This document shows positions 1-64,000 of a stretch of DNA of 64,000 bases, in pieces (within the stretch, counting starts at the first letter, position 1; the number at the start of each line of letters is the position of its first letter). The stretch comes from Anaerolineae bacterium. Its GTDB lineage: Bacteria; Chloroflexota; Anaerolineae; UBA4142; SHND01. The stretch is from contig JADZCJ010000044.1 of assembly GCA_020851635.1 (NCBI GenBank), forward strand, positions 62,001-126,000, written 5' to 3'. The notes under the pieces were generated by a model, which did not search any database, was not told the origin of the DNA, and saw only the letters and a program-made list of their open reading frames with translations. Position numbers and translations under genes: made by a program.

Positions 1-154
1 GGCGGGTTGCCCGTCGGTCCGGGTCCCGCGTGGGACGCGGGGTTTCCGTCGCCGATTCCTGCATCGGCGGCGCGGCGTTCGCCCAATTATTTGCGAGAAA
101 CAATGCAAGCAGCAATGCGCCCAGAGTTACAAAAACAAGAATTTGTCTCGGCAT
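1..154 (-). CDS. Exported protein, N-terminal fragment
   Basis: Reading the minus strand from an ATG at 154 gives an open frame of 51 codons that runs off the left edge of the window. The first ~28 residues (MPRQILVFVTLGALLLALFL, then ANNWANAA) form a signal peptide with a hydrophobic core and a plausible AxA cleavage site. The start of the mature protein is rich in Thr, Pro, Arg and Glu, like a low-complexity linker. GGAAAG-type ribosome-binding sequence precedes the ATG. Too little is present to name a family. Confidence 0.6.
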   Translation of the reverse strand, partial: MPRQILVFVTLGALLLALFLANNWANAAPPMQESATETPRPTRDPDRRATR

Positions 155-328
155 GATTCCTAACTTTCCTGAACTTGAGCGGACCCCTCCGTCCGCCGCT
201 TGGTTGTATCCTCGTTCACCTGACGTGTGTGGTGTGCGGCGCGCTGCGGCGAGCGTGCCCTACACGCAATCAAAAATATGACTCACACCACGACGAGTGT
301 AGCATGGGGGCAAAGAATCAACAAATGG

Positions 329-334
329 TATAAT
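329..334 (+). promoter_or_regulatory. Possible -10 box for the rpiB operon
   Basis: A perfect TATAAT lies 94 bases before the rpiB-like start codon, in the divergent gap between the exported protein and rpiB. No convincing -35 box is seen at the right spacing, so only the -10 is offered. The rest of the gap (155-428) shows no gene. Confidence 0.35.
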
Positions 335-428
335 TTGCCTATTACAGCGTAAAATTCACTGTATTTTTGGCGCCCGGCGCTCGCGCACGCCGCATGTCAC
401 GGGCGAAACGCTCGCACACAGGAAACGT

Positions 429-896
429 ATGAAACTTGCCGTTGGTTCCGACGAAAAAAACCATTTTACCGATATGCTCGTCGCCGAGCTCGAAAAACGC
501 GGGCATCAGGTGACCCTGCTGGGTCCCCTGCGCGGCGACGCGCTGAATTGGACGCAGGTTGCGCAGGCGGCTGCCGAACGCGTGGCAGAGCAGCAGAGCG
601 ATGAAGGCATCCTGTGCTGTTGGACGGGCACGGGCGTATGTCTTGCCGCCAACAAAGTTCCGGGCATCCGCGCCGCCCTTTGTCACGACGCCGAGACCGC
701 CAGGGGCGCGCGGCTTTGGAATCATGCCAATGTCCTCTGTCTCAGTCTGCGCAGCACCTCCGAAACAGTGGCGCGCGAAATTCTCGACGCCTGGTTCGAC
801 ACGCCTGTCGGGACCGACCCGGCAGACGTGCTCGCGGTCGAGCAGGTCGCGCTCCTTGAAAACAAATACGCGCGCGTCCGGCATCCCGCCGGGTAA
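429..896 (+). CDS. rpiB: RpiB/LacAB-type sugar-phosphate isomerase
   Basis: 155-residue protein of the RpiB/LacA/LacB fold, whose members interconvert ribose 5-phosphate and ribulose 5-phosphate or related aldose/ketose phosphates. The signature is clear: CCWTGTG (63-69), AANKVPGIRAALCHD (73-87) and the following NHANVLCL (98-105). The usual GTG(I/T)G glycine after the catalytic Cys64 is replaced by Trp, which marks a subfamily rather than classical RpiB, so the exact substrate is open. AGGAAA lies 7 bases before the ATG. Its stop codon overlaps the next start (TAATG), so it is probably co-translated with the methyltransferase. Confidence 0.8.
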   Translation: MKLAVGSDEKNHFTDMLVAELEKRGHQVTLLGPLRGDALNWTQVAQAAAERVAEQQSDEGILCCWTGTGVCLAANKVPGIRAALCHDAETARGARLWNHANVLCLSLRSTSETVAREILDAWFDTPVGTDPADVLAVEQVALLENKYARVRHPAG

Positions 897-1585
897 TGGC
901 GCCGACGGACTCGCCCACCCGGACACCCCTCCGCGCTCTCGTCCGTCGGGGGTTGGACCTGCTCTATACCCATTTCGCGTTTGCCTACGACCTCGTCAGC
1001 GCGCTGGTCTCGCGCGGCGAATGGCGCGCCTGGACGCGCGCCTGCATCCCCTTCATTCAAGGCACGCGCATCCTCGAAATCGCGCACGGCTCTGGCAACC
1101 TGCACCTCGATCTAGACGCGGCGGGTTTCAAACCCACCGGCATTGACCTTTCGCCTCAAATGGGCGCGCTCACACACAAAAAATTCCGCGCCCATTCGCT
1201 TCCCCTGCCCCGTCTCGTCCGCGCGCGCGTGCAAACGCTCCCCTTTCCCGCCGCGTCCTTTTCCACCCTCATCATGACGTTTCCGCCCGGGTTTGTTTAC
1301 GATCTCGACGCGATGCGCGAGTTGTGGCGCGTTCTGGAACCGCGCGGGACGCTCTTGTGGGTGGACGCGCCGGTCATTTACCCGCGCGACGTGTGGTCGC
1401 GATTTTTGAATTGGATGTTTCTTGTCACGGGCGGCTGCGCCAACCCCGAGAGGGATGAAATCGGGCGCCTCGTGAGCGAATCGCACGATGGCGCGCTGTG
1501 GCAGATGTGGACATGGCGGGTAGAACGGGTAGAATCAAAATACAGCGCCGTGCATGTGTTTGTGGGCATCAAGAATGAGGATTAA
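896..1585 (+). CDS. Class I SAM-dependent methyltransferase
   Basis: 229 residues. Motif I, ILEIAHGSGNL, lies at about 59-69 (the usual EhGxGxG reads EIAHGSG), followed by an acidic motif II region (GIDLSPQMG) and FPPGFVYDLDAMRELWRVLEPRGTL, the usual post-motif III block. The substrate cannot be told. The ATG shares a base with the rpiB stop, so the two genes form a translationally coupled pair. A rich run of Arg/Trp near the C-terminus is unremarkable. Confidence 0.75.
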   Translation: MAPTDSPTRTPLRALVRRGLDLLYTHFAFAYDLVSALVSRGEWRAWTRACIPFIQGTRILEIAHGSGNLHLDLDAAGFKPTGIDLSPQMGALTHKKFRAHSLPLPRLVRARVQTLPFPAASFSTLIMTFPPGFVYDLDAMRELWRVLEPRGTLLWVDAPVIYPRDVWSRFLNWMFLVTGGCANPERDEIGRLVSESHDGALWQMWTWRVERVESKYSAVHVFVGIKNED

Positions 1586-1646
1586 AATCAACAACAGTAT
1601 TGATATTGACGATTCCCGCCCCGCTTTTCGCCCGGAAAGAATACTA

Positions 1647-2480
1647 ATGCAAGAACACTATATCGAAATAAACGGCTGGCGCACGCGCTATGTCACGGCA
1701 GGCAGGCGCGGTCCCGCCGTTATCCTCCTACACGGGCTGGGCGCGTCCCTCGAATCCTGGCATCTGAATGTGGACGCGCTCGGCGAATCCTGTCGCGTCT
1801 TTGCGCCGGATATTGTCTATTTTGGCAAGAGCGCCAAGCCGGAACGTGATCCCGAATACAAAGACTTTGTTGATTTCTGCCGATATTTTATGGACGCGTT
1901 CGACCTCGAGCGCGCGCTCCTGGTCGGCAACTCGATGGGCGGCATGATCGCCGCCAAAGCGGCGATGCTCTATCCCGAACGCGTGGCGGGCGTCGCGCTC
2001 GTCAATTCGGCGGGGTTTGGCAGGGACCTGGCATGGTGGCTTCGCATCCGCACGCTCATTGACGTGCGCTCGGGCGGAGCGCCCCCCACATGGCTCGCCC
2101 GCATCGGCTTGCGCGCCATCTTTGACGATCCCGCACGCGTTTCGGACCAGGTTATCGAGACGCTCGTGAAAGTTGAATTGGACCCCGATTCCATGCGTAC
2201 GGCGCGCCGCGTGCTCAATATCGGCGTTGACTGGCGCGGACTCAAACCCTACGTGATGCAAGAGATTCACGATTCCGCAGACCGGATTCAAGCGCCCACG
2301 CTTATCATTTGGGGCAAACAAGACCGCGTGCTTCCGTTGCACCATGCTTTTGCCGCCCGCAAAAAGATTCCGCACGCCCGCCTGCACCTCTTTGAGCGGT
2401 GCGGGCATACGCCCCAGCTCGAATATCCAAAACAGTTCAACGCGTTGATTCAAGAATTTGCGCAAGAGGTCCTGGCGTAG
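1647..2480 (+). CDS. Alpha/beta hydrolase
   Basis: 277 residues with a complete alpha/beta-hydrolase catalytic set: oxyanion HGLG near 30, nucleophile elbow GNSMGG near 93-98, acid in the IIWGKQD strand near 225-231, and the catalytic His in CGHTPQLE near 252. The family includes esterases, C-C bond hydrolases and haloalkane dehalogenase-like enzymes, and the sequence does not settle which. I chose the ATG at 1647, preceded by GAAAGA. A longer frame upstream would overlap the methyltransferase and add a non-family N-terminus. It is probably the third gene of the rpiB operon. Confidence 0.8.
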   Translation: MQEHYIEINGWRTRYVTAGRRGPAVILLHGLGASLESWHLNVDALGESCRVFAPDIVYFGKSAKPERDPEYKDFVDFCRYFMDAFDLERALLVGNSMGGMIAAKAAMLYPERVAGVALVNSAGFGRDLAWWLRIRTLIDVRSGGAPPTWLARIGLRAIFDDPARVSDQVIETLVKVELDPDSMRTARRVLNIGVDWRGLKPYVMQEIHDSADRIQAPTLIIWGKQDRVLPLHHAFAARKKIPHARLHLFERCGHTPQLEYPKQFNALIQEFAQEVLA

Positions 2481-2504
2481 CGCGCGCCGGTCGTTCGTCC
2501 AAAA

Positions 2505-2534
2505 AAGAGACCCGTTCCTGCGAACGGGTCTCTT
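2505..2534. terminator. Bidirectional intrinsic terminator
   Basis: Perfect 13-bp stem (AAGAGACCCGTTC / GAACGGGTCTCTT) with a CTGC loop and an A-run on the plus-strand left flank. It lies between the converging hydrolase and lhr genes and overlaps the lhr stop codon. Confidence 0.8.
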
Positions 2535-5500
2535 ATTTGCGCCACAACTCCATTCCTTTCGGGATGCGATAAAAGCCCAACTCTTGGAGCAGCCCTTCGC
2601 CCGGCGTGCCCAACACATTGCCCTCATTCCATTCCCTCACCATCACATGCCGCGGCGCATTCGCCCGCATAAAAAACTCGCGCAGCGCGGCGCGCACCTC
2701 TGCCGGCTCGGTCTCGGGCGGGACCGTCAGCCGTTCGCCGTTCTCGTGCGCGATCAAGACCGGCGCTCCTGCCGCCAAAACAATGTGCGTCGAGGGAACG
2801 CGCGCAAATCCCAAGCCGCTCCCCTCGCCGCCAAATACATTTGCCGGGTCGGTCGCGTTCAGCGTATACAGCGCGCGCTTGGCGTCCGCCCCGCGCGGCA
2901 GCGCGCGCAGTTGTTCCACCGCATCGGGCAGCGCGTATTGCAGACCCAACATCCCCTGCACAAAGACGCCGCGTCGCACCTGCCCGCGCCATTCCATCCT
3001 CTGCCATTCGGCATACACCAGCTCCGGATCGGGCGTCTCTTGACGGTCAAGCGCCAAACGCGTCACGACGCCATATCTTTGCAGCAAGAGCCGCGCCCAC
3101 TTTTCGGCGCGCTCTTCTTTCGTCAACGGCGCGCCCAAAATGCCCGCGCGGTGCGTCAGCGTCCAGCGCCCCTTCCACGGTGTCGCCTGCTGCGCAATCG
3201 AGCGTTGAATCCGGTCCATCGTCCGCCGTTTCGCCTCGCGATAACGCGTCATTTTCATCGGACGCGGTCCGAGACGCTCGTTCAAGTCCGTTTCCAATCC
3301 ACTCGACAGCTTGCGCGGCGGCGCGTCCAACTTGCCGGTTCGCACGACCGCCCCGTGCTCGACCAGATTTCGCAGCGTCGCGATTTGGTCGTTGGTCACC
3401 AACCCGCGCAGCGTCAGCTCCACCAGCGCGTGCGCCAGTTCCTCACCCTTGAGCCGGGTCCCGCTCTGTATATCGGTCGCAAACGACGCCCCTTCCTCTT
3501 TCAAAAACTCGTATGCCGTGTTCGCGCTCGCGCCCAAGTCCTCCGTGCGGGGTTCGGACATGAATAGCGCGCCTTTGCCGCGCGCAAAAAACCGGACCCG
3601 CATTCGTTTCGGGTCGTTCCCCTCGGCGACCCAGACCCATCCGCCGTTCTCGGTCGCCGCATCCAGGTCTTGCGACGCATAATTCGCCACGCGCGCCGGC
3701 AAAATATCACGCTCCCACACCGCGCCGCCCAACGCCGCGCCGCGCAGCTGTGCGAGCACCGTTTCCGTCGCATCCTCATCACGCAAACGCGTCTCGGGAT
3801 GCAAATGCTGCCAGCGCGCGACAAAATCCGCATACGCATACAACGAAACGGGCTGCACCTCGCCGCGCAGAACGCTCAAGGTGCGCCGATGGATCTGCTC
3901 CAGCAAATGCGTTTCCAGATACTCGTCGCGTTCCCGCACCGTAAAATGCCCCTGCGCGAGTTCGCCCGTCCGCACCAGGCGCGTCAGCGTTTCATCCAGC
4001 CATCCTTCCGCAAACCCATATCGCGCCAGAATTTCATCCCGCGTCACCGGCGCGCTCGTATTCAAGAACCGCCGCAGCACATCCGTCTCGCGCGCCACAT
4101 CCGCATACTCGTCGCGCAGCTCCACCGGCACAAGTCGCCCCCCCGCCTCGACGATTCTCCCCTCACGCGCCAGCTCGTCAATCCACACATTCCCATCGCC
4201 CGCGCTCCGCGCCAGCAATTCCTCGCGCGTCAGGTCGCCCGCTTCGCGCAAATAAATCGCCAGTTCTTCCTTGCTCCGCGCCTGATAACCGAACGCCGTA
4301 TGCTGTGCTCGCGCAATCACCTGCGCGACCGCTTCGGGCTTGAGCAGTTCGCTCCACTCGACGCCCTGCATCACATCTTGCAGCGCCTGACGCGGCGCCG
4401 CCAACATTTGCAGACTGCGCTCTGCTTTGGGGGCGTCCCATTCATACAGATAAGTGCTGACAAAATTAAACATCAGCGCCGCTGCCACGGGGGACGGCGT
4501 CACCGATTCGTGCGTCACCACGCGAATCTCGCCTGACGCGATCCGGTTCAATACCAGTTCCAGATGCGGCAGATCAAACACATCGCTCAGCACATCGCGA
4601 TAGGTCTCGATCACGATTGGAAAATCAGGGAAACTTTTTACATATGCCAGCAGGTCTTTGGCTCTGAGTCGTTGTAACCAGAACGGGGTTCGTTTGCCTG
4701 CGCGCGGTTTGCTGAGCAGCAGGGCGCGACCCGCATTCATGCGAAACTGTGCGCCAAACGTCGCGGATTCGGGCAGCTCGCGCAAGATCCGTTCGCGCGC
4801 CTCGGCGGCGCTCAGCTGCGTAATCATCGCCGACGGCGCGTCGCCTTGAAACTCTTGCAAGCGCAAGATGATGCCATCGTCGTTCGTCATGACCTCGGGC
4901 GTAACGCCCAACTGTTCGCGCAACGCGCTCGTCAGCGCGACCGCCCAGGCGCCGTTCACGCGCCCGCCATAGGGCGAATGAATGACCACGTGCGGGTCGC
5001 CGACAGTGTTTTGACAAGTCTCGACAATGATCGTCCTGTCCGACGAAATCGCGCCCAACGACTGCACCTGTGACGCGACATAATCCGCGAGATTGACCGC
5101 CGACCGCCGGTCCAACGCATATTCGGTCTCCAGCCATTCCAGCACGCGCGCATCGGCGGGCACAGCTTGGCGGCTTGCGCCGACGCCAACACCCCCTCCG
5201 GCGCTGTGCTCGATCCGCTCTTGAACCTCGCGGCGGAATTTGCCGATGCGTTCGCCCAATTCAAACGGACGCCACGGCGCATCCCCGCGCCAGAACGGCA
5301 TGCGCGGCACCGACCCCGCCGCGTCGCTCACAATCACGCGGTCGTCTTTGATTTCCAGCGCGCGCCAGACCTGCGACCCCAGCAAAAAGTTGTCTCCGGG
5401 ACGCGTCTCAAGCACAAACTCTTCGTCCAGCTCGCCGATCCGCGTCTTGTTGTCCGCCAGATAGACCTTGTATTGACCTGTGTCAGGAATCGTGCCCACG

Positions 5501-7248
5501 TTGGAAATCGCCAAAAGCCGCGACCCCGGCAGCGCGCTCAGCCGGTTGTGAACGCGATCCCACGCGATCTTGGGACGCAGCGCCGAAACGACACGCGCGC
5601 CCGGCTCGTCCAAAAAATACTTGCCCGTCAGCATCTCCAGGACCGAATCATATGCGGCATGTGAAAGGGCATGATACGGATATGCGCCTCGCGCCAGGTT
5701 GAACAATTCGTCCGCATCCCAATCTTGCATCGCCACGCACGCCACAATTTGTTGCGCCAGCACGTCGAGGGCGTTTTGCGGTGTGTGGGTCGGTTCAACA
5801 TCGCCCTCCAACATCCCGCGCACAATCGCCGCCGCTTCCGCGAGGTCTTCGCGGAATGTGGCATAGATCTTGCCCCGACTCGTCTGCCCCACCAGATGCC
5901 CCGAACGTCCCACGCGCTGCAAGCCCTGCGCCACGCTCTTGGGCGACTGGAGCTGCACCACCAGGCCTATCGAACCGATATCAATGCCCAATTCCAGCGA
6001 GCTCGTCCCCACCAGCGCGGGCAGTTCGCCTTGCTTGAGTTGCTCTTCCATCTCGTGCCGCGCCTGGCGGGACATACTCCCGTGATGCGCGCGAATCGGT
6101 CCCTGCGCCCCGATGGCAAAAATCCCGCGGTCACGCATCTTGCCGCCGGGCGCAAGGATGGCGGGACTGCCGGGTTCGACCTCTTCGGTCAGTTCGGCTT
6201 CCAGCTGCGCGTTCAAGCGGTCGGCGGTGCGCTCTGCCAGTCTGCGGCTGTTGGCAAAGACCAGGGTCGTGTCATGCGTGCGGATATCATTCAACACTTG
6301 CGGCACGACATGGGGCCAGATCGAGTCCGTTCCGCCCAGCTGCCGAAAATCATCCACCACCGTCACGACCTGCAAGTCCAGGTCCTTTTTGTATCGCGCA
6401 TCCACGACGGTCACAGGACGCGGCTCACCGTTTTTATACCCTCCCAAAAACCGCGCGACCTCATCCAGCGGCTTGATGGTTGCCGAAAGCCCGATCCTCT
6501 GAACCGGCTGCTGCGCGACCTCGCACATGCGCTCCAGCGTCAGCGCCAGATGCGCCCCGCGCTTGTTGCCCGCGAGGGTGTGAATCTCGTCCACGATGAC
6601 CGTGCGCGTCGCGCGAAACAATTCGCGGGCGCGCGGGCTGGTCAGCATCAGATAAAGCGATTCGGGGGTTGTGATCAGAATATGCGGAGGATGTTTCAAC
6701 ATGTCGGCGCGTGTTTTGGCGGGTGTGTCACCGGTCCGGACCGCCGCGCGAATCTGCGGCAGCGCGACCCGTTCACCCGACTCGGTCGTCAATCCCGCCG
6801 GCATTGCCCGCGTCGCATACTCCCAAAGCCCTTCCAGCGGCACGCGCAAATTTCGCTCGACATCATTATTCAACGCCTTGAGCGGCGATACATACACCAA
6901 CTGCACGCCCTCATTCTCACCCCGGGACTTGGACTTTGTCCTTTTCTTGTCCGGCTTGGAACCTGTTTCTGTGTTTCCTTGTTGTCCGGTTTCCTCCTGC
7001 GCTTTTGTCGTCTGTCCTTTGTCATTCGCCATTCGCCCGTCATCGCCCGTCGCCCGGCGATACAGTTCATCAATTCCCCACAGAAACGCCGCAAGCGTTT
7101 TGCCCGAGCCGGTGGGCGCGAGAATCAACGTGTGTTCGCCGCGTTGAATCGGCAGCCAGCCCTGCGCCTGCGGGGGTGTTGGTTCGCCAAATGTCGCGCG
7201 AAACCAGGCGCGCGTAAGGGGTGAGAATTGTTCCAGTGCGTCGCTCAT
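2533..7248 (-). CDS. lhr: Lhr-type ATP-dependent DNA/RNA helicase
   Basis: 1571 residues, the size of full-length Lhr (large helicase-related), a superfamily 2 3'-5' helicase linked to DNA repair. The Walker A motif APTGSGKT is at 44-51, the DEIH Walker B box at 220-223, SAT near 255, and the second RecA domain carries the LGIDIG and QRVGRSGH motifs. These are followed by the Lhr core and the long Lhr C-terminal region. I chose the ATG at 7248 (MSDALEQFSP), where homology begins; an upstream start would add 64 unrelated residues. Residues ~66-113, between Walker A and motif Ia, are an unusually long hydrophilic insert rich in Lys, Thr, Gln and Gly, partly encoded by heptamer repeats. Strong ribosome-binding sequence is absent. 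Confidence 0.93.
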   Translation of the reverse strand: MSDALEQFSPLTRAWFRATFGEPTPPQAQGWLPIQRGEHTLILAPTGSGKTLAAFLWGIDELYRRATGDDGRMANDKGQTTKAQEETGQQGNTETGSKPDKKRTKSKSRGENEGVQLVYVSPLKALNNDVERNLRVPLEGLWEYATRAMPAGLTTESGERVALPQIRAAVRTGDTPAKTRADMLKHPPHILITTPESLYLMLTSPRARELFRATRTVIVDEIHTLAGNKRGAHLALTLERMCEVAQQPVQRIGLSATIKPLDEVARFLGGYKNGEPRPVTVVDARYKKDLDLQVVTVVDDFRQLGGTDSIWPHVVPQVLNDIRTHDTTLVFANSRRLAERTADRLNAQLEAELTEEVEPGSPAILAPGGKMRDRGIFAIGAQGPIRAHHGSMSRQARHEMEEQLKQGELPALVGTSSLELGIDIGSIGLVVQLQSPKSVAQGLQRVGRSGHLVGQTSRGKIYATFREDLAEAAAIVRGMLEGDVEPTHTPQNALDVLAQQIVACVAMQDWDADELFNLARGAYPYHALSHAAYDSVLEMLTGKYFLDEPGARVVSALRPKIAWDRVHNRLSALPGSRLLAISNVGTIPDTGQYKVYLADNKTRIGELDEEFVLETRPGDNFLLGSQVWRALEIKDDRVIVSDAAGSVPRMPFWRGDAPWRPFELGERIGKFRREVQERIEHSAGGGVGVGASRQAVPADARVLEWLETEYALDRRSAVNLADYVASQVQSLGAISSDRTIIVETCQNTVGDPHVVIHSPYGGRVNGAWAVALTSALREQLGVTPEVMTNDDGIILRLQEFQGDAPSAMITQLSAAEARERILRELPESATFGAQFRMNAGRALLLSKPRAGKRTPFWLQRLRAKDLLAYVKSFPDFPIVIETYRDVLSDVFDLPHLELVLNRIASGEIRVVTHESVTPSPVAAALMFNFVSTYLYEWDAPKAERSLQMLAAPRQALQDVMQGVEWSELLKPEAVAQVIARAQHTAFGYQARSKEELAIYLREAGDLTREELLARSAGDGNVWIDELAREGRIVEAGGRLVPVELRDEYADVARETDVLRRFLNTSAPVTRDEILARYGFAEGWLDETLTRLVRTGELAQGHFTVRERDEYLETHLLEQIHRRTLSVLRGEVQPVSLYAYADFVARWQHLHPETRLRDEDATETVLAQLRGAALGGAVWERDILPARVANYASQDLDAATENGGWVWVAEGNDPKRMRVRFFARGKGALFMSEPRTEDLGASANTAYEFLKEEGASFATDIQSGTRLKGEELAHALVELTLRGLVTNDQIATLRNLVEHGAVVRTGKLDAPPRKLSSGLETDLNERLGPRPMKMTRYREAKRRTMDRIQRSIAQQATPWKGRWTLTHRAGILGAPLTKEERAEKWARLLLQRYGVVTRLALDRQETPDPELVYAEWQRMEWRGQVRRGVFVQGMLGLQYALPDAVEQLRALPRGADAKRALYTLNATDPANVFGGEGSGLGFARVPSTHIVLAAGAPVLIAHENGERLTVPPETEPAEVRAALREFFMRANAPRHVMVREWNEGNVLGTPGEGLLQELGFYRIPKGMELWRK
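7004..7059. repeat. Heptamer tandem repeat inside lhr
   Basis: Eight degenerate 7-base units on the plus strand (TTTGTCG, TCTGTCC, TTTGTCA, TTCGCCA, TTCGCCC and so on). They encode part of the non-conserved Lhr insert. The same 7-base periodicity may extend left to about 6962. Confidence 0.6.
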
Positions 7249-7382
7249 TTTGTTTTCGGGACCACGAACGGAGGGCGGATTGCCTGAACCCGGCTCTGCC
7301 AGGACGGCATCAATTTGTCTCGGCATCCGCGGTCTCTGTTGCTCCAATTTTACTACAAGGTGCGAGTGCCACAGAACAAAAA

Positions 7383-7412
7383 ATGCGACGGCACGCGCGG
7401 GCGCCGTCGCAT
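7383..7412 (-). terminator. Intrinsic terminator of the dodecin gene
   Basis: On the minus strand, ATGCGACGGC pairs with GCCGTCGCAT and is followed by a T-rich tract (A-run at 7377-7383 on the plus strand). It lies 25 bases beyond the dodecin stop codon. Confidence 0.8.
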
Positions 7413-7436
7413 CTCGTTCTGTTGGGCTGACGGGAC

Positions 7437-7661
7437 TCAATCGTCGTCCATGTCAACATGATACTTGAATGACACCGTCACCCGTGCCCGATACGCCAAT
7501 ATCTTGCCTTCCTCGATCTGCATGTCCAGCTTGCTCACCTCGGCGATGCGAATGTCCTTGAGCGATTTCATCGCCGTTTCTACCGCATTGCGCGCCGCCT
7601 GTTCCCACGACTCGCTGCTCGTCCCGACTAGTTCGATGAGCTTGTAAACACTGTCTGCCAT
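7437..7661 (-). CDS. Dodecin-like protein
   Basis: 74 residues over the full length of the dodecin family (small proteins that form 12-subunit hollow shells, many binding flavin). The family pattern is obvious: YKLIELVGTSSESWEQAARNAV at the N-terminus, then IEEGKILAYRARVTVSFKY. The flavin-stacking Trp of classical dodecins (in the R-W-F-E-V segment) is Ile39 here (RIAEV), so flavin binding is doubtful. Dodecin-like proteins with this RIAEV segment are, as far as I recall, widespread. GGAGCA precedes the start. It is monocistronic with its own terminator. Confidence 0.88.
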   Translation of the reverse strand: MADSVYKLIELVGTSSESWEQAARNAVETAMKSLKDIRIAEVSKLDMQIEEGKILAYRARVTVSFKYHVDMDDD

Positions 7662-7796
7662 AATGCTCCTTTCGTCATTGAATTTGCAAACTCTGCAGCT
7701 GCAAGCATCTTGGATGCGCGCATCATGGATGCGCGCGTCGCTGCTCGGCTAAATTGTCGCGCAGTCCCCTGAGGAACGCAAGCCCAAATCCGCTGG

Positions 7797-7890
7797 TAGT
7801 GCAACAACATGAGATTGCGGGGTTGAGCGTCGAGTTTTGCAACTCGCGTGCCATCTCTTGACTCGGCAATTTCATCATGTTGTTGCGCTA
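7797..7890. repeat. Long inverted repeat upstream of HMG-CoA reductase
   Basis: The outer arms TAGTGCAACAACATGA (7797-7812) and TCATGTTGTTGCGCTA (7875-7890) pair with one mismatch. Pairing continues imperfectly inward (GATTGCGG against the complement of CGGCAATT), and a small hairpin GAGTTTTGCAACTC sits near the centre. It fills most of the gap between the divergent dodecin and reductase genes and ends just before the reductase promoter. Confidence 0.65.
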
Positions 7891-7894
7891 GTCC

Positions 7895-7924
7895 TTGCCG
7901 CGCGCCGACGATTTGTGTTACACT
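7895..7924 (+). promoter_or_regulatory. Sigma-70-like promoter for HMG-CoA reductase
   Basis: TTGCCG (7895-7900), an 18-base spacer and TACACT (7919-7924). The predicted transcript would start about 25 bases before the ATG, leaving just room for the AGGAG at 7943-7947. Confidence 0.55.
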
Positions 7925-7954
7925 CTTGCCACCTGGCTGACAAAGGAGCAACGT

Positions 7955-9496
7955 ATGATTATCCCGAGCATGCTGCTCAAAAAATTGTATACTCTGGGCA
8001 GTCTGAAAAACGCGCAAGACGGCGTCCAATTTGCCGTCAAAAATCGTCTGAGTGATGTGGAACTCGTTGGATTGCGAAAAATTGCGGTGGACGGCAAGGA
8101 GGCGCCTTTGGATTCGCTCCGGCTCACGCTTGGGGACGGTCGCGTGCTCACCCCCTCCCAGATCACCTCCGCCGCGCCGCTTGCCTTTCCTCTGCGTTCC
8201 AGCATCACCGTCCAGACAAAACTCTCACCTCTCGCCAAAGGCAAACACGAACTCGAAATCGCCTTTGAAGCAAAAGGGTTTGGCAAAATCCAGTTCAAAG
8301 TCGAGGACTCGATCAGCGACCAGGTCAAGGGCGGCGTTCGCATTCCGCGCGACGAAAACGACGATTATGCCCCCGGCGTGATCAAACAGCGCCAGCAGCT
8401 GGTCGAATCCTTTGCCGGGGTCAAACTCGACCACCTTGCCAAATATTCGTTCGACCCGCACATTGGCAAAGGCAACATCGAACACTTTGTCGGCGTGGCG
8501 CAAATTCCCATCGGGCTGGCGGGACCCGTCCGCATCAACGGAGAGCACGCTCAGGGCGATTTTCTCATTCCCCTCGCCACCACCGAAGGCACGCTTGTCG
8601 CCTCGTACAATCGCGGCATCAAAATCATGAACCTTTCGGGCGGCATTACGACGACCATCGTCGGCGATGCGATGCAGCGCGCGCCCGTGTTTGTCTTTGG
8701 CAACGCCCGCCAGGCGCGCGAATTTGTCGCGTGGGTCAACGACAACTTTGCCGTCATCAAAGAACAGGCGGACGGCACCTCGTCCGTCGCGCGCTTGCAG
8801 GATATTGATTCATATCTGTCCAACAAGTTCGCGTTTCTCCGTTTCAACTATAAAACGGGGGATGCCGCAGGACAAAACATGGTCGGGCGCGCCACCTTTG
8901 CCGCGTGCAGCTGGATCATTGACAATTACGCGGGCATCACCAACTTTTATCTCGAATCCAATTTCGCCACCGACAAAAAAGCATCGTGGATCAATATCGC
9001 GCGCACGCGCGGCAAGCGCGTCACCGCCGAAGCCACCGTCAAGCGCGACGTGCTGATCGAGCATATGCGCGTCGAACCCGAAAAACTCTTTTACCATTAC
9101 GGCGTCGCCAACATTGGCGGGTTTATGTCCGGCGTCAACAACAACGGCGCCCATTCCGCCAATGGCATTACTGCCATGTTCATCGCAACCGGGCAGGACG
9201 TCGCAAATGTGTCCGAATCCTCCGCGGGCATGGTGTACTGCGAACTCACCAAGGACGGCGACCTGTATATGTCAATCACCATTCCCTCGTTGATTGTTGC
9301 GACATACGGTGGCGGCACGGGACTGGCGACGCAAAAGGAATGTCTGAGCATTCTCGACTGTGTGGGCAAGGGCAAGGTCAACAAACTCGCGGAAATTGTC
9401 GCCGCGGTCGCGTTAGCGGGCGAAATCTCGCTGGCGGCGGCGATCTCGTCCAGTGACTGGGTCTCGTCGCACGAAAAATACGGGCGGAATCGTTAA
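7955..9496 (+). CDS. hmgA: HMG-CoA reductase with extra N-terminal domain
   Basis: 513 residues. It reduces HMG-CoA to mevalonate with NAD(P)H, the committed step of the mevalonate isoprenoid route. All four class I catalytic residues can be placed: Glu211 in ATTEGT, Lys341/342 in TDKKAS, Asp415 in GQDVANV and His506 in the C-terminal SSHEKYGRNR. The dinucleotide-binding GDAAGQNM (302-309) and YGGGTG (451-456) are also present. Residues 1-125 are not part of the usual soluble reductase: they read as beta-strand-rich with no membrane segments, so the fusion is a soluble accessory domain. AGGAG lies 7 bases before the ATG. No other mevalonate gene is in the window. Confidence 0.92.
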   Translation: MIIPSMLLKKLYTLGSLKNAQDGVQFAVKNRLSDVELVGLRKIAVDGKEAPLDSLRLTLGDGRVLTPSQITSAAPLAFPLRSSITVQTKLSPLAKGKHELEIAFEAKGFGKIQFKVEDSISDQVKGGVRIPRDENDDYAPGVIKQRQQLVESFAGVKLDHLAKYSFDPHIGKGNIEHFVGVAQIPIGLAGPVRINGEHAQGDFLIPLATTEGTLVASYNRGIKIMNLSGGITTTIVGDAMQRAPVFVFGNARQAREFVAWVNDNFAVIKEQADGTSSVARLQDIDSYLSNKFAFLRFNYKTGDAAGQNMVGRATFAACSWIIDNYAGITNFYLESNFATDKKASWINIARTRGKRVTAEATVKRDVLIEHMRVEPEKLFYHYGVANIGGFMSGVNNNGAHSANGITAMFIATGQDVANVSESSAGMVYCELTKDGDLYMSITIPSLIVATYGGGTGLATQKECLSILDCVGKGKVNKLAEIVAAVALAGEISLAAAISSSDWVSSHEKYGRNR

Positions 9497-9525
9497 CGCT
9501 GGCTGCGCACAGAGACGCCAGATGC

Positions 9526-9562
9526 AAATCGAGCCATGCGGCGCTGCCGCATGGCTCGATTT
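9526..9562. terminator. Bidirectional terminator
   Basis: Perfect 17-bp stem (AAATCGAGCCATGCGGC and its complement) with a 3-base loop, between the convergent reductase and acyl-CoA dehydrogenase genes. The right arm touches the dehydrogenase stop codon. Confidence 0.85.
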
Positions 9563-11021
9563 ATCGGCTCAGCGCCCGCGCCGCCCAGCCCGCGAGCTCT
9601 CGAAAGAGAGCTTCGCCCCGCGATTCCATCTCGTCCTGCTCCAGCGCCAGCAGCGCGTTCACACGCGCTTGCAAATCGCGCACCTCGTTGGCGTCCCCGT
9701 GTTCCCCCAATTCGCTAAACAAGCGCTCATGCGCCCGCTTGCGTTTCATCACCTCCAGCGCATCCAGAATTTGACGATGCGGCGCGCCTTCCCAAATCCC
9801 CAGAATCATGCTCTCGCGCAGCAGCCGTTCGACGGGAAATTCATCCAACACTCCCGCGCTGCCATGAACTTCTATCGCCCACTTGCTCGTCTGCGCCGCA
9901 AATTCCGCCGTGTGATATTTGGCGAGATGTGCCACCAGTCGAAACAGGTGATACCTTTCCGAATACGGCGGCTTTTCCAAATACACCTCGTTCAATAGCT
10001 CCACAGCGTGCCAAGCTAACCCAAACGCGCCCTTGAGCGCGCGCGTCCGCTCCTCCAATTGCGCGCGCAGCAGCGGCTGCTCGATCAACGGCTTGCCAAA
10101 CACCACCCGCCCGCGCGCAAAATGGACCGCCTCTGCCAGCGCGCGCTGTGCCACCGCCACACTGCCAACGCTGTTGGCAACGCGCGAGAGATTTAGCGCT
10201 TCGAGAATCAGATAAATGCCCGCTTCAGTTGTGCCCAAAAGATACGCTTCGCTCGCGCGCAGCTCTACTTCGCCGGTCGGCACCGAACGCGTCGCGTTTT
10301 TTGGTTTCAGCCGCCGCACGTGATAGTTGAGCGTCCCGTCCTCTCGCAGTCGCGGCGTCAGAAACAACGCCAACCCGCGCACGCCGCTCGCCGCGCCCTC
10401 GGGGCGCGCGGCAACGACCGCCAACTCGGCGCCCACATTACTGCAAAAGAATTTGTCGCCGTCCAGATACCAGCGCTCGCCCTCGCGACGGGCGACGGTT
10501 TCCACATTCGCGCCCAGATCGCTGCCGCCGCGCGCCTCGGTCATCCACGTCGCGCCCTGCCACACACCCGCATCGCGCGCCATCATGCGCGGCAAAAAAC
10601 GCGCACACACATCCCGCGCGCCGTATTTGAACAGCGGAATCGCGGTGGACATGGAAACGGTATACGGACAATACAGCCCCGAATCAAAGAACGAAGTCAC
10701 ATACCCGATTTGATACGAGGACCGGAGCGAACGTTCCTCAAAAATCCGCCATATCACACCGGCGGAATATCCCTGCTGCAGCATCGTCCAATATTCGGGC
10801 GGATACAAAATCTCGTCCACCCGCGCGCCAAAACGATCGAACATGCGGAGCGGCGGCGTGCCCGCGCGGTCCACGGACTCGGAAATCGCCTGTCCCGTTT
10901 CACGCCACCACGCTTCATACGCCTCCAGCTCGGCGCGGAGCGCTCCGTCCGCCCCAATTTCCAGACCCAGCTCGCCGCCCCATTCTCGGAGCAGCCGTGT
11001 CGGTGAATCCATTTCTGCCAT
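9561..11021 (-). CDS. AidB-like acyl-CoA dehydrogenase
   Basis: 486 residues with acyl-CoA dehydrogenase architecture. MTEARGGSDLGAN (about 158-170) is the FAD-binding signature, VFGKPLIEQPLLR is the middle of the C-terminal helical domain, and VHGSAGVLDEFPVERLLRE...IWEG is the end of the active-site region. The GGSD-type motif, the long N-terminal domain and the IWEG ending resemble the AidB/ACAD11 branch more than short-chain enzymes. AidB is DNA-associated in E. coli, but the substrate here is not predictable. GGAGCAACAG precedes the ATG; an internal Met4 is an alternative start. It is monocistronic. Confidence 0.85.
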   Translation of the reverse strand: MAEMDSPTRLLREWGGELGLEIGADGALRAELEAYEAWWRETGQAISESVDRAGTPPLRMFDRFGARVDEILYPPEYWTMLQQGYSAGVIWRIFEERSLRSSYQIGYVTSFFDSGLYCPYTVSMSTAIPLFKYGARDVCARFLPRMMARDAGVWQGATWMTEARGGSDLGANVETVARREGERWYLDGDKFFCSNVGAELAVVAARPEGAASGVRGLALFLTPRLREDGTLNYHVRRLKPKNATRSVPTGEVELRASEAYLLGTTEAGIYLILEALNLSRVANSVGSVAVAQRALAEAVHFARGRVVFGKPLIEQPLLRAQLEERTRALKGAFGLAWHAVELLNEVYLEKPPYSERYHLFRLVAHLAKYHTAEFAAQTSKWAIEVHGSAGVLDEFPVERLLRESMILGIWEGAPHRQILDALEVMKRKRAHERLFSELGEHGDANEVRDLQARVNALLALEQDEMESRGEALFRELAGWAARALSR

Positions 11022-11120
11022 CTGTTGCTCCAGCAGTTTGTCAGAGTGAAATCAAATGATAGTTATCTTTGAGTTGCTGCGATACGCGTTTTTGGTTTCA
11101 AACGAGGTCTCTTGGACAAT

Positions 11121-11513
11121 CTATGCCGCCTCGCCCATGACGCGCGCGACCCCCACAACAATCAGCACGATCACTGCCAGCACGATCAGAGAATTGTTTC
11201 GCAGCGCCGTGTTGTCATCGCGCTTGCCCCAACGCGAGGTCAAATGCGCCAGGACGACTGCCACCACCATGATAACGGCGTGTTCGAGAGCCACACGCAG
11301 CGGAACATTGTTGATTGCATACAACACCAGCAGGACCACGCCCAAAAGCGCCTGCACGTCGAGCACCGAAACAAACCCAAGCCGCAAGCGTCCATCGAGC
11401 GTATCGGGGCTTTTTTTTCGGAGCCAGCCCCATCCAAATTTCACCAGCGCCACTAATGCGACCACAACCACCACCCACCGCCACAACGAATGTAACATCA
11501 ACACGAATTCCAT
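11121..11513 (-). CDS. Four-helix membrane protein
   Basis: 130 residues with four predicted transmembrane helices and an N-terminal LHSLWRW motif before the first helix, which I recognise from a conserved family of small unannotated membrane proteins. A basic loop (WLRKKSPD) follows helix 1, and the C-terminal helix ends in VMGEAA. GGGAG lies 8 bases before the start. No function can be assigned. It stands alone, 99 bases from the acyl-CoA dehydrogenase start. Confidence 0.7.
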   Translation of the reverse strand: MEFVLMLHSLWRWVVVVVALVALVKFGWGWLRKKSPDTLDGRLRLGFVSVLDVQALLGVVLLVLYAINNVPLRVALEHAVIMVVAVVLAHLTSRWGKRDDNTALRNNSLIVLAVIVLIVVGVARVMGEAA

Positions 11514-11536
11514 CTCATGCTCCCAATTGATTTTTT

Positions 11537-11585
11537 TGACGTCTGACGTTTGACACTTGGCGTGTGCCGTTCGTCATTTGTCGCT
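11537..11585. repeat. Heptamer tandem repeat, TGACGTY type
   Basis: Seven consecutive 7-base units (TGACGTC, TGACGTT, TGACACT, TGGCGTG, TGCCGTT, CGTCATT, TGTCGCT) in the ~395-base gap between the membrane protein and the UPF0261 gene. Confidence 0.7.
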
Positions 11586-11616
11586 CTATCCGACTTTTTT
11601 TCTCTGCATCATCATA

Positions 11617-11644
11617 AATCAAAAACCGAAAATCAAAAATTAGC
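11617..11644. repeat. Heptamer tandem repeat, AATCAAA type
   Basis: Four 7-base units (AATCAAA, AACCGAA, AATCAAA, AATTAGC) in the same gap, 30 bases after the TGACGTY block. The unit is close to the AATCAGN units inside E1alpha. Confidence 0.6.
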
Positions 11645-11732
11645 AAGGAGCGAACGCTGTTTCGTTCCCCGCCCGGCGCCCTGCGAAAGCGTGCCGCGCG
11701 CATAATCAAGAATATAACGCACACCCCACCCC

Positions 11733-11760
11733 TTGACGCCGCGTATGGACAGTCTATACT
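11733..11760 (+). promoter_or_regulatory. Strong sigma-70-like promoter of the nine-gene operon
   Basis: TTGACG (11733-11738), a 16-base spacer and TATACT (11755-11760). Transcription would begin near 11767, giving a leader of about 140 bases before the UPF0261 start. The leader holds a GC-rich hairpin-prone segment and a run of ten T (about 11849-11859). Confidence 0.65.
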
Positions 11761-11909
11761 TGTATTCTGATGCCCGGATGAATGACGGGACCCTGCTGCG
11801 CCGCGGCGTAAATATCGGCACGACCATGCATCAAAAAGTGAACGTCTTTTTTTTTTCTCGACCGCTCTGACGCAATCCCTCAACCCGACGACACTGTGGA
11901 GGATAACCC

Positions 11910-13130
11910 ATGAGTGGCAAAACCATTGCCGTGCTGGCGACGCTGGACACCAAAGGCACTGAAGCCCGATACCTGCGCGCACAGATCGAATCACTCGGCG
12001 ACAGCGCCCTGCTCATTGACACAGGCGTAACCGGTGCCCCCGCCGAGCGCGCCGACATTACGCGCGAACAGGTCGCCCAGGCGGGCGGCACACCGCTCGC
12101 CACCCTCCTCGAACATCCCGACCGCGAGATTGCCGCGCCCGTCATGGCGAGCGGCGCGACCAAAATCGTCGGCGACCTCCAGCGCGAGGGTAAAATTCAC
12201 GCCATTCTCGGGATAGGCGGCACACAGGGCACCACGCTCGCGACCAAAGCCATGCGCGCCCTGCCCTACGGATTCCCAAAGGTGATGGTCTCCACCATGG
12301 CATCGGGCAACGTCGCGCCCTGGGTGGATATTCGCGATATAACCATGATGTTCTCGGTCACGGATATTCTTGGGCTGAATCCGGTGATGCGAAAAATCCT
12401 CGCCAATGCCGCCGCCGCCGCTTGCGGCATGGCAAACTCGCCCGTCGTGATAGAACGGCGCGACAAACCACTCGTCGGCATCACCACCGTCGGCATTACG
12501 ACCAGGGGCGCGATGAAAGCGATCGAGGTGCTTGAGCGCGCGGGATACGAGACGATTGTCTTTCACGCCATCGGTCCGGGCGGACGCGCGATGGAGCAGT
12601 TGATGCGCGAAGGGGTCATCGGCGCGGTGTTGGACTATTCGACCATCGAGGTCTCTAACGAAATGCACCACGCGCTGCTCGCGGGGGGTCCCGACCGTCT
12701 CACCACGGCGGGCAAATTGGGTTTGCCACAAGTGCTGGCGCCGGGCGCAATCGAAGTGCTGGTTTTTAACGAGCCGGAGACCGTGCCGCCGCCGTTCAAC
12801 ACGCGCAAGCTCATTCGCCACAGCCCGCAAATCACGGATGTGCGGCTCAATCGTGAGGAGATGGCGGCGGTGGGGCGCGAAGTGGCAAAGCGACTCGAGC
12901 ACACCACCACCGATGCGGTCTTTATGATTCCCACGAGCGGCTATGACTCGTATGCAGTCGAGGGTGAAGGATTCCACGACCCCGAGGCGGACAAGGCGTT
13001 CGTACAAGAACTGAAAAAGAATCTTGCGCCCAACATCCGGGTGGTCGAACGCGCCACGCACATTGACGACCCCGCCTTTGCGACCGAGGCAGCACACACA
13101 TTGATTCAAATGATCGAGGCGCGCTCGTGA
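11910..13130 (+). CDS. UPF0261 / Tm-1-like ATP-binding protein
   Basis: 406 residues matching the UPF0261 family, the bacterial counterpart of the N-terminal ATP-binding domain of the plant virus-resistance protein Tm-1. Typical blocks are VLATLDTKGTEARYLR at 8-23, LGIGGTQGTTLATKAM near 91-106, and FHAIGPGGRAMEQLM near 217-231. Tm-1 binds ATP; the bacterial enzyme's reaction is unknown to me. GGAGG precedes the ATG. Tm-1's second half, a PEP-hydrolase-like TIM barrel, is encoded two genes downstream here, so the pair probably works together. First gene of the operon. Confidence 0.9.
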   Translation: MSGKTIAVLATLDTKGTEARYLRAQIESLGDSALLIDTGVTGAPAERADITREQVAQAGGTPLATLLEHPDREIAAPVMASGATKIVGDLQREGKIHAILGIGGTQGTTLATKAMRALPYGFPKVMVSTMASGNVAPWVDIRDITMMFSVTDILGLNPVMRKILANAAAAACGMANSPVVIERRDKPLVGITTVGITTRGAMKAIEVLERAGYETIVFHAIGPGGRAMEQLMREGVIGAVLDYSTIEVSNEMHHALLAGGPDRLTTAGKLGLPQVLAPGAIEVLVFNEPETVPPPFNTRKLIRHSPQITDVRLNREEMAAVGREVAKRLEHTTTDAVFMIPTSGYDSYAVEGEGFHDPEADKAFVQELKKNLAPNIRVVERATHIDDPAFATEAAHTLIQMIEARS

Positions 13131-13150
13131 CAGTGATTCTCACTGTCACG
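13126..13150 (+). other. Perfect hairpin over the UPF0261 stop codon
   Basis: CGTGACAGTGA (13126-13136) pairs with TCACTGTCACG (13140-13150) around a 3-base loop and contains the TGA stop. No T-run follows, so it is more likely an mRNA-stability or coupling element than a terminator. Confidence 0.6.
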
Positions 13151-13176
13151 ACGCCTCCCAAACAGAGGCGGTCACC

Positions 13177-14403
13177 GTGACCGAAACTATCAACACCCTC
13201 ATCATCGGCGGCGGGCAGGCGGGTCTCGCCCTCAGTTACCTTTTATTGCAAAAGGGACACCCCCATCTCATCATCGAACAAGCGGCACAGCCCGCCGAAG
13301 CGTGGCGCAAGCAGCGTTGGGACACGTTCACTTTTGTAACGCCCAACTGGTCAATCCAAATGCCGGGGGGCGAGTATGACGGTCCCGACCCCGACGGTTT
13401 TTTGCCGCGCGGCGAAATTGTTGCCTATTTCGAAAACTATGTCCGACGTCACAACCTGCCCATCCGCTATAATGTGCGCGCGACCGGGCTTGGCAAAACG
13501 GACGATACGTTCCGCGTCGAAACCACGACGGACACGTTCGAGGCGAAAAATGTCGTCATTGCGACGGGTCTCTTTCAGAAACCAAAACTGCCCGCGTTCA
13601 GCAAAAACATCGCCCCGTCTATCCGACAACTGCACTCGGGCGAATACCGCAATTCGGCTGCGCTTGCGCCGGGCGCCGTTTTGGTCATTGGCAGCGGACA
13701 GTCGGGCTGTCAGATTGCAGAAGAGTTGTATCAGAGCGGGCGCAAAGTGTTCATGAGCACAGGCAAGGCGCCGCGCGTGCCGCGCCGCTACCGGGGCAAG
13801 GACATTGTGGCATGGCTCGATTTGATCGGCTTTCTCAGTGTGACCGCTGACCAACTCCCTTCGCCTCGCGCCAAATTCGCCGCGAACCCACAAGCCACAG
13901 GCAAAGACGGCGGACATGATATCAACCTGCATCAGTTCGTGCGCGATGGGGTCAATTTGTTCGGACACATCCGAGACGCCTCGGAAACGCGCGTCTCTTT
14001 TGCTCCGGACCTGTACGAAAACCTCAAGAGCAATGACAATTCCGAGCGTGAAATTGTCAAAATGATTGATGACTATATTATCCGTACGGGGTTGACTGTG
14101 TCGCCGGAAACCCATCTCGAGCCGCTGACCGATGGGTATCAAGTCCCACTCGCCACCGAATTGGATTTGGGCGCGCACAACATCACAACCATCATCTGGT
14201 CAAATGGCTATACTTTTGATTTTTCGTGGCTGTCTTTTCCAATCTTTGATCAGGAGGGTTATCCGGTCCAAACGCGCGGCGTTACCGCCGTGCGGGGGCT
14301 TTATTTTCTCGGATTGCATTTTCTCCACAACCGCAAATCCGCCACCTTGCTGGGCATCGGCGAGGACGCGACCTATTTGGCTGAACAGATGGAAAAATCC
14401 TGA
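13177..14403 (+). CDS. Flavin-dependent monooxygenase (FMO/BVMO-like)
   Basis: 408 residues with two Rossmann fingerprints: GGGQAG (11-16) for FAD and GSGQSG (172-177) for NAD(P)H. An IATG motif lies near 128-131, and the closing strand LYFLGLHFLH...ATLLGIGEDA is the FAD-contact segment of the family. Such proteins insert oxygen into C, N or S substrates. The FxGxxxH fingerprint of true Baeyer-Villiger enzymes is not clear, so the specific class is open. The start is GTG, with AGAGGCGG upstream. The stop shares a base with the next ATG (TGATG), so it is coupled to the PEP-hydrolase-like gene. It sits between the two Tm-1 halves. Confidence 0.85.
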   Translation: MTETINTLIIGGGQAGLALSYLLLQKGHPHLIIEQAAQPAEAWRKQRWDTFTFVTPNWSIQMPGGEYDGPDPDGFLPRGEIVAYFENYVRRHNLPIRYNVRATGLGKTDDTFRVETTTDTFEAKNVVIATGLFQKPKLPAFSKNIAPSIRQLHSGEYRNSAALAPGAVLVIGSGQSGCQIAEELYQSGRKVFMSTGKAPRVPRRYRGKDIVAWLDLIGFLSVTADQLPSPRAKFAANPQATGKDGGHDINLHQFVRDGVNLFGHIRDASETRVSFAPDLYENLKSNDNSEREIVKMIDDYIIRTGLTVSPETHLEPLTDGYQVPLATELDLGAHNITTIIWSNGYTFDFSWLSFPIFDQEGYPVQTRGVTAVRGLYFLGLHFLHNRKSATLLGIGEDATYLAEQMEKS

Positions 14404-15245
14404 TGGCAAAACGTTACATCCGCCGGGAATTTCTTGACCGCCTCCGCTCCGAAATCGCGCGCGGCAAGCCGCTCGTCATGACGGGCGCGGGCAACGGCAT
14501 CGCCGCGAAATTTATCGAACGCGGCGGCGTGGACATTCTCGGCGTTTACAACACGGGCTATTTTCGGATGCAGGGCTATGGCTCGCTCGCGGGGATGCTG
14601 CCGATGGCGGATGCCAACGAAATGGTCTATAACATGGGTCGGCGCCAAGTGCTGCCGCAAGTGCAAGAGACGCCCGTGATTGCGGGGCTGAACGGCGTGG
14701 ACGTTTTGCGCGACATGCGGTTGTTCCTGGACGACTGCAAGCGCATCGGTTTTTCCGGCGTCCACAATTTCCCCACCGTCGCCTGGTTCGACGGCGATTT
14801 TCGCAAAACGCTCGAAGCGACCGGACTTGGCTATCAGCACGAAATCAATATGCTCAATCACGCGCGCGAACTCGACCTGCTCACCATCGGGTATGCGTTC
14901 AACGAGACCGACGCCGAGTTTCTGATGAAAAATGCTGCCCCCGACATTTTCATTTATCATGCGGGCATCACGCGCGGCGGCTCGACGGGCTATAGCGCGA
15001 GCCGGTCCCTGCAGGACATGGCAGCGCGTTCGCAAGCGCATTACGACCTCGCCAAACGCATCAAACCCGACGTCATTCTGCTCGCGCACGGCGCGGCATT
15101 GGTCAATCCCGACGACGCCCAATACATGCTCGACCACACCGAATGTCACGGCATCCAGCTCGGGTCCAGCATCGAGCGCATGGCGATCGAAGAACCTCTG
15201 CAAGCGCGCGCTGCGGCGTTCAAGAAAATTGCATTTTCAAAATGA
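14403..15245 (+). CDS. PEP-hydrolase-family TIM-barrel protein (Tm-1 C-terminal type)
   Basis: 280 residues of the 'phosphoenolpyruvate hydrolase' family, related to PEP mutase/isocitrate lyase barrels and to the C-terminal half of Tm-1. Visible blocks are GAGNGIAAKFIERGGVDILGVYNTG (22-46), an LNGVD motif near 96-100, GFSGVHNFPTVAWFDG (116-131) and the C-terminal LAHGAALVNPDDAQYML. The reaction of these bacterial proteins is unverified; C-C or P-C bond chemistry on a small oxoacid is a family-based guess. The ATG is fused to the monooxygenase stop. It is very probably a partner of the UPF0261 protein. Confidence 0.88.
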   Translation: MAKRYIRREFLDRLRSEIARGKPLVMTGAGNGIAAKFIERGGVDILGVYNTGYFRMQGYGSLAGMLPMADANEMVYNMGRRQVLPQVQETPVIAGLNGVDVLRDMRLFLDDCKRIGFSGVHNFPTVAWFDGDFRKTLEATGLGYQHEINMLNHARELDLLTIGYAFNETDAEFLMKNAAPDIFIYHAGITRGGSTGYSASRSLQDMAARSQAHYDLAKRIKPDVILLAHGAALVNPDDAQYMLDHTECHGIQLGSSIERMAIEEPLQARAAAFKKIAFSK

Positions 15246-15250
15246 AAGAG

Positions 15251-15290
15251 TGTGCGAGGTAAAGCCCGCGCGCGGGTTTTGTCTCGCACA
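15251..15290 (+). other. Nested intercistronic hairpin
   Basis: TGTGCGAG (15251-15258) pairs with CTCGCACA (15283-15290), enclosing the palindrome CCCGCGCGCGGG. No T-run follows. It may tune expression between the barrel gene and the downstream half of the operon. Confidence 0.5.
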
Positions 15291-15301
15291 TCCCACTCTC
15301 T

Positions 15302-15580
15302 ATGTGCCGATCCATTAAACAACTGCGCTATGCAAGCGCAGAGCCAACCGAACAAGAGCTATACGACGCTGCCCTGCAGTTTGTCCGCAAAGTCAGCGGC
15401 TTGCGCAAGCCATCCCGGCGCAACCAGAAAGCATTCGACCTCGCCGTGCAGGAAATCGCCGCATCAACGCTCAAACTGCTCGACAACCTCGTCGTTCTGC
15501 CGGCTCCTGTTCGCGCAAAAAACTCTGGCTTGCCCGCGCGCGAGGAGCAAGGCCGACGAGCCGGGGAGGTCAAACGATGA
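15302..15580 (+). CDS. DUF2277 protein
   Basis: 92 residues matching DUF2277, a small family of unknown function. The family start MCRSIKQL and the core LQFVRKVSGLRKPSRRNQKAFDLAV are both intact. The family's usual length is about 85-95 residues. The stop overlaps the next ATG by four bases (ATGA). Its steady place next to small enzymes in operons suggests a DNA- or cofactor-associated helper role, but nothing here proves it. Confidence 0.88.
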   Translation: MCRSIKQLRYASAEPTEQELYDAALQFVRKVSGLRKPSRRNQKAFDLAVQEIAASTLKLLDNLVVLPAPVRAKNSGLPAREEQGRRAGEVKR

Positions 15581-16038
15581 CCCAAGCGCATCCGTTGGAA
15601 CGATGGCATCAGTTGGTGGAGAATCGCTCGTTCAAAGAACTGGACGAGTTGTTGGCAGATGATGTGGTGTTTTACTCGCCGATTCTGTTCAAGCCACAAA
15701 ACGGCAAGACGCTCACTATGTTTTACCTGGCGGGCGCGCTCCAGGTACTGGGGAACGACCAGTTTCGATATGTGCGTGAAATTGTGGGCGCGCACGATGC
15801 GGTATTGGAATTTGAAACCGAGGTGGACGGTTTGTATATCAACGGCGTGGACCTGCTGCGGTGGAATGACTCGGGGCAGGTGACAGAATTCAAAGTGATG
15901 CTGCGCCCCCTCAAGGCGATTCAGATCGTGCAGGTGAAAATGGCGGAATTGCTGGCGCACGTGTCGGATAACAATAAAGAATCCAATTCTATGATCGAGG
16001 AGCACAAGAATGAACAAGGTCCGCTGGGGACAAATTAG
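15577..16038 (+). CDS. SnoaL-like (NTF2-fold) protein
   Basis: 153 residues with the NTF2/SnoaL pattern: an opening helix (PLERWHQLVENRSFKELDELLADDVVFYSP), a central strand block and the closing strand GVDLLRWNDSGQVTEFKVMLRPLKA. The fold serves as a polyketide cyclase, isomerase or dehydratase in catabolic clusters; the role here is not fixed. It overlaps DUF2277 by 4 bases and the Gfo/Idh gene by 29, so it is firmly inside the operon. The last ~20 residues (NNKESNSMIEEHKNEQ) are a hydrophilic tail that overlaps the next gene's ribosome-binding site. Confidence 0.8.
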   Translation: MTQAHPLERWHQLVENRSFKELDELLADDVVFYSPILFKPQNGKTLTMFYLAGALQVLGNDQFRYVREIVGAHDAVLEFETEVDGLYINGVDLLRWNDSGQVTEFKVMLRPLKAIQIVQVKMAELLAHVSDNNKESNSMIEEHKNEQGPLGTN

Positions 16039-16999
16039 CACTGCCGCAATTGGCACCGTCAAAGTCTTGCCGGGCATGAAAAAGAGCGCAAACGCCGAAA
16101 TCGTCGCCATTTGTTCGCGCGACCTGAAATCCGCCCAGACCGCCGCCCGCGCGCTTGGAATTCCAAAAGCATACGGCTCATACGAGGAGCTTTTGCGCGA
16201 CCCCGAGGTTGACGCGGTCTATAATCCTCTGCCCAATCACCTGCACGTGCCGTGGTCAATCAAGGCGCTCGAAGCGGGCAAGCACGTGCTGTGTGAGAAA
16301 CCGATCGCAATGAACGCCGCCGAAGCGCAAACGCTTTTGGACGCGTCCAAACGCTTTCCGCATCTCAAGATTATGGAAGCGTTCATGTATCGCCATCATC
16401 CGCAGTGGAAAAAGGCAAAACAGCTCGTGGATGACGGCAAGATCGGCGAGCTGCGGACGATCCATTCGTTCTTTTCATACTATAACAATGACCCCAAAAA
16501 CATCCGCAACCAGGCGGATATCGGCGGCGGCGGGTTGATGGACATTGGCTGTTACAACATATCCCTCTCGCGCTTTATTTTCGGCGCCGAGCCGGGGCGC
16601 GTGGTCAGCGTGGTGGAATACGACCCCACGCTCCACACAGACCGCCTCGTTTCGGGCATCCTGGACTTTGGGCGCGGCACCTCGACCTTTACCTGCTCCA
16701 CCCAGCTCAGCTCGTATCAACGCGTCAACATTTACGGCACCACCGGGCGTATCGAAATCGAAATTCCTTTTAACGCTCCGCCCGACCGTCCGTGCAAAAT
16801 ATGGCATCAGGCGGATGGCAAGCTTGAGGAAATTGTGTTTGACATTGCCGACCAGTACGGTTTGCAGGGACAAGCCATGTCTCTCGCAATTCTCAATGAC
16901 ACGCCCGTCCCCACCCCGCTCGAGGACGCCGTCGCCAATATGCGCGTCATTGATGCCATCCTCGCCAGCGGGCGCAGCAGCGCCTGGGTCACGCTCTAA
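16010..16999 (+). CDS. Gfo/Idh/MocA-family oxidoreductase
   Basis: 329 residues. The N-terminal Rossmann part (RWGQISTAAIG at 5-15) and the catalytic GKHVLCEKPIA (90-100) with the Lys of EKP at 97 are textbook. The C-terminal domain has the GGGGLMDIGCYNISLSRF substrate-binding helix, with Asp and Tyr/His-type contacts. Members oxidise sugars, inositols and dihydrodiols with NAD(P); the N-terminus resembles the xylose/dihydrodiol dehydrogenase branch. GAGGAG precedes the ATG at 16010, inside the end of the SnoaL-like gene. Confidence 0.88.
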   Translation: MNKVRWGQISTAAIGTVKVLPGMKKSANAEIVAICSRDLKSAQTAARALGIPKAYGSYEELLRDPEVDAVYNPLPNHLHVPWSIKALEAGKHVLCEKPIAMNAAEAQTLLDASKRFPHLKIMEAFMYRHHPQWKKAKQLVDDGKIGELRTIHSFFSYYNNDPKNIRNQADIGGGGLMDIGCYNISLSRFIFGAEPGRVVSVVEYDPTLHTDRLVSGILDFGRGTSTFTCSTQLSSYQRVNIYGTTGRIEIEIPFNAPPDRPCKIWHQADGKLEEIVFDIADQYGLQGQAMSLAILNDTPVPTPLEDAVANMRVIDAILASGRSSAWVTL

Positions 17000-17071
17000 C
17001 AGAGTTATCGTTGGGATAGAGTTTTTGCGGAGAGACCTGGCACAAAAATTCCATCCCAACGGACTCGATCC

Positions 17072-18001
17072 ATGCCCATCCAACCTTTTCGCGCAATGAT
17101 GCGGGATGCGGCGCAGCAAAAATATGCCGTCGGCTATTTCGAATCGTGGGGTCTCGAATCCCTGCTCGCTGTCGCAGACGCTGCCACAGCGACCCGCGCC
17201 CCCGTGCTCCTCGGATTCAGCGGCATCTATCTACCGCACCCCCGCCGCCGCACCCGCGAACATCTCACGGACTATATTGCGCTCGCCCAAGCTGTCGCCG
17301 CGCGCCTGACCGTCCCGACCTGTCTCGTATTTAACGAGTCGCCGCACCTCGATTGGGTCGAACGAGCTATCGAGCTCGGCTTTGGTCTCGTCATGTATTC
17401 GCCCGACGCGTCCCAATCAAATCTCACAAATCACAAATCGGAAATCGAAGAGCTCCAAGCCCTCATCTCGAGGGTCCGCCTTGCGAATCTCCGGTCTCTA
17501 TGCTGCGTCGAAGCCGAAATTGCCCCCCTCCCCGGCGTAGGCGGCGAAATTGGCTCTGTGCCCGAGGACCGCTGTTTGACCGACCCGGATGCCGCGCGCG
17601 CATTTGTCGCCCGGGCCCGCATTGACGCCCTCGCCGTCAACCTTGGACAGGTCCACCTGCACGGGCGCGGTGAGGTGCGGCTGGATCTGGAGCGGTTGCG
17701 CGCCATCCGCGCCGCTGTGGACGTGCCGCTCGTCTTGCACGGCGCGACCTCGGTGAATCGCGACGATTTGCGCGCCGCTATCGCCATCGGCGTTCAAAAG
17801 ATCAACGTCGGCAGCGCGCTCAAACGCGTCTATTTCGAATCGCTGCGCGCGGCGTGCGGTCAAATCGGCGCGGCGTATAATCCATATGATGTGATGGGGT
17901 CAGGGCTGGACGCCGATGTGCTCACCACGGCGCGGCTCGCGTTGCAACACGAGATCGAGGATTGGATGCAGTTATTCAACAGCGCAGGACGCGCACCATG
18001 A
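17072..18001 (+). CDS. Class II aldolase-family protein with altered active site
   Basis: 309 residues with the fold of class II fructose-bisphosphate/tagatose aldolases: N-terminal YAVGYFESWGLESLLAVADAA and C-terminal VPLVLHGATSV...GVQKINVGSALK, where one Zn-ligand His survives in LHGA. The Leu-His-Leu-Asp-His motif holding the catalytic Asp and a Zn His reads LVFNESPHLDW here, and the expected AxGxAHG is NLGQVHLHG, so ordinary aldolase activity is doubtful. Residues around 115-127 (QSNLTNHKSEIEE) are encoded by heptamer repeats. A 9-bp inverted repeat (17009-17017/17053-17061) flanks its weak ribosome-binding region. The stop overlaps the next start (ATGA). Confidence 0.75.
   Translation: MPIQPFRAMMRDAAQQKYAVGYFESWGLESLLAVADAATATRAPVLLGFSGIYLPHPRRRTREHLTDYIALAQAVAARLTVPTCLVFNESPHLDWVERAIELGFGLVMYSPDASQSNLTNHKSEIEELQALISRVRLANLRSLCCVEAEIAPLPGVGGEIGSVPEDRCLTDPDAARAFVARARIDALAVNLGQVHLHGRGEVRLDLERLRAIRAAVDVPLVLHGATSVNRDDLRAAIAIGVQKINVGSALKRVYFESLRAACGQIGAAYNPYDVMGSGLDADVLTTARLALQHEIEDWMQLFNSAGRAP
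17415..17449. repeat. Heptamer repeat inside the aldolase-like gene
   Basis: Five units (AATCAAA, TCTCACA, AATCACA, AATCGGA, AATCGAA) in frame with the coding sequence, the same AATCNNA type as inside E1alpha. Confidence 0.65.
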
Positions 18002-19374
18002 TTTCAGAAATCATCATTCCCAAACTCGGCGCAACGGGCGGAGACGTTACGCTTGACGAATGGCTCGTCCCCATCGGCGCCTTTGTCAACGCGGGCGCGC
18101 CGATTGCCACGCTCACCACCGACAAGGCGACCGTCGAACTCGAGGCGTTTCGCGGCGGCTATCTCCGCGCCATTCTCGCCCGCCCCGGCGACACGGTCCC
18201 CATCGCCACCCCCATCGCCCTGCTCGCCGACTCTTCGGACGAACCCCTCGGCGAGTATGCCGCCCGCGCCATCACGAACCTCAAAGAAACAACCACACTC
18301 TTGACAGCCAACACCGACGCTGTTGAATCCCAAATCAGCAATCAGAAATCAGCAATCGAAAATCGAAAACCCCAGCCCCCTCCTCAAGCTCCAATCGCGA
18401 GCTCTTCTATCGCGCCGCTCCTCCAGCTCCCTTTTTTGCTCGCGCTTTTTCGCTCCATGTCCCTTATCCGTCGCTTTGAAGACACGCTCTATCAACTCTT
18501 TTTGCAGGGACTCGTGCCCGGGACCCTGCACCAGTATCAGGGACAAGAGGCGGTGGCAGTCGGGGTCAGCGCGGCGCTGAACAAGGACGATGTGATATTC
18601 AGCACCCACCGCCCCGTGGGGCACTTGCTTGCCAAAGGCAGTTCCGCGCGAGGGGTCGCCGCCGAGATTTGGGGCAAGGCGGCGGGCTGTGCGGGCGGCA
18701 AGGGCGGTCAAATGCACCTGTGCGACATCACCATCGGCGCGCCGCCGTCTAACGCCATCGTCGGCGCAAACATTCCGATTGCCACCGGCGCGGCGCTCGC
18801 CTTTCAATTGCGCGGCGAGCCGCGCGTGGCGGTCAGCTATTTTGGCGACGGCGCGACCAACATCGGCGCGTTTCATGAAGGCATCAACCTGGCGGCGGTG
18901 AAAAACGCGCCCGTGCTTTTTGTTTGCGAAAACAACGGGTATGCCGCGTCAACTCATATTTCGCTCACGTCTCGCGTGCCCGACCTCGCCGTCCGCGCCG
19001 AAGCGTATGGGATCCCCGGCGTGATTGTGGATGGCATGGACGTGCTCGCCGTTTATGACGCGGCACAGCAGGCGGTCTCCCGCGCCCGTCGCGGCGACGG
19101 ACCGACATTGCTCGAATGCAAGACGTATCGTTATATGGGACACTCGCGAGGCGATCCCGGCGGCTATCGCACACAACACGAGCTCGCCGAATGGCGAGCT
19201 CGTGACCCGATCGAACGTTTGCGTCTGCTGCTTGTTGCGCAGCATAACGTCAGTCCCGATACCCTCACCGCCATCGAAATCGAAACGCAAGCACAAGTTG
19301 ACGACGCAGTCGCCTTTGCGCAAGCGGCGCCCGAACCTGAACCCTCTTTACTAGAGACACACATATATGCCTGA
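17998..19374 (+). CDS. Lipoyl domain-E1alpha fusion of a 2-oxoacid dehydrogenase
   Basis: 458 residues. Residues 1-80 form a lipoyl/biotinyl domain with the lipoyl lysine in TTDKATVEL (Lys43). A low-complexity linker follows (about 98-135, partly heptamer-encoded). From ~140 it is a thiamine-diphosphate E1alpha: HQYQGQEA, GKGGQMH, the ThDP/Mg motif GDGATNIGAFHEG...CENN, and HELAEWRARDPIERL. A lipoyl domain normally sits on E2, so this order is unusual. I chose the ATG at 17998, overlapping the aldolase stop. A longer frame would start inside the aldolase gene. It pairs with the E1beta gene immediately downstream; no E2 or E3 gene is in the window. Confidence 0.88.
   Translation: MISEIIIPKLGATGGDVTLDEWLVPIGAFVNAGAPIATLTTDKATVELEAFRGGYLRAILARPGDTVPIATPIALLADSSDEPLGEYAARAITNLKETTTLLTANTDAVESQISNQKSAIENRKPQPPPQAPIASSSIAPLLQLPFLLALFRSMSLIRRFEDTLYQLFLQGLVPGTLHQYQGQEAVAVGVSAALNKDDVIFSTHRPVGHLLAKGSSARGVAAEIWGKAAGCAGGKGGQMHLCDITIGAPPSNAIVGANIPIATGAALAFQLRGEPRVAVSYFGDGATNIGAFHEGINLAAVKNAPVLFVCENNGYAASTHISLTSRVPDLAVRAEAYGIPGVIVDGMDVLAVYDAAQQAVSRARRGDGPTLLECKTYRYMGHSRGDPGGYRTQHELAEWRARDPIERLRLLLVAQHNVSPDTLTAIEIETQAQVDDAVAFAQAAPEPEPSLLETHIYA
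18326..18367. repeat. Heptamer repeat in the E1alpha linker
   Basis: Six tandem units (AATCCCA, AATCAGC, AATCAGA, AATCAGC, AATCGAA, AATCGAA) encode the linker between the lipoyl and E1 domains (SQISNQKSAIENRK). Confidence 0.75.
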
Positions 19375-20458
19375 TTCGAATAGTCCCCGGGCTTGGGACT
19401 CGGGACTTGCCACTCGAATGCGCGAGCTCTCATTTTCCAAAGCGCTCCGCGAAGCTATTCAGCTTGCAATGCGCCGCGATCCTAACGTATTTGTGTTGGG
19501 GGAGGATGTGGGAATTTCCGGCGGGTTTGGCGGCGGTTTTACCGTCACGCTCGGTTTGTCCGACGAGTTTGGTCACGCCCGCATCATGGACACACCCATT
19601 TCGGAAATCGCCATTGTGGGCGCGGCGGTCGGTGCTGCCATGATGGGGATGCGCCCCATCGCCGAAATGCAGTACGGCGACTTTGTGTTTTGCGCGATGG
19701 ACCAGGTTATCAATCAAGCCGCCAAGATGTGTTACATGAGCAACGGACAGGTGAGCGTCCCCCTCGTTTTGCGCCTGCCAGTCGGCGCAACCACGCGCGG
19801 CGCGCAGCACGCCCAGTCCACCGAAGCATATTTCATGCACACACCCGGTCTAAAGGTAGTGTGCCCCTCGAATCCGTATGATGCCAAGGGGCTGTTGTTG
19901 AGCGCGGTCTGGGACAACAACCCTGTGATTTTTCTAGAGCACAAACTGTTGTATGGCGCAGGGGGCGGACGCAAAGAAAAAACATCGCTCGACCTTTATA
20001 CGCACGTGCCCGAACAAGAATACACCCTCCCGCTTGGTTCGGTGGCGGTCAAACGCGCGGGCACGGACGTGACCATTCTTGCCAATATGCTGATGGTTCA
20101 TCGCGCGCTGCAAGCGGCGCAGGAATTGGCGAGCATGGGGATTGACGCCGGCGTGATTGATGTGCGCTGTCTCGCCCCACTGGACATAGAAACGCTTGCG
20201 GATTCTGCGCGCAAGACCCACCGAGTCATGATTGTCGAAGAGGACAATCAGAGCGGCGGCTGGGGCGCAGAGGTCGCGGCGCGCTTGACCGAAATGTGCT
20301 TTGACGATCTGGATGCGCCCGTTCTCCGCGTCGCCGCTCCCGACACGCCCGTGCCGTGCGCGCCCGCGCTCGAAAAATTATATGTGCCCGATGTGCCGCG
20401 CATCTTGCAAGCTGCGCGCCAATTGTGCCAAAGTTCTCGAGAAAATGATTTGGACTAG
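19367..20458 (+). CDS. E1beta subunit of a 2-oxoacid dehydrogenase
   Basis: 363 residues, or 346 if translation begins at the internal Met encoded at 19418, where homology starts (MRELSFSKALREAI). It carries the E1beta signature LGEDVG (near 42 in the long form), the transketolase pyrimidine-domain block MDTPISEIAIVGAAVGAAMMGMRP, and the C-terminal VIDVRCLAPLDIETL. With the upstream E1alpha it forms the alpha2beta2 decarboxylase that transfers the acyl group to lipoate. The long form's first 17 residues are mostly heptamer-encoded, so the internal start is quite possible; neither start has a strong ribosome-binding site. Last gene of the operon. Confidence 0.88.
   Translation: MPDSNSPRAWDSGLATRMRELSFSKALREAIQLAMRRDPNVFVLGEDVGISGGFGGGFTVTLGLSDEFGHARIMDTPISEIAIVGAAVGAAMMGMRPIAEMQYGDFVFCAMDQVINQAAKMCYMSNGQVSVPLVLRLPVGATTRGAQHAQSTEAYFMHTPGLKVVCPSNPYDAKGLLLSAVWDNNPVIFLEHKLLYGAGGGRKEKTSLDLYTHVPEQEYTLPLGSVAVKRAGTDVTILANMLMVHRALQAAQELASMGIDAGVIDVRCLAPLDIETLADSARKTHRVMIVEEDNQSGGWGAEVAARLTEMCFDDLDAPVLRVAAPDTPVPCAPALEKLYVPDVPRILQAARQLCQSSRENDLD
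19389..19416. repeat. Heptamer repeat at the 5' end of E1beta
   Basis: Four units (GGGCTTG, GGACTCG, GGACTTG, CCACTCG) between the two possible E1beta starts. Confidence 0.6.
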
Positions 20459-20507
20459 TAGTGACGACTTGTTTGCGTTTTTATCCTGTTCGCCCGCGTC
20501 GCATAGA

Positions 20508-20936
20508 TCAGCTGACCGGAGGCGGTTCTATCTCGAAGCGGGATGTAATCGCCGCGCTTTTGCGGAGCATCGCGCCCACACCACAATAGGTTGATTCCGC
20601 CAGCTCGATCGCCTTTTTGATCGAATGTGGGTTCACTTCCCCGCGCACATGATAGGTCATAGCTATCTCGGTATAGACGCGCGGATGTTCCGTCGCGCGG
20701 GCAGCTTGAATCGAAACGCGCAGTCCCTGCACCGGCTCGCGCTTTTTCTGGAGAATGGTCAACACATCCATCGCCGCACAGCCCGCCAGCGCCGTGAGCA
20801 AGAGCTCCATAGGTCGCGCCCCGCGGTCGTCGCCGGTCGGCGGCGGCGCATCCAGCGCCAACGCATGTCCGCTGTTTGTCGTCGCGTCAAAGGTCATCCG
20901 CTCGCGCCATTCTACCGTCGTCACTTGATTCATCAT
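20508..20936 (-). CDS. OsmC-family peroxiredoxin-like protein
   Basis: 142 residues of the OsmC/Ohr fold, which reduces organic hydroperoxides. Both redox cysteines are placed as expected: one in ALAGCAAMDVL and one in STYCGVGAML. RPMELLLTALAGC is the family helix signature. I chose the ATG at 20936 because GAGGAG lies 8 bases upstream; a longer frame adds an unrelated N-terminus. It converges with the E1beta operon across a 49-base gap. Confidence 0.85.
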   Translation of the reverse strand: MMNQVTTVEWRERMTFDATTNSGHALALDAPPPTGDDRGARPMELLLTALAGCAAMDVLTILQKKREPVQGLRVSIQAARATEHPRVYTEIAMTYHVRGEVNPHSIKKAIELAESTYCGVGAMLRKSAAITSRFEIEPPPVS

Positions 20937-21095
20937 CGAGCTATCTCCTCGTAAAACTGGATTGTGCTGCGTCAAAAGCGTAACCGCAAAGCGTAAAACA
21001 AGCAAAACCCTCATGAACGGGTTGAGCATCCAAATCGCAAAATAATGAACCCATCAGGAGAAGGTGAGTTCTATTATGTCGCATCAAGGAGACAC

Positions 21096-22448
21096 ATGTC
21101 ACCCATTGTGCCACAATTCGAAGTGCACGATCCAACCATCCTCGCGCATGCGCGCGAGATTCTCGACGCGTGCCGCACCGGACGGGAAATGCAGGATGCG
21201 GTCATCGCCGCCGTAAAACGCAATGAGGAATGGCGCGGACAGCAGTGCATCAATTTGCTCGCGCCCGAAGCCCCGACCAGTCCGACTGTGCGCGCCCTGC
21301 TCGCGTCTGAGGTCGGCACCCGCGCGGCGGAAGGACACATCGGCAAGGTCAATCGCTGGTTCGCAGGGACGAAATATATTGACGAGATCGAATCCCTCTG
21401 CGTCGAGTTATTGAAAAAATGCTTTCGCGCCAACTATGCCGACCATCGTTTGGTTGCCAGCATGATCGGCAACCTGACCGTGTATACCGCGCTGACGCAG
21501 CCCGGCGATATTGTCATGACCATCGCGCAGCCCTTTGGCGGACACTCGAGCAATCGCCCCGACGGTCCCGCAGGCGTGCGCGGACTAAAAATCGTGGATG
21601 TGCCGATGGACCCGGTCGAGCTGGAGATTGACCTGGACCTGTTCCGCAAGGTGGCGCCGCTCGTCAAACCAAAAGTGGTCGCGCTCGGGGCAAGTATGAC
21701 CTTGTTCCCTTTTCCGCTAAAAAAAATGAGCGAGGTCGTGGCGGAATGGGGCGGCAAAATCTTTTTTGATGGCGCACATCAACTCGGCCTCGTCGCGGGC
21801 GGACAGTTTCAAGACCCCTTGCGTGAGGGCGCCGCCGTCATGACCGGCTCGGCAGGAAAAACGTTCAGTGGTCCGCAAAGCGGGATCATTGTTTGGAATG
21901 ACCCTGCGTTGACGGAACCTTTTACCACGGCAATTTTTCCCGTCCTCGTGGCGACCCATCAGGTGAATCGAGTCGCCGCGCTCGCCGTCTCCGCCGCCGA
22001 GATGCTCGAATTTGGCAACGCCTATATGGCGCAGATCGTCAAGAACGCGCAGGCGTTGGGCGCATCGCTCGAAAAACGCGGGATTCGCGTGCTGGGCGCG
22101 CACAAGGGCTATACGCGCACCCAACAGGTCATCGCGGATGTAAAACCATTCGGCGGCGGGTTGGAAACCGCGTGGACGTTAGCGCGCGCCAATCTGGTCG
22201 CCAACAAGAACCTGATTCCCGGCGACACCCCCGCCGATTGGGACACGCCGAGCGGTCTGCGGATGGGAACCATCGAAGTGACGCGTCTTGGAATGCGCGA
22301 AAAGGAGATGGACCAAATCGCCGAATTTATCGCGCAGATACTGGTCGAAAAGCGCGCGCCCGAAGATACAATTGAGGACGTGACCGATTTTCGTTCCGAC
22401 TATCAGACCCTGTATTACAATTTTGATAATGGGATTCCGCCGTCATAA
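21096..22448 (+). CDS. PLP-dependent SHMT-like enzyme
   Basis: 450 residues of the glycine/serine hydroxymethyltransferase group of fold-type I PLP enzymes. The PLP-binding Lys is Lys255 in GSAGKTFSGPQ, where true SHMT has THKTLRGP. The cofactor Asp/His pair is in FDGAHQLGLVAGG (224-236). Divergence around the lysine and a non-standard N-terminus suggest a paralogue acting on another amino acid or a hydroxymethyl/aldol substrate, not housekeeping GlyA. I chose the ATG at 21096, with AAGGAG seven bases upstream. It is divergent from the OsmC gene and followed by a terminator. Confidence 0.78.
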   Translation: MSPIVPQFEVHDPTILAHAREILDACRTGREMQDAVIAAVKRNEEWRGQQCINLLAPEAPTSPTVRALLASEVGTRAAEGHIGKVNRWFAGTKYIDEIESLCVELLKKCFRANYADHRLVASMIGNLTVYTALTQPGDIVMTIAQPFGGHSSNRPDGPAGVRGLKIVDVPMDPVELEIDLDLFRKVAPLVKPKVVALGASMTLFPFPLKKMSEVVAEWGGKIFFDGAHQLGLVAGGQFQDPLREGAAVMTGSAGKTFSGPQSGIIVWNDPALTEPFTTAIFPVLVATHQVNRVAALAVSAAEMLEFGNAYMAQIVKNAQALGASLEKRGIRVLGAHKGYTRTQQVIADVKPFGGGLETAWTLARANLVANKNLIPGDTPADWDTPSGLRMGTIEVTRLGMREKEMDQIAEFIAQILVEKRAPEDTIEDVTDFRSDYQTLYYNFDNGIPPS

Positions 22449-22540
22449 TCGCTGCACGCTGAGCGGGAGCCCACTTGACTGAAACTCCAACCCCGAATAA
22501 ACTATTCCCAAATTCAACCAATCTGGCGTTTGCCCGTTTT

Positions 22541-22579
22541 CAAAACCTTCGAGGTCCCCAAAGACCGCGAAGGTTTTTG
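22541..22579 (+). terminator. Intrinsic terminator after the SHMT-like gene
   Basis: Left arm CAAAACCTTCG (22541-22551), right arm CGAAGGTTTTTG (22568-22579), with an inner GGTC/GACC pairing and a T-run in the right arm. Confidence 0.75.
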
Positions 22580-22644
22580 AGCCACCCTTTTCCTCCGAAA
22601 TGCGAGTATTCACCAGACCTAATGCGTTGCATCAAAGGAGTTAT

Positions 22645-23157
22645 ATGGCCAAATCCGTCAAGCCGTCGGCCCGTCATGCGGAATTGCGCGTTCAAACGGT
22701 CAACGATGAAACACTCGTGTATGACGACCGCACCGACAAAGCATATGTTCTCTCACCCTCAGCCGCCGCAGTGTGGCGAGCGTGTGACGGACAGCGCAGT
22801 GTTGCTGAAATCGCACAGTATTTGAGTGCCCAGACTCCCACCGACGTTCAAGTCGTTTGGTATGCGCTCGAACAGTTGAATCCTCTGCTGGACGCCCCCG
22901 TCCAAGCGCCGCAAGGTATCTCGGGTCTCTCACGGCGGCAGTTTCTGGCACGCACCGGGCTGATCGCCGGCGCGGTCACCCTTCCCGTAGTGGTCAGCAT
23001 CATCGCGCCCAAAGCCGCTCACGCCCAGTCGGTCACAACTGTTTGCTGTACCTGCCTAAACAGTGCTCAAATCTCGCTGACCAACTGCCTGGACTGTGTG
23101 CCGTATTGTCAACAGCAGGGTTCTGATGTGGCTGGGTGCACTAACGCGGCTTGTTAA
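22645..23157 (+). CDS. PqqD-like domain fused to Tat signal and Cys-rich tail
   Basis: 170 residues in three parts. (1) Residues ~10-85 are a PqqD-like winged-helix domain (ETLVYDDRTDKAYVLSPSAA, VWRACDGQRSVAEIAQYL), the fold that binds RiPP precursor peptides. (2) Residues 96-128 look like a complete twin-arginine signal: SRRQFL, a hydrophobic stretch, then an AHA site. (3) The last ~40 residues carry eight Cys (134, 135, 137, 148, 151, 155, 165, 170). AAGGAG precedes the ATG. No radical-SAM or other maturase is adjacent. The next gene on the same strand is a Tat lipoprotein multicopper oxidase. The function is unknown; options are a metal- or cofactor-binding exported peptide, or a self-chaperoned RiPP-like precursor. 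Confidence 0.75.
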   Translation: MAKSVKPSARHAELRVQTVNDETLVYDDRTDKAYVLSPSAAAVWRACDGQRSVAEIAQYLSAQTPTDVQVVWYALEQLNPLLDAPVQAPQGISGLSRRQFLARTGLIAGAVTLPVVVSIIAPKAAHAQSVTTVCCTCLNSAQISLTNCLDCVPYCQQQGSDVAGCTNAAC

Positions 23158-23298
23158 GAATCCCATGCGCTGAATCAGTGACCGGGATCGCAAGATCCAT
23201 CGCGGCTGCGGCTTGCTGCTCTCGTTTCTTTTGACATATGCGGTATGGTCGTGTGCGTTAAATGCGAATGTAAATTTGGTCTGTCAAGACCGACGAAA

Positions 23299-23340
23299 AA
23301 ATCGGGCGGCATCGTGTGGTTACACGATGCCGCCCGATTT
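23299..23340. terminator. Strong hairpin, probable terminator
   Basis: Perfect 19-bp stem (AAATCGGGCGGCATCGTGT and its complement) around a 4-base loop, 141 bases after the PqqD-Tat-Cys stop. The better T-tract is on the minus strand. It separates this gene from the multicopper oxidase transcript. Confidence 0.75.
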
Positions 23341-23469
23341 GCGTATCACTAACTCCATTCCGTCCCTCGCATTCTGTGACAAATGTCCCTTAACCGCCTT
23401 GCTCCTATTCATTATACTCGCCCACATCAAGCCATTCGATGTTGTTCCAATCCCAGGAGCTATGCTGTT

Positions 23470-24516
23470 ATGTCTGATCCTAATCTGAATCGTCGCAAAT
23501 TTCTCACGGTTGCCGGAGCCACCGGTCTCGGGCTTGGCATCGCCGCCTGTTCCACCCCACCCGTCCCCACCATTGCTCAACCAACAACCCAAGCTATGCA
23601 GCATGCGAATGAACCGACCCCGACGCCCGATCCCGCGCAGGCAGCTGCCGAAATGGACGCGATGCACGAACAGGGCGTCAAAGATTTTGTAGCCAATCTC
23701 GCCGCCAACAACGAGGTCTTTTGGACACCTCAAATGCCGTTCACCATGCAAGGCGACACCAAAGTCTTTGAAATCACGATGAAACCGGTCGCCTGGCAAG
23801 TAGCTCCCGACAAAACGGTTGATGCGTTTTCATATAACGGCATCGTGCCCGGTCCGGAAATCCGCGTAACCGAAGGAGACAAAGTGCGGTTCAACGTCAA
23901 GAATGAACTGCCGGAAAGCTCGTCAATTCACTGGCACGGCATCCACCTGCCAAACAAAATGGACGGCGTGCCGTACTTGACACAGCCGCCCATCAAACCC
24001 GGCGAATCCTTTGTCTATGAATTTGTTGCCAAACCTCCCGGCAGCCACATGTATCATTCGCATCACAATGCGGCGGAACAGGTGACGCGCGGGCTCCTGG
24101 GCGCATTTATCGTCGAACCCAAGGACAAGAGCAAGGACCCGCAGTATGACAGCGATTACACGATGATCCTGAATGATTACAATATCGGGCTGACGATCAA
24201 CGGCAAAAGCTTTCCCGCGACGGGCGCGATCCTTGCCAAAAAGGGCGAGCGCATTCGTGTTCGTTTCATGAACGAGGGCTTGCAGATTCACCCGATGCAC
24301 CTGCATGGCTTTTATATGAATGTCTTTGCGCAGGATGGAGCCAATTTTGCTCAACCATACAACTGCGACGTGTTGAATGTTGCGCCCGGACAACGTTTCG
24401 ACGCGATCATTCAGGCGGACGAACCGGGGGTCTGGGCATTTCACTGCCACATTCTCACCCACGCGGAATCACCGCACGGAATGTTTGGAATGGTCACGGC
24501 GCTGATTGTGGAATAA
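23470..24516 (+). CDS. Two-domain multicopper oxidase, Tat lipoprotein
   Basis: 348 residues. A Tat-type lipoprotein signal (NRRKFLT, lipobox Cys27 in LGIAAC) is followed by a Thr/Pro/Gln linker to ~65, then two cupredoxin domains. Trinuclear-site ligands are HWH (154-156), HSH (196-198), HLH (277-279) and HCH (325-327). The type 1 site in domain 2 has His274, Cys326, His331 and probably Met338. Domain 1 has no Cys and so no type 1 copper, which fits a trimeric laccase-like two-domain oxidase that oxidises phenols or metals outside the membrane. AGGAG lies 10 bases before the ATG. Confidence 0.88.
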   Translation: MSDPNLNRRKFLTVAGATGLGLGIAACSTPPVPTIAQPTTQAMQHANEPTPTPDPAQAAAEMDAMHEQGVKDFVANLAANNEVFWTPQMPFTMQGDTKVFEITMKPVAWQVAPDKTVDAFSYNGIVPGPEIRVTEGDKVRFNVKNELPESSSIHWHGIHLPNKMDGVPYLTQPPIKPGESFVYEFVAKPPGSHMYHSHHNAAEQVTRGLLGAFIVEPKDKSKDPQYDSDYTMILNDYNIGLTINGKSFPATGAILAKKGERIRVRFMNEGLQIHPMHLHGFYMNVFAQDGANFAQPYNCDVLNVAPGQRFDAIIQADEPGVWAFHCHILTHAESPHGMFGMVTALIVE

Positions 24517-24565
24517 CCAAAAATGCTGCACATGCCCGCATGCGCGTGACATGATAGAAACAGAA

Positions 24566-24605
24566 ATGGAAACACCCTGCCGCATCTTTGGCAGGGTGTT
24601 TCCAT
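24566..24605. terminator. Bidirectional terminator
   Basis: Perfect 16-bp stem ATGGAAACACCCTGCC with an 8-base loop, between the convergent multicopper oxidase and FAD-oxidase genes. Confidence 0.85.
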
Positions 24606-24637
24606 TAGATGTCGCCGCGGCGCGATTGGATTTAGGT

Positions 24638-26050
24638 CTAGCCGACGGGTTTGATGTTTTGATTTATCCGAAAGAGATTGTGCGGGTCGTATTTGGCTTT
24701 GATCTGCGTGAGGCGCGTATAGTTGTCGCGATATGCTGCTCTCACATGGTCCTGGCCCTCGTCCATGATCATGTTGACATAGCCGCCGCCCATCGAGTAG
24801 GGGTGCAGCGCCAGCCAATAATCTTTCGCCCACTCTATCATGCGCTCATTGTTCGCCGGGTCGGGGTCAACGCCGACAATGACCTGCACAAAGTTTGCGT
24901 CACGATAACTCCAAGCCGTATCGTGTTTGTTCGAGCGACTGCCTGCGCCGTTAATCGGATAAAAATGCGTTGTCGAGTACGGCGTCGGCAGCTGTGCTCC
25001 GTATTTGATCTCCAGAGCAATCGCCTTGTCGTCCAATTTCTTGAAATAGTCCGCCCGCCAGTACCATTGGAGACCGGGCGGATACACTGCATCGAACAGA
25101 CTTTGCAAGGCGGGAAAGGGGATGGGGCCACAAAAATCAATGGATGGGGGCAGCGACTTGCGAATGGGACCGAATACGGCGTCCGCATTTTCGAGCGGCC
25201 CGGTATAGCACCAGACTATGGCACACATCTTTTGGAGATGGAACTGCTCGGGGAACGGTGGACCCGGCGGCACTGTAAGAAAGGCAAAGAAACCATACAC
25301 TTCGTCCGGCGCGTTCAAGGTCAAGTCCTGCCAGAACCTCAGCGCCTCTTCTGCTTTGTCAAGGGTCCAAATCATAGGACCGCCATAGACGGTGTGAACG
25401 GGGTTTCCTTTGAACAGGAAAGAGGTGACGACCCCAAAGTTGCCCCCGCCGCCGCGCACAGCCCAAAACAAGTCCGCATTCTCGTCGGGACTCGCTGTCA
25501 CGAAACGGCCGTCAGCAAGGACCATATCCACACCGAGCAGATTATCTATGGACAAGCCGTATTTGCGCGAGAGATAGCCGATCCCCCCACCGAGGGTCAG
25601 CCCACCCACACCCGCCGTCGAAAAAATGCCAAATGGCACCGTCAAGCCAAAGGGATGTCCCGCATGATCCACATCGCCCAACACGCAGCCACCCTCCACA
25701 CGAATGGTGTGCGCGCCTGGGTCCACCCGAACACTCCGCATCCGCGACAAATCAATCACCAGCCCATCGTCACACGACCCAAATCCCGGTCCGTTATGAC
25801 CTCCGCCGCGCACTGCGAGCGGGAGTTGGTGGTCACGCGCAAAATTGACCGCTGCGATCACGTCTGCCGCATCCACACAGCGCACAATCCACGCGGGATG
25901 TTTGTCAATCATGGCGTTGTATAGTTTACGAGTCTCATCATAATCCGGACTGCCGCGCGCGATCAGTTCCCCGCGCAGTTGCGCCCGCCAAGTTTCGACG
26001 GCGCTATCCGCAATCATGGGGGCCGTGACCGTTGGAGCATGTGCTGTCAT
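24638..26050 (-). CDS. BBE-like FAD-linked oxidase
   Basis: 470 residues. The PCMH FAD domain spans about 50-230: RGGGHN carries the His that links covalently to FAD, and GGLTLGGGIGYLSRKYGL is the second half. The C-terminal berberine-bridge (BBE) segment YVNMIMDEG...YDPHNLFRINQNI closes the protein. The Cys that makes a second covalent bond in bicovalent members is absent (GIFSTAGVGG), so a single histidyl link is expected. Such enzymes oxidise sugars, alcohols or alkaloid-like compounds to give H2O2. GGAGGT lies 9 bases before the ATG. Confidence 0.88.
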   Translation of the reverse strand: MTAHAPTVTAPMIADSAVETWRAQLRGELIARGSPDYDETRKLYNAMIDKHPAWIVRCVDAADVIAAVNFARDHQLPLAVRGGGHNGPGFGSCDDGLVIDLSRMRSVRVDPGAHTIRVEGGCVLGDVDHAGHPFGLTVPFGIFSTAGVGGLTLGGGIGYLSRKYGLSIDNLLGVDMVLADGRFVTASPDENADLFWAVRGGGGNFGVVTSFLFKGNPVHTVYGGPMIWTLDKAEEALRFWQDLTLNAPDEVYGFFAFLTVPPGPPFPEQFHLQKMCAIVWCYTGPLENADAVFGPIRKSLPPSIDFCGPIPFPALQSLFDAVYPPGLQWYWRADYFKKLDDKAIALEIKYGAQLPTPYSTTHFYPINGAGSRSNKHDTAWSYRDANFVQVIVGVDPDPANNERMIEWAKDYWLALHPYSMGGGYVNMIMDEGQDHVRAAYRDNYTRLTQIKAKYDPHNLFRINQNIKPVG

Positions 26051-26173
26051 TTTGACCTCCTTGTATCTCTAACTTTGCTGATGATCCACTTTACCAGATG
26101 GGGCGTTATTAAAACGTTAGCTGGGACATCAAAGGCGCCACATGCCGCCATTCATTTTTCTCGTTTGAAATAA

Positions 26174-26214
26174 CCGTGAGCTGTCGGCGTCCGAGTGTCG
26201 TCAACAGCTCACGG
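26174..26214 (-). terminator. Terminator after the PLAT-like gene
   Basis: CCGTGAGCTGT (26174-26184) pairs with ACAGCTCACGG (26204-26214), 21 bases beyond the stop codon, with a T-rich sequence beyond it on the minus strand. Confidence 0.65.
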
Positions 26215-26235
26215 CAGCATCCATCTGCGCCAGAG

Positions 26236-27210
26236 CTATGGCTTGCTGAATACGACGTTTGCGTCACTCGTGACATTGATCGCCGGGCAACTGCCGCCGA
26301 ATTGTCCACTGATGGAAAGAGCATCAATCATGCCCTTTAACGCAGAACCGGTCAGCGCGTCGAGTAATTTTGGACCCCACACCGGCAGTAGATTCTTGAG
26401 ATAGTCATAGACGAGACTGTCCAGGTGCGCATCATAATTCTTTGCCTTGGCAGTGATCTTGCCGCCTTTACAGCTAAAGACGAGGTCAAAATCTACGTCC
26501 ACTTCGGGATTATAAGGTCCCGGCAGATTGTATGCCAGGTCCAGGTCTACGTGAACGCTCTTGGCAGATTTCGGTGTCACTTCGACGCCGCGCCCAAACA
26601 GGTTGTAACCGGCGTCGCCCCACATCAGAGCGTTCGTCTTGATGCGGTCTCCAACCGCCCCTGCAATACGGCTCTCCAATTCGGTCCGCGTCAGCGTCGT
26701 CGGTACGGCCGGTTGAATAAACCCCTTCCAGGAAGCGTGCGCGCGCAACGTTGCGCTCGAGGCGGTAAAAGACGAAGGATGCCCATCCCCGTTGTCCAGC
26801 CAAAGGCAGGTGCCGGAAGTGTTCCCGAAAACCTCGCTAAAAATCGCGCGTTTGTTGATGAGCAGCGTCATTGATTTGACACAAATGGCGTCTGTCTTGT
26901 TCTTGAGGATGCGCAGCATGGTAATGTCCCCCAGGCTGCGCACATTCGTCAGATTGAGGTCGTATGTAAAGGTGCTGTTTCGTTCATAATCATTCCGTGC
27001 ATAATCCAGCCAGGTCGAATTCTTGGCATTGAGCTGGATTTGCACGTCATCATCGGTCCCCGCGTCGGACACATCCGCCACGATCAGGCGAAACTGCGCG
27101 CGCCATACCGGGGTAGATTCCGGTGGGGCAGCCAAAACGCGGTGTTGGCTTCCGAATATCGCCAAGAGCGAAGCAAGTGTCAGCGCCAACAAGATCAAAC
27201 CCTTTTTCAT
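26236..27210 (-). CDS. Secreted protein with a PLAT/LH2-like domain
   Basis: 324 residues. Residues 1-28 form a signal peptide (MKKGLILLALTLASLLAIFG, cleavage near VLA-AP). Residues ~35-130 resemble a PLAT/LH2 beta-sandwich: VSDAGTDDDVQIQLNAKN, YERNSTFTYDL, LGDITMLRILKNKTD. That fold binds lipid or membrane interfaces. The second half is not recognised; it has a two-Cys segment near the C-terminus. AAGGAG precedes the ATG I chose; a start eight codons earlier is less likely. It lies 151 bases downstream of the large SARP regulator on the same strand and may be its target. Confidence 0.65.
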   Translation of the reverse strand: MKKGLILLALTLASLLAIFGSQHRVLAAPPESTPVWRAQFRLIVADVSDAGTDDDVQIQLNAKNSTWLDYARNDYERNSTFTYDLNLTNVRSLGDITMLRILKNKTDAICVKSMTLLINKRAIFSEVFGNTSGTCLWLDNGDGHPSSFTASSATLRAHASWKGFIQPAVPTTLTRTELESRIAGAVGDRIKTNALMWGDAGYNLFGRGVEVTPKSAKSVHVDLDLAYNLPGPYNPEVDVDFDLVFSCKGGKITAKAKNYDAHLDSLVYDYLKNLLPVWGPKLLDALTGSALKGMIDALSISGQFGGSCPAINVTSDANVVFSKP

Positions 27211-27361
27211 GGCAACAACTCCTTTGCATAACACTCATCGCTTCGCAGTTGCGTCGTGCCCGTGAAGCGACAGAGCATTGCTTTATTGTTTATGGAAACA
27301 ATGTAGCAAAAGAGGTGTTAGTCAGGCGTGAGCGGCGCCGTTAGTGCAAATAGCTTGAAAA

Positions 27362-30300
27362 TCAACCGCGTTCCAGCTGCGCTACTAACGCCTTCGCAGT
27401 CTGCAAATCGGGGGTGTCGAACCCTTCGGTGAACCAGACATAGAGCGGAAGCAAGAGTTCTCGGGCTTGCGCGGACCAGCCGCGAGATAGAGAGAGGCGC
27501 GCCCAGCTCATGGCAGCGCGCAGTTCGAGGGATTTGGCTTGCTGTGTTTGTGCGATTTCGAGGGCTTGCTGAAAAGCGGCTTCTGCCCGTGTCAGGTCGC
27601 CGCCACCGGCGAGAATCAATTCGCCGCGCAGCCGATAGAGTTCCGCATCCCACCAATGCTCGTCATTTTGACGGGATTCGTGAAACGCCTCCTCCAGAGC
27701 GGCAAGTCCGTCATCGAGCTGCCCCGCCCGGACAAGGACCCGTGCGAGCAGGGACAGATAATAAGGCAATCGCAGACGCGCCCCGGTTTCGGTAAAAGCT
27801 CGGATCGAGTCGCGGAGCCGCGCCTGATTGTCAGCTCCCGGCTCTAGCCATGCTCGCCCAAATTGAGCCAGAATGCCGGACCACGCATGATAATAAGTCA
27901 CATGATGCTGGCGGGTGCGCGCAAGCGCTTCCTCTGCTTGTGCGCGAAATGTATCCGCATCAGCGCGCAGCTCTTGCAGCATAGCGAAATAAGCAACTGT
28001 CATTGCTTCACTAAAAGGGTGAGGAAAAATGCGCGCCACGTTTGCGGCGAGTTGGCAACTCTCGAATGCTTTTTGTGGAAACCCCAGACACCAGAGAGCA
28101 TGTGAATTCCACAAATATGCAAAGTTCAAATAATCAATCCCGTGCGCCGCCCGGAATTCCGCGACCGATCTTGCAGTGTGACTCGCGACAATTTGCTCAA
28201 ACACTGTGGACGCTTCCAAGAAACGTCCATGCTGATGGAGTGTGGCTCCGGCCCAATTCAGTCGGATACCTCCGACGGGCGAGGCGTCTGCTTCTTCAAG
28301 CAGATAACGCACCTCTGCATGTGCTTGGATCACCCGCTCGAAACGAGCGGCGACAATGTCAACCGATTGCTGTAACCATAGCGCCTGCACACGCTCCGTT
28401 GTGTTCCCGACGAGTCTGCTCAATTCTACCGCGCGCCTTGCCGTATGCTCGACATCCGACGACGCCCAACCCTGGGTGACGCGGTAGAGACTGGCAAGCG
28501 CCAGCAGGAATCCAAGTTCCTGTGTGTCGCGTTTCTTGCTTGCCCGCGTTTGTGAGAGCAGAGTCATACCGCGTCTCAACAGATTGATTGCATCGTCATT
28601 CGCAAAAACAGCAGCTGCCACCCCACCTGCGCGCTTGTAATAATCAATCGCCTGTTCGAACAAGCCCGCCTGCTCACATTGTGCCGCAAGCTGCGCGCTG
28701 ACGGGGTCAAGATCGTCTTTATTCAGACTCTCTAACGCGTGGGTGATGTGCCGATGAAACAGTCGCCGCGCCGGCGCGCTGATTTCGGCATAGGTGACCT
28801 CTCGCAGTTTGTCGTGAGTAAAGTCGTACGAACCCACGCCCTGCTCTCGCACAATGCGTCTTTGCCACAATTCGTCGAGCGCCAAGATGACGTGGTCTTC
28901 ATTTTCGTTTGCGGCATGCGCCAGGAGGTCGAGGGTGAACGCGCGCCCAATTGCTGAAGCCAGCTCGGCAATCTGACGTGCGGCAGGAGACAGTTGGGCA
29001 AGCCGTCCTGCAATCACCGCATAAACACGCGATGGGAGTGACTGAGAATCACCTGCGGAGCCCGAAATGGAGTTGATATGATCTTGAGCAGCGCCGGCGC
29101 CCATCCACGCGTGGATTGTTTCGACAACAAACAATGGGTTCCCCTCGGTTTCCCGATACAAGCGCACTGTCGTCGGCGCATCCAACTCGCGTCCTCCAAT
29201 TTGCAGCGCCAATTTCGCCGTCTCTGCCGCATCGAGCGCGGACAACTCGATTGAGGTCAGTTTGTCTTGGCTCCGCAGCTGACGCGTCAATCCGGCGAGG
29301 GGATGGTCCCGCGACGATTCTCCACTACGCGCTGTCCCGAGAATCAACACCGATCCGCCCGCGTCAAAGCGGAGCAAAAAATGGAGCCATTCGAGCGTCT
29401 CTGAATCACACCATTGCAGATCGTCAATCCACAACAGCATTGGGCGCGGCGCAGCAAGGACTGCGCGCGCCAACGCTTCAAAAAAACGCTGACGCTGACC
29501 ATATTCGCCCATCGGCTCGGGGCGTGCGAGATCGGTTCGCCCCGTCAATAGCTCCGGCAGCAAGCGCGACACCTCCGTCAGCCAAACGGGATCAAGGGAT
29601 TCGAGATGCGGATTCACAGCGCGGCTCCGCAGCCAATCCGCGATGGGCGCAAGGGACAGGCGTCCTTCTGCTGCATACGACCGCGTGTGCGCGACGGAAA
29701 AACCCTGCTGTGCCGCCCAGGTATAGAGTTCTTTAGCAAGCCGCGATTTTCCGATGCCTGCTTCGCCGGTGATGAGCACCAAATGCCCTTGCCCATTCGC
29801 CGCACGCTGCCAGGCGGAATGGAGCTGCTGCCAATCCTTGTGCCGTCCCACTAACCTGGCCGACGAGAGCGCAGGCAAACCGCCGGGCGGGGAAATCGTT
29901 TGAGGGTCGTTCTGCAAGCGATCATATGCAGCGCGGAGAGCGTTGCCGGGCGCGACGCCCAATTCGCGCCGGAAGGTTTCGACTGCGACCTGGTAGACGC
30001 GTTCTGCGCCGGTACGATTCCCACTCAACATATACAGTCGCATGAGTGAAATAATCGTGCCTTCGTCGAAAGGGTCGAGGCGAAGAAGGTGTTGTGCTAT
30101 TTGAAGCGCGGCGGCATATTCACGCTGCCCTTCAAGCAAACCTGCCAGTTGTCGGTAGACGGTGTGGCACTCTTTGAGTAAGCGATCGCGTTCGGGCCCA
30201 ATCCATTCGTCGTAACAACCGGGCAAAAGGTCGCCCTGATAGATTAAAGCCGCGCGTTCCAGGGCGTGTCGCATGCCAAGGGTATCGCCCCGTTGTTCGG

Positions 30301-30652
30301 CAGAATGGGATTCTCTCAGCGCTCGCTCAAAGAGTTGAATATCAATGTTCTGCCCTTTATCCCTTTTCCAGTAGACTGTACTCGTATCGGCGACAAGAAA
30401 ACGGTCAGGTTCGGGCAGCGCGTGGCGCAGTTGATACAGAAACTGGCGGAGATTATTTCGCGCGTGGGATTCGTCAGTGTCGGGCCAGAGGAGAAAAGCA
30501 ACATGCTGGCGCAATTGGGGAGACTCGGCGTGAAGTATCAGGTAGGCGAGGAGCGCTTGCAAGCGCAGAGTATTGATGCCATGAAGGGGCGCATCGGCAT
30601 AGTCAAGTCTGAAGGTTCCAAGCAGCTGAACACGAAGGACTGCTAATGCCAC
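27362..30652 (-). CDS. SARP-type BTAD-AAA-TPR transcriptional regulator
   Basis: 1096 residues. The N-terminus (1-95) is an OmpR-like winged helix of the SARP type (LRVQLLGTFRLDYADAPL, LLAYLILH, SHARNNLRQFLYQLRHAL). It is followed by a bacterial transcriptional activator domain (~100-245), an AAA/NACHT-like ATPase with Walker A GEAGIGKS near 295-302 and Walker B LLWIDDLQW near 405, and a TPR-rich second half to ~1050. Such proteins activate nearby genes when ATP- or ligand-loaded. The secreted PLAT-like gene lies downstream. The start lies near a T-rich region with no clear ribosome-binding site. Confidence 0.88.
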   Translation of the reverse strand: MALAVLRVQLLGTFRLDYADAPLHGINTLRLQALLAYLILHAESPQLRQHVAFLLWPDTDESHARNNLRQFLYQLRHALPEPDRFLVADTSTVYWKRDKGQNIDIQLFERALRESHSAEQRGDTLGMRHALERAALIYQGDLLPGCYDEWIGPERDRLLKECHTVYRQLAGLLEGQREYAAALQIAQHLLRLDPFDEGTIISLMRLYMLSGNRTGAERVYQVAVETFRRELGVAPGNALRAAYDRLQNDPQTISPPGGLPALSSARLVGRHKDWQQLHSAWQRAANGQGHLVLITGEAGIGKSRLAKELYTWAAQQGFSVAHTRSYAAEGRLSLAPIADWLRSRAVNPHLESLDPVWLTEVSRLLPELLTGRTDLARPEPMGEYGQRQRFFEALARAVLAAPRPMLLWIDDLQWCDSETLEWLHFLLRFDAGGSVLILGTARSGESSRDHPLAGLTRQLRSQDKLTSIELSALDAAETAKLALQIGGRELDAPTTVRLYRETEGNPLFVVETIHAWMGAGAAQDHINSISGSAGDSQSLPSRVYAVIAGRLAQLSPAARQIAELASAIGRAFTLDLLAHAANENEDHVILALDELWQRRIVREQGVGSYDFTHDKLREVTYAEISAPARRLFHRHITHALESLNKDDLDPVSAQLAAQCEQAGLFEQAIDYYKRAGGVAAAVFANDDAINLLRRGMTLLSQTRASKKRDTQELGFLLALASLYRVTQGWASSDVEHTARRAVELSRLVGNTTERVQALWLQQSVDIVAARFERVIQAHAEVRYLLEEADASPVGGIRLNWAGATLHQHGRFLEASTVFEQIVASHTARSVAEFRAAHGIDYLNFAYLWNSHALWCLGFPQKAFESCQLAANVARIFPHPFSEAMTVAYFAMLQELRADADTFRAQAEEALARTRQHHVTYYHAWSGILAQFGRAWLEPGADNQARLRDSIRAFTETGARLRLPYYLSLLARVLVRAGQLDDGLAALEEAFHESRQNDEHWWDAELYRLRGELILAGGGDLTRAEAAFQQALEIAQTQQAKSLELRAAMSWARLSLSRGWSAQARELLLPLYVWFTEGFDTPDLQTAKALVAQLERG

Positions 30653-30828
30653 GCGACATCCTTTCAGCTATAACCCTATGGGCATTCGGGTGGTCGCCCA
30701 CGAAATGGCACTGACGGCTCACCATTATACATCGTCAATGCGACGTGTAAACGACGACGTCATTCTGCCACCACTCGAATTTTGCGGACATTTGTGGGAG
30801 TGCAGGTTGCCCACGCTGCCGGGCAAAC

Positions 30829-30863
30829 AAAAAACCCTGACGAAAGTGCCGTCAGGGTTTTTT
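30829..30863. terminator. Bidirectional terminator
   Basis: 14-bp stem AAAAAACCCTGACG with a 7-base loop, and A/T tracts on both sides. It lies 16 bases beyond the DUF4342 stop. The rest of the gap up to the SARP start (30653-30828) shows no gene. Confidence 0.85.
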
Positions 30864-30879
30864 GCATTGATTTTCCGCC

Positions 30880-31197
30880 CTAGAGTTTGGTTGTCTTTTC
30901 CTGGTCAATGGTCGTCGTTGCCGCCGACGGCGGCTTGGGTTCCTGCCGCTCGACCACGATGCTCACACGCGCGACCAGCGCGGCGAGCGCGCCAATTGCC
31001 GCCAGCACCGGGGCGACCAGCGCCGCGATCCCGACCACCCCCAACCCGATAGTCAACGGCACTTCCAACAACACCTTGCCGTCTTCGGTCTTGAGCGTAA
31101 TGCGGCGCACGTTCCCTTCATTGACCAACTCTTTGACTTTGGAAACCACTTTGTCGCCTTCCACGCGAATTTCTTCTGTCCAGGTAGGATCTGCCAT
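30880..31197 (-). CDS. DUF4342 membrane-associated protein
   Basis: 105 residues of DUF4342. The N-terminal cytosolic part has the family pattern (TWTEEIRVEGDKVVSKVKELVNEGNVRRITLK), and a hydrophobic segment (IGLGVVGIAALVAPVLAAIGALAALV) gives one long or two short membrane helices. The C-terminal tail is hydrophilic. AAGGAG precedes the ATG at 31197; a start nine codons earlier lacks it. The family's function is unknown. Confidence 0.85.
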   Translation of the reverse strand: MADPTWTEEIRVEGDKVVSKVKELVNEGNVRRITLKTEDGKVLLEVPLTIGLGVVGIAALVAPVLAAIGALAALVARVSIVVERQEPKPPSAATTTIDQEKTTKL

Positions 31198-31264
31198 TTT
31201 GGTGCTCCTTGTGAATCTAGGCATGCAACATCATATTACGCAGTGAGGCGGCAAAGGTTTCACC

Positions 31265-31576
31265 CTACATATAGTCGCCTTCGAAAAACCAGGTGGAAAA
31301 CGGCATTTCCAGATTGCCCTCGCCGACCACCTTGCCGTCGCTGAGGTCAAACTGCGTGATGCGGACCTGCATTGTCAAATCATTGATCGCATCAACGATC
31401 ACCTTGCCCGCCGTATACACCTGCGGCAGCAAGCGCACCTCAGTCCGCGTCGCCGCGTTCTCAAACACAAATTCCATCCCCTGCTTGGTCAGGTGGGCGA
31501 GTTTCAAACTTGACCCCTGCGCCAACCCAAACAATTGGCCAAACTGCACCGCCAGATCGCTGTAATTCGAGTCCAT
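31265..31576 (-). CDS. Small protein of unknown function
   Basis: 103 residues, no family recognised. It reads as a mixed alpha/beta soluble protein with alternating hydrophobic strands (GMEFVFENAATRTEVRLLPQ) and an aromatic C-terminus (FSTWFFEGDYM). GGAGG lies 5 bases before the ATG. It lies between an MFS transporter and DUF4342, all three on the minus strand, so it is probably part of that short operon. Confidence 0.65.
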   Translation of the reverse strand: MDSNYSDLAVQFGQLFGLAQGSSLKLAHLTKQGMEFVFENAATRTEVRLLPQVYTAGKVIVDAINDLTMQVRITQFDLSDGKVVGEGNLEMPFSTWFFEGDYM

Positions 31577-31598
31577 GCTTCCTCCGCCTCAACAAGGA

Positions 31599-32846
31599 TT
31601 ATGCCGCCGCGCGTTTCCAGCGAACGGTATACAACGTCAATGCAAACAAAGTCAATGCCAGCGTGATGCCCGCCAACGCAATCCCGGTATACCCAATCGT
31701 CACAAAGCCGATTCCGCTCAACAAACTTGCCAGCGCGGCGACCAGCCCGACCAACAAATCATTGGTGCCCTGAATTCTGGGGCGTTCGTTCGGGCGCAGC
31801 GAGTCGGTCAAGAGCGACGACCCCGACACAAAGCAAAAATTCCAACCGACCCCCAACACAAAGAGCGCCGCTGCCAGGCGAATCGTCTCGCTTGCGAACG
31901 GAGCGAGCACACAAGCCAGAATCAACAACATTGCGCCAACCAGGATCGTCCGCCCGTGCCCCAGCCGGTCTGCCACAAGCCCCGTCACGATGGACGATGC
32001 ATACATCCCCGTCACATGCGCCGCAATGACAATTGCCACATCATCGAGAGTGTGATGCAGGTGCTCTGTCATCTGGAGAGGCGTCATCACCATCACCGTC
32101 GTCATGACGACCTGCCCAAGAATCATCGCCGTCAGCGCGGTTTGTACATCCGCCGAGCGCAGCGCCTCACGAAAGGTGCGCGCCGGGGTGGTATCCACCA
32201 CCATCGTTGCCGATTGCGCGAGCCGCCGTCCGATGTCTCGCGGGTCGGGACGCAAAAACACAAACATCACTACGCTGCCTAGCACAAAGAGCAGCGCGGC
32301 AACCACATACGGACCCGCCAACGGGTCAAAACCCAGCTGCGTCGCCAGACGACTGGCAGGTCCGATGAATAACGGACCGCCGATGCCTCCCGCTGTGCCG
32401 CCCAGCACGACCCAGCTGATCGCGCGCGCGCGGCGCTCCTGGGTCACCAGATCAGCTGCCGCAAACCGTCCCTGGTCCACCGCCCCGCGCGCCAACCCCA
32501 TCAACAAATGCGCGATCATGAGCAATAGCGGCACAACGGCGATGAGCGTGAATGCGCCCAACGCGGTCCCCACCGCGCCTACGCCAAAGCCGAGCGTCAG
32601 CCCAAGCCGCCGTCCATATCGGCTCATCAACCGACCGGTCGGATACGCGCCCAGCGCCGTGCCCAACACAAATACCGTCGAGGGGACACCCGCCACCGCC
32701 GGAGTGCCAAAGAGCTGCATCGCCGCAAGTGCGCCCACCGTAATTGCCGAAGTCATGCCGAGCGAAGCAATACTTTGTCCTGCAAACAATACAAAGGTCA
32801 AACGTCGAACGACATTCTGAGAAACCACCAACACCGCCGCTGCCAT
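31599..32846 (-). CDS. MFS transporter
   Basis: 415 residues with about twelve predicted membrane helices. The loop 2-3 motif GRLMSRYGRRLGL marks the major facilitator superfamily, and GLVADRLGHGR is the equivalent loop in the second half. The substrate is unknown; the pattern suits drug or metabolite efflux. Two starts are possible: 32912 (with GGGAG upstream) and 32846 (with GAAAGGAC upstream). I chose the shorter because the first helix begins there. Confidence 0.8.
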   Translation of the reverse strand: MAAAVLVVSQNVVRRLTFVLFAGQSIASLGMTSAITVGALAAMQLFGTPAVAGVPSTVFVLGTALGAYPTGRLMSRYGRRLGLTLGFGVGAVGTALGAFTLIAVVPLLLMIAHLLMGLARGAVDQGRFAAADLVTQERRARAISWVVLGGTAGGIGGPLFIGPASRLATQLGFDPLAGPYVVAALLFVLGSVVMFVFLRPDPRDIGRRLAQSATMVVDTTPARTFREALRSADVQTALTAMILGQVVMTTVMVMTPLQMTEHLHHTLDDVAIVIAAHVTGMYASSIVTGLVADRLGHGRTILVGAMLLILACVLAPFASETIRLAAALFVLGVGWNFCFVSGSSLLTDSLRPNERPRIQGTNDLLVGLVAALASLLSGIGFVTIGYTGIALAGITLALTLFALTLYTVRWKRAAA

Positions 32847-32988
32847 GTTCTGTCCTTTCGCGCCGTCTGCCAACGCCGAGATTGTACTCGATGTTGGGGG
32901 CACGTCAATCATTTTGCTCCCGGTGATTTCCCAAATTTCAAAACCTCTCCCGCGCGAGACGCATAATCCCTGCGCTTGCTCGCACTCC

Positions 32989-33017
32989 TTGACAAGCCAT
33001 CAAAAGCAAGGCATAGT
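32989..33017 (+). promoter_or_regulatory. Promoter of the SpoIIE phosphatase gene
   Basis: TTGACA (32989-32994), a 17-base spacer and CATAGT (33012-33017). The predicted start near 33024 gives an 18-base leader before the ATG at 33042. This supports that start over a longer frame that would overlap the promoter. Confidence 0.65.
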
Positions 33018-33041
33018 TTAATCTCTCCATCCAAACGACGT

Positions 33042-34679
33042 ATGCCCGTCCACCCAGACCTGCTCCGCCGCTTTCCCTTTTTTGAGCCGCTCTCGCGCGC
33101 CGATTTTGAGCGTGTCGCTCGGGCGGTCACGCGCTGCACCCTCCCCGCGCGTCGGACCCTTTTCCGACAAGGCGCCGAGGGGCACAGGTTTTACATGATC
33201 ATATCGGGGACGATCGAAATTTACACGGGCTTGCCCCCAAATATCCGGCAGTTCAACGTGCTCAACGCGGGTGAATGGTTCGGAGAATTGTCGCTCATTG
33301 ACAACCAACCGCGCTCGGCATCGGCGCGCGCCCTCAAACCGTGCGTCCTGATCGCGCTGCCTAAAAAAGATTTTCTCTGGCTCGTCTCGACTTATCCACT
33401 CGCACTCTTTATCATCGTCGCCACCATCCAAAATACCCTGCGCGACCGTGACCGCGCGTTCCTGGCAAGCGCCGAGCTCCACATACAGCAGCTGGAGCAA
33501 TTGTATTCCACCATGCTGGATATCACGCGCCACCGCGAACGCGACGAGGCATTGGAGGCGATTCGAGAGCGCGCCATAGACTTGTTGGCGAGCGCGGGCG
33601 GCGATTTGTATCTGTATGACGAGCGCAAAAAGCTCCTCATGTCTCGCGCGCAGGAAATGCTTGCTCCTTCTATCCCCCGGCCGGGAAAAGGATGCGCCGA
33701 GAAAGCATATGCGACGGGCAGGGCTTGCATCCGGGCGCCAAAGCGTTCGAATGTCTTTGAACTCGCCGCGCCGATCAAACTTGTCGAGAACGACGCGGTC
33801 GAGCACACCCTCGGCGTTCTCTGTGTCTATCGCGCCTCCGACGGCGCGCCGTATCAAGAGCATGACAAAACCCTGCTGGAGCTGTTTGCCAGTCAAGCGG
33901 CAATCGTGATCGAAAACGCGCAGTTGTATTCGCTGCGCGTGGAAAAAGCGCGGCGAGATGGGGAATTGAATGCCGCGCGCATCGTGCAGGCGAGTCTGAT
34001 TCCAAAACACCCTCCGCCCCTGCCCGGGTTTCAGCTCGCCGCCGCCTGGGAGCCCGCGCGCAAGGTCAGCGGCGATTTGTACGATTTTATCGAGCTGCCG
34101 GACCAAACCTGGGGCATTCTCATCGCCGATGTGTCGGACAAGGGCATGGCAGCCGCTTTGTTCATGGCTTCTGCGCGCAGTATCTTTCGCGCCAGCGCCA
34201 ACGTGGGCGGTTCCGCAGGCGAAATTATCGAACGCGCAAATCGCGCCCTCGTCCAAGACGCGTCGAATGGGATGTTCGTCACCGCTTTTCTCGGCATCCT
34301 GGACCCAAAGACCCGGCGTTTCTCGTATGTAAACGCAGGGCACAATTATCCGTTTCTCCGCCGGGCCGCGGATGCGAGCATCCACGATCTATCCGACCAT
34401 AATATGGCGCTGGGCATCCTCGCCGATTTCCCTTATCCGACGCGAGAAATCAGTCTGGACAAGGGAGACCTGGTCCTGATTTATACCGATGGCGTGACAG
34501 AGGCGGCTGACGCGTCGGGCGAGCTGTTTGGCGAAGCGCGCCTCCGACAGCTCGTGCATGAACTGGAGTCTGCGAGCGCGCGCGAGGCGGTTGACACCCT
34601 CTCCGACCGGATCAGCGCCTTTACGGGCGCCGAACCCCAAAGCGATGATATTACTGTTGTCGCCCTCAAACGCACATGA
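33042..34679 (+). CDS. cNMP-GAF-SpoIIE (PP2C) phosphatase
   Basis: 545 residues. Residues ~8-130 form a cyclic-nucleotide-binding domain (GHRFYMIISGTIEIY, NAGEWFGELSLIDNQPRSAS with the phosphate-binding RSASA). Residues ~165-310 are a GAF domain. Residues ~335-543 are an RsbU/SpoIIE serine phosphatase with LYDFIELPDQTWGILIADVSDKG, YVNAGHN and IYTDGVTEA. Such proteins dephosphorylate anti-anti-sigma factors to set partner switching, with the sensor domains providing signal input. No anti-sigma partner is nearby. The 3' end lies 7 bases from guaB's end, converging. Confidence 0.9.
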   Translation: MPVHPDLLRRFPFFEPLSRADFERVARAVTRCTLPARRTLFRQGAEGHRFYMIISGTIEIYTGLPPNIRQFNVLNAGEWFGELSLIDNQPRSASARALKPCVLIALPKKDFLWLVSTYPLALFIIVATIQNTLRDRDRAFLASAELHIQQLEQLYSTMLDITRHRERDEALEAIRERAIDLLASAGGDLYLYDERKKLLMSRAQEMLAPSIPRPGKGCAEKAYATGRACIRAPKRSNVFELAAPIKLVENDAVEHTLGVLCVYRASDGAPYQEHDKTLLELFASQAAIVIENAQLYSLRVEKARRDGELNAARIVQASLIPKHPPPLPGFQLAAAWEPARKVSGDLYDFIELPDQTWGILIADVSDKGMAAALFMASARSIFRASANVGGSAGEIIERANRALVQDASNGMFVTAFLGILDPKTRRFSYVNAGHNYPFLRRAADASIHDLSDHNMALGILADFPYPTREISLDKGDLVLIYTDGVTEAADASGELFGEARLRQLVHELESASAREAVDTLSDRISAFTGAEPQSDDITVVALKRT

Positions 34680-34686
34680 TATTTTT

Positions 34687-36123
34687 TCACAACAAATCCA
34701 CATCATGCGGTTTGCTTTCCTGCAAACCCGCTCCCGTCATACGAACAAAGATCGCCTTGTCGTGAAACTCTTTTAGGGTGTATGCGCCCGAATAACTCAT
34801 GCCCGACTGAATCCCGCCGACCAATTGGGTCAACACTTCGCGCGCCCGTCCGCGATAGGGAACGGCCGCTTCGACACCTTCCGCAACATATTCTTGCAAA
34901 TCTTCTTGCGCCACCCGTTCACCATCGCGCGCTTTGCGGTCGCGGTTCGCCGCCATGCTCGCCATGCCGCGCGATGCTTTGTATCTGTGTCCGTGACGCG
35001 TGAGCACCAGCCCGGGGCTTTCATCCGTGCCCGCCAACAGCGAGCCGATCATGACCGTGCTCGCGCCTGCCGCCAGCGCCTTGGCAGCGTCGCCGGGATG
35101 CCGCACGCCGCCATCCGCAATGATTGGAATATCAGCCGCCTGGGCGATGCCCACCGCCGCGATGATCGCGGTCAGCTGCGGCACACCCGACCCGGCGACA
35201 AGACGGGTTACGCAAATCGAGCCGGGACCCACGCCCACCTTGATGGCGTCCGCGCCCGCGTCAATCAAACGCCGCGTCCCATCCGCCGACGCGACATTTC
35301 CGCCGATCACCTGCGCGTCGGGAAACCGCTTGCGAATCGCGCGAATCATTTCAATTTCCTGCTTGGAATCGCCGTGCGCAATGTCAACGACGATACAGTC
35401 CGCGCCCGCTTCCAGCATGCGCTCTACGCGTTCCATATCACGCTCTTTTACGCCCACCGCCGCGCCGACCCCCAGACGACCGCGCGCGTCTTTGGTCGCT
35501 TTGGGGAATTGTTCGAGCTTCATAATATCCTTGAGCGTGATCAGCCCCGTCACATGCCCGCGCTCATCCACCAGCGGCAGTTTTTCAATCCGATGCTCGT
35601 GCAGAATCTTTTCGGCGTCCGCCAAACTCGTCGTCGCGGGAGCGGTCACCAGCTCACCCCTCATCAGTTTGGTGATGGGCTTGGTTGAATCGTGTTCGAA
35701 CAACAAGTCGCGTGTAGTCACAATGCCGACCAGATGCTTGCCGCCGTTCAGAATCAGGATGCCGCCGGTGCCGGTCTCGTCCACCAAGCGGCGCGCATCA
35801 CCTACGGTATCATTCACGGTCAGCGTAATCGGGTCGGTGACGACATACGATTCCGATTTTTTCACCCGCGCGATTTCCGCCGCCTGCTGCTCGATCGTCA
35901 TGAAACGATGAATAATGCCGATGCCGCCTTCGCGCGCCATGGCAATCGCCATCGCGCTCTCTGTCACCGTGTCCATGTTGGACGAAACAATAGGAATCTG
36001 TAATTTGATTCGTTTCGTCAGCCGCGCCTCAGTGGACAGGGTCTTGCGTGACGCAACCTCCGAATACTGCGGCACCAAAAGCACATCGTCATAGGTCAAA
36101 GCTGTGTCGGGCAAGATCGTCAT
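34687..36123 (-). CDS. guaB: IMP dehydrogenase
   Basis: 478 residues. It oxidises IMP to XMP with NAD. The catalytic barrel surrounds two CBS domains (~95-205). The active-site loop is GPGSICVTR with Cys304, where the usual residue after Cys is Thr, here Val. The IMP-phosphate GGNVAS (274-279) and ADGGV (336-340) are present. The mobile flap usually carries an Arg-Tyr dyad in a DRYF-like motif; here the region reads [10 protein letters not shown] (391-400), so the Tyr is missing. This is still best called IMPDH, though GMP-reductase-like activity should be kept in mind. It lies downstream of xpt on the minus strand. Confidence 0.88.
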
Positions 36124-36234
36124 GGGGACCCTTTCTCAACGTGTTTCAAGAATGCGGGCAAAGGTGATAAACAATCTGATTTCCGATCAATTTCAGCCCA
36201 ATCTCGATGGATGAGCCGTTTTTGAAACGCGTTG

Positions 36235-36828
36235 CTATTCTGCAAAGATAATCTTGTCTCCCTCAAACCGTTCGATCACGGCGAGCGATTCAACCTGGAC
36301 GTTCAAGTCGCGCAGTTTGCCGCGCCCGCCTTCGAACGCTTTTTCAATCACTGCGCCGATGCCCACCAGGGTTGCGCCGCTCTGCTCTACAATATTCGCA
36401 AGCGCCCGAATCGTCAACGTCGAAGCGAGAAAATCGTCAATGATCAGCACCCGCTCGCCGGGCGATAGAAACTCGTGCGAAACCATCAGCGTAACATGCC
36501 CGCCCTTGGTGTGTGAGGGGGCATCCGCTTGATATGGTTCATGCGACAAAGTGAGCGGCTTGCTCTTGCGCGCAAAAACGACGGGCACCTGGAGCATCAT
36601 CCCCGCCGCCAGCGCGGGCGCAATCCCGCTCGTTTCCGCCGTCAGAATCTTGGTGGGGTCCTGTGCCCGAAACCGCCGCGCAAATTCATAGCCGATGCCC
36701 TGCATGAGCAGCGGGTCCACCTGATGATTCAGAAAGACATCCACTTTTAGGATGCCGTTACCCAAATATCTCCCCTCTTTTTCAATCCGCTCGCGCAACC
36801 AGTGCATGTAGCCGTTATTTTCTGTCAT
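36235..36828 (-). CDS. xpt: Xanthine phosphoribosyltransferase
   Basis: 197 residues very like Firmicute Xpt: GILKVDVFLNHQVDPLLMQGIGYEFARRF at the N-terminus, the PRPP loop VLIIDDFLASTLT (about 127-139) and the C-terminal VIEKAFEGGR. It salvages xanthine to XMP, the same product as IMP dehydrogenase encoded 111 bases downstream, so the pair feeds GMP synthesis from two sides. GAGGAAA lies 7 bases before the ATG. No purine riboswitch is visible in the short upstream gap. Confidence 0.93.
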   Translation of the reverse strand: MTENNGYMHWLRERIEKEGRYLGNGILKVDVFLNHQVDPLLMQGIGYEFARRFRAQDPTKILTAETSGIAPALAAGMMLQVPVVFARKSKPLTLSHEPYQADAPSHTKGGHVTLMVSHEFLSPGERVLIIDDFLASTLTIRALANIVEQSGATLVGIGAVIEKAFEGGRGKLRDLNVQVESLAVIERFEGDKIIFAE

Positions 36829-36862
36829 TAAAGTTTCCTCGAGTCATTTATCGAACGGGCAT

Positions 36863-36929
36863 CGCGTAAGGAACGCTCGCCGCAGCGTTCCCCACCCAAC
36901 GGAACGAATCGGCGTTCGTTCCTTACGCG
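36863..36929. repeat. Multi-arm inverted repeat at the carB 3' end
   Basis: CGCGTAAGGAACG (36863-36875) pairs perfectly with CGTTCCTTACGCG (36917-36929), enclosing two smaller palindromes (GAACGCTCGCCGCAGCGTTC and a GGAACGAA/TTCGTTCC pair). The right arm covers the carB stop codon. It may terminate carB or insulate xpt. Confidence 0.65.
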
Positions 36930-39900
36930 TCTCCGATGCGCCTATGATGCTCCTGCAAGCTCTTCACCTTCAAGTCCTTCATCTGTAACGCCCGGATCGC
37001 TCCCGTCGCCGCCGCCGCCGCGCTCAATGTCGTCAACAGCGGTATCTTGTATCGCACCGCCGCGCGCCGAATCTCGTTGCCGTCGCTGTGAGCTTGGCGT
37101 CCCAATGGCGTGTTGACGATCAGGTCTATCTGCCCGCGCGCGATCTCATCGAGAATGTGGGGCGCTCCCTCCGAGACTTTGTTCAGCGTATCCACAGACA
37201 GACCCACTCGCCGGAGCCATTCCGCCGTCCCGCGCGTCGCCGCAAGTTTCCAGCCCAGGCGCTGCAAATCACGCGCCAGTTTCATCACCGCGCCCTTGTC
37301 GAAATCGTTGACGCTCAAAAAGGCGCGCCCCTGTGTCGGCAGCGGCATGCCCGCCGCGCTTTCAGCTTTGGCGAACGCGTGCCCAAAGGAAGAGGCATGC
37401 CCCATCACCTCGCCCGTCGAACGCATTTCGGGACCCAACCGCACGGGCGCCCCATCAAACTTGTCGAACGGTAAAACAACCTCTTTGACAAAAAACCCGT
37501 CAATATGCGGCTCTGCCGTAAATCCGAGCTCGCGCAGTGTCTTGCCCACCGCAATTTGAGCGGCGATGCGCGCCAACGGCGCACCGGTTGCTTTCGAGAC
37601 AAACGGCACGGTGCGGCTCGCGCGCGGGTTCACCTCCAGCACATGGACGACTTCATCCTTGATCGCAAACTGCGCGTTCATCAGCCCGCACACGCCCAAT
37701 GCCAGAGCAATCCGCGTGGTGTAATCACGCAGGATCTCCAGATGATACTGCGAAATCTTGAACGGCGGCAAAACACACGCGCTATCGCCCGAATGAATCC
37801 CCGCCTCTTCAATGTGCTGCATGATGCCGCCGATCACCACATCCGTCCCATCGCAGACGCAATCCACGTCCACTTCGAACGCATCTTCCAGATAACGGTC
37901 AATCAAAATCGGGTGCTGCGATATCAGTCCGCCGGAGGATATATTCAATGGGTCTTGCGAGAGGGTCCCGGCGTTTGCCGCCTGCTCGATGAAATGCGCG
38001 AGCTCGGCTTGATCATACACAATCGCCATCGCGCGCCCGCCCAGCACAAACGAAGGTCGGAGCATCACGGGATAGCCGATTTGCGCGGCAATGCGGCGCG
38101 CTTCGACCGGAGAGCGCGCCGTCCCATGTTCGGGCGCGGGAATGTCCAGCTCGCGCAAGAGCGCGCCAAAACGCCCGCGGTCTTCGGCAGTGTCAATCGC
38201 CTCGGGCGAGGTGCCATAGATCGGCACGCCCGCGCTTTCCAGGGCGCGCGCCAGGTTCAACGGAGTCTGACCCCCAAATTGAATCAACACCCCATCCGGC
38301 TTTTCACGCTCGACCACATCCATCACGTTTTCAAACGTCACCGGTTCAAAATACAGCCGATCGGCTGTGTCATAATCGGTGCTCACTGTTTCGGGGTTAC
38401 AGTTGAGCATGATCGTCTCGATTCCCAGGTCTTTTAGGGCATAGCACGCGTGGACACAGCAATAATCAAATTCGATCCCCTGCCCGATGCGATTCGGACC
38501 TCCGCCCAAAATCAAGACCTTTTTTCGATTTGCCGGTTCGGCTTCGTCGAACGCGCCCGCATACGTCGAATAGAGATACGGCGTGAACGCTTCAAACTCG
38601 GCGGCGCAGGTGTCCACACGCTGATAGACGGGCTTGATCTGTTCCGCCAAACGTTTCGAGCGCACCTGTAACTCGCTTGCTCCCACCAAATCAGCAATGG
38701 CGCGATCGCCAAATCCTTCGCGCTTGGCATGGTAGAGCATCTCGCGAGTCAACGACCCAAGCGACTGCCGTCCCAGTTCACGCTCCGTTTCGCCGAGCAT
38801 ACGAAGCTGTTCTACAAACCACACATCATAGCCCGATTCCTGCGCCACATGCCCAAGATTCCAATTTTGCCGCAGCGCTTCGACCACGCGAAACAGCCGG
38901 TCCGCCGTCGGTCGTCCCAAGTCACCAATTGGCACATCACGTTTTATTCGCGTATCGCCCGTTTCCAACCCGCGCACTGCCTTTTGCAGCGCTTCGCGGA
39001 ATGTGCCGCCAAGCGCCATGACTTCGCCCACAGATTTCATTTGCGGACCCAGCACAGAATCGGCGTCGGGGAATTTTTCAAACGCCCAGCGCGGGATTTT
39101 CACCACCACATAATCAATCGTTGGCTCGAAACTCGCGGGCGTCACACGCGTTATGTCATTCTTGATTTCGTCCAGCGTATAACCCACCGCCACCAGCGCG
39201 GCGATTTTTGCGATGGGAAAGCCCGTCGCCTTGGATGCCAGCGCGGACGAGCGCGAGACGCGCGGGTTCATTTCAATCACAACCAGCTTGCCGTCGCGCG
39301 GGTTGACCGCAAATTGCACGTTGCTCCCGCCCGTCGCCACACCCACCGCATTCAACACTTTTTTCGCCGCATCCCGCAAGCGTTGATACTCGCGGTCGGT
39401 CAGCGTCATGGCGGGCGCGACGGTGATGCTGTCGCCCGTATGCACACCCATCGCGTCGAGATTTTCAATCGAACAGATCACGACAAACCGGTCTGCCGCA
39501 TCGCGCATCACTTCCAGCTCGTATTCTTTCCAACCGAGCACCGACTGTTCGATCAACACTTGGTGCGCAGGTGAAGCGCGCAGCCCCCTTTCGGCGCGGT
39601 CGCGCAGTTCCTCTGCGCCAAAAGCAATCCCCGCCCCTGCCCCGCCGAGCGTAAAAGATGGACGAATCAACACCGGATAGCCGATTTCCTCGGCGAGTTT
39701 CAACGCCTCGTCAACACCCGTCACGGTATCGCTCAAAGGCACATCCAGCCCGACTTGGCGCATCGCCGTCTTGAACAAACTGCGGTCTTCTGCGAGTTCT
39801 ATCGAGTGAACTTGAGCGCCAAGCAACTGCGTATTATATTTTTTCAGCACGCCGCGTTTTGATAACTCCACCGCCAGATTCAAGGCGGTCTGCGCGCCCA

Positions 39901-40168
39901 CCGTCGGCAGAATCGCGTCCGGTCTTTCGCGCGCAATAATTTTCTCCAGAATTTCAACCGTGAGCGGTTCAATATACGTCGCGTCCGCAAATTCCGGGTC
40001 GGTCATAATCGTCGCGGGATTGGAATTGACCAAAATGATGCGATAGCCCTCGCGCCGCAGCGCCTTGCACGCCTGCGCGCCCGCATAATCAAACTCGCAC
40101 GCCTGCCCGATGACAATCGCGCCCGAGCCGATGATGAGAATAGAATGGATGTCGTTGCGTTTTGGCAT
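36923..40168 (-). CDS. carB: Carbamoyl-phosphate synthase large subunit
   Basis: 1081 residues, the usual length (about 1070). Two ATP-grasp halves each have their own phosphate loop: [17 protein letters not shown] near 14-30 and [17 protein letters not shown] near 575-591. These are followed by the C-terminal MGS-like regulatory domain ([28 protein letters not shown]). With CarA it makes carbamoyl phosphate for arginine and pyrimidines. I chose the ATG at 40168 (MPKRNDIHS), the canonical start. An open frame upstream only translates the heptamer array. The start codon lies in the first heptamer and lacks a ribosome-binding site. Confidence 0.95.
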
Positions 40169-40330
40169 TTGGTAGATGGCAGATTGCAAATAGCAGATAG
40201 TAGATGGCAGATAGCAGGAGGCAGATGGCAGATGGCAGATGGCAGTTAGCAGATGGCAGATAGCAGGTGGCAGATAGCAAAAGACAGATGACCATTTGCC
40301 ATTAGCCATCGGCTATCCGCCATGCGCCAT
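40163..40330. repeat. 24-unit heptamer array between carA and carB
   Basis: 168 bases divide exactly into 24 heptamers drifting from TGGTAGA/TGGCAGA/TAGCAGA through AGACAGA to TTGCCAT/CCGCCAT/GCGCCAT. The array contains the carB start codon at one end and the carA stop codon at the other. It is the largest heptamer block in the window. Confidence 0.9.
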
Positions 40331-41476
40331 CATCGAAATGAATTGATCAAACAGTCCCAGCGCATCGTGCGTGCCCCCCGCGCTCTCGGGATGAAACTGC
40401 GCGGCAAGCACATTGAGCGCCGGGACGCGCAGACCCTCGACACAATCGTCGTTCAGGTTGATCGCCGTAATCTCTACGTTCGGCGGCAGCGAATCGGCGC
40501 GCACGGCAAAGCCGTGATTGTGCGTCGAGATCTCGACCTGATTCGTGAGCAGATTCTTGACCGGTTGATTGATGCCGCGATGTCCGAATTTCAGCTTGTA
40601 TGTTTCTCCGCCGAGCGCCAGACCCAGAATCTGATGCCCCAGACAAATCCCGAAAATCGGTTTCTTGCCCAACAGCGCGCGAATGTTTGCGACGGCATAC
40701 GTCACCGCCGCAGGGTCCCCCGGTCCGTTCGACAAGAAAATGCCGTCCGGCTTGAGCGCCAATACCTCAGACGCGGGCATTTGCGCGGGCACAACCGTCA
40801 CGCGACAGCTGCGCGAGGTCAACTGCCTCAAGATATTGTGCTTGATGCCATAATCATATGCGACCACATGGAATGGCGTCGCGCCGCCCGCCGTCTCGAG
40901 CCGATTTTTGGCGAATCGTCCGCCGCCCGTAGTTGGCGCATACTCGTACCACTGCGCGTCCGCCGCCTCATCCCAGTGATACGGCTCGTCGCAGGTCACA
41001 TACCGCACCAAGTCCGCCCCATTCATATCGGGCGATTCGAGGGCAAGCTGTTGTAGTCTTGTCGCGTCAAAAATTTCGCTGGAAATCACCCCCCGCATGA
41101 CGCCGCGCGAGCGCAAATGCCGCACCAGCCCGCGCGTATCAAGGTCGGCGATCGCGACAATATTTTGGGCGCGCAGAAATGCATCCAACGATTGTTCCGC
41201 GCGCCAGTTGCTATAGAGGGGGCTTGCTTCGCGCACCGCAAAACCCGACAACCATGCTCGCGCCGATTCCATATCCGCGCGATTGATGCCCGTATTGCCA
41301 ATGTGCGCCGCCGTCATGACGACGATTTGTCCGTAATACGACGGGTCGGTGAGGACTTCTTCGTAACCCGTCAACGAGGTATTGAAAACAACTTCGGCGG
41401 CGCGCGTTCCTTGCGCGCCGAACGTGACTCCGCGCCATTGCGTGCCGTCTTCCAAAACTAAAAGAGCAGGATTCAT
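40313..41476 (-). CDS. carA: Carbamoyl-phosphate synthase small subunit
   Basis: 387 residues. The N-terminal CPS domain is followed by a class I glutamine amidotransferase: catalytic Cys in [12 protein letters not shown] (about 263-274) and the His-Glu of [10 protein letters not shown] near the C-terminus. It supplies ammonia from glutamine to CarB. The last residues (MAHGG) are encoded within the heptamer array that separates it from carB. I chose the ATG at 41476, with GAGG six bases upstream; a start four codons earlier lacks this. Confidence 0.95.
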
Positions 41477-41760
41477 GCTAAACCTCATCTTGTCGAATGC
41501 ACGCCGAGCGCATTATACGCGGGAATGCGCGAGATATTAAAAATGCGCTTGCGAGAGCGAATTCTTATTTGGTCCGGATACGAGGTCTTTGGTGGTTTTG
41601 CGTAAACGACAAGCGCCAAAATCCATTCTATTATTCTATTGACATGTTAAAGCAGGATGTGCGTCACGCTTTTGGGCTCCTGTGCGATGCGAGTCGAAAT
41701 TGTGATGGGTTGTGGCGGATTCTATTCGCTCGACGGATTCGGCGATCTGACGCGCTCCAC

Positions 41761-41789
41761 TTGACATCCAATTTTGGCTTTGTTAAATT
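41761..41789 (+). promoter_or_regulatory. Promoter of the 39-residue-repeat protein
   Basis: TTGACA (41761-41766), a 16-17-base spacer and TTAAAT/TAAATT (41783-41789), in an AT-richer stretch. The ~270 bases between the carA start and this promoter (41490-41760) show no gene. Confidence 0.6.
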
Positions 41790-41840
41790 GTGTCGAGTAT
41801 TTTGTTGCATTTTATGCCGCTCTTGGTTATTTAACGATCT

Positions 41841-41866
41841 CTTGCCACAGAATACTCTGTGGCAAG
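41841..41866 (+). promoter_or_regulatory. Leader hairpin before the repeat protein
   Basis: CTTGCCACAGA (41841-41851) and TCTGTGGCAAG (41856-41866) form a perfect 11-bp stem with a 4-base loop, followed by GATTGTTTTG. It lies between the promoter and the ATG at 41886 and so could attenuate transcription. Confidence 0.55.
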
Positions 41867-41885
41867 GATTGTTTTGAGAGGAAAT

Positions 41886-44184
41886 ATGAAAACATTTTTT
41901 TCAATCGTGGCACTTGTGCTTTTGCTGAGCGCCCTCGCTTTATGGCGCGGCGCCCGTATCCGCCGCAACCACTACTCATTCTGATTGGTTCTGGGAAAAC
42001 CCATTTCCGCAAGGACGTAACCTCTATAAAGTAGCGTGTCCTTCGACCACTCTGTGCAAGGCGGTGGGCGATAACGGCGTCATTCTCTCGTGGGACGGGA
42101 CGAATTGGACCACCGACATCTCTGGCACGACAGCTTATCTGCTTGACGTGGCGTGTCCTTCGACGACTCTGTGCAAGGCGGTGGGCGGGAACGGCATCAT
42201 TCGCTCGTGGAATGGGGTGATTTGGAGCGCGGACAACTCTGGCACGACGAGTTATCTCAATGGCGTCGCGTGCCCTTCGACAACCCTGTGCAAGACGGTG
42301 GGCGCAAGCGGCGTGATTCGCTCGTGGACTAGCGGGACGAATTGGAGCTCCAACAACTCTGGCACGACGAGTTACCTCAATGGCGTAGCGTGTCCTTCAA
42401 CAACTCTGTGCAAGGCGGTGGGCACTCAGGGCACGATTCGCTCGTGGGACGGGTCGAATTGGAGCGCCAACAACTCTGGCGTGACGACTACCCTCTCTAG
42501 CGTGGCATGTCCTTTAACGAACTTGTGCAAGACGGTGGGCGCAAGCGGCGTGATTCGCTCGTGGGATGGGTCGAATTGGAGTGCCAACACCTCCAATACG
42601 GCGAATTACCTCTATGGCGTGGCATGTCCTGCGACGAATCTGTGCAAAGCGGTGGGTGACTTGGGCACGATTGTCTCGTGGGATGGGGCGAATTGGAGCG
42701 CCGACACCTCTGGCACGACGAATGAACTTGCTGGCGTGGCATGTGCTTCGACGTCCCTGTGCGAGGCGGTGGGCGAGCTCGGCACGATTGTCTCGTGGGA
42801 CGGAGCGAATTGGAGTGCCAACACCTCCAATACGGCGAATTACCTCTATGGCGTGGCATGTGCTTCGACCTCCTTTTGCAAGGCGGTGGGTGGCTTGGGT
42901 ACGATTGTCTCGTGGAACGGGACGAGTTGGAGCGCCGACACCTCCAACACGGCAGATGATCTCAATGGCGTGGCGTGTTCTTCCACGACCCTGTGCAAGG
43001 CGGTGGGCGGTGGCGGCACGGTTGTTTCGTGGGATGGGTCGAATTGGAGCGCTGACACCTCTGGCACGACGAATTACCTCTTTGGCGTAGCATGTGCTTC
43101 GACATCCCTGTGCAAGGCGGTGGGCGATGGCGGCACGATTCTCTCGTGGGATGGGGCGAATTGGAGCGCCGATACCTCCAACACGACGCGTCAACTCTAT
43201 GGGGTAGCATGCGCTTCAACAAACCTATGCAAGACGGTGTGCGAGGTCGGCACGATCGTCTCGTGGGACGGGTCGAATTGGAGCGCTGACACCTCTGGCA
43301 CGACGAATTACCTCTTTGGCGTAGCATGTTCTTCGACGTCTCTGTGCAAGGCGGTGGGCGAGGTCGGCACGATTGTCTCGTGGGATGGGTCGAATTGGGG
43401 CACCGACACTCTCGTCACGCCGAATGAACTCGCTGGCGTAGCATGTCTTTCGACTCTGTGCAAGGCGGTGGGCGATGGCGGCACGATTCTGGGAATGGTT
43501 GCTCAAATGCTCAACGATATTTCGACCGGGTTTGCGCTGGATATATTCAACAGCACGGGCTGTCTCACCGGTATCACCGTCACCGAGTTTGCGAGCAATC
43601 ATCCCAATGCGCCTGTTGTACTCCAAACGGGACGCTATTGGACGATTACGCCTTCGGGCTGCACCAGCGGTTTTAGCGGCACGCTGACATTGCCCACCAC
43701 CTTTACGCCCGACGGCAACAGCACGGTCTGTCGTTATACCGGCAGCGGGATGATATGGAATTGCGCCCATAACGGTTTTTCGACCAGTCCGAACAACACC
43801 GTGACGCGCGTGGGCATTACCGAATTTTCGGATTGGGCAGCCGGTACCAGCGCGCCGACAGCCGCGGCGCTGACAAACTTGACGGCCAAGGCGAAAACAA
43901 GGGAAACCGGCAAACGGGTCGTCAAAGTCAAGTGGGAAACGGGGAATGAGTTGAATGTGGTGGGGTTCAATCTCTATCGCGCCGCGAAAAAGAATGGGAC
44001 CTTCAAAAAATTGAACGCGGCACTGCTTGCGACAAAACATCCCGGGGAAATCGTAGGCGCCGCCTACAAGCTCCGAGACAAAAAAGTGAGAACAGCCAAA
44101 CCGTATTTTTACAAATTGGAAGTCATCATGACAGACGGAACGAGCGATTGGAGCGACGTGGTAAAGGTCAAGCCCCTCAAGTAG
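41886..44184 (+). CDS. Secreted 39-residue-repeat protein (apparent frameshift)
   Basis: The ATG at 41886 (after AGAGGAAA) opens a signal peptide (MKTFFSIVALVLLLSALAL), but that frame stops at ~41982. The continuing frame (APVSAATTTHSDWFWENP, then the repeats) is +1 relative to it and open from ~41925, so a one-base frameshift between about 41925 and 41980 splits one gene. The body has twelve full and one partial repeats of 39 residues (VACxSTxLCKAVGxxGTIxSWDGxNWSAD), each with two Cys, probably beta-propeller-like blades. After ~490 come an unassigned domain and a C-terminal fibronectin-type segment. If read from the internal ATG at 42064 it has 706 residues and no signal. Confidence 0.8.
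42031..43495. repeat. 117-base coding tandem repeats
   Basis: About 12.5 copies of a 117-base unit encode the 39-residue blades of the secreted protein. Neighbouring copies are very similar (GCGAATTGGAGCGCC recurs), which suggests recent unequal recombination or conversion. Confidence 0.85.
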
Positions 44185-44238
44185 GGGCAACGCCTCGCGC
44201 CTGCGCGCCGCTTGCCGCCGCAAGGCAGCTCGGGACTT

Positions 44239-44267
44239 ATCCGCGTCCAGAGGGGCGCGGATTCTTT
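44239..44267 (+). terminator. Intrinsic terminator
   Basis: ATCCGCGTCC (44239-44248) pairs with GGGCGCGGAT (44253-44262, one G-U) around AGAG, followed by TTCTTTTT. It ends the secreted repeat gene. Confidence 0.8.
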
Positions 44268-44307
44268 TTGTTGATTTTCCTCTTTCGTCTTTTTTCTGAA
44301 TTCACTT

Positions 44308-44313
44308 TATAAT
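44308..44313 (+). promoter_or_regulatory. -10 box for near-leaderless purB
   Basis: A perfect TATAAT sits 12 bases before the purB ATG, so the transcript would have a leader of only about 5 bases or none. No ribosome-binding sequence precedes the ATG, in keeping with leaderless translation. The -35 region is T-rich without a clear TTGACA. Confidence 0.55.
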
Positions 44314-44325
44314 CCCTTTTCATCC

Positions 44326-45693
44326 ATGTTCACTGACCCCCTCTATTCCATCTCGCCGCTCGATGGGCGCTATGCGCGCGCGGTTGACCCGTTGCGCGAA
44401 TACGTGACCGAATTTGCGCTCTTTCGCGACCGCGTCGGGGTCGAAATTGCCTACCTGCGGGCGCTCTCGCAAAACACTCTGCTCGTCCGTTCATTCACCG
44501 CGCACGAAGACCAATTTCTGCTCGCCATCCTCGACCAATTTGCAACGAACGACGCCAAACGCGTGCAGGAAATCGAAATGGAGACGCGGCACGACGTCAA
44601 AGCGGTCGAATATTTTCTCCGTGAGAAACTGCAGGGCACGTCTCTGGAAGATGTCATTCCCTTTATACATTTCGGGCTGACCAGCGAGGACATCAACCAG
44701 ACCGCCATCGCCTATTCCCTCCTCGAAGCGCGCGACGAGGCGCTGCTTTCCCGCCTGGACGAATTGAGCGCGCACATCAGCCGGTTTGCGCGCGCGCACG
44801 CGGGCTTGCCCATCCTTGCCAAAACACACGGCCAGCCCGCCGTTCCCACAACGCTCGGTAAAGAGTTTGCCAATTTCCATGTTCGACTGCAGACGCAGCG
44901 CGACCGTCTCGCGCGACACAAATTCAGCGCCAAGCTGACGGGCGCTGTCGGCAATTTCAACGCACTCGCCGCCGCCGTGCCCGAGGTGGACTGGATTCAA
45001 TTCAGCGCCCGGTTTCTCGAATCGCTCGGATTGACGCCCTCGCTCTACAACACACAGCTGATGCCGTATGACAATTGGATCGAGTTTTTTGACATCCTGC
45101 GCCTCACCAATTCCATCTTGCTCGATTTTTCTCAGGATATGTGGCGCTATATCAGCGATGACGTGCTAAAACAAAAAACCAAACCGGGTGAGGTCGGCTC
45201 GTCCACCATGCCGCAAAAGGTCAATCCGATTGATTTTGAGAATGCCGAAGGCAACCTCGGCATCGCAAATGCCCTGCTCGAATTTTATGCCCGCAAACTG
45301 CCTATTTCGCGGCTCCAGCGTGACCTGTCCGATTCCACCGTCCGCCGCACCTTTGGCGTCGCGCTCGGACACACGTTCGTCGCGTGGCTCAACCTGCTGC
45401 GCGGGCTGGAAAAGGTTGAACCGAATCTCGCACAGATCGAAAAGGAACTCGAAGCGCACTGGGAAATCGTTTCCGAAGGCGCTCAAACCATCTTGCGCGC
45501 CGCGGGCATCCCTGACGCCTACGAGCAGCTCAAACTCTTGACGCGCGGCAAGACGCTCACGCGCGAGGCGTATATACAATGGGTGCGCGGGCTGAACGGC
45601 AATCCGCAGCTCGAGGCCAAATTACTCGCGCTCTCACCCACCACATATTTCGGTCTCGCCCGCGAGCTGACAGCCCGGGCGCTGGGCGATTAA
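44326..45693 (+). CDS. purB: Adenylosuccinate lyase
   Basis: 455 residues of the E. coli-type PurB. The SSTMPQKVNPIDFENAEGNLG signature loop (about 289-309) and the N-terminal SPLDGRYA are intact. It cleaves SAICAR and adenylosuccinate to fumarate plus AICAR or AMP. The next gene is purA, which makes adenylosuccinate, so the two final AMP steps are adjacent (94-base gap). It appears to be transcribed from a -10 box 12 bases upstream. Confidence 0.95.
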   Translation: MFTDPLYSISPLDGRYARAVDPLREYVTEFALFRDRVGVEIAYLRALSQNTLLVRSFTAHEDQFLLAILDQFATNDAKRVQEIEMETRHDVKAVEYFLREKLQGTSLEDVIPFIHFGLTSEDINQTAIAYSLLEARDEALLSRLDELSAHISRFARAHAGLPILAKTHGQPAVPTTLGKEFANFHVRLQTQRDRLARHKFSAKLTGAVGNFNALAAAVPEVDWIQFSARFLESLGLTPSLYNTQLMPYDNWIEFFDILRLTNSILLDFSQDMWRYISDDVLKQKTKPGEVGSSTMPQKVNPIDFENAEGNLGIANALLEFYARKLPISRLQRDLSDSTVRRTFGVALGHTFVAWLNLLRGLEKVEPNLAQIEKELEAHWEIVSEGAQTILRAAGIPDAYEQLKLLTRGKTLTREAYIQWVRGLNGNPQLEAKLLALSPTTYFGLARELTARALGD

Positions 45694-45787
45694 AAGCGGT
45701 CTTGGACCATCACATCTGTTTTCTGCAAAGGAGCGCCATCTCGCGTTCGTCGCACTCGTCCGACCCACGCGAAATGTCACACGCATT

Positions 45788-47050
45788 ATGCCCGTTACCG
45801 TAATCGTAGGTTCGCAATGGGGCGACGAAGGCAAAGGCAAGGCCATAGATTATTTTGCGCGCGACGCCGATTTTGTCGCGCGTTATAACGGCGGCAACAA
45901 CGCCGGGCACACTGTCATTAACGAACTGGGCACATTCAAAATCCATCTCGTCCCTTCGGGAATTTTTTATCCCCATACAACCTGTCTCATGGGCAACGGC
46001 ATGGTGATTGACCCGCAAGTGCTGCTGGGCGAAATGAGGGAAATTCGGGACGCGGGCGTCAATTTTGAAAAACGTCTCTTGATTGCACAGCGCGCCCACC
46101 TGATCATGCCCTATCACAAAATGCTCGACGGACTGTATGAAGAGGCAAAAGGCGCGGGCGCGACCGGAACGACGCGACGCGGCATTGGACCCGCATTTGC
46201 CGACAAGATTTCCTACAACGGTCTGCGCTGGGCGGATTTTGTCGGCGGCACGTTTGATGAACGGCTTTGGGTCCAGCTCGGTCTCAAAAACAAAATCATC
46301 ACCGCGCTCGGCGGCGCGGCGCTCGACTATGAGGAGGTGCGCAAGACATATTGGGATTATTACGCGCAGCTCAAGCCCTACATCACCGAGTTGGCGCCAA
46401 TCGTGCACAAGGGGCTTGAACAAAACAAAAAGTTCCTGCTCGAGCAGGCGATGGGTTCCCTGCTCGACACGGATTGGGGTGTCTATCCTTTTGTCACCGC
46501 CTCCAGCACGCTCGCTTCTGCCGCCACTACAGGGCTTGGTATTCCGCCGCGCAAAATCACGCGCATCATCGGCGTGACCAAAGCATACAGCACGCGCGTG
46601 GGCGGCGGTCCCATGCCGACCGAACTGCCCGACGGTCATCCCGCCCGCGCACAGTTCGGCGAAACGGCGGCGACGACGGGGCGCAGGCGGCGCGCGGGTT
46701 GGCTCGATCTCGCTCCCGTCCAGTTTACGGCGCGCCTCAACGGCATGGATGCTTTGTTTGTGACCAAACTCGACACCCTCAGTGGGCTTGACGAACTCAA
46801 AATCTGTGTCGCATATAAACTCGACGGCAAGACCGTCCCATTCTCTGTGCTGGAAAGCACAGGCATGGGGCGCGCAGCGCCCGTCTATCGCTCGTTTCGC
46901 GGCTGGACCCAAAACCTTACGGAGATTAGGAAATTCCAAGACCTGCCCAAGCCCGCCATCAAATATATCGAGGCCATTGAAAACGTGGTTGGCGTCCCTG
47001 TGCGCTATATCGGAGTGGGCCCCGAACGGCATCAGGTCATCAAAAAATAA
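45788..47050 (+). CDS. purA: Adenylosuccinate synthetase
   Basis: 420 residues. It joins IMP and aspartate with GTP. The P-loop GSQWGDEGKGK (8-18), NGGNNAGHT (34-42) and TTRRGIGPA (128-136) are canonical. One conserved IMP-binding segment differs: the usual EGAQG-LLDxDHGTYP reads EQAMG-LLDTDWGVYP (219-233), so the IMP-contacting Gln is Met222. Otherwise all motifs are present, including GVTKAYSTRVGGGPMPTEL. It follows purB in a two-gene unit and ends at a terminator. Confidence 0.95.
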   Translation: MPVTVIVGSQWGDEGKGKAIDYFARDADFVARYNGGNNAGHTVINELGTFKIHLVPSGIFYPHTTCLMGNGMVIDPQVLLGEMREIRDAGVNFEKRLLIAQRAHLIMPYHKMLDGLYEEAKGAGATGTTRRGIGPAFADKISYNGLRWADFVGGTFDERLWVQLGLKNKIITALGGAALDYEEVRKTYWDYYAQLKPYITELAPIVHKGLEQNKKFLLEQAMGSLLDTDWGVYPFVTASSTLASAATTGLGIPPRKITRIIGVTKAYSTRVGGGPMPTELPDGHPARAQFGETAATTGRRRRAGWLDLAPVQFTARLNGMDALFVTKLDTLSGLDELKICVAYKLDGKTVPFSVLESTGMGRAAPVYRSFRGWTQNLTEIRKFQDLPKPAIKYIEAIENVVGVPVRYIGVGPERHQVIKK

Positions 47051-47053
47051 AAA

Positions 47054-47082
47054 AGCGGCGCAGTCCGAGTGACTGCGCCGCT
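47054..47082. terminator. Bidirectional terminator
   Basis: AGCGGCGCAGTC (47054-47065) and GACTGCGCCGCT (47071-47082) with flanking A and T tracts, between convergent purA and the RRM gene. Confidence 0.85.
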
Positions 47083-47103
47083 CTTTATATTTCTATTTCG
47101 GAA

Positions 47104-47502
47104 TCAGTAGCGATTGCTCCCGCCGCGACTGCCGCGACCACCGCGACCACCGCGACCACCGCGACCACCACCGCCGCCGCCATAGCCGCCACCGCCGCCG
47201 TAGCCGCCGCCGCCGCCATAGCCGCCGCCGCGACCACCGCCGCCGCGATCTTCACGCGGACGAGCGACATTGACCGTCAGACGACGTCCCTGATATTCTT
47301 GATCGTGAAACATCTCGATCGCTTTTTGCGCGTCCTGGTCCGTGACAAATTCGACAAAGCCGAATCCCTTGGAGCGCCGCGTATCGCGGTCCACGATCAG
47401 CATGACGTCCTGGATTTCCCCCGCCTGACTAAACAGGTCGCGCAGGTCTTGTTCCGTCATACTATACGACAAATTCCCTACATAGAGCTTTTTCTCTGAC
47501 AC
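47104..47502 (-). CDS. Glycine-rich RRM RNA-binding protein
   Basis: 132 residues: one RRM (RNP2 LYVGNLSY, RNP1 KGFGFVEF) to ~85, then a Gly-rich tail of GGYGGGG and RGGRGG blocks ending in SNRY. It resembles the cold-induced RNA-binding proteins of cyanobacteria and Chloroflexota. I chose the GTG start at 47502 because AGGAGG lies 9 bases upstream; a longer frame adds 23 non-family residues. A promoter lies at 47699-47727, giving a ~190-base leader as in cold-shock-type genes. Confidence 0.88.
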   Translation of the reverse strand: MSEKKLYVGNLSYSMTEQDLRDLFSQAGEIQDVMLIVDRDTRRSKGFGFVEFVTDQDAQKAIEMFHDQEYQGRRLTVNVARPREDRGGGGRGGGYGGGGGYGGGGGYGGGGGGRGGRGGRGGRGSRGGSNRY

Positions 47503-47698
47503 GTACTCTATCCTCCTAACGGAACCCTCTGTGCGCGAAATGCTGCGCTGGCATACCAACCGCTTGCCCAAACTCCTGCTTTATCCTGGTCTGCCTGTGC
47601 TGCTGCGACCTGAGGCGCCGTAATGTGATTGGCGCAGGACACGGAAACCGACACCTTACGTATCGTGCATTCCCATGTCAACTGAACTTGACCCAAGT

Positions 47699-47727
47699 AC
47701 TTTACTTGAAAGGAATCGCCATGTCAA
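47699..47727 (-). promoter_or_regulatory. Promoter of the RRM gene
   Basis: On the minus strand TTGACA (47727-47722), a 17-base spacer and TAAAGT (47704-47699). A small palindrome CAAGTACTTTACTTG overlaps the -10. Confidence 0.55.
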
Positions 47728-47789
47728 GCACTTTTCTCCGAGTGCCGCCGGATACTCCGAGACCACTCCGGGCCCACTTCGGGACCGCA

Positions 47790-47834
47790 CTGGGACCGCC
47801 AATCTCCCGATTGGCACCGATTGGCGCCGATTAG
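47790..47834. repeat. Palindromic CCAATCTCCCGATTGG element, single copy
   Basis: One copy of CTGGGACCG followed by the hairpin CCAATCTCCCGATTGG, then diverged half-copies (GATTGG). Same family as the tandem blocks at 53.1 and 54.1 kb. Confidence 0.75.
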
Positions 47835-47855
47835 CGCTCTTTCGCCGCTATTTCG

Positions 47856-48011
47856 TCACCCACCCTTCAAAAACACAACCAAATTGAACACCCCAAACAC
47901 AATCCCAAACCCAATCGCCAGCCCCGCTCCCAAATACAAATTCTCGCCGATCACAGCAATCGCCAGCAGCGTCCCCACCAGCCAGATCACCACACCCCAT
48001 CCTCGCCGCAT
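47856..48011 (-). CDS. 51-residue membrane protein
   Basis: Open frame from ATG 48011 to a TGA at 47856. GAGGAG lies 8 bases before the ATG. The product (MRRGWGVVIWLVGTLLAIAV, then a short polar turn and a second helix ending NLVVFLKGG) has two closely spaced membrane helices with a GEN turn, resembling small AtpI-like helix pairs, but the family is not certain. It is followed by the palindromic repeat and lies downstream of the O-antigen-ligase-like gene. Confidence 0.6.
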   Translation of the reverse strand: MRRGWGVVIWLVGTLLAIAVIGENLYLGAGLAIGFGIVFGVFNLVVFLKGG

Positions 48012-48094
48012 CTTGGTCTCCTCGCACATCTCTGCGCCCGTCTATCCCCCGTCTCTATGCTCCAGTCCCCGGTCCGAGACGCCATCCCACCACC

Positions 48095-48150
48095 CGCTTT
48101 TCACGTCAAACTTTTAGCTTGTCGCTTGCCGCTTTTCACTTTTCACCTGC
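48095..48150. repeat. Heptamer repeat at the 3' end of the ligase gene
   Basis: Eight units (CGCTTTT, CACGTCA, AACTTTT, AGCTTGT, CGCTTGC, CGCTTTT, CACTTTT, CACCTGC). The last five encode the C-terminal VKSEKRQATS of the membrane protein. Confidence 0.75.
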
Positions 48151-49505
48151 ACGCCCCCCGCGCGCAGCATGCCGAGATAAACCCAGTTAAATCCCAACCA
48201 AAACACGGTGGTCGCCTGATACGTCACAAACAACGCGACATAAGCGATTGCGAGCGCCAACAACATCGCGCGCAGCATCCCCGTTGCGATTTTCAGCGCG
48301 CGCCACGTTTCGTATGCGAGCCAACCCAGCCAGCCCAACAGCAGCCCCAGACCCACAATCCCCGTGTCATGCAGAGTCATCAACAAGAAATTGCTGATCC
48401 AATCACGCGTGCCCGAAGGTGAGGTGTGATTTTGAGCAAACACGTTTACGCCGTTGCCAAGCAGTGGGTTCAGCAAAAAATCATTCCACGCCCGCACATA
48501 TGCATCCAGACGAAACAAGATCGAGCGGCTTGTCAGCACCCGCGCAAACGACAATTCGGCGATCCCACCGCTTGCGCCCGCCAGCGCGCTATTTGCCACC
48601 AATGCCGCGACGACCAACGCCAATGCCGCGCCGCCAACCGCAAACGCCCACCTTCGGCGGGGGCTAAACAACACCACCAAAAACAGCCCACACCCCAACC
48701 CGATCCACGCAACGCGCGTCAGACTCAACGCGACGGCGATCAGGGTTACGACGGTCCCGGCAAGCAGCCATCCGCGCCCCCGGAAACGCCATTTTCCAAA
48801 TGGCGCATCTGCCAATGCCGTATCCGGCGCATTCACCAGCAGCGTCACCTGCAGCAGCGTCGCCGCCATCGCATACATGCCGAGCGTGTTGGAATCAAAG
48901 AGCGTGCCGAACGGTGAATGTGTTGTGAAATTGTCCAGCGCGTAAATCTGAACGCCCAGATTCACGCCCAGCGGATACACTGCCCATGCCACAATTCCAA
49001 ACAGCGCCGCCGCTGTTCCGACCGCGATGAGCGCCCACACCCCGCGCGCAAATGCGTTCGCCCCAAGCGCGATCGCGCGCACCAGCCAATACATCGCCAC
49101 GCCAAACGCCATCAACGCAAAGAATTTCAGACTCTCGCGCAGCAAAGGCGCGTTCAACCACGAAGCAAACAATGCCAAGCCCAGATACGCGACCAACAGT
49201 AAATCCGCCCGCGAGAACCCGAGACGATTCGGCGCGGGACGCGTTCCAAGCAGCCAGGCGAGCGCCACCCCAAAAAACACAAAATGCTCGACTCGCATGC
49301 CCGCGCCCGCCACATCAAACCGGTAACGGTCGAGGGCGCTTGCCACAATCAACAACGGCAGGGCAAACTGCGCCTGGACCCAAGTGACGGCAAACACCCC
49401 CGCCGTAATCACGGCGGGCGCAATCCACGGCAGGTTCACCGCCTGCTCCGTCTGGAGCAAGGGCGCGCGCGCGACGAACTCCGACCACGCTTCGGGAACC
49501 TTCAT
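48114..49505 (-). CDS. O-antigen-ligase-like (Wzy/WaaL) membrane protein
   Basis: 463 residues with about twelve membrane helices. The Wzy_C-type loop is present: RLDAYVRAWNDFLLNPLLGNGVNVF, then SNFLLMTLHDTGIVGLGLLLG. Such proteins polymerise or ligate polysaccharide repeat units on the outer face of the membrane. The ATG overlaps a 19-residue frame (ATGA) and has no ribosome-binding site. The C-terminal ~10 residues are heptamer-encoded. Confidence 0.8.
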   Translation of the reverse strand: MKVPEAWSEFVARAPLLQTEQAVNLPWIAPAVITAGVFAVTWVQAQFALPLLIVASALDRYRFDVAGAGMRVEHFVFFGVALAWLLGTRPAPNRLGFSRADLLLVAYLGLALFASWLNAPLLRESLKFFALMAFGVAMYWLVRAIALGANAFARGVWALIAVGTAAALFGIVAWAVYPLGVNLGVQIYALDNFTTHSPFGTLFDSNTLGMYAMAATLLQVTLLVNAPDTALADAPFGKWRFRGRGWLLAGTVVTLIAVALSLTRVAWIGLGCGLFLVVLFSPRRRWAFAVGGAALALVVAALVANSALAGASGGIAELSFARVLTSRSILFRLDAYVRAWNDFLLNPLLGNGVNVFAQNHTSPSGTRDWISNFLLMTLHDTGIVGLGLLLGWLGWLAYETWRALKIATGMLRAMLLALAIAYVALFVTYQATTVFWLGFNWVYLGMLRAGGVQVKSEKRQATS

Positions 49506-49561
49506 GCGCGCGGCGGGGTCACGATCGGACCCGGGAGCTTGGGGAACAAAACATCTGCCAT
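49502..49561 (-). CDS. 19-residue frame overlapping the ligase start
   Basis: ATG to TGA encodes MADVLFPKLPGPIVTPPRA, with the stop overlapping the ligase ATG. The ending VTPPRA and 26 bases of DNA (two mismatches) match the 3' end of the sugar-transferase gene at 51701-51726. It may be a coupling leader peptide or just the scar of a duplicated gene end. Confidence 0.35.
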   Translation of the reverse strand: MADVLFPKLPGPIVTPPRA

Positions 49562-49618
49562 ATCATGCAACAATTCGGGCTTTCGCCAGCGAGGGCGCGC
49601 CGCTGAACGAAAAACGAC

Positions 49619-51691
49619 TCAAGGATTCGCGACCCGATAGAGACCGAGATGCCGCCAGTACGCATCGCCCCGTCCCGCGTTGCTCAAAAGCACAGTCGCC
49701 GTGGGCGCGGCAACCGCAGCAGGTGGGGCGCGAAAAACGAACGCGCTGGAATGCCATCCCGTTTGATTTGGACAAACATACCCCGCGCCGTTCGGGAATA
49801 CAATCAGTGTTCCGTCGGGTTGGCGAAACAGGATATAAATGCGCTGCGCGCCGTCGGTCAAGCCGTTGCGACATTCGAACCTAAACACATACGTCTGTTC
49901 GGACTGCAGGACGATCTCTTGCTGCGCGACGACGTTATCCGTACCCTCCTCTCGAATCAATTGCAGCGCCGGCTCACCATCCATCACAACCACTTGCCCG
50001 CGCACGGCGCCAAATGCCCAGCGGCGCGGTAAACCGCTTTTCCGCAAAGCCCATTCGGGATTAGAGACGAGATTCTCACCCTCTTGCGCCTCGCTCAAGA
50101 GCGCGTCAGCAAACTCAAAACGCTCTGCGTCAAACTCGCGATATAGCTCGATCAAACGTTTGGTGTTTGCCGCAACGGTTTCTTGCGGCGACAGCGGACG
50201 CGGTGACACCAGCGCCAGGTTTCTAAATTCATACAAATCCACCTGTCCCCCGCCGGCGCTACGCAAACGTTCCAGCATCTCTGGCGTTCGCGCATACACA
50301 ATCCCCCACGCGCGCCCCACAGAATTCTTTGCGCCTGCCGCCCAGCTGCCATCCAGCTCTTGCGGCTCCGCCACGCGCGGCGCATTTGCGCCGGATGGCA
50401 GATAGAATTCAAATGCCAATTTGTGATAGATTGACGTGTCGCCAAAAGCGATCACCGCCTCGGATGGGCGCGCATGTGTCCGTAAAAACTGTGCCGCCCC
50501 GCGCCAATCGTCAAAACGCCAGCTCTCGTATTGGTCGCTATAAAACTGGTCCAATGCCGGAAGCAGCACAAGAATGCCCAAAACAGCGCCCGCAGCCGGT
50601 GCAACGCGCGGCACGAGCGCGGGCGACCACTGCCGCACAAGCTCTGTCAAGCGTTCCGTAAGCGCAAGCCAGCCCGCGCTGACGAGCCAAAAGACCAGCA
50701 CGAGCAGCACAACCCAGTAACGCATCGAACTGAAACCGGTCTGTCGTATCAAAACAAAGCTCAGGACGACGACGGTCCAGCAGCCCACCAGCGCCAGCGT
50801 CATCGGCTTGTTTTTCCACAGCCATCGGGCGCCGACCACCTCTACCCCCAACAGCAGGAGCGCCGGGAGCAGACTATCAACGGCGTCAAGGACAATCCAT
50901 GACTGAACATCCACCCAATACGCTGTCGAGAGAGGCACGAGAGTCTTGAGCGCGCGCGCATTTCGGAGAAAGGTAAACGAATCGAGCGCATACGGCAGCC
51001 AGAGCGCCATCAGCACGCCCGCCACTCCACCGGCGCAGAGAATGCGCGCAGCCGTGGGCGCAGCATCTTGCCGCCCGCGCCTCCAAGCCCACCCCAAATA
51101 GAGCGCGGCAAAGAGGAATTGGCTCCCGATGACAAACAAGCCGAGATAATGACCGTAGAAATTCAGCGCGGCGGCAAAACCGTAAAGGACCGCCACACCC
51201 CATGAGCGTCGCGTGAGACAGAGGAATAAAAGCCAGGCGGAGAGGTTCGCCGAGAGCAGCAACCACGCGTACATGCGCGCTTCCTGGCTGTATGCGATTG
51301 CCGTCGGCGCAAACGTCCACAGCAGCGCGTTGAACCATGCCCCGCGCGCGCCCAACCATTCGCGCGCCGCAAGCCACGCCGCGAGAATGGCAAGGGTTCC
51401 CGCCAATACTTCGGGCAGGCGCAGCATCGCCTCCGGAATGGGCAGCGGCGGACGCCCGGCGAGCGTATAGACCAGATTCGTCGCAACCTTGAAAAGCGGC
51501 GCGCTCAGATTGTGCCGATGACATTCCACCACACTGCCCAAATCATACTGCAAGCACTGCGCCGTTGCGATTTCGTCAATCCACAAGCCATACCGCTCCA
51601 ACTGCCATACGCGCAGCGCCAACCCGATGAGCAGTAACGCCGCCAGTCCCAAAAGCGTCGAATGTGCGCGCACGTTTTTTTCTAGTGCCAT
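49619..51691 (-). CDS. GT-C (GT39-like) membrane glycosyltransferase with C-terminal binding domain
   Basis: 690 residues. The first ~470 have about eleven membrane helices with the GT-C catalytic WIDEIATAQ (near 37-45) after helix 1 and PEAMLRLPEVLAG. From ~520 a soluble extracytoplasmic domain reads as a jelly-roll (NLVSNPEWALRKSGLPRRWAFG...RFECRNGLTDG...FRAPPAAVAAP), like carbohydrate-binding modules. It transfers sugar from a polyprenyl-phosphate donor. It begins 10 bases after the sugar-transferase stop. Confidence 0.8.
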   Translation of the reverse strand: MALEKNVRAHSTLLGLAALLLIGLALRVWQLERYGLWIDEIATAQCLQYDLGSVVECHRHNLSAPLFKVATNLVYTLAGRPPLPIPEAMLRLPEVLAGTLAILAAWLAAREWLGARGAWFNALLWTFAPTAIAYSQEARMYAWLLLSANLSAWLLFLCLTRRSWGVAVLYGFAAALNFYGHYLGLFVIGSQFLFAALYLGWAWRRGRQDAAPTAARILCAGGVAGVLMALWLPYALDSFTFLRNARALKTLVPLSTAYWVDVQSWIVLDAVDSLLPALLLLGVEVVGARWLWKNKPMTLALVGCWTVVVLSFVLIRQTGFSSMRYWVVLLVLVFWLVSAGWLALTERLTELVRQWSPALVPRVAPAAGAVLGILVLLPALDQFYSDQYESWRFDDWRGAAQFLRTHARPSEAVIAFGDTSIYHKLAFEFYLPSGANAPRVAEPQELDGSWAAGAKNSVGRAWGIVYARTPEMLERLRSAGGGQVDLYEFRNLALVSPRPLSPQETVAANTKRLIELYREFDAERFEFADALLSEAQEGENLVSNPEWALRKSGLPRRWAFGAVRGQVVVMDGEPALQLIREEGTDNVVAQQEIVLQSEQTYVFRFECRNGLTDGAQRIYILFRQPDGTLIVFPNGAGYVCPNQTGWHSSAFVFRAPPAAVAAPTATVLLSNAGRGDAYWRHLGLYRVANP

Positions 51692-51701
51692 CCGGAAACG
51701 T

Positions 51702-53111
51702 TCAGGCGCGCGGCGGGGTCACGACCGCGCCCAGCGTCTTGACGAGGATCAAGACATCGAGGGTCAAGGACTGGTGTTTCAAGTAATACAAATCGTACTG
51801 CAGTTTGACCAGCGCATCATTCACCGACCGCCCATACGGAAAGCGCACCGCCGCCCAGCCCGTTACACCGGGCCGGACGACATGCCGCAGACGGTAAAAC
51901 GGGATTTCGCGCTCCAAGTCCTGCACAATTTCGGGACGTTCGGGACGGGGACCCACCAGCGACATTTCGCCGCGCAGCACATTCCAAAACTGCGGCACTT
52001 CATCCAGCTTGAAACGGCGCAAAAAACGTCCCACGCGCGTGACACGCGGGTCTTGCTCTTCTGCCCACAGCGCGACGCCGGGCGGCTCGGCGTCGGGTAT
52101 CATGGTGCGAAATTTGTAAAGCGTAAACACGCGTCCATTCTTGCCAACACGCACCTGCCTCAAGAGGACCGGTGCGCGCGCATCCAGATGGATCGCCAGC
52201 GCGATCAATGGCAGCAGTGGAAGGGCGACCAGCAGCGCGAGCGCCGCCAGCGCCAGGTCCGTTGCGCGTTTGAGCGCCCCATTCAGCCCCCGCGTCGCAT
52301 CCTGTTCCAGCGGCAAAAGCACACTCCAATTTCTGCCCACATGCTCCACGGGCACACGTCCGGTCAATTCTTCAAAGACCGTTGCCATATTGACGACTTG
52401 GATGCCCTGCTCGCGCCATCCGACCACCGCCGCCAACCAGTCGGCGCTCAGGTCTTCTTGTTCGCCCACAATCACTTCGTCCAGGTCCGCCATGTTCCGC
52501 GCCGTCAGATCGGGCACCCGCGCGGTCAAATCAAACACAGCGGTCACGCTATAGTAGCGGGCGGCGTGTTCACGAATCGCCTGCAGCAATGCCGCCGCGC
52601 TCGACCCCGCGCCCACCACTGCCACACGGCGCGCCAGTGGTCCCGTGCCCAGCGCCAGCGCAAACAGTCCGCGCCATACGGACAAGAGAAATGCGGCGGC
52701 GATGGCGAAAAAGACAATCAAATGACGAGGCAGCGTTTGCGGCGCGGCAACAAAATACACGACGAGATACACCGCCAGTGTGACAAGGACCACGCCGAGC
52801 GTTGCCCGCACCGCGCGCAGAGCCACGCCCGCCACCCGCAAATCATTCAAGTCCATCACCTCCGCGCACGCAAACCAGATGAACGAGAGAAACAAGAACC
52901 ATACGCTAAACGTGTCCCAACTCGCCACCGCCAGCCACCATGTCGAACGCTGCACACCCAACCAGAGCGCAATCACCGCCGCCGTGTTGACCAACAACAG
53001 ATCGCCGATGATCAACACCCAACGCACCTGCGAACGCTGGAGTGACCACCGCGCCGACCGCACGACCCGCGCCGTGCCAAGAGGTTCCGTCAAACGATCA
53101 GGCGACTGCAT
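51702..53111 (-). CDS. Polyprenyl-phosphate glycosyl-1-phosphate transferase (WcaJ-like)
   Basis: 469 residues. Five N-terminal membrane helices are followed by a CoA-binding-like domain (~160-280) and the catalytic bacterial sugar transferase domain: LYKFRTMIPDAEP, RFLRRFKLDEVPQFWNVLRGEMSLVGPRPERPE and RPGVTGWAAVRFPYG. It loads the first sugar onto undecaprenyl phosphate to start polysaccharide assembly. I chose the ATG at 53111 (MQSPDRLTE). An open frame upstream only translates the 37-base repeats. Confidence 0.92.
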   Translation of the reverse strand: MQSPDRLTEPLGTARVVRSARWSLQRSQVRWVLIIGDLLLVNTAAVIALWLGVQRSTWWLAVASWDTFSVWFLFLSFIWFACAEVMDLNDLRVAGVALRAVRATLGVVLVTLAVYLVVYFVAAPQTLPRHLIVFFAIAAAFLLSVWRGLFALALGTGPLARRVAVVGAGSSAAALLQAIREHAARYYSVTAVFDLTARVPDLTARNMADLDEVIVGEQEDLSADWLAAVVGWREQGIQVVNMATVFEELTGRVPVEHVGRNWSVLLPLEQDATRGLNGALKRATDLALAALALLVALPLLPLIALAIHLDARAPVLLRQVRVGKNGRVFTLYKFRTMIPDAEPPGVALWAEEQDPRVTRVGRFLRRFKLDEVPQFWNVLRGEMSLVGPRPERPEIVQDLEREIPFYRLRHVVRPGVTGWAAVRFPYGRSVNDALVKLQYDLYYLKHQSLTLDVLILVKTLGAVVTPPRA

Positions 53112-53125
53112 AATTTTCTGGTACC

Positions 53126-53273
53126 GCCTGGGACCGCCAATCTCCCGATTAGCATCCGGGCATCCTGGGCTCGCCAATCTCCCGATTGGCATCCGGGCAT
53201 CCTGGGCTCGCCAATCTCCCGATTGGCATCCGGGCATCCTGGGCTCGCCAATCTCCCGATTGGCGACAATCGG
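53126..53273. repeat. 37-base tandem repeat, four copies
   Basis: Units start at 53126, 53163, 53200 and 53237, exactly 37 bases apart. Each contains the hairpin CCAATCTCCCGATTGG (the first ends in TTAG). No unique spacers separate them. They fill the gap between the sugar-transferase and GT2 genes. Confidence 0.95.
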
Positions 53274-53290
53274 CGCCCATGCCCCCACAC

Positions 53291-54100
53291 CTACCCTACA
53301 TCCGCATTTTCACCCAACACGGGCCGCCTAAACGCATACCGATATTTTACAAAATAGCGCGCCAGCCCTACCGCATGAGTGAGGGTCAACCTGGAAACCA
53401 TACGCTTGTGAGTCAACCGCTGTTCGTTGTGCACCACCACCGCATCCGGCACATACATCACGCGCCAGCCCTTGCGCCACATCCGAATACAATAGTCCAC
53501 ATCTTCGGGACCATAAAAATACTGCTCATCCAGCAGCCCCACCTGCTCTCGCGCCGTCCGCCGAATGATCTGGCACGCTCCGATCACATAATCCACCGCG
53601 CGCGACGTGCGATGGTCGTATCCTTGCAACAATTCATCCGCCAGCGCGTCGCGCGCCCACTTGGTCGGAGTGCGGCGCAGCAGTTTGCTCCACACCGTCG
53701 GCAGTTTGCGGCAGGTTAACTGCAAGTTCCCATCAGCGTCCTCCAAACGCGGACCCGCCAGCCCGACCTTTGGATTTGCATCCATGAACGCGACCAGCGA
53801 GCCGAGCGCATCACTGCCAACAACCGTATCCACGTCCAGCAGCATCACATAACGTCCTTGCGCCTGTCGCAGACCCTGATTGCGCGCGGGCGCAACACCC
53901 CGGTTTGTCGCGTTGTGAATGACCCGCACTTTCGACCCGAATGACCCATATTCGGATGGTTCCACGCGAACGCCATTCTCCACCAACACGATTTCCAGAG
54001 CCAGCTCCTCGCGCGCCCGCGCAACCGAATCCAGACAGCCGCGCAAAAAATCCGCATCCTGCCAGACAAGCAAAACAATCGTCAGGTCCGTATCGTTCAT
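53291..54100 (-). CDS. GT2-family glycosyltransferase
   Basis: 269 residues of a GT-A family 2 enzyme: TIVLLVWQDADFLRGCLDSV, NRGVAPARNQGLRQAQGRYVMLLDVDTVV with the catalytic DVD (near 87-89), and the C-terminal QVGLLDEQYFYGPEDVDYC. It extends polysaccharide or rhamnan-type chains. I chose the ATG at 54100; a longer frame upstream only translates the repeat block. Repeats lie on both sides of this gene. Confidence 0.88.
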   Translation of the reverse strand: MNDTDLTIVLLVWQDADFLRGCLDSVARAREELALEIVLVENGVRVEPSEYGSFGSKVRVIHNATNRGVAPARNQGLRQAQGRYVMLLDVDTVVGSDALGSLVAFMDANPKVGLAGPRLEDADGNLQLTCRKLPTVWSKLLRRTPTKWARDALADELLQGYDHRTSRAVDYVIGACQIIRRTAREQVGLLDEQYFYGPEDVDYCIRMWRKGWRVMYVPDAVVVHNEQRLTHKRMVSRLTLTHAVGLARYFVKYRYAFRRPVLGENADVG

Positions 54101-54102
54101 TC

Positions 54103-54220
54103 TCTGGGACCGCCAATCTCCCGATTGGCATACTCTGGGACCCCCAATCTCCCGATTGGCATCTGGGACCCCCAATCTCCCGATTGGCATCTGGGACCCC
54201 CAATCTCCCGATTGGGACCT
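54103..54220. repeat. 28-31-base tandem repeat, four copies
   Basis: Units start at 54103, 54134, 54162 and 54190. Each is TCTGGGACC(C/G)CC followed by AATCTCCCGATTGG(C/G). The last three are 28 bases apart. Same hairpin core as the 37-base block. Confidence 0.95.
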
Positions 54221-54240
54221 CCCATTCCCAATTTACCCGC

Positions 54241-55383
54241 TCACCCTCCCCCCAAACTCAATATCCTCCCTGCCACCACTCGCGCGCTCTGCTCCCACGA
54301 AAACTCGCGCGCCCGCGCCAATCCCATCGCGCGCAGCCGTTCACGCAGCCCATCATCCGTCAACACCCGCGCCATCGCGTTCGCAAGACCATCAACATCG
54401 TCGGGAGATACCATCAACCCCGCGACCTTGCCCGTCCACGCCTCACCGAGCACTTCGGGGAGCGCCGAGACGTTAGAGACGATCACCGGCGTCCCACATG
54501 CCATCGCTTCCAACGGCGGCATCCCGAACCCTTCATAGAGCGACGGATACACAAAGAGGTCGGCGAGCGAATACAGCGCGGCAAGGTCCGCTTCCTGCAC
54601 AAATCCGACGAGATGAAAGCCTGTCGCCTCGCTTTTTTGGATTTCCCCTTCGAGCGCATCCGCGCCCCACCCCTGTGCGCCCGCCAGGACCAGATGATGT
54701 TCCAGTCCGGGATGTTGATGTTTCAATCGCCCGTACGCATGAATCAAACGCGGCAAATTTTTTCCGGGTTCGAGTGTGCCGAGATAGAGAATGAACCGTT
54801 CGGGCAAACGGTAGGTTTCCCGCACCCGTTCCAACGTTGTTGCATCCGATACCTGCTCCAAATTCGTCGCGGGCGGCGCGAGGGCTATTTTTGTCGTGGA
54901 AATGCGGGCGAACCGGGCAATCTCGCGCCGCGAGTTTTCGGAAATCGTAATGACCGAGGTGGAACAAACGGCGGCAAACCGCGACATGGCGCGCACATAC
55001 GCGTTTCGCAGAGGCGGGTATTTGGTGACGTTGGCGTGCTCTGCAATCATATCATAAATCACCGTCACACTTTTTCCATACCAAAAAACGGGAACGGCGA
55101 CCGACGCCGTCAACAGCACATCCGCCCCGTGCCGCAGCAGCTGAACGGGCAGGACAAGTTGTTCATAGGCGATACGCGCAAGCGTCGAATCCGGCAGCCC
55201 GACCGTCACGACCCGCACATTCGCCGCGTCAAAAACATAATGCGGCGCGGCGCGCGACGTCACAAACAACAGATATTCGTTGCGAGCGTCCAGATAGAGC
55301 AGCTCCCGCAGAATGTTTTGTGCATACCGCCCCGCGCCATACAGCTGCGCGCGAAACGGCAAAAGGTTTACGGCGATTCGCAT
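54241..55383 (-). CDS. GT4-family glycosyltransferase
   Basis: 380 residues of GT-B fold: GAGRYAQNILREL (near 15-27), the middle ILYLGTLEPGKNLPRLIHAYG, and the donor site SLYEGFGMPPLEAMACGTPVI (about 277-297). It resembles mannosyl/rhamnosyl transferases of exopolysaccharide operons. A TATAAT lies about 10 bases upstream of the ATG at 55383 with no ribosome-binding site, so it may be leaderless like purB. Part of its 5' region recurs as debris near 57.9 kb. Confidence 0.85.
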   Translation of the reverse strand: MRIAVNLLPFRAQLYGAGRYAQNILRELLYLDARNEYLLFVTSRAAPHYVFDAANVRVVTVGLPDSTLARIAYEQLVLPVQLLRHGADVLLTASVAVPVFWYGKSVTVIYDMIAEHANVTKYPPLRNAYVRAMSRFAAVCSTSVITISENSRREIARFARISTTKIALAPPATNLEQVSDATTLERVRETYRLPERFILYLGTLEPGKNLPRLIHAYGRLKHQHPGLEHHLVLAGAQGWGADALEGEIQKSEATGFHLVGFVQEADLAALYSLADLFVYPSLYEGFGMPPLEAMACGTPVIVSNVSALPEVLGEAWTGKVAGLMVSPDDVDGLANAMARVLTDDGLRERLRAMGLARAREFSWEQSARVVAGRILSLGGG

Positions 55384-55585
55384 ATTGGGCGGAATTATAA
55401 AGGGGATTCTTACCGGGGCTAAGCGCGGGGTAATCACTCTTGCAGCGACATTGCTTGACAACAAGTTTTTGACTAGATTTGACCTTCCAAACTATTGAAT
55501 TTCGCTTGATAAGCTGATATGCTGTGCTTGCTCATTTTTGACATTTGACTTTGCTCTCCCAAAACCTTATTTGAATGGAGCTCCA

Positions 55586-57613
55586 ATGCACCCTCTTCGC
55601 GCCGGCTCGCTCGCTATTTTGCTTCTCTCGCTTTTCCTCGCCCCGTTCCCCCCTGCGCCCCCTGTCGCGCACGCCGCACAAACGAACGCCTGTATCTCGA
55701 AATGGACGCCGGTCCCGATGCCGCTCCCGGCAAGCGGCGATCCCGTTTTACGCCGTGTTTCCTCCTCTGCTTCGGACGACGTTTGGGCGGTGGGTTTTTT
55801 GAGGGCTGACGAGAATGTGCCATCGCAAACCTTGATCGAACACTGGGACGGTGCGGAGTGGACGCTTGTCCCCGTTCCTAATGTCGAGGGATACGCAAAC
55901 GAGCTAAACGACGTGGCGGTTCTGACCAAGTCTGACGCATGGGCAGTCGGTTCCGGCACCGCAGACTATATTTCCCATATCCTGATGCTGCATTGGGACG
56001 GCAGTGTATGGACGATTGTCCACCCGTTGAATGGGCAGGCTGATACGGGAGCGCTGGTTTCGGTTTCGGGGGTTGCGACCGACGACGTTTGGGCGGTTGG
56101 CACGCGGCAGGGAAACGCCCTGATTCTGCATTGGGACGGCACAGAATGGCAGAGCGTTCCTTCTCCGATCAATCTGTCATTCACGCGCGTGATCGCTCAA
56201 GCAGCGGATGACGTATGGGCGCTGGGTGTGGATGCGGACCACAACGCGACGATCCTGCATTGGGATGGCTCGACGTGGGCAGTCAGCACATCGTTCCAAC
56301 TCGCGCACGACGAGCCGCAGGCGCCCAACCCCAACGCCCGGTGGGAGGGCGTTTCTGATTTTGTGGTCCCGGCAGCAAATGATATTTGGGTGGTGGGGTA
56401 TGTCTCGTCCAAATATAACCAGTCAGGAAGCCGTTGGCATTGGGACGGAACAAGTTGGAGCTCTTCAGGTGCGGTTGTTGGAACGGGGGGCGGCGGCGGT
56501 GCGATCCAGACGATCGCCGGACTGCGCGCGGATAATCTTTGGGTATTTGCCGAACATCATATTGTCATTCAAACACGCACTCTCAGTCACAGAAGCAGCA
56601 GCGGTTGGCTCGCTTTTGTCATGAACGCAATGATTCCGCAGCTGGATAGCGCAAGCATTACCGCGGTTTCCGACAAAGAATTCTGGATCGTAGGAACAAG
56701 CTATTTTGGTCTCGAGCCCTTTGCAGGGCATGGCATCTTTACCTGTGATGCGCCGCCCGGCGAACGCGCGACCCTCGTTTCTCCTGCCCCCGGTGAAATA
56801 ATTACGCAAATGTACACGGCGTTTGAATGGCAAGCGATTGACAGCTCCAGCCATTACAATCTCGAGGTGACGCGTCCCTATGGAGGCGACCCCGTTGTGA
56901 TTGAACAATTGCTAAATTCCGAATTTGTTTGGGACCGGCATCCCATTCAAAACGGCGAACATACCTGGCGCGTACAGGCATGCAATTACGTCGGATGTGG
57001 TCCGTGGAGCGACCCCGTGACGTGGACGCAGCAAATGCGCGCGCCCGGCGCGCCGCAGTTGCTTTCGCCGCCGTCGGGCACGAGTTTTGCCGCCGACAAT
57101 ATAACCGTCGAATGGACGGAGGTTTCTGAGGCGCTCTGGTACAACGTGGAACTCTACAAGGATGCGCCGGTGGGCCCGGCGTACGCGACGGACCGAATGT
57201 ATGGTGGCATCCATTCATGGTACAGGAATGGTCTTGGAGAAGGACATTATTATTGGCGCGCGCAGGCGTGCAATCCGGGTGGATGCAGCGCCTGGGCGGA
57301 CATGTTCAAGTTCACCATCTTTTATCCCCCGCCGCCGCGTCCTGTCCTGCGTATCCCTGCTCCCAAAGCCGTGGTCAACACGCGCAAACCTCTCTTTGAG
57401 TGGGAGAGCGGCGGGGACGCGCGCATTACGCTGGAGTTGCGCGATCGGTCGAAAAACGGAGCCATAATTGGCACGGTTAAGGTTGGGTATCAAGAGTCTT
57501 TTCGATGGCAGCATAGATTGCCCAACGGCAAATACTATTGGCGCGTCAAGGGCTGTAATGATCACCACTGCAGCCAATGGAGCAAGGGACGCAAGTTTTT
57601 AGTGAACAAGTAA
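55586..57613 (+). CDS. Secreted beta-propeller and fibronectin-like protein
   Basis: 675 residues. A signal peptide (MHPLRAGSLAILLLSLFLAP, cleavage near AHA-AQ) is followed by about six propeller-like repeats (DDVWAVG...LIEHWDG..W..VP) to ~395, then three fibronectin-like domains each ending HTWRVQACN, YYWRAQACN or YYWRVKGCN plus CGPWSD-type turns. It may be a surface or matrix protein. GGAG lies 5 bases before the ATG. It is the only plus-strand gene in the polysaccharide locus. The ending domains resemble those of the 41.9-kb repeat protein only in general design. Confidence 0.8.
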   Translation: MHPLRAGSLAILLLSLFLAPFPPAPPVAHAAQTNACISKWTPVPMPLPASGDPVLRRVSSSASDDVWAVGFLRADENVPSQTLIEHWDGAEWTLVPVPNVEGYANELNDVAVLTKSDAWAVGSGTADYISHILMLHWDGSVWTIVHPLNGQADTGALVSVSGVATDDVWAVGTRQGNALILHWDGTEWQSVPSPINLSFTRVIAQAADDVWALGVDADHNATILHWDGSTWAVSTSFQLAHDEPQAPNPNARWEGVSDFVVPAANDIWVVGYVSSKYNQSGSRWHWDGTSWSSSGAVVGTGGGGGAIQTIAGLRADNLWVFAEHHIVIQTRTLSHRSSSGWLAFVMNAMIPQLDSASITAVSDKEFWIVGTSYFGLEPFAGHGIFTCDAPPGERATLVSPAPGEIITQMYTAFEWQAIDSSSHYNLEVTRPYGGDPVVIEQLLNSEFVWDRHPIQNGEHTWRVQACNYVGCGPWSDPVTWTQQMRAPGAPQLLSPPSGTSFAADNITVEWTEVSEALWYNVELYKDAPVGPAYATDRMYGGIHSWYRNGLGEGHYYWRAQACNPGGCSAWADMFKFTIFYPPPPRPVLRIPAPKAVVNTRKPLFEWESGGDARITLELRDRSKNGAIIGTVKVGYQESFRWQHRLPNGKYYWRVKGCNDHHCSQWSKGRKFLVNK

Positions 57614-57646
57614 ACGGAATGCTTGGTCCCCGACCCTATTTTTCAC

Positions 57647-57889
57647 CGCGCACACCACCAGCGTTTCGCCCAAACGATTCACAATCGGAAGCGCGGCGAA
57701 TAAAGATTCGATTGGCGCCAACTGCCGGGGTGTTTGCGGGCATCCAACTGCGCACAATTTCATAGCGCCGCCGGTCGTAATAGCGCACCGCCACGGGGAG
57801 CTGCGCGCTCAATTCCTCGCGCCACAACTCGTCCTGCAGTTCCCGGTCAATCACATTCGCCACCCGCACCTATCCCACGCGGCGTTGAC
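57647..57889 (-). pseudogene. Remnant of a SAM methyltransferase gene
   Basis: The stretch matches the methyltransferase at 59837-60772 in two pieces. 57740-57889 matches its N-terminal part (ELWREELSAQLPVAVRYYDRRRYEIVRS, against ELWREELSAQLPMSVRYYDRRRYEIVRS), and 57647-57730 matches its 3' end. The middle ~190 residues including the SAM site are deleted, so it cannot work. Confidence 0.75.
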
Positions 57890-57986
57890 TCGAATCCGGC
57901 AGCCCAACCGTCACGACCCGCACATTCGCCGCGTCGAACGCAAAATGGGGCGCGGCGCGCGGCGCGACGAACAAGAGATATTCAAT
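57890..57986 (-). pseudogene. Remnant of a GT4 glycosyltransferase gene
   Basis: Nearly identical over ~95 bases to the 5' part of the glycosyltransferase gene at 54241-55383 (around 55180-55285; LLFV..RAAPHFAFDAANVRVVTVGLPDS). It joins directly to the methyltransferase remnant at a shared GACTCGAATCC-like junction. Confidence 0.75.
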
Positions 57987-58042
57987 GTCGCGTGTCCGTT
58001 AACCTGGCGCAAAATTTTAATGTTCCATACCCAAATTACGTA

Positions 58043-58096
58043 TTGACATTTAGCACATCCGTTCTATACTATCCCACAGTAACGAGTTCACTCGTT
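58043..58096 (+). promoter_or_regulatory. Promoter with overlapping palindromic operator, no gene behind it
   Basis: TTGACA (58043-58048), a 16-base spacer and TATACT (58065-58070), the same spacing and -10 as the promoter at 11733. Just beyond the expected start point is the palindrome AACGAGTTCACTCGTT (58081-58096), repeated as AACGAGCTCACTCGTT at 58140-58155. No plus-strand gene follows before the next minus-strand gene. The surrounding 57.99-58.43 kb otherwise holds only repeats. Confidence 0.55.
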
Positions 58097-58269
58097 CCCG
58101 TCCCGCACCTTAACATTTTCGCGCGCCTCTGACCTATCATAACGAGCTCACTCGTTCCCAAAACGCACCCGACCTTGTCCACTGTTCGTTCTTCATTCCT
58201 CCACACCTTATATCCGCGCGCCCACACCCAAAAAAATCTCGCCGTCTCACAACAAACCTTGTGCTACAC

Positions 58270-58382
58270 CCCACGCGTACCCCCAGTTGAGTACTGACCC
58301 ACTCACCTAACGTGTATCGCGCCATTCTGATGATGGAGGCGGAGCCCACGCGTACCCCCAGTTGAGTACTGACCCACTCACC
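58270..58382. repeat. 38-base direct repeat pair
   Basis: Identical 38-base copies (beginning CCCACGCGTACCCCCAGTTG) at 58270-58307 and 58345-58382, separated by 37 unique bases. A TGAGT/ACTCA inverted pair lies in each copy. A copy-like palindrome (CAAATCTCCGATTTG) follows at 58391-58405. Confidence 0.85.
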
Positions 58383-58431
58383 CCTCCTGGGACCGCAAAT
58401 CTCCGATTTGCCCACTCGCCCCGCCCTTGTG

Positions 58432-59826
58432 CTACATCTCTTCATTACCCCCGCTCGCGCCACCTGTGTTCTGTGTTCTGTGCTCTATCGCCTGCATCAC
58501 CACCCCGCACACCGCCACCAGCACCGCAAACGGAATCAGCCACGCCACGCGCGCCTGGTATCGCGTCACCGCGCCGCTGAATGTCGCCATCACGAACGCG
58601 TTCCACATCACATAGGCGAGTGTGGTCAAAAGCCACATCGCATACATCGGCTGTTTGCGCCACCACGCCAGCGCGGCGACTATGCCCAGCGCGCCGAGCC
58701 ACACCCGCTGCATCGTCCGCTCGTCCACGGGCATAACCCACACCGTCGGCGCGGCATTGCGCTGCTGCGCCGTCGCGCGATAGGTGTCCCATTCGTTCGG
58801 ATACACCGCGCGCAGCGCGGTCAAAGCCACCATCTCTTCAGGGTGCGGCTTGATATAATCGCGCATCTCGATCAATTCAAACTGCCGTCCGCTCTCAGCC
58901 AGACTCTCCCATGCCACCGTTTGCCAGCAGCACACCAACGACGCTGTTACCATTGCGCGCTGTTCGTCCGTGCGGGTATCCCACCCCACGTCGAGAATGG
59001 GCGAGCCGGCGCCGTGCAAGAACCACCGCCATTCGCGGTCATGTTGGCGCAGCGCGTCGAGCGATTTGCAAAGCTCCCAATCTTGCGCCGCACAGTTTTC
59101 CTCCAACACACGGGTCAGCACCCCCATTTCGTGAAATCGCCCCAGCAGGATCGTATCGCCCCCGCGTGTCGGCGCAGGCGGCGCATTCAACCACACGTTC
59201 ACCCCAACCATGTTGACCAGCGCCAATGCGACGACGCCGCCAAACGCGAGCGCGCGTTTTCCAACTCGCGCTCGCCAACGCGGCACGACGAGCAGAGCGA
59301 GACCAATCCCCACGACCAGACCCGCCGCCAACAGCACATGGCTATTGTGCGAAATCACCGACCAGGCGATAGCCAGCGCAGCGAGTGCCCGTTCAAACCG
59401 ATAGGGGGAAATAAAGAAAAGGACGGTCGCCAGCCAGAGCCACGCCGCCAGAATGTCTGCGAGGATAAAGCCGGCAAAGAGCGAAATCGTGGTGACAAAA
59501 CTGACCGCCAGCGCAATCCCAAACGCCACCCACACGCGTCCCGACGATGACGGCAAAAGGTTCTCCGCCACGCGCAGCATCAACCAAGCTGTTCCAAACG
59601 CCTGGACGACCGCAATGCTCCACGCAGTCGGCGCAAGCGATACCGCGCGGAGAAACAAACTGTAACCGATAGGACGGTCGAGCGGCACGCCAAAATTGAT
59701 CAAAGACCACAAATACGTTCCCGTATCCGAATGAATGAACGGATACCCGTTCCACAACGGCGCCCACAACAGGACCGACGCAGTGAGAACGATCAACAGC
59801 GCGCGAATAAAAACCCGTGAGCTCAT
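58432..59826 (-). CDS. Polytopic membrane protein of the polysaccharide locus
   Basis: 464 residues with ten or more membrane helices. An acidic first loop (YPFIHSDTGTYLW) near helix 1 resembles the catalytic Asp loop of GT-C-like proteins, with a large soluble loop at ~250-350. I do not recognise a named family. I chose the ATG at 59826, 10 bases after the methyltransferase stop. The last ~15 residues (EHRTQNTGGAS) are heptamer-encoded. Confidence 0.7.
   Translation of the reverse strand: MSSRVFIRALLIVLTASVLLWAPLWNGYPFIHSDTGTYLWSLINFGVPLDRPIGYSLFLRAVSLAPTAWSIAVVQAFGTAWLMLRVAENLLPSSSGRVWVAFGIALAVSFVTTISLFAGFILADILAAWLWLATVLFFISPYRFERALAALAIAWSVISHNSHVLLAAGLVVGIGLALLVVPRWRARVGKRALAFGGVVALALVNMVGVNVWLNAPPAPTRGGDTILLGRFHEMGVLTRVLEENCAAQDWELCKSLDALRQHDREWRWFLHGAGSPILDVGWDTRTDEQRAMVTASLVCCWQTVAWESLAESGRQFELIEMRDYIKPHPEEMVALTALRAVYPNEWDTYRATAQQRNAAPTVWVMPVDERTMQRVWLGALGIVAALAWWRKQPMYAMWLLTTLAYVMWNAFVMATFSGAVTRYQARVAWLIPFAVLVAVCGVVMQAIEHRTQNTGGASGGNEEM
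58463..58497. repeat. Heptamer repeat at the 3' end of a membrane-protein gene
   Basis: Five units (CCTGTGT, TCTGTGT, TCTGTGC, TCTATCG, CCTGCAT), inside the last codons of the gene. Confidence 0.7.
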
Positions 59827-59836
59827 CCCCGTCGCA

Positions 59837-60772
59837 TCACCGTTCGCCCTTGTCCGCGCACACAATCAACGTCTCGCCCAGACGATTCACCACCGGTATC
59901 CTCGCAAGGAATTCTTCGATGCGCGCCAACTGCTGCGGCGAGCGAATCCACCGATAAAAGATTCCCGGCAGACGAAAATCGAACGATTGTATCTCTACAT
60001 TTTGAAAACCGCCCAGCTCTTTTTTCAGTTCCGCGTATGTGAACGCGCGATGCACCACGCTATTTGGGTCTCCGGGGTGCTCCAGATTGTGAAAGGGCGG
60101 CAGCAGCGCGGGAAAATACAGCCCTGCCACCGCCTCGACCCATGTCAAGGGGTTGGCGAACGAAAAAAACACGGCGTGTTTGGATGGCGTCGAAAGAATC
60201 ACGCGCCCACCCGGGCGGCACACGCGCCGCAATTCGCCAATGCCGGTCTCGACATGCAGCAAATGCTCCATCACCTCAGTGCAAACGATCGTATCAAAGG
60301 ATGAATCGGCAAACGGCAGACCCTCCGCGTTCGCCGCCGCAATCTGCGCCGTCGCGCCGAGCCGAATACCCGCGCGTTCCGCCTTGTATGGCGAAATATC
60401 GGTCCCGTGCCATGTCGGCGCGGCGCGGCGAAAATGTTTCGCGGTCTCTTGCAGCACAAAACCATCGCCGCAGCCCGCATCCAGAAAACGCGTGCCTGCC
60501 AAATTTGTCGGCATCAAACTCCGGACGATTTCATAACGCCGCCGATCATAATAACGAACGGACATGGGCAGCTGCGCGCTCAATTCCTCGCGCCAGAGTT
60601 CGTCCTGCTGCTCGCGTTCGATCACATCCGCCACGCCCACGCGGTCCACGCGCGCTTGACTCGCCTGCGCCAGCGTTTGCGCGCGCCAACGGCGTCGCAC
60701 AAAATCGGCGGCAAAATAAACCGCGCCGAACGCAAGCACGAGCGCCCACAAACGCATCCGGTCCCGACCCAT
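59837..60772 (-). CDS. Membrane-anchored SAM methyltransferase
   Basis: 311 residues. One N-terminal membrane helix (LWALVLAFGAVYFAADFV) is followed by a class I methyltransferase: FLDAGCGDGFVL (motif I, about 94-105), GTDISPYKAERAG (motif II) and the Methyltransf_11 run FDTIVCTEVMEHLLHVETG. The anchor and the setting suggest modification of a lipid-linked or surface sugar. The gene begins 3 bases from the next upstream stop. A broken copy lies at 57.6-57.9 kb. Confidence 0.85.
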   Translation of the reverse strand: MGRDRMRLWALVLAFGAVYFAADFVRRRWRAQTLAQASQARVDRVGVADVIEREQQDELWREELSAQLPMSVRYYDRRRYEIVRSLMPTNLAGTRFLDAGCGDGFVLQETAKHFRRAAPTWHGTDISPYKAERAGIRLGATAQIAAANAEGLPFADSSFDTIVCTEVMEHLLHVETGIGELRRVCRPGGRVILSTPSKHAVFFSFANPLTWVEAVAGLYFPALLPPFHNLEHPGDPNSVVHRAFTYAELKKELGGFQNVEIQSFDFRLPGIFYRWIRSPQQLARIEEFLARIPVVNRLGETLIVCADKGER

Positions 60773-60775
60773 TTA

Positions 60776-61891
60776 TCAAACGCTCCTCACCCTTTCAAGC
60801 GCCGCGCGCATTTTGCGCGCGGTTTGTGCCAACATGAAATGTTTTTCCACGCGGTCGCGTCCTGCCGCGCCTAGCGCGCGACCGCGCGACTCGTCGCCCA
60901 TCAATGCCGCCATCGCCCGCGCCAGCGCACCCACGTCACGCGGCGGCGTCAGCAGACCCGTTTCGCCGTCCAACACGATCTCGGGCAGACCGCCGACCTT
61001 GGACGCCACCACGGGCAGACCGCACGCCATCGCCTCGATTACCGCCAGCGGAAACGCGTCGGCGACCGACGTCAGCGCAAACACATCCATCGCATTGAGC
61101 CATGCGGTCACGTCCTCGCGCACCCCCACAAACCGGATGGCGTCGGGGTTCGCGATCGCTTGCAGTGCCGCGCGTTCGGGACCATCGCCGACGATGACAA
61201 AGCGCACAGCGGGGCGGGTCTGTGCGATTTCGTTCGCTGCCGCCACAAAATAGTTCATACCTTTTTCAGGAGACAACCGCCCGACAGTACCAACGACATG
61301 CATGGATTCATCCCAACCCAACTCTCGGCGTATTTGCATTCGTTCTTTGTCCGATGGAAAAAATTTCTGCGCATCTATGCCGTTATGAATGACAGAGAGC
61401 TTGGACGCGGCGGAAGGTTCCAAGCCAAGAAATTGTTTTTGAATTTCTTGACTGACCACCACAATTCGGTCCGCCCACGCAAGCATGCGCCGCAACAAAC
61501 CGTCACCCGGCAGCGTGGTGTTGTGTTCCCACCATACAATCGGCACCCGCGCCAGTTTGGCGGCAAACACGGACGCGAGAAACGAAAATGCGCTGTTGGC
61601 GAGAATGATTTCTGCCCCGGTCTGACGAATGGTTTGCAGCAGCTGACGCGTCGGTCCGACCCGCCGTGCCAAATTCCAGGGGACGCTGCGCGTTTTCTCG
61701 ATAGCGCCCAACGGCATTGTCACGCACGGGACATTGAGTGCGCGCGCCCGCCCCACCAGCGCCGCATCGGGTGGGCATACCAGAGTTGGCACGACGGGCA
61801 CGCCCGCACGCTGCCATTCGCTCAGCACGTTGACGAGCATCACCTGCCCGCCGCCCCACACGGTCTTGTGCTCAACGCCCAGCAGCCGCAT
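60776..61891 (-). CDS. GT4-family glycosyltransferase
   Basis: 371 residues: GGGQVMLVNVLSEW (15-28), VGTVGRLSPEKGMNYFVAAANEI in the linker and the donor motif SVADAFPLAVIEAMACGLPVVASKVGGLPEIV (about 267-298). I chose the ATG at 61891 (MRLLGVEHKTVWGG), which overlaps the preceding gene by 20 bases and suggests coupling. A longer frame adds a non-family N-terminus. Confidence 0.88.
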   Translation of the reverse strand: MRLLGVEHKTVWGGGQVMLVNVLSEWQRAGVPVVPTLVCPPDAALVGRARALNVPCVTMPLGAIEKTRSVPWNLARRVGPTRQLLQTIRQTGAEIILANSAFSFLASVFAAKLARVPIVWWEHNTTLPGDGLLRRMLAWADRIVVVSQEIQKQFLGLEPSAASKLSVIHNGIDAQKFFPSDKERMQIRRELGWDESMHVVGTVGRLSPEKGMNYFVAAANEIAQTRPAVRFVIVGDGPERAALQAIANPDAIRFVGVREDVTAWLNAMDVFALTSVADAFPLAVIEAMACGLPVVASKVGGLPEIVLDGETGLLTPPRDVGALARAMAALMGDESRGRALGAAGRDRVEKHFMLAQTARKMRAALERVRSV

Positions 61892-63059
61892 GGATTGCCT
61901 CACGATACAACGCCAAATACTGCGACGCGACCTCTTGCCACGAATGCGGCCAAGCCCAAGCGCGCGCACGCACACCCAATTCTGCGCGCCGCGAATCGTC
62001 TCGAATCAATCTCCTGCACGCATCGGCGAGCGCGTCCGCACCCGCGGCGACCAACAGCTCTTGATCGTGCCGCGCATCCGTGCCTTCCAATCCTTCGGGC
62101 GTGGTCACGACCGCTTTGCCCATCGCCATTGCTTCCAAGAGTTTGTTTTTGATACCGCCTGCCTCGCGCATCGGGACAACCATCACTTGCTGCTCCGCCA
62201 CATACGGGCGCACATCTTGAACTGTGCCCGTTACCCGGATCCGCGTGTCGTCCGTCAACGCCAAAATATCGCGCGTAGGATTGCGCCCGATGATCGTAAA
62301 AACCGCTTTGGGCACGGCTTGCCATACGCGCGGCATGACAGCTCGCGCAAAATAGAGCGCGGCGCGGCGGTTGGGGATATAGTCCATGACTCCCAAAAAA
62401 CCAATGTGCGCGGGTTTTTCTGCATTGTTAATTGGCGCAAAATAATCCGTATCCACACCGTTCGGGATCACGCGCACAGCGAGCGTGGGTGCGAGGGATT
62501 GCAAAAATTGCTGCTCTTGCGTCGTCACAACGCACACGCGCGTTCCCTTGAGATACTGCGTTGTCTCGTAGCGGCGCATTTTTTCAACCTGATAGCGCGC
62601 ATATGCACGGTCGCGCAATGTCGGTCCGGTGGTCTGCCACTGTTCCAAAACCAGCGTGAGCGAATCGTGCGGCGCCAGCACGGTAGGTAGAGGTGCAACG
62701 GCGTCGGTGTACTGTGCCATTTTCGCCGTGTCCAAATGCACCACATCAATCTCGAGCGCTTGGATCGCCTTTCGCAATGTCCCGCGCATTCGGTCCGAAT
62801 CAACGCCACGCACCCAAACCGGCAGGGGGTCGGTAAAACTGGACAGCCACTTGCCCGCTTTGCTGGGGTTCGGTGGCAGCACGGTTCGCGTTTCAGCAAA
62901 CCATTCGCGCATCTCTGCCGCCGTCCCATCCCGCTCTGCAAAGGTGACGAGAAACAATGTATGCTCCCGTGCTAACGCCCGCGCGAGATTGGCGACGATC
63001 AGGCGCGCTCCATCGTTGGGCGGGAAAGGCGGCGCGGGGGTCACAAACAAAATGTTCAC
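61872..63059 (-). CDS. GT4-family glycosyltransferase (WcaI/Stp1-like)
   Basis: 395 residues: NILFVTPAPPFPPNDGARLIVANLARAL at the N-terminus is typical of the sugar-transferase/PEP-CTERM Stp1 group, with VIPNGVDTDYFAP in the middle and PMREAGGIKNKLLEAMAMGKAVVTTPEGLEG as the donor motif. Its start overlaps the upstream glycosyltransferase stop by 4 bases (ATGA). Confidence 0.88.
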   Translation of the reverse strand: MNILFVTPAPPFPPNDGARLIVANLARALAREHTLFLVTFAERDGTAAEMREWFAETRTVLPPNPSKAGKWLSSFTDPLPVWVRGVDSDRMRGTLRKAIQALEIDVVHLDTAKMAQYTDAVAPLPTVLAPHDSLTLVLEQWQTTGPTLRDRAYARYQVEKMRRYETTQYLKGTRVCVVTTQEQQFLQSLAPTLAVRVIPNGVDTDYFAPINNAEKPAHIGFLGVMDYIPNRRAALYFARAVMPRVWQAVPKAVFTIIGRNPTRDILALTDDTRIRVTGTVQDVRPYVAEQQVMVVPMREAGGIKNKLLEAMAMGKAVVTTPEGLEGTDARHDQELLVAAGADALADACRRLIRDDSRRAELGVRARAWAWPHSWQEVASQYLALYREAIHAAAGR

Positions 63060-64000
63060 GTGCGGTCCTTGCCGAGCGCGTTCGTATACGCCCGCTCCAG
63101 CTGCGCGACGCTGTTTCGCAATGCATAGTGTGTCTCGACGCGCTTGCGACCATTGAACCCCAGCTCTCGCCGCAAGCGCGCATCGTTCAAGAGTTGAATG
63201 ACGCGCGCAGCCAGCGCACGTGGGTCCTTTGGCGGCACAAGAAAACCCGTTTCACCGTCCACAATCGTCTCGGAGGGTCCTCCCACGTTCGTGCTCACGA
63301 CCGGAATCGCGCACGCCATCGCTTCGATATTTGTCATCCCGTAGGTCTCGAAACCGGACGGGCACACCAGCACATCGCTCGAACAGAGGATGCGCGCCAC
63401 ATCCGCGCGAAACCCGCAAAACACCACCGCGCGCCGCAGACGTTCGTCGTTCCTCACGCGTTCGCGCACCATGTCTCGCGTTTCGTTTGCGTCGCGCGTG
63501 TCAAATGCCGCATCGCCGACAAACAAAAAACGCGCGCCGGGGACCGCGTCCAGAATCGCCGGCGCGGCATTCAGAAAATTTGCGTGCCCCTTGACCGATT
63601 GAAAGCGCGCGAGCAGTGTCACGACAGGCGCATTGGGCGCAACATCGAATTGGGCGAGAAACTCGACATCACGCGCGCCCGGCGAGAAAATTTCCGTGTC
63701 CACACCAAACGGAATGACCGCAATCTTGCCTGCCAGACGCGGGTTCGCATCCGTCAGACACCGTTTGATGTGCTGTGTCGGCGTCACAATCTGCGCCAAC
63801 ATTTTTTCGTAAAAGGTGGTCTTCCAACCGCGCTCCGCCTGCCACCACCCCCAGCTCGTCCACACGACAGGTATCCCGCGCAACTTGGCGACCGGCGCGG
63901 CGTAATACGCCCCTTCGGGATCGTTGCAGTGAATCAACGCGATCGCGTGTTTGTCCAGATATCCATTCAATCGCGCAAAAAAATCGAGCGAGACGGTCGG
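63056..64000 (-). CDS. GT4-family glycosyltransferase, N-terminus off the window
   Basis: At least 314 residues, open to the right edge. The frame PTVSLDFFARLNGYLDKHAI continues through IHCNDPEGAYYAAPVAKLRGIPVVWTSWGWW and the donor motif CPSGFETYGMTNIEAMACAIPVVSTNVGG. An apparent start inside the window would be TTG at 63970, but the upstream codons read as real protein, so the gene is called partial. It is the first of the overlapping glycosyltransferase run 64.0-60.8 kb. Confidence 0.88.
   Translation of the reverse strand, partial: PTVSLDFFARLNGYLDKHAIALIHCNDPEGAYYAAPVAKLRGIPVVWTSWGWWQAERGWKTTFYEKMLAQIVTPTQHIKRCLTDANPRLAGKIAVIPFGVDTEIFSPGARDVEFLAQFDVAPNAPVVTLLARFQSVKGHANFLNAAPAILDAVPGARFLFVGDAAFDTRDANETRDMVRERVRNDERLRRAVVFCGFRADVARILCSSDVLVCPSGFETYGMTNIEAMACAIPVVSTNVGGPSETIVDGETGFLVPPKDPRALAARVIQLLNDARLRRELGFNGRKRVETHYALRNSVAQLERAYTNALGKDRT

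Follow-up and report, generated by a model that had tools for sequence, protein, structure and literature searches.

The gene studied here lies in a window, the whole stretch of 64,000 nucleotides of Anaerolineae DNA that was analysed, and encodes a protein in which a PqqD-like domain, an internal twin-arginine (Tat) signal and a Cys-rich tail follow one another. The same order is shared by an apparently undescribed, large bacterial family. Our best explanation, to which we assign a probability of roughly 55%, is that the window gene and its four paralogues encode precursors of disulfide-rich mini-proteins, each with an RRE leader of its own on which shared modifying enzymes would dock before the product leaves through Tat.

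Layout and flanks of the window gene

The PqqD-like domain had been called from visible motifs in a first-pass annotation of the DNA letters. This call survived HMM search, where PF05402 matched residues 23-69 with E = 2.4e-8 and 34.6 bits (cut-off 23.4), and the predicted fold agrees with it. The AlphaFold model, computed with an alignment of ten sequences, reached a pLDDT of 85-96 over approximately residues 1-100 and predicted a disordered tail. Its strands (14-19, 22-27 and 32-36) and helices (38-46, 53-61 and 68-77) follow in strict βββ-ααα order, the order by which RREs are defined (PMC12710340). The top Foldseek matches of the model were lasso-peptide B1 proteins with leader peptides (5v1v, 5v1u and 6jx3, TbiB1 among these), at a probability of 1.00 but with E-values of only 0.01-0.05. 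In the model, the domain thus shows the winged-helix βββ-ααα order and the PqqD-like fold of an RRE with putative leader binding. The profiles TIGR03859, for PqqD of PQQ biosynthesis, and TIGR04353 (PqqD_rel_X) gave 22.7 and 15.5 bits, under their cut-offs of 46 and 35, respectively. A phmmer search of the PDB with the single window protein returned chance matches only, ranked over a weak PqqC/D match.

Table 1. Features of the window gene and its flanks (positions in the window)
Feature	Position	Strand	Basis or comment
15-bp inverted repeat, then T run	22542..22577		likely terminator of upstream SHMT-like gene
Ribosome-binding site AAAGGAG	22634..22640	+	sequence; 4 nt 5' of ATG at 22645
Open reading frame, 170 aa	22645..23157	+	reading frame of the window
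PqqD-like / RRE domain, residues 1-94, predicted cytosolic side	22645..22926	+	PF05402, AlphaFold, Foldseek
Internal Tat signal, residues 95-127	22927..23025	+	TIGR01409; SRRQFL, hydrophobic core, AHA signal-peptidase-I type site
Exported tail (predicted), residues 128-170, 8 Cys	23026..23154	+	sequence
Perfect 19-bp inverted repeat, 4-nt loop	23299..23340		between window gene and multicopper oxidase; terminator-like separation

The internal Tat signal and the eight-Cys tail annotated at first pass were both confirmed, TIGR01409 scoring 17.0 bits at residues 95-113, just over its cut-off of 16.7, and all 8 Cys lying in residues 128-170. With its twin-arginine motif, hydrophobic core and AxA site the protein has the sequence features of a Tat substrate and would be exported. 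Tat signals usually stand at the N-terminus, whereas this one starts at residue 95, behind a predicted folded domain. The sole precedent of an internal Tat signal found here is a Streptomyces Rieske protein (PMC13186574). The internal position speaks against our best explanation, as does the alternative that the tail may be exported by Sec, the protein then being a type II membrane protein. A tatC gene is present in the window's genome. In the window genus, TatC (G000:C24:11274-12155) appeared as a two-piece match inside one ORF of about 400 codons, which suggests an insertion or extension.

The window copy is an orphan with an inverted repeat on each flank. The upstream repeat probably terminates the SHMT-like gene, so that the window gene would form its own unit. 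The downstream repeat was not listed by the terminator scan, probably because its T run is short. The next gene is a genuine Tat multicopper oxidase (PF07732, E = 2.8e-43), and this neighbour, together with the eight Cys of the tail, would suit an exported copper- or metal-binding peptide partnering the oxidase, the copper or redox link suggested at first pass. We rejected this link and consider such a peptide very improbable: no multicopper oxidase homologue was found near any of the other family members, a perfect 19-bp repeat lies between the two genes, and tail Cys counts of 6, 10, 14, 18 and 22 are a misfit to the fixed stoichiometry of a metal site. The adjacency is regarded as chance.

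Family members and their tails

The sets searched covered Chloroflexota, Acidobacteriota and a plasmid collection. They yielded 110 distinct full-length members in Chloroflexota and Acidobacteriota, plus one from a Gemmatimonadota isolate, Gemmatirosa kalamazoonensis KBS708, which came from the plasmid collection. A spurious match (L122:9007-9414) and a duplicate (L021:10-438) were left out of the 110; the former is still inside the set of 65 used below for the C-terminal residue. The order of PqqD, Tat signal and tail seen at first pass recurred in this set of 110, with a tail of at least two Cys in 101. The twin Arg was present in 108/110 and PF05402 was found in 104 of the 108 members scanned, so that the three-part architecture is not chance; a strict AxA was seen in 69/110. 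The window's genome holds five copies and genomes of the same genus gave 1 to 5 matches each. In the Pyrinomonadaceae MAG SSF56 (JAIBCC01; here G450, loci L080, L134-L166 and L226) 44 family matches were counted in a single genome. The family is of modest frequency, occurring in 26/297 sampled genomes from the phylum to which the Acidobacteriota MAG G449 belongs, and a search of phages found none.

The RRE fold resembles a winged helix and the predicted topology is N-in/C-out, as would be expected of a ToxR-like membrane one-component regulator, whose cytosolic winged-helix DNA binder would be followed by a transmembrane anchor and by an extracellular sensor tail that varies. Such a regulator appears improbable to us, since the PqqD domain of the window protein is acidic (net charge -3), the best Foldseek matches are leader-bound RREs and not DNA-binding domains, and Pfam calls PqqD throughout nearly all of the members scanned.

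The Cys count was even in 101/101 tails with at least two Cys, over a range of 2-22. Eight of the other nine members have zero tail Cys, and the tail of one, a Gly-rich domain, has a single Cys. The rule was drawn from the first set, with 12 later members serving as hold-out, and all 12 of their tails were even. On the leader tree the tail Cys count shifts 46 times or more, never to odd. As an internal control, Cys was also counted in the PqqD portion of these proteins, where the count was odd in 36 cases and even in 75. The Gemmatirosa tail contains 6 Cys. Even numbers of all sizes, 6, 10, 14, 18 and 22 among them, suit disulfide pairs and are a misfit to a fixed metal site or to thioethers from Cys to Ser/Thr; the strictly even numbers therefore point to disulfides, which would be formed in the product. 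In favour of the disulfide reading we also count a MauE-type protein with a thioredoxin-like part, of a kind concerned with disulfide chemistry. It is encoded by the next gene downstream at L121:10047-11606 and L230:6590-7510, which belong to two phyla, and its thioredoxin-like part is clear in L121 and weak in L230.

PqqE is the binding partner of PqqD. A RiPP with Cys-based crosslinks (thioether, lanthionine), for which a radical SAM enzyme or one of similar kind would be encoded elsewhere, would agree with this pairing and with the Cys-rich core, and such enzymes are usual clients of RREs (PMC7470986). If Cys were joined to Ser/Thr or to carbon positions, an even count in every one of the 101 tails would be unexpected. 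Radical SAM enzymes had been named at first pass, along with copper genes, as neighbours worth tabulating. When the neighbours at 95 loci were scanned for radical SAM motifs, G450 supplied the only two candidates, and no multicopper oxidase was found near any other family member. We accordingly hold a crosslinked product to be hardly probable.

Among the relatives, 14 tails matched the spacing of inhibitor cystine knots (C-x-C-x-CC-x-C-x-C), which the window tail does not, and a few tails gave weak Pfam matches to spider-toxin knottin families. Some tails are not rich in Cys and are collagen-like, Thr/Pro-rich or Gly-rich, so that the leader is not bound to one kind of cargo. In L126:9370-10557 and L127:6651-7793 the PqqD-Tat leader is fused to a Gly-rich domain. 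Two members, presumably these, matched PF12810, the Gly-rich domain of animal ALK/LTK (best E 8.6e-19). Two further members are tailless, L125:9229-9660 and L219:2655-3053, the latter 24 bp from a kinase gene.

Leader and tail differ in divergence. Among the G450 copies (n = 39) mean identity was 47% for the leader and 19% for the tail, and after shuffling of the non-Cys residues tail identity was still 18%; apart from Cys, these tails therefore share almost nothing. The window tail has all 8 Cys in common with the tail of the closest paralogue, whereas the remainder has diverged; dN was 0.72 in the tail, compared with 0.32 in the PqqD part and 0.22 in the Tat part. Because dS of the PqqD part was saturated, we give no dN/dS ratio. 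Such a pairing of conserved leader and hypervariable core is characteristic of peptide precursors.

The tails are also distinct in composition. Lys accounts for 0.6% of tail residues compared with 5.5% in the leader, acidic residues are likewise depleted, and the 43 residues of the window tail contain neither Lys nor Arg. Protection from a gingipain-like C25 peptidase was considered as a possible origin of the Lys/Arg depletion but set aside; acidic residues are depleted too, and a search for C25 peptidases in the 44-copy genome G450 found none. Ser plus Thr make up 19% of tail residues. Ser is rare at the C-terminus, being the last residue in 3/65 members, and C-terminal Ser phosphorylation of the paeninodin kind is not supported by this count.

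Neighbouring genes and the proposed maturation route

Partner genes were counted within 3 kb at 67 loci, G450 excluded. At 48 of these loci an HprK_rel_A-like kinase, an NTP_transf_5 nucleotidyltransferase (PF14907) and/or a C25 gingipain/PorU-like peptidase (PF01364) was present; individually, the kinase was counted at 38 loci, the nucleotidyltransferase at 27 and the peptidase at 10. In 18 loci, kinase, PqqD-Tat gene and NTP_transf_5 follow each other tightly on one strand. The statement at first pass that no maturase is adjacent thus holds for the orphan window copy but not for related loci. TIGR04352 (HprK_rel_A) matched the kinases with E-values down to 1e-16, but with 46.9-60.3 bits, far under the cut-off of 200. 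A P-loop was present in 36 of 43 distinct kinase matches. The AlphaFold model of the kinase was poor (pLDDT 48), and a profile search of solved structures with the kinase returned nothing. Clustering of the recurrent neighbours gave no lasso cyclase or B2 protease family.

In G450 the kinase and NTP_transf_5 genes form a single, directly adjacent pair (L226:6244-8024) with no precursor gene between them, and the 44 family matches are dispersed. G638 likewise has kinase and NTP_transf_5 side by side, the PqqD-Tat gene absent between them, and its 6 matches are dispersed. These genomes have one enzyme pair and many candidate substrates. The kinase of the window's genome adjoins none of the five copies and stands alone on contig C107; the same locus in G005 (L042) keeps the full trio. 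The kinase locus of the window genus adjoins glycosyltransferase-like genes.

The only strong C25 gene in the window's genome comes after one of the five paralogues. C25 peptidases of the PorU/gingipain-like type also stand beside PqqD-Tat genes in Chloroflexota and Acidobacteriota (L031:10101-13685, L032:5023-9114, L033:6129-9161, L035:3747-7412, L036:11418-14819 and L079:11755-14817). Their His and Cys motifs are intact in most, and a role in surface processing or as a sortase is possible. In the window itself, an ORF at 55538-57610 (+) has three repeats that match the C25 neighbour profile, all of them to the profile's C-terminal part alone.

The acidobacterial loci lie within apparent polysaccharide clusters, where sugar epimerase, WecB-like, glycosyltransferase and GlcNAc-1-P-transferase-like genes, as named by eye from the sequence, stand near 12-16 loci. 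This setting, the glycosyltransferase-like genes at the kinase locus of the window genus, the tails that are not Cys-rich and the two tailless members would all agree with a membrane scaffold or delivery module for surface proteins, in which PqqD-Tat anchors or exports diverse surface domains and the kinase and nucleotidyltransferase act elsewhere, for example on a surface polysaccharide made by the glycosyltransferase clusters around many of the loci. Such a role gives no reason for an exported protein to carry an RRE, whose fold binds peptides, or for one kinase-NTP_transf_5 pair to be kept alongside dozens of dispersed copies. We regard it as rather unlikely.

For a precursor with its own RRE leader, the following route can be envisaged. 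The N-terminal 94 residues would stay in the cytosol as leader and docking module, and the RRE would hold the kinase and the nucleotidyltransferase on the precursor, leading to its modification ahead of export. The internal Tat signal (residues 95-127) would then carry the C-terminal 43 residues out, a signal-peptidase cut at AHA (AxA) would free the tail, and oxidation of its eight Cys outside would give four disulfides. In the window's genome and in the expanded genomes the kinase, encoded elsewhere, would act in trans on several precursors. The phosphorylation site is unlikely to be a C-terminal Ser (3/65). The first-pass idea of a self-carried precursor or cytosolic loading domain is therefore the best reading, strengthened by the conserved leader, the hypervariable tail and the kinase and nucleotidyltransferase partners, but its metal cargo was not borne out.

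Several observations stand against this precursor reading. In the window's genome the kinase is away from all five copies, and the two tailless members would be unexpected for a pure precursor. A few tails are not Cys-rich, and few members end in the Ser that lasso kinases are known to modify. The kinases score far under the TIGR04352 cut-off and their model is poor. Tentatively, the family may represent a new RiPP-like class with cis-RRE precursors, in which hypervariable disulfide mini-proteins are phosphorylated, and perhaps glycosylated, by an HprK-like kinase and NTP_transf_5 that the leader recruits, and then leave through the internal Tat signal, with PorU-like C25 processing or surface attachment in some lineages.

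Relation to described systems

RREs serve as class-independent markers of peptide modification. In RRE surveys they were either free or fused to enzymes (PMC7470986, PMC12710340). According to a 2025 survey, 21% of PF05402 proteins exceed the length of a discrete RRE but have no further annotation (PMC12710340), and the PqqD-Tat family may be part of this dark fraction. Among the open-access papers searched, none was found that joins PqqD with twin-arginine precursors, and the term 'HprK-related kinase' occurred in none, which is not proof of novelty. If our reading is true, a large family found in at least three phyla that joins an RRE to its putative substrate and to an export signal, and whose core evolves in the manner of toxins or antimicrobials, would follow a new precursor logic and could supply numerous small proteins rich in disulfides. 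The predicted placing of a folded domain ahead of a Tat signal can be put to the test in this family, and the poorly known HprK-like kinases and NTP_transf_5 enzymes gain a concrete candidate substrate.

Knottin mini-proteins and conopeptide-style precursors likewise combine a conserved leader with a fast-evolving tail that keeps its Cys framework, and 14 tails of the family are knot-spaced; here, by contrast, the proteins are bacterial, the leader is an RRE and the window tail lacks the knot spacing. Prochlorosins, where one ProcM serves many dispersed precursors, are alike in logic only, with a conserved leader, a hypervariable Cys core and a single enzyme set (PMC10783134), whereas the present family has no known LanM, an RRE-type leader, disulfide parity and predicted Tat export. 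The HPr-rel-A system is alike in that a PqqD-family protein is encoded beside a kinase of this superfamily (here at 38/67 loci within 3 kb, the window copy not being one of them). It differs in that our proteins score far under its curated cut-offs (47-60 versus 200 bits and 15.5 versus 35) and in that the PqqD protein here carries a Tat signal and a tail predicted to be exported.

In some lasso peptides, a kinase K (HprK-like) phosphorylates the C-terminal Ser and a nucleotidyltransferase N adds hexoses to the phosphate (PMC8498205). In contrast to these systems, the RRE described here is fused to the putative substrate and not free, and that substrate is predicted to be Tat-exported and disulfide-rich and has no preference for a C-terminal Ser. 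The likeness to the K/N lasso peptides paeninodin and pseudomycoidin lies in the co-encoded set of a B1/PqqD-type RRE, an HprK-like kinase and a nucleotidyltransferase (PMC8498205).
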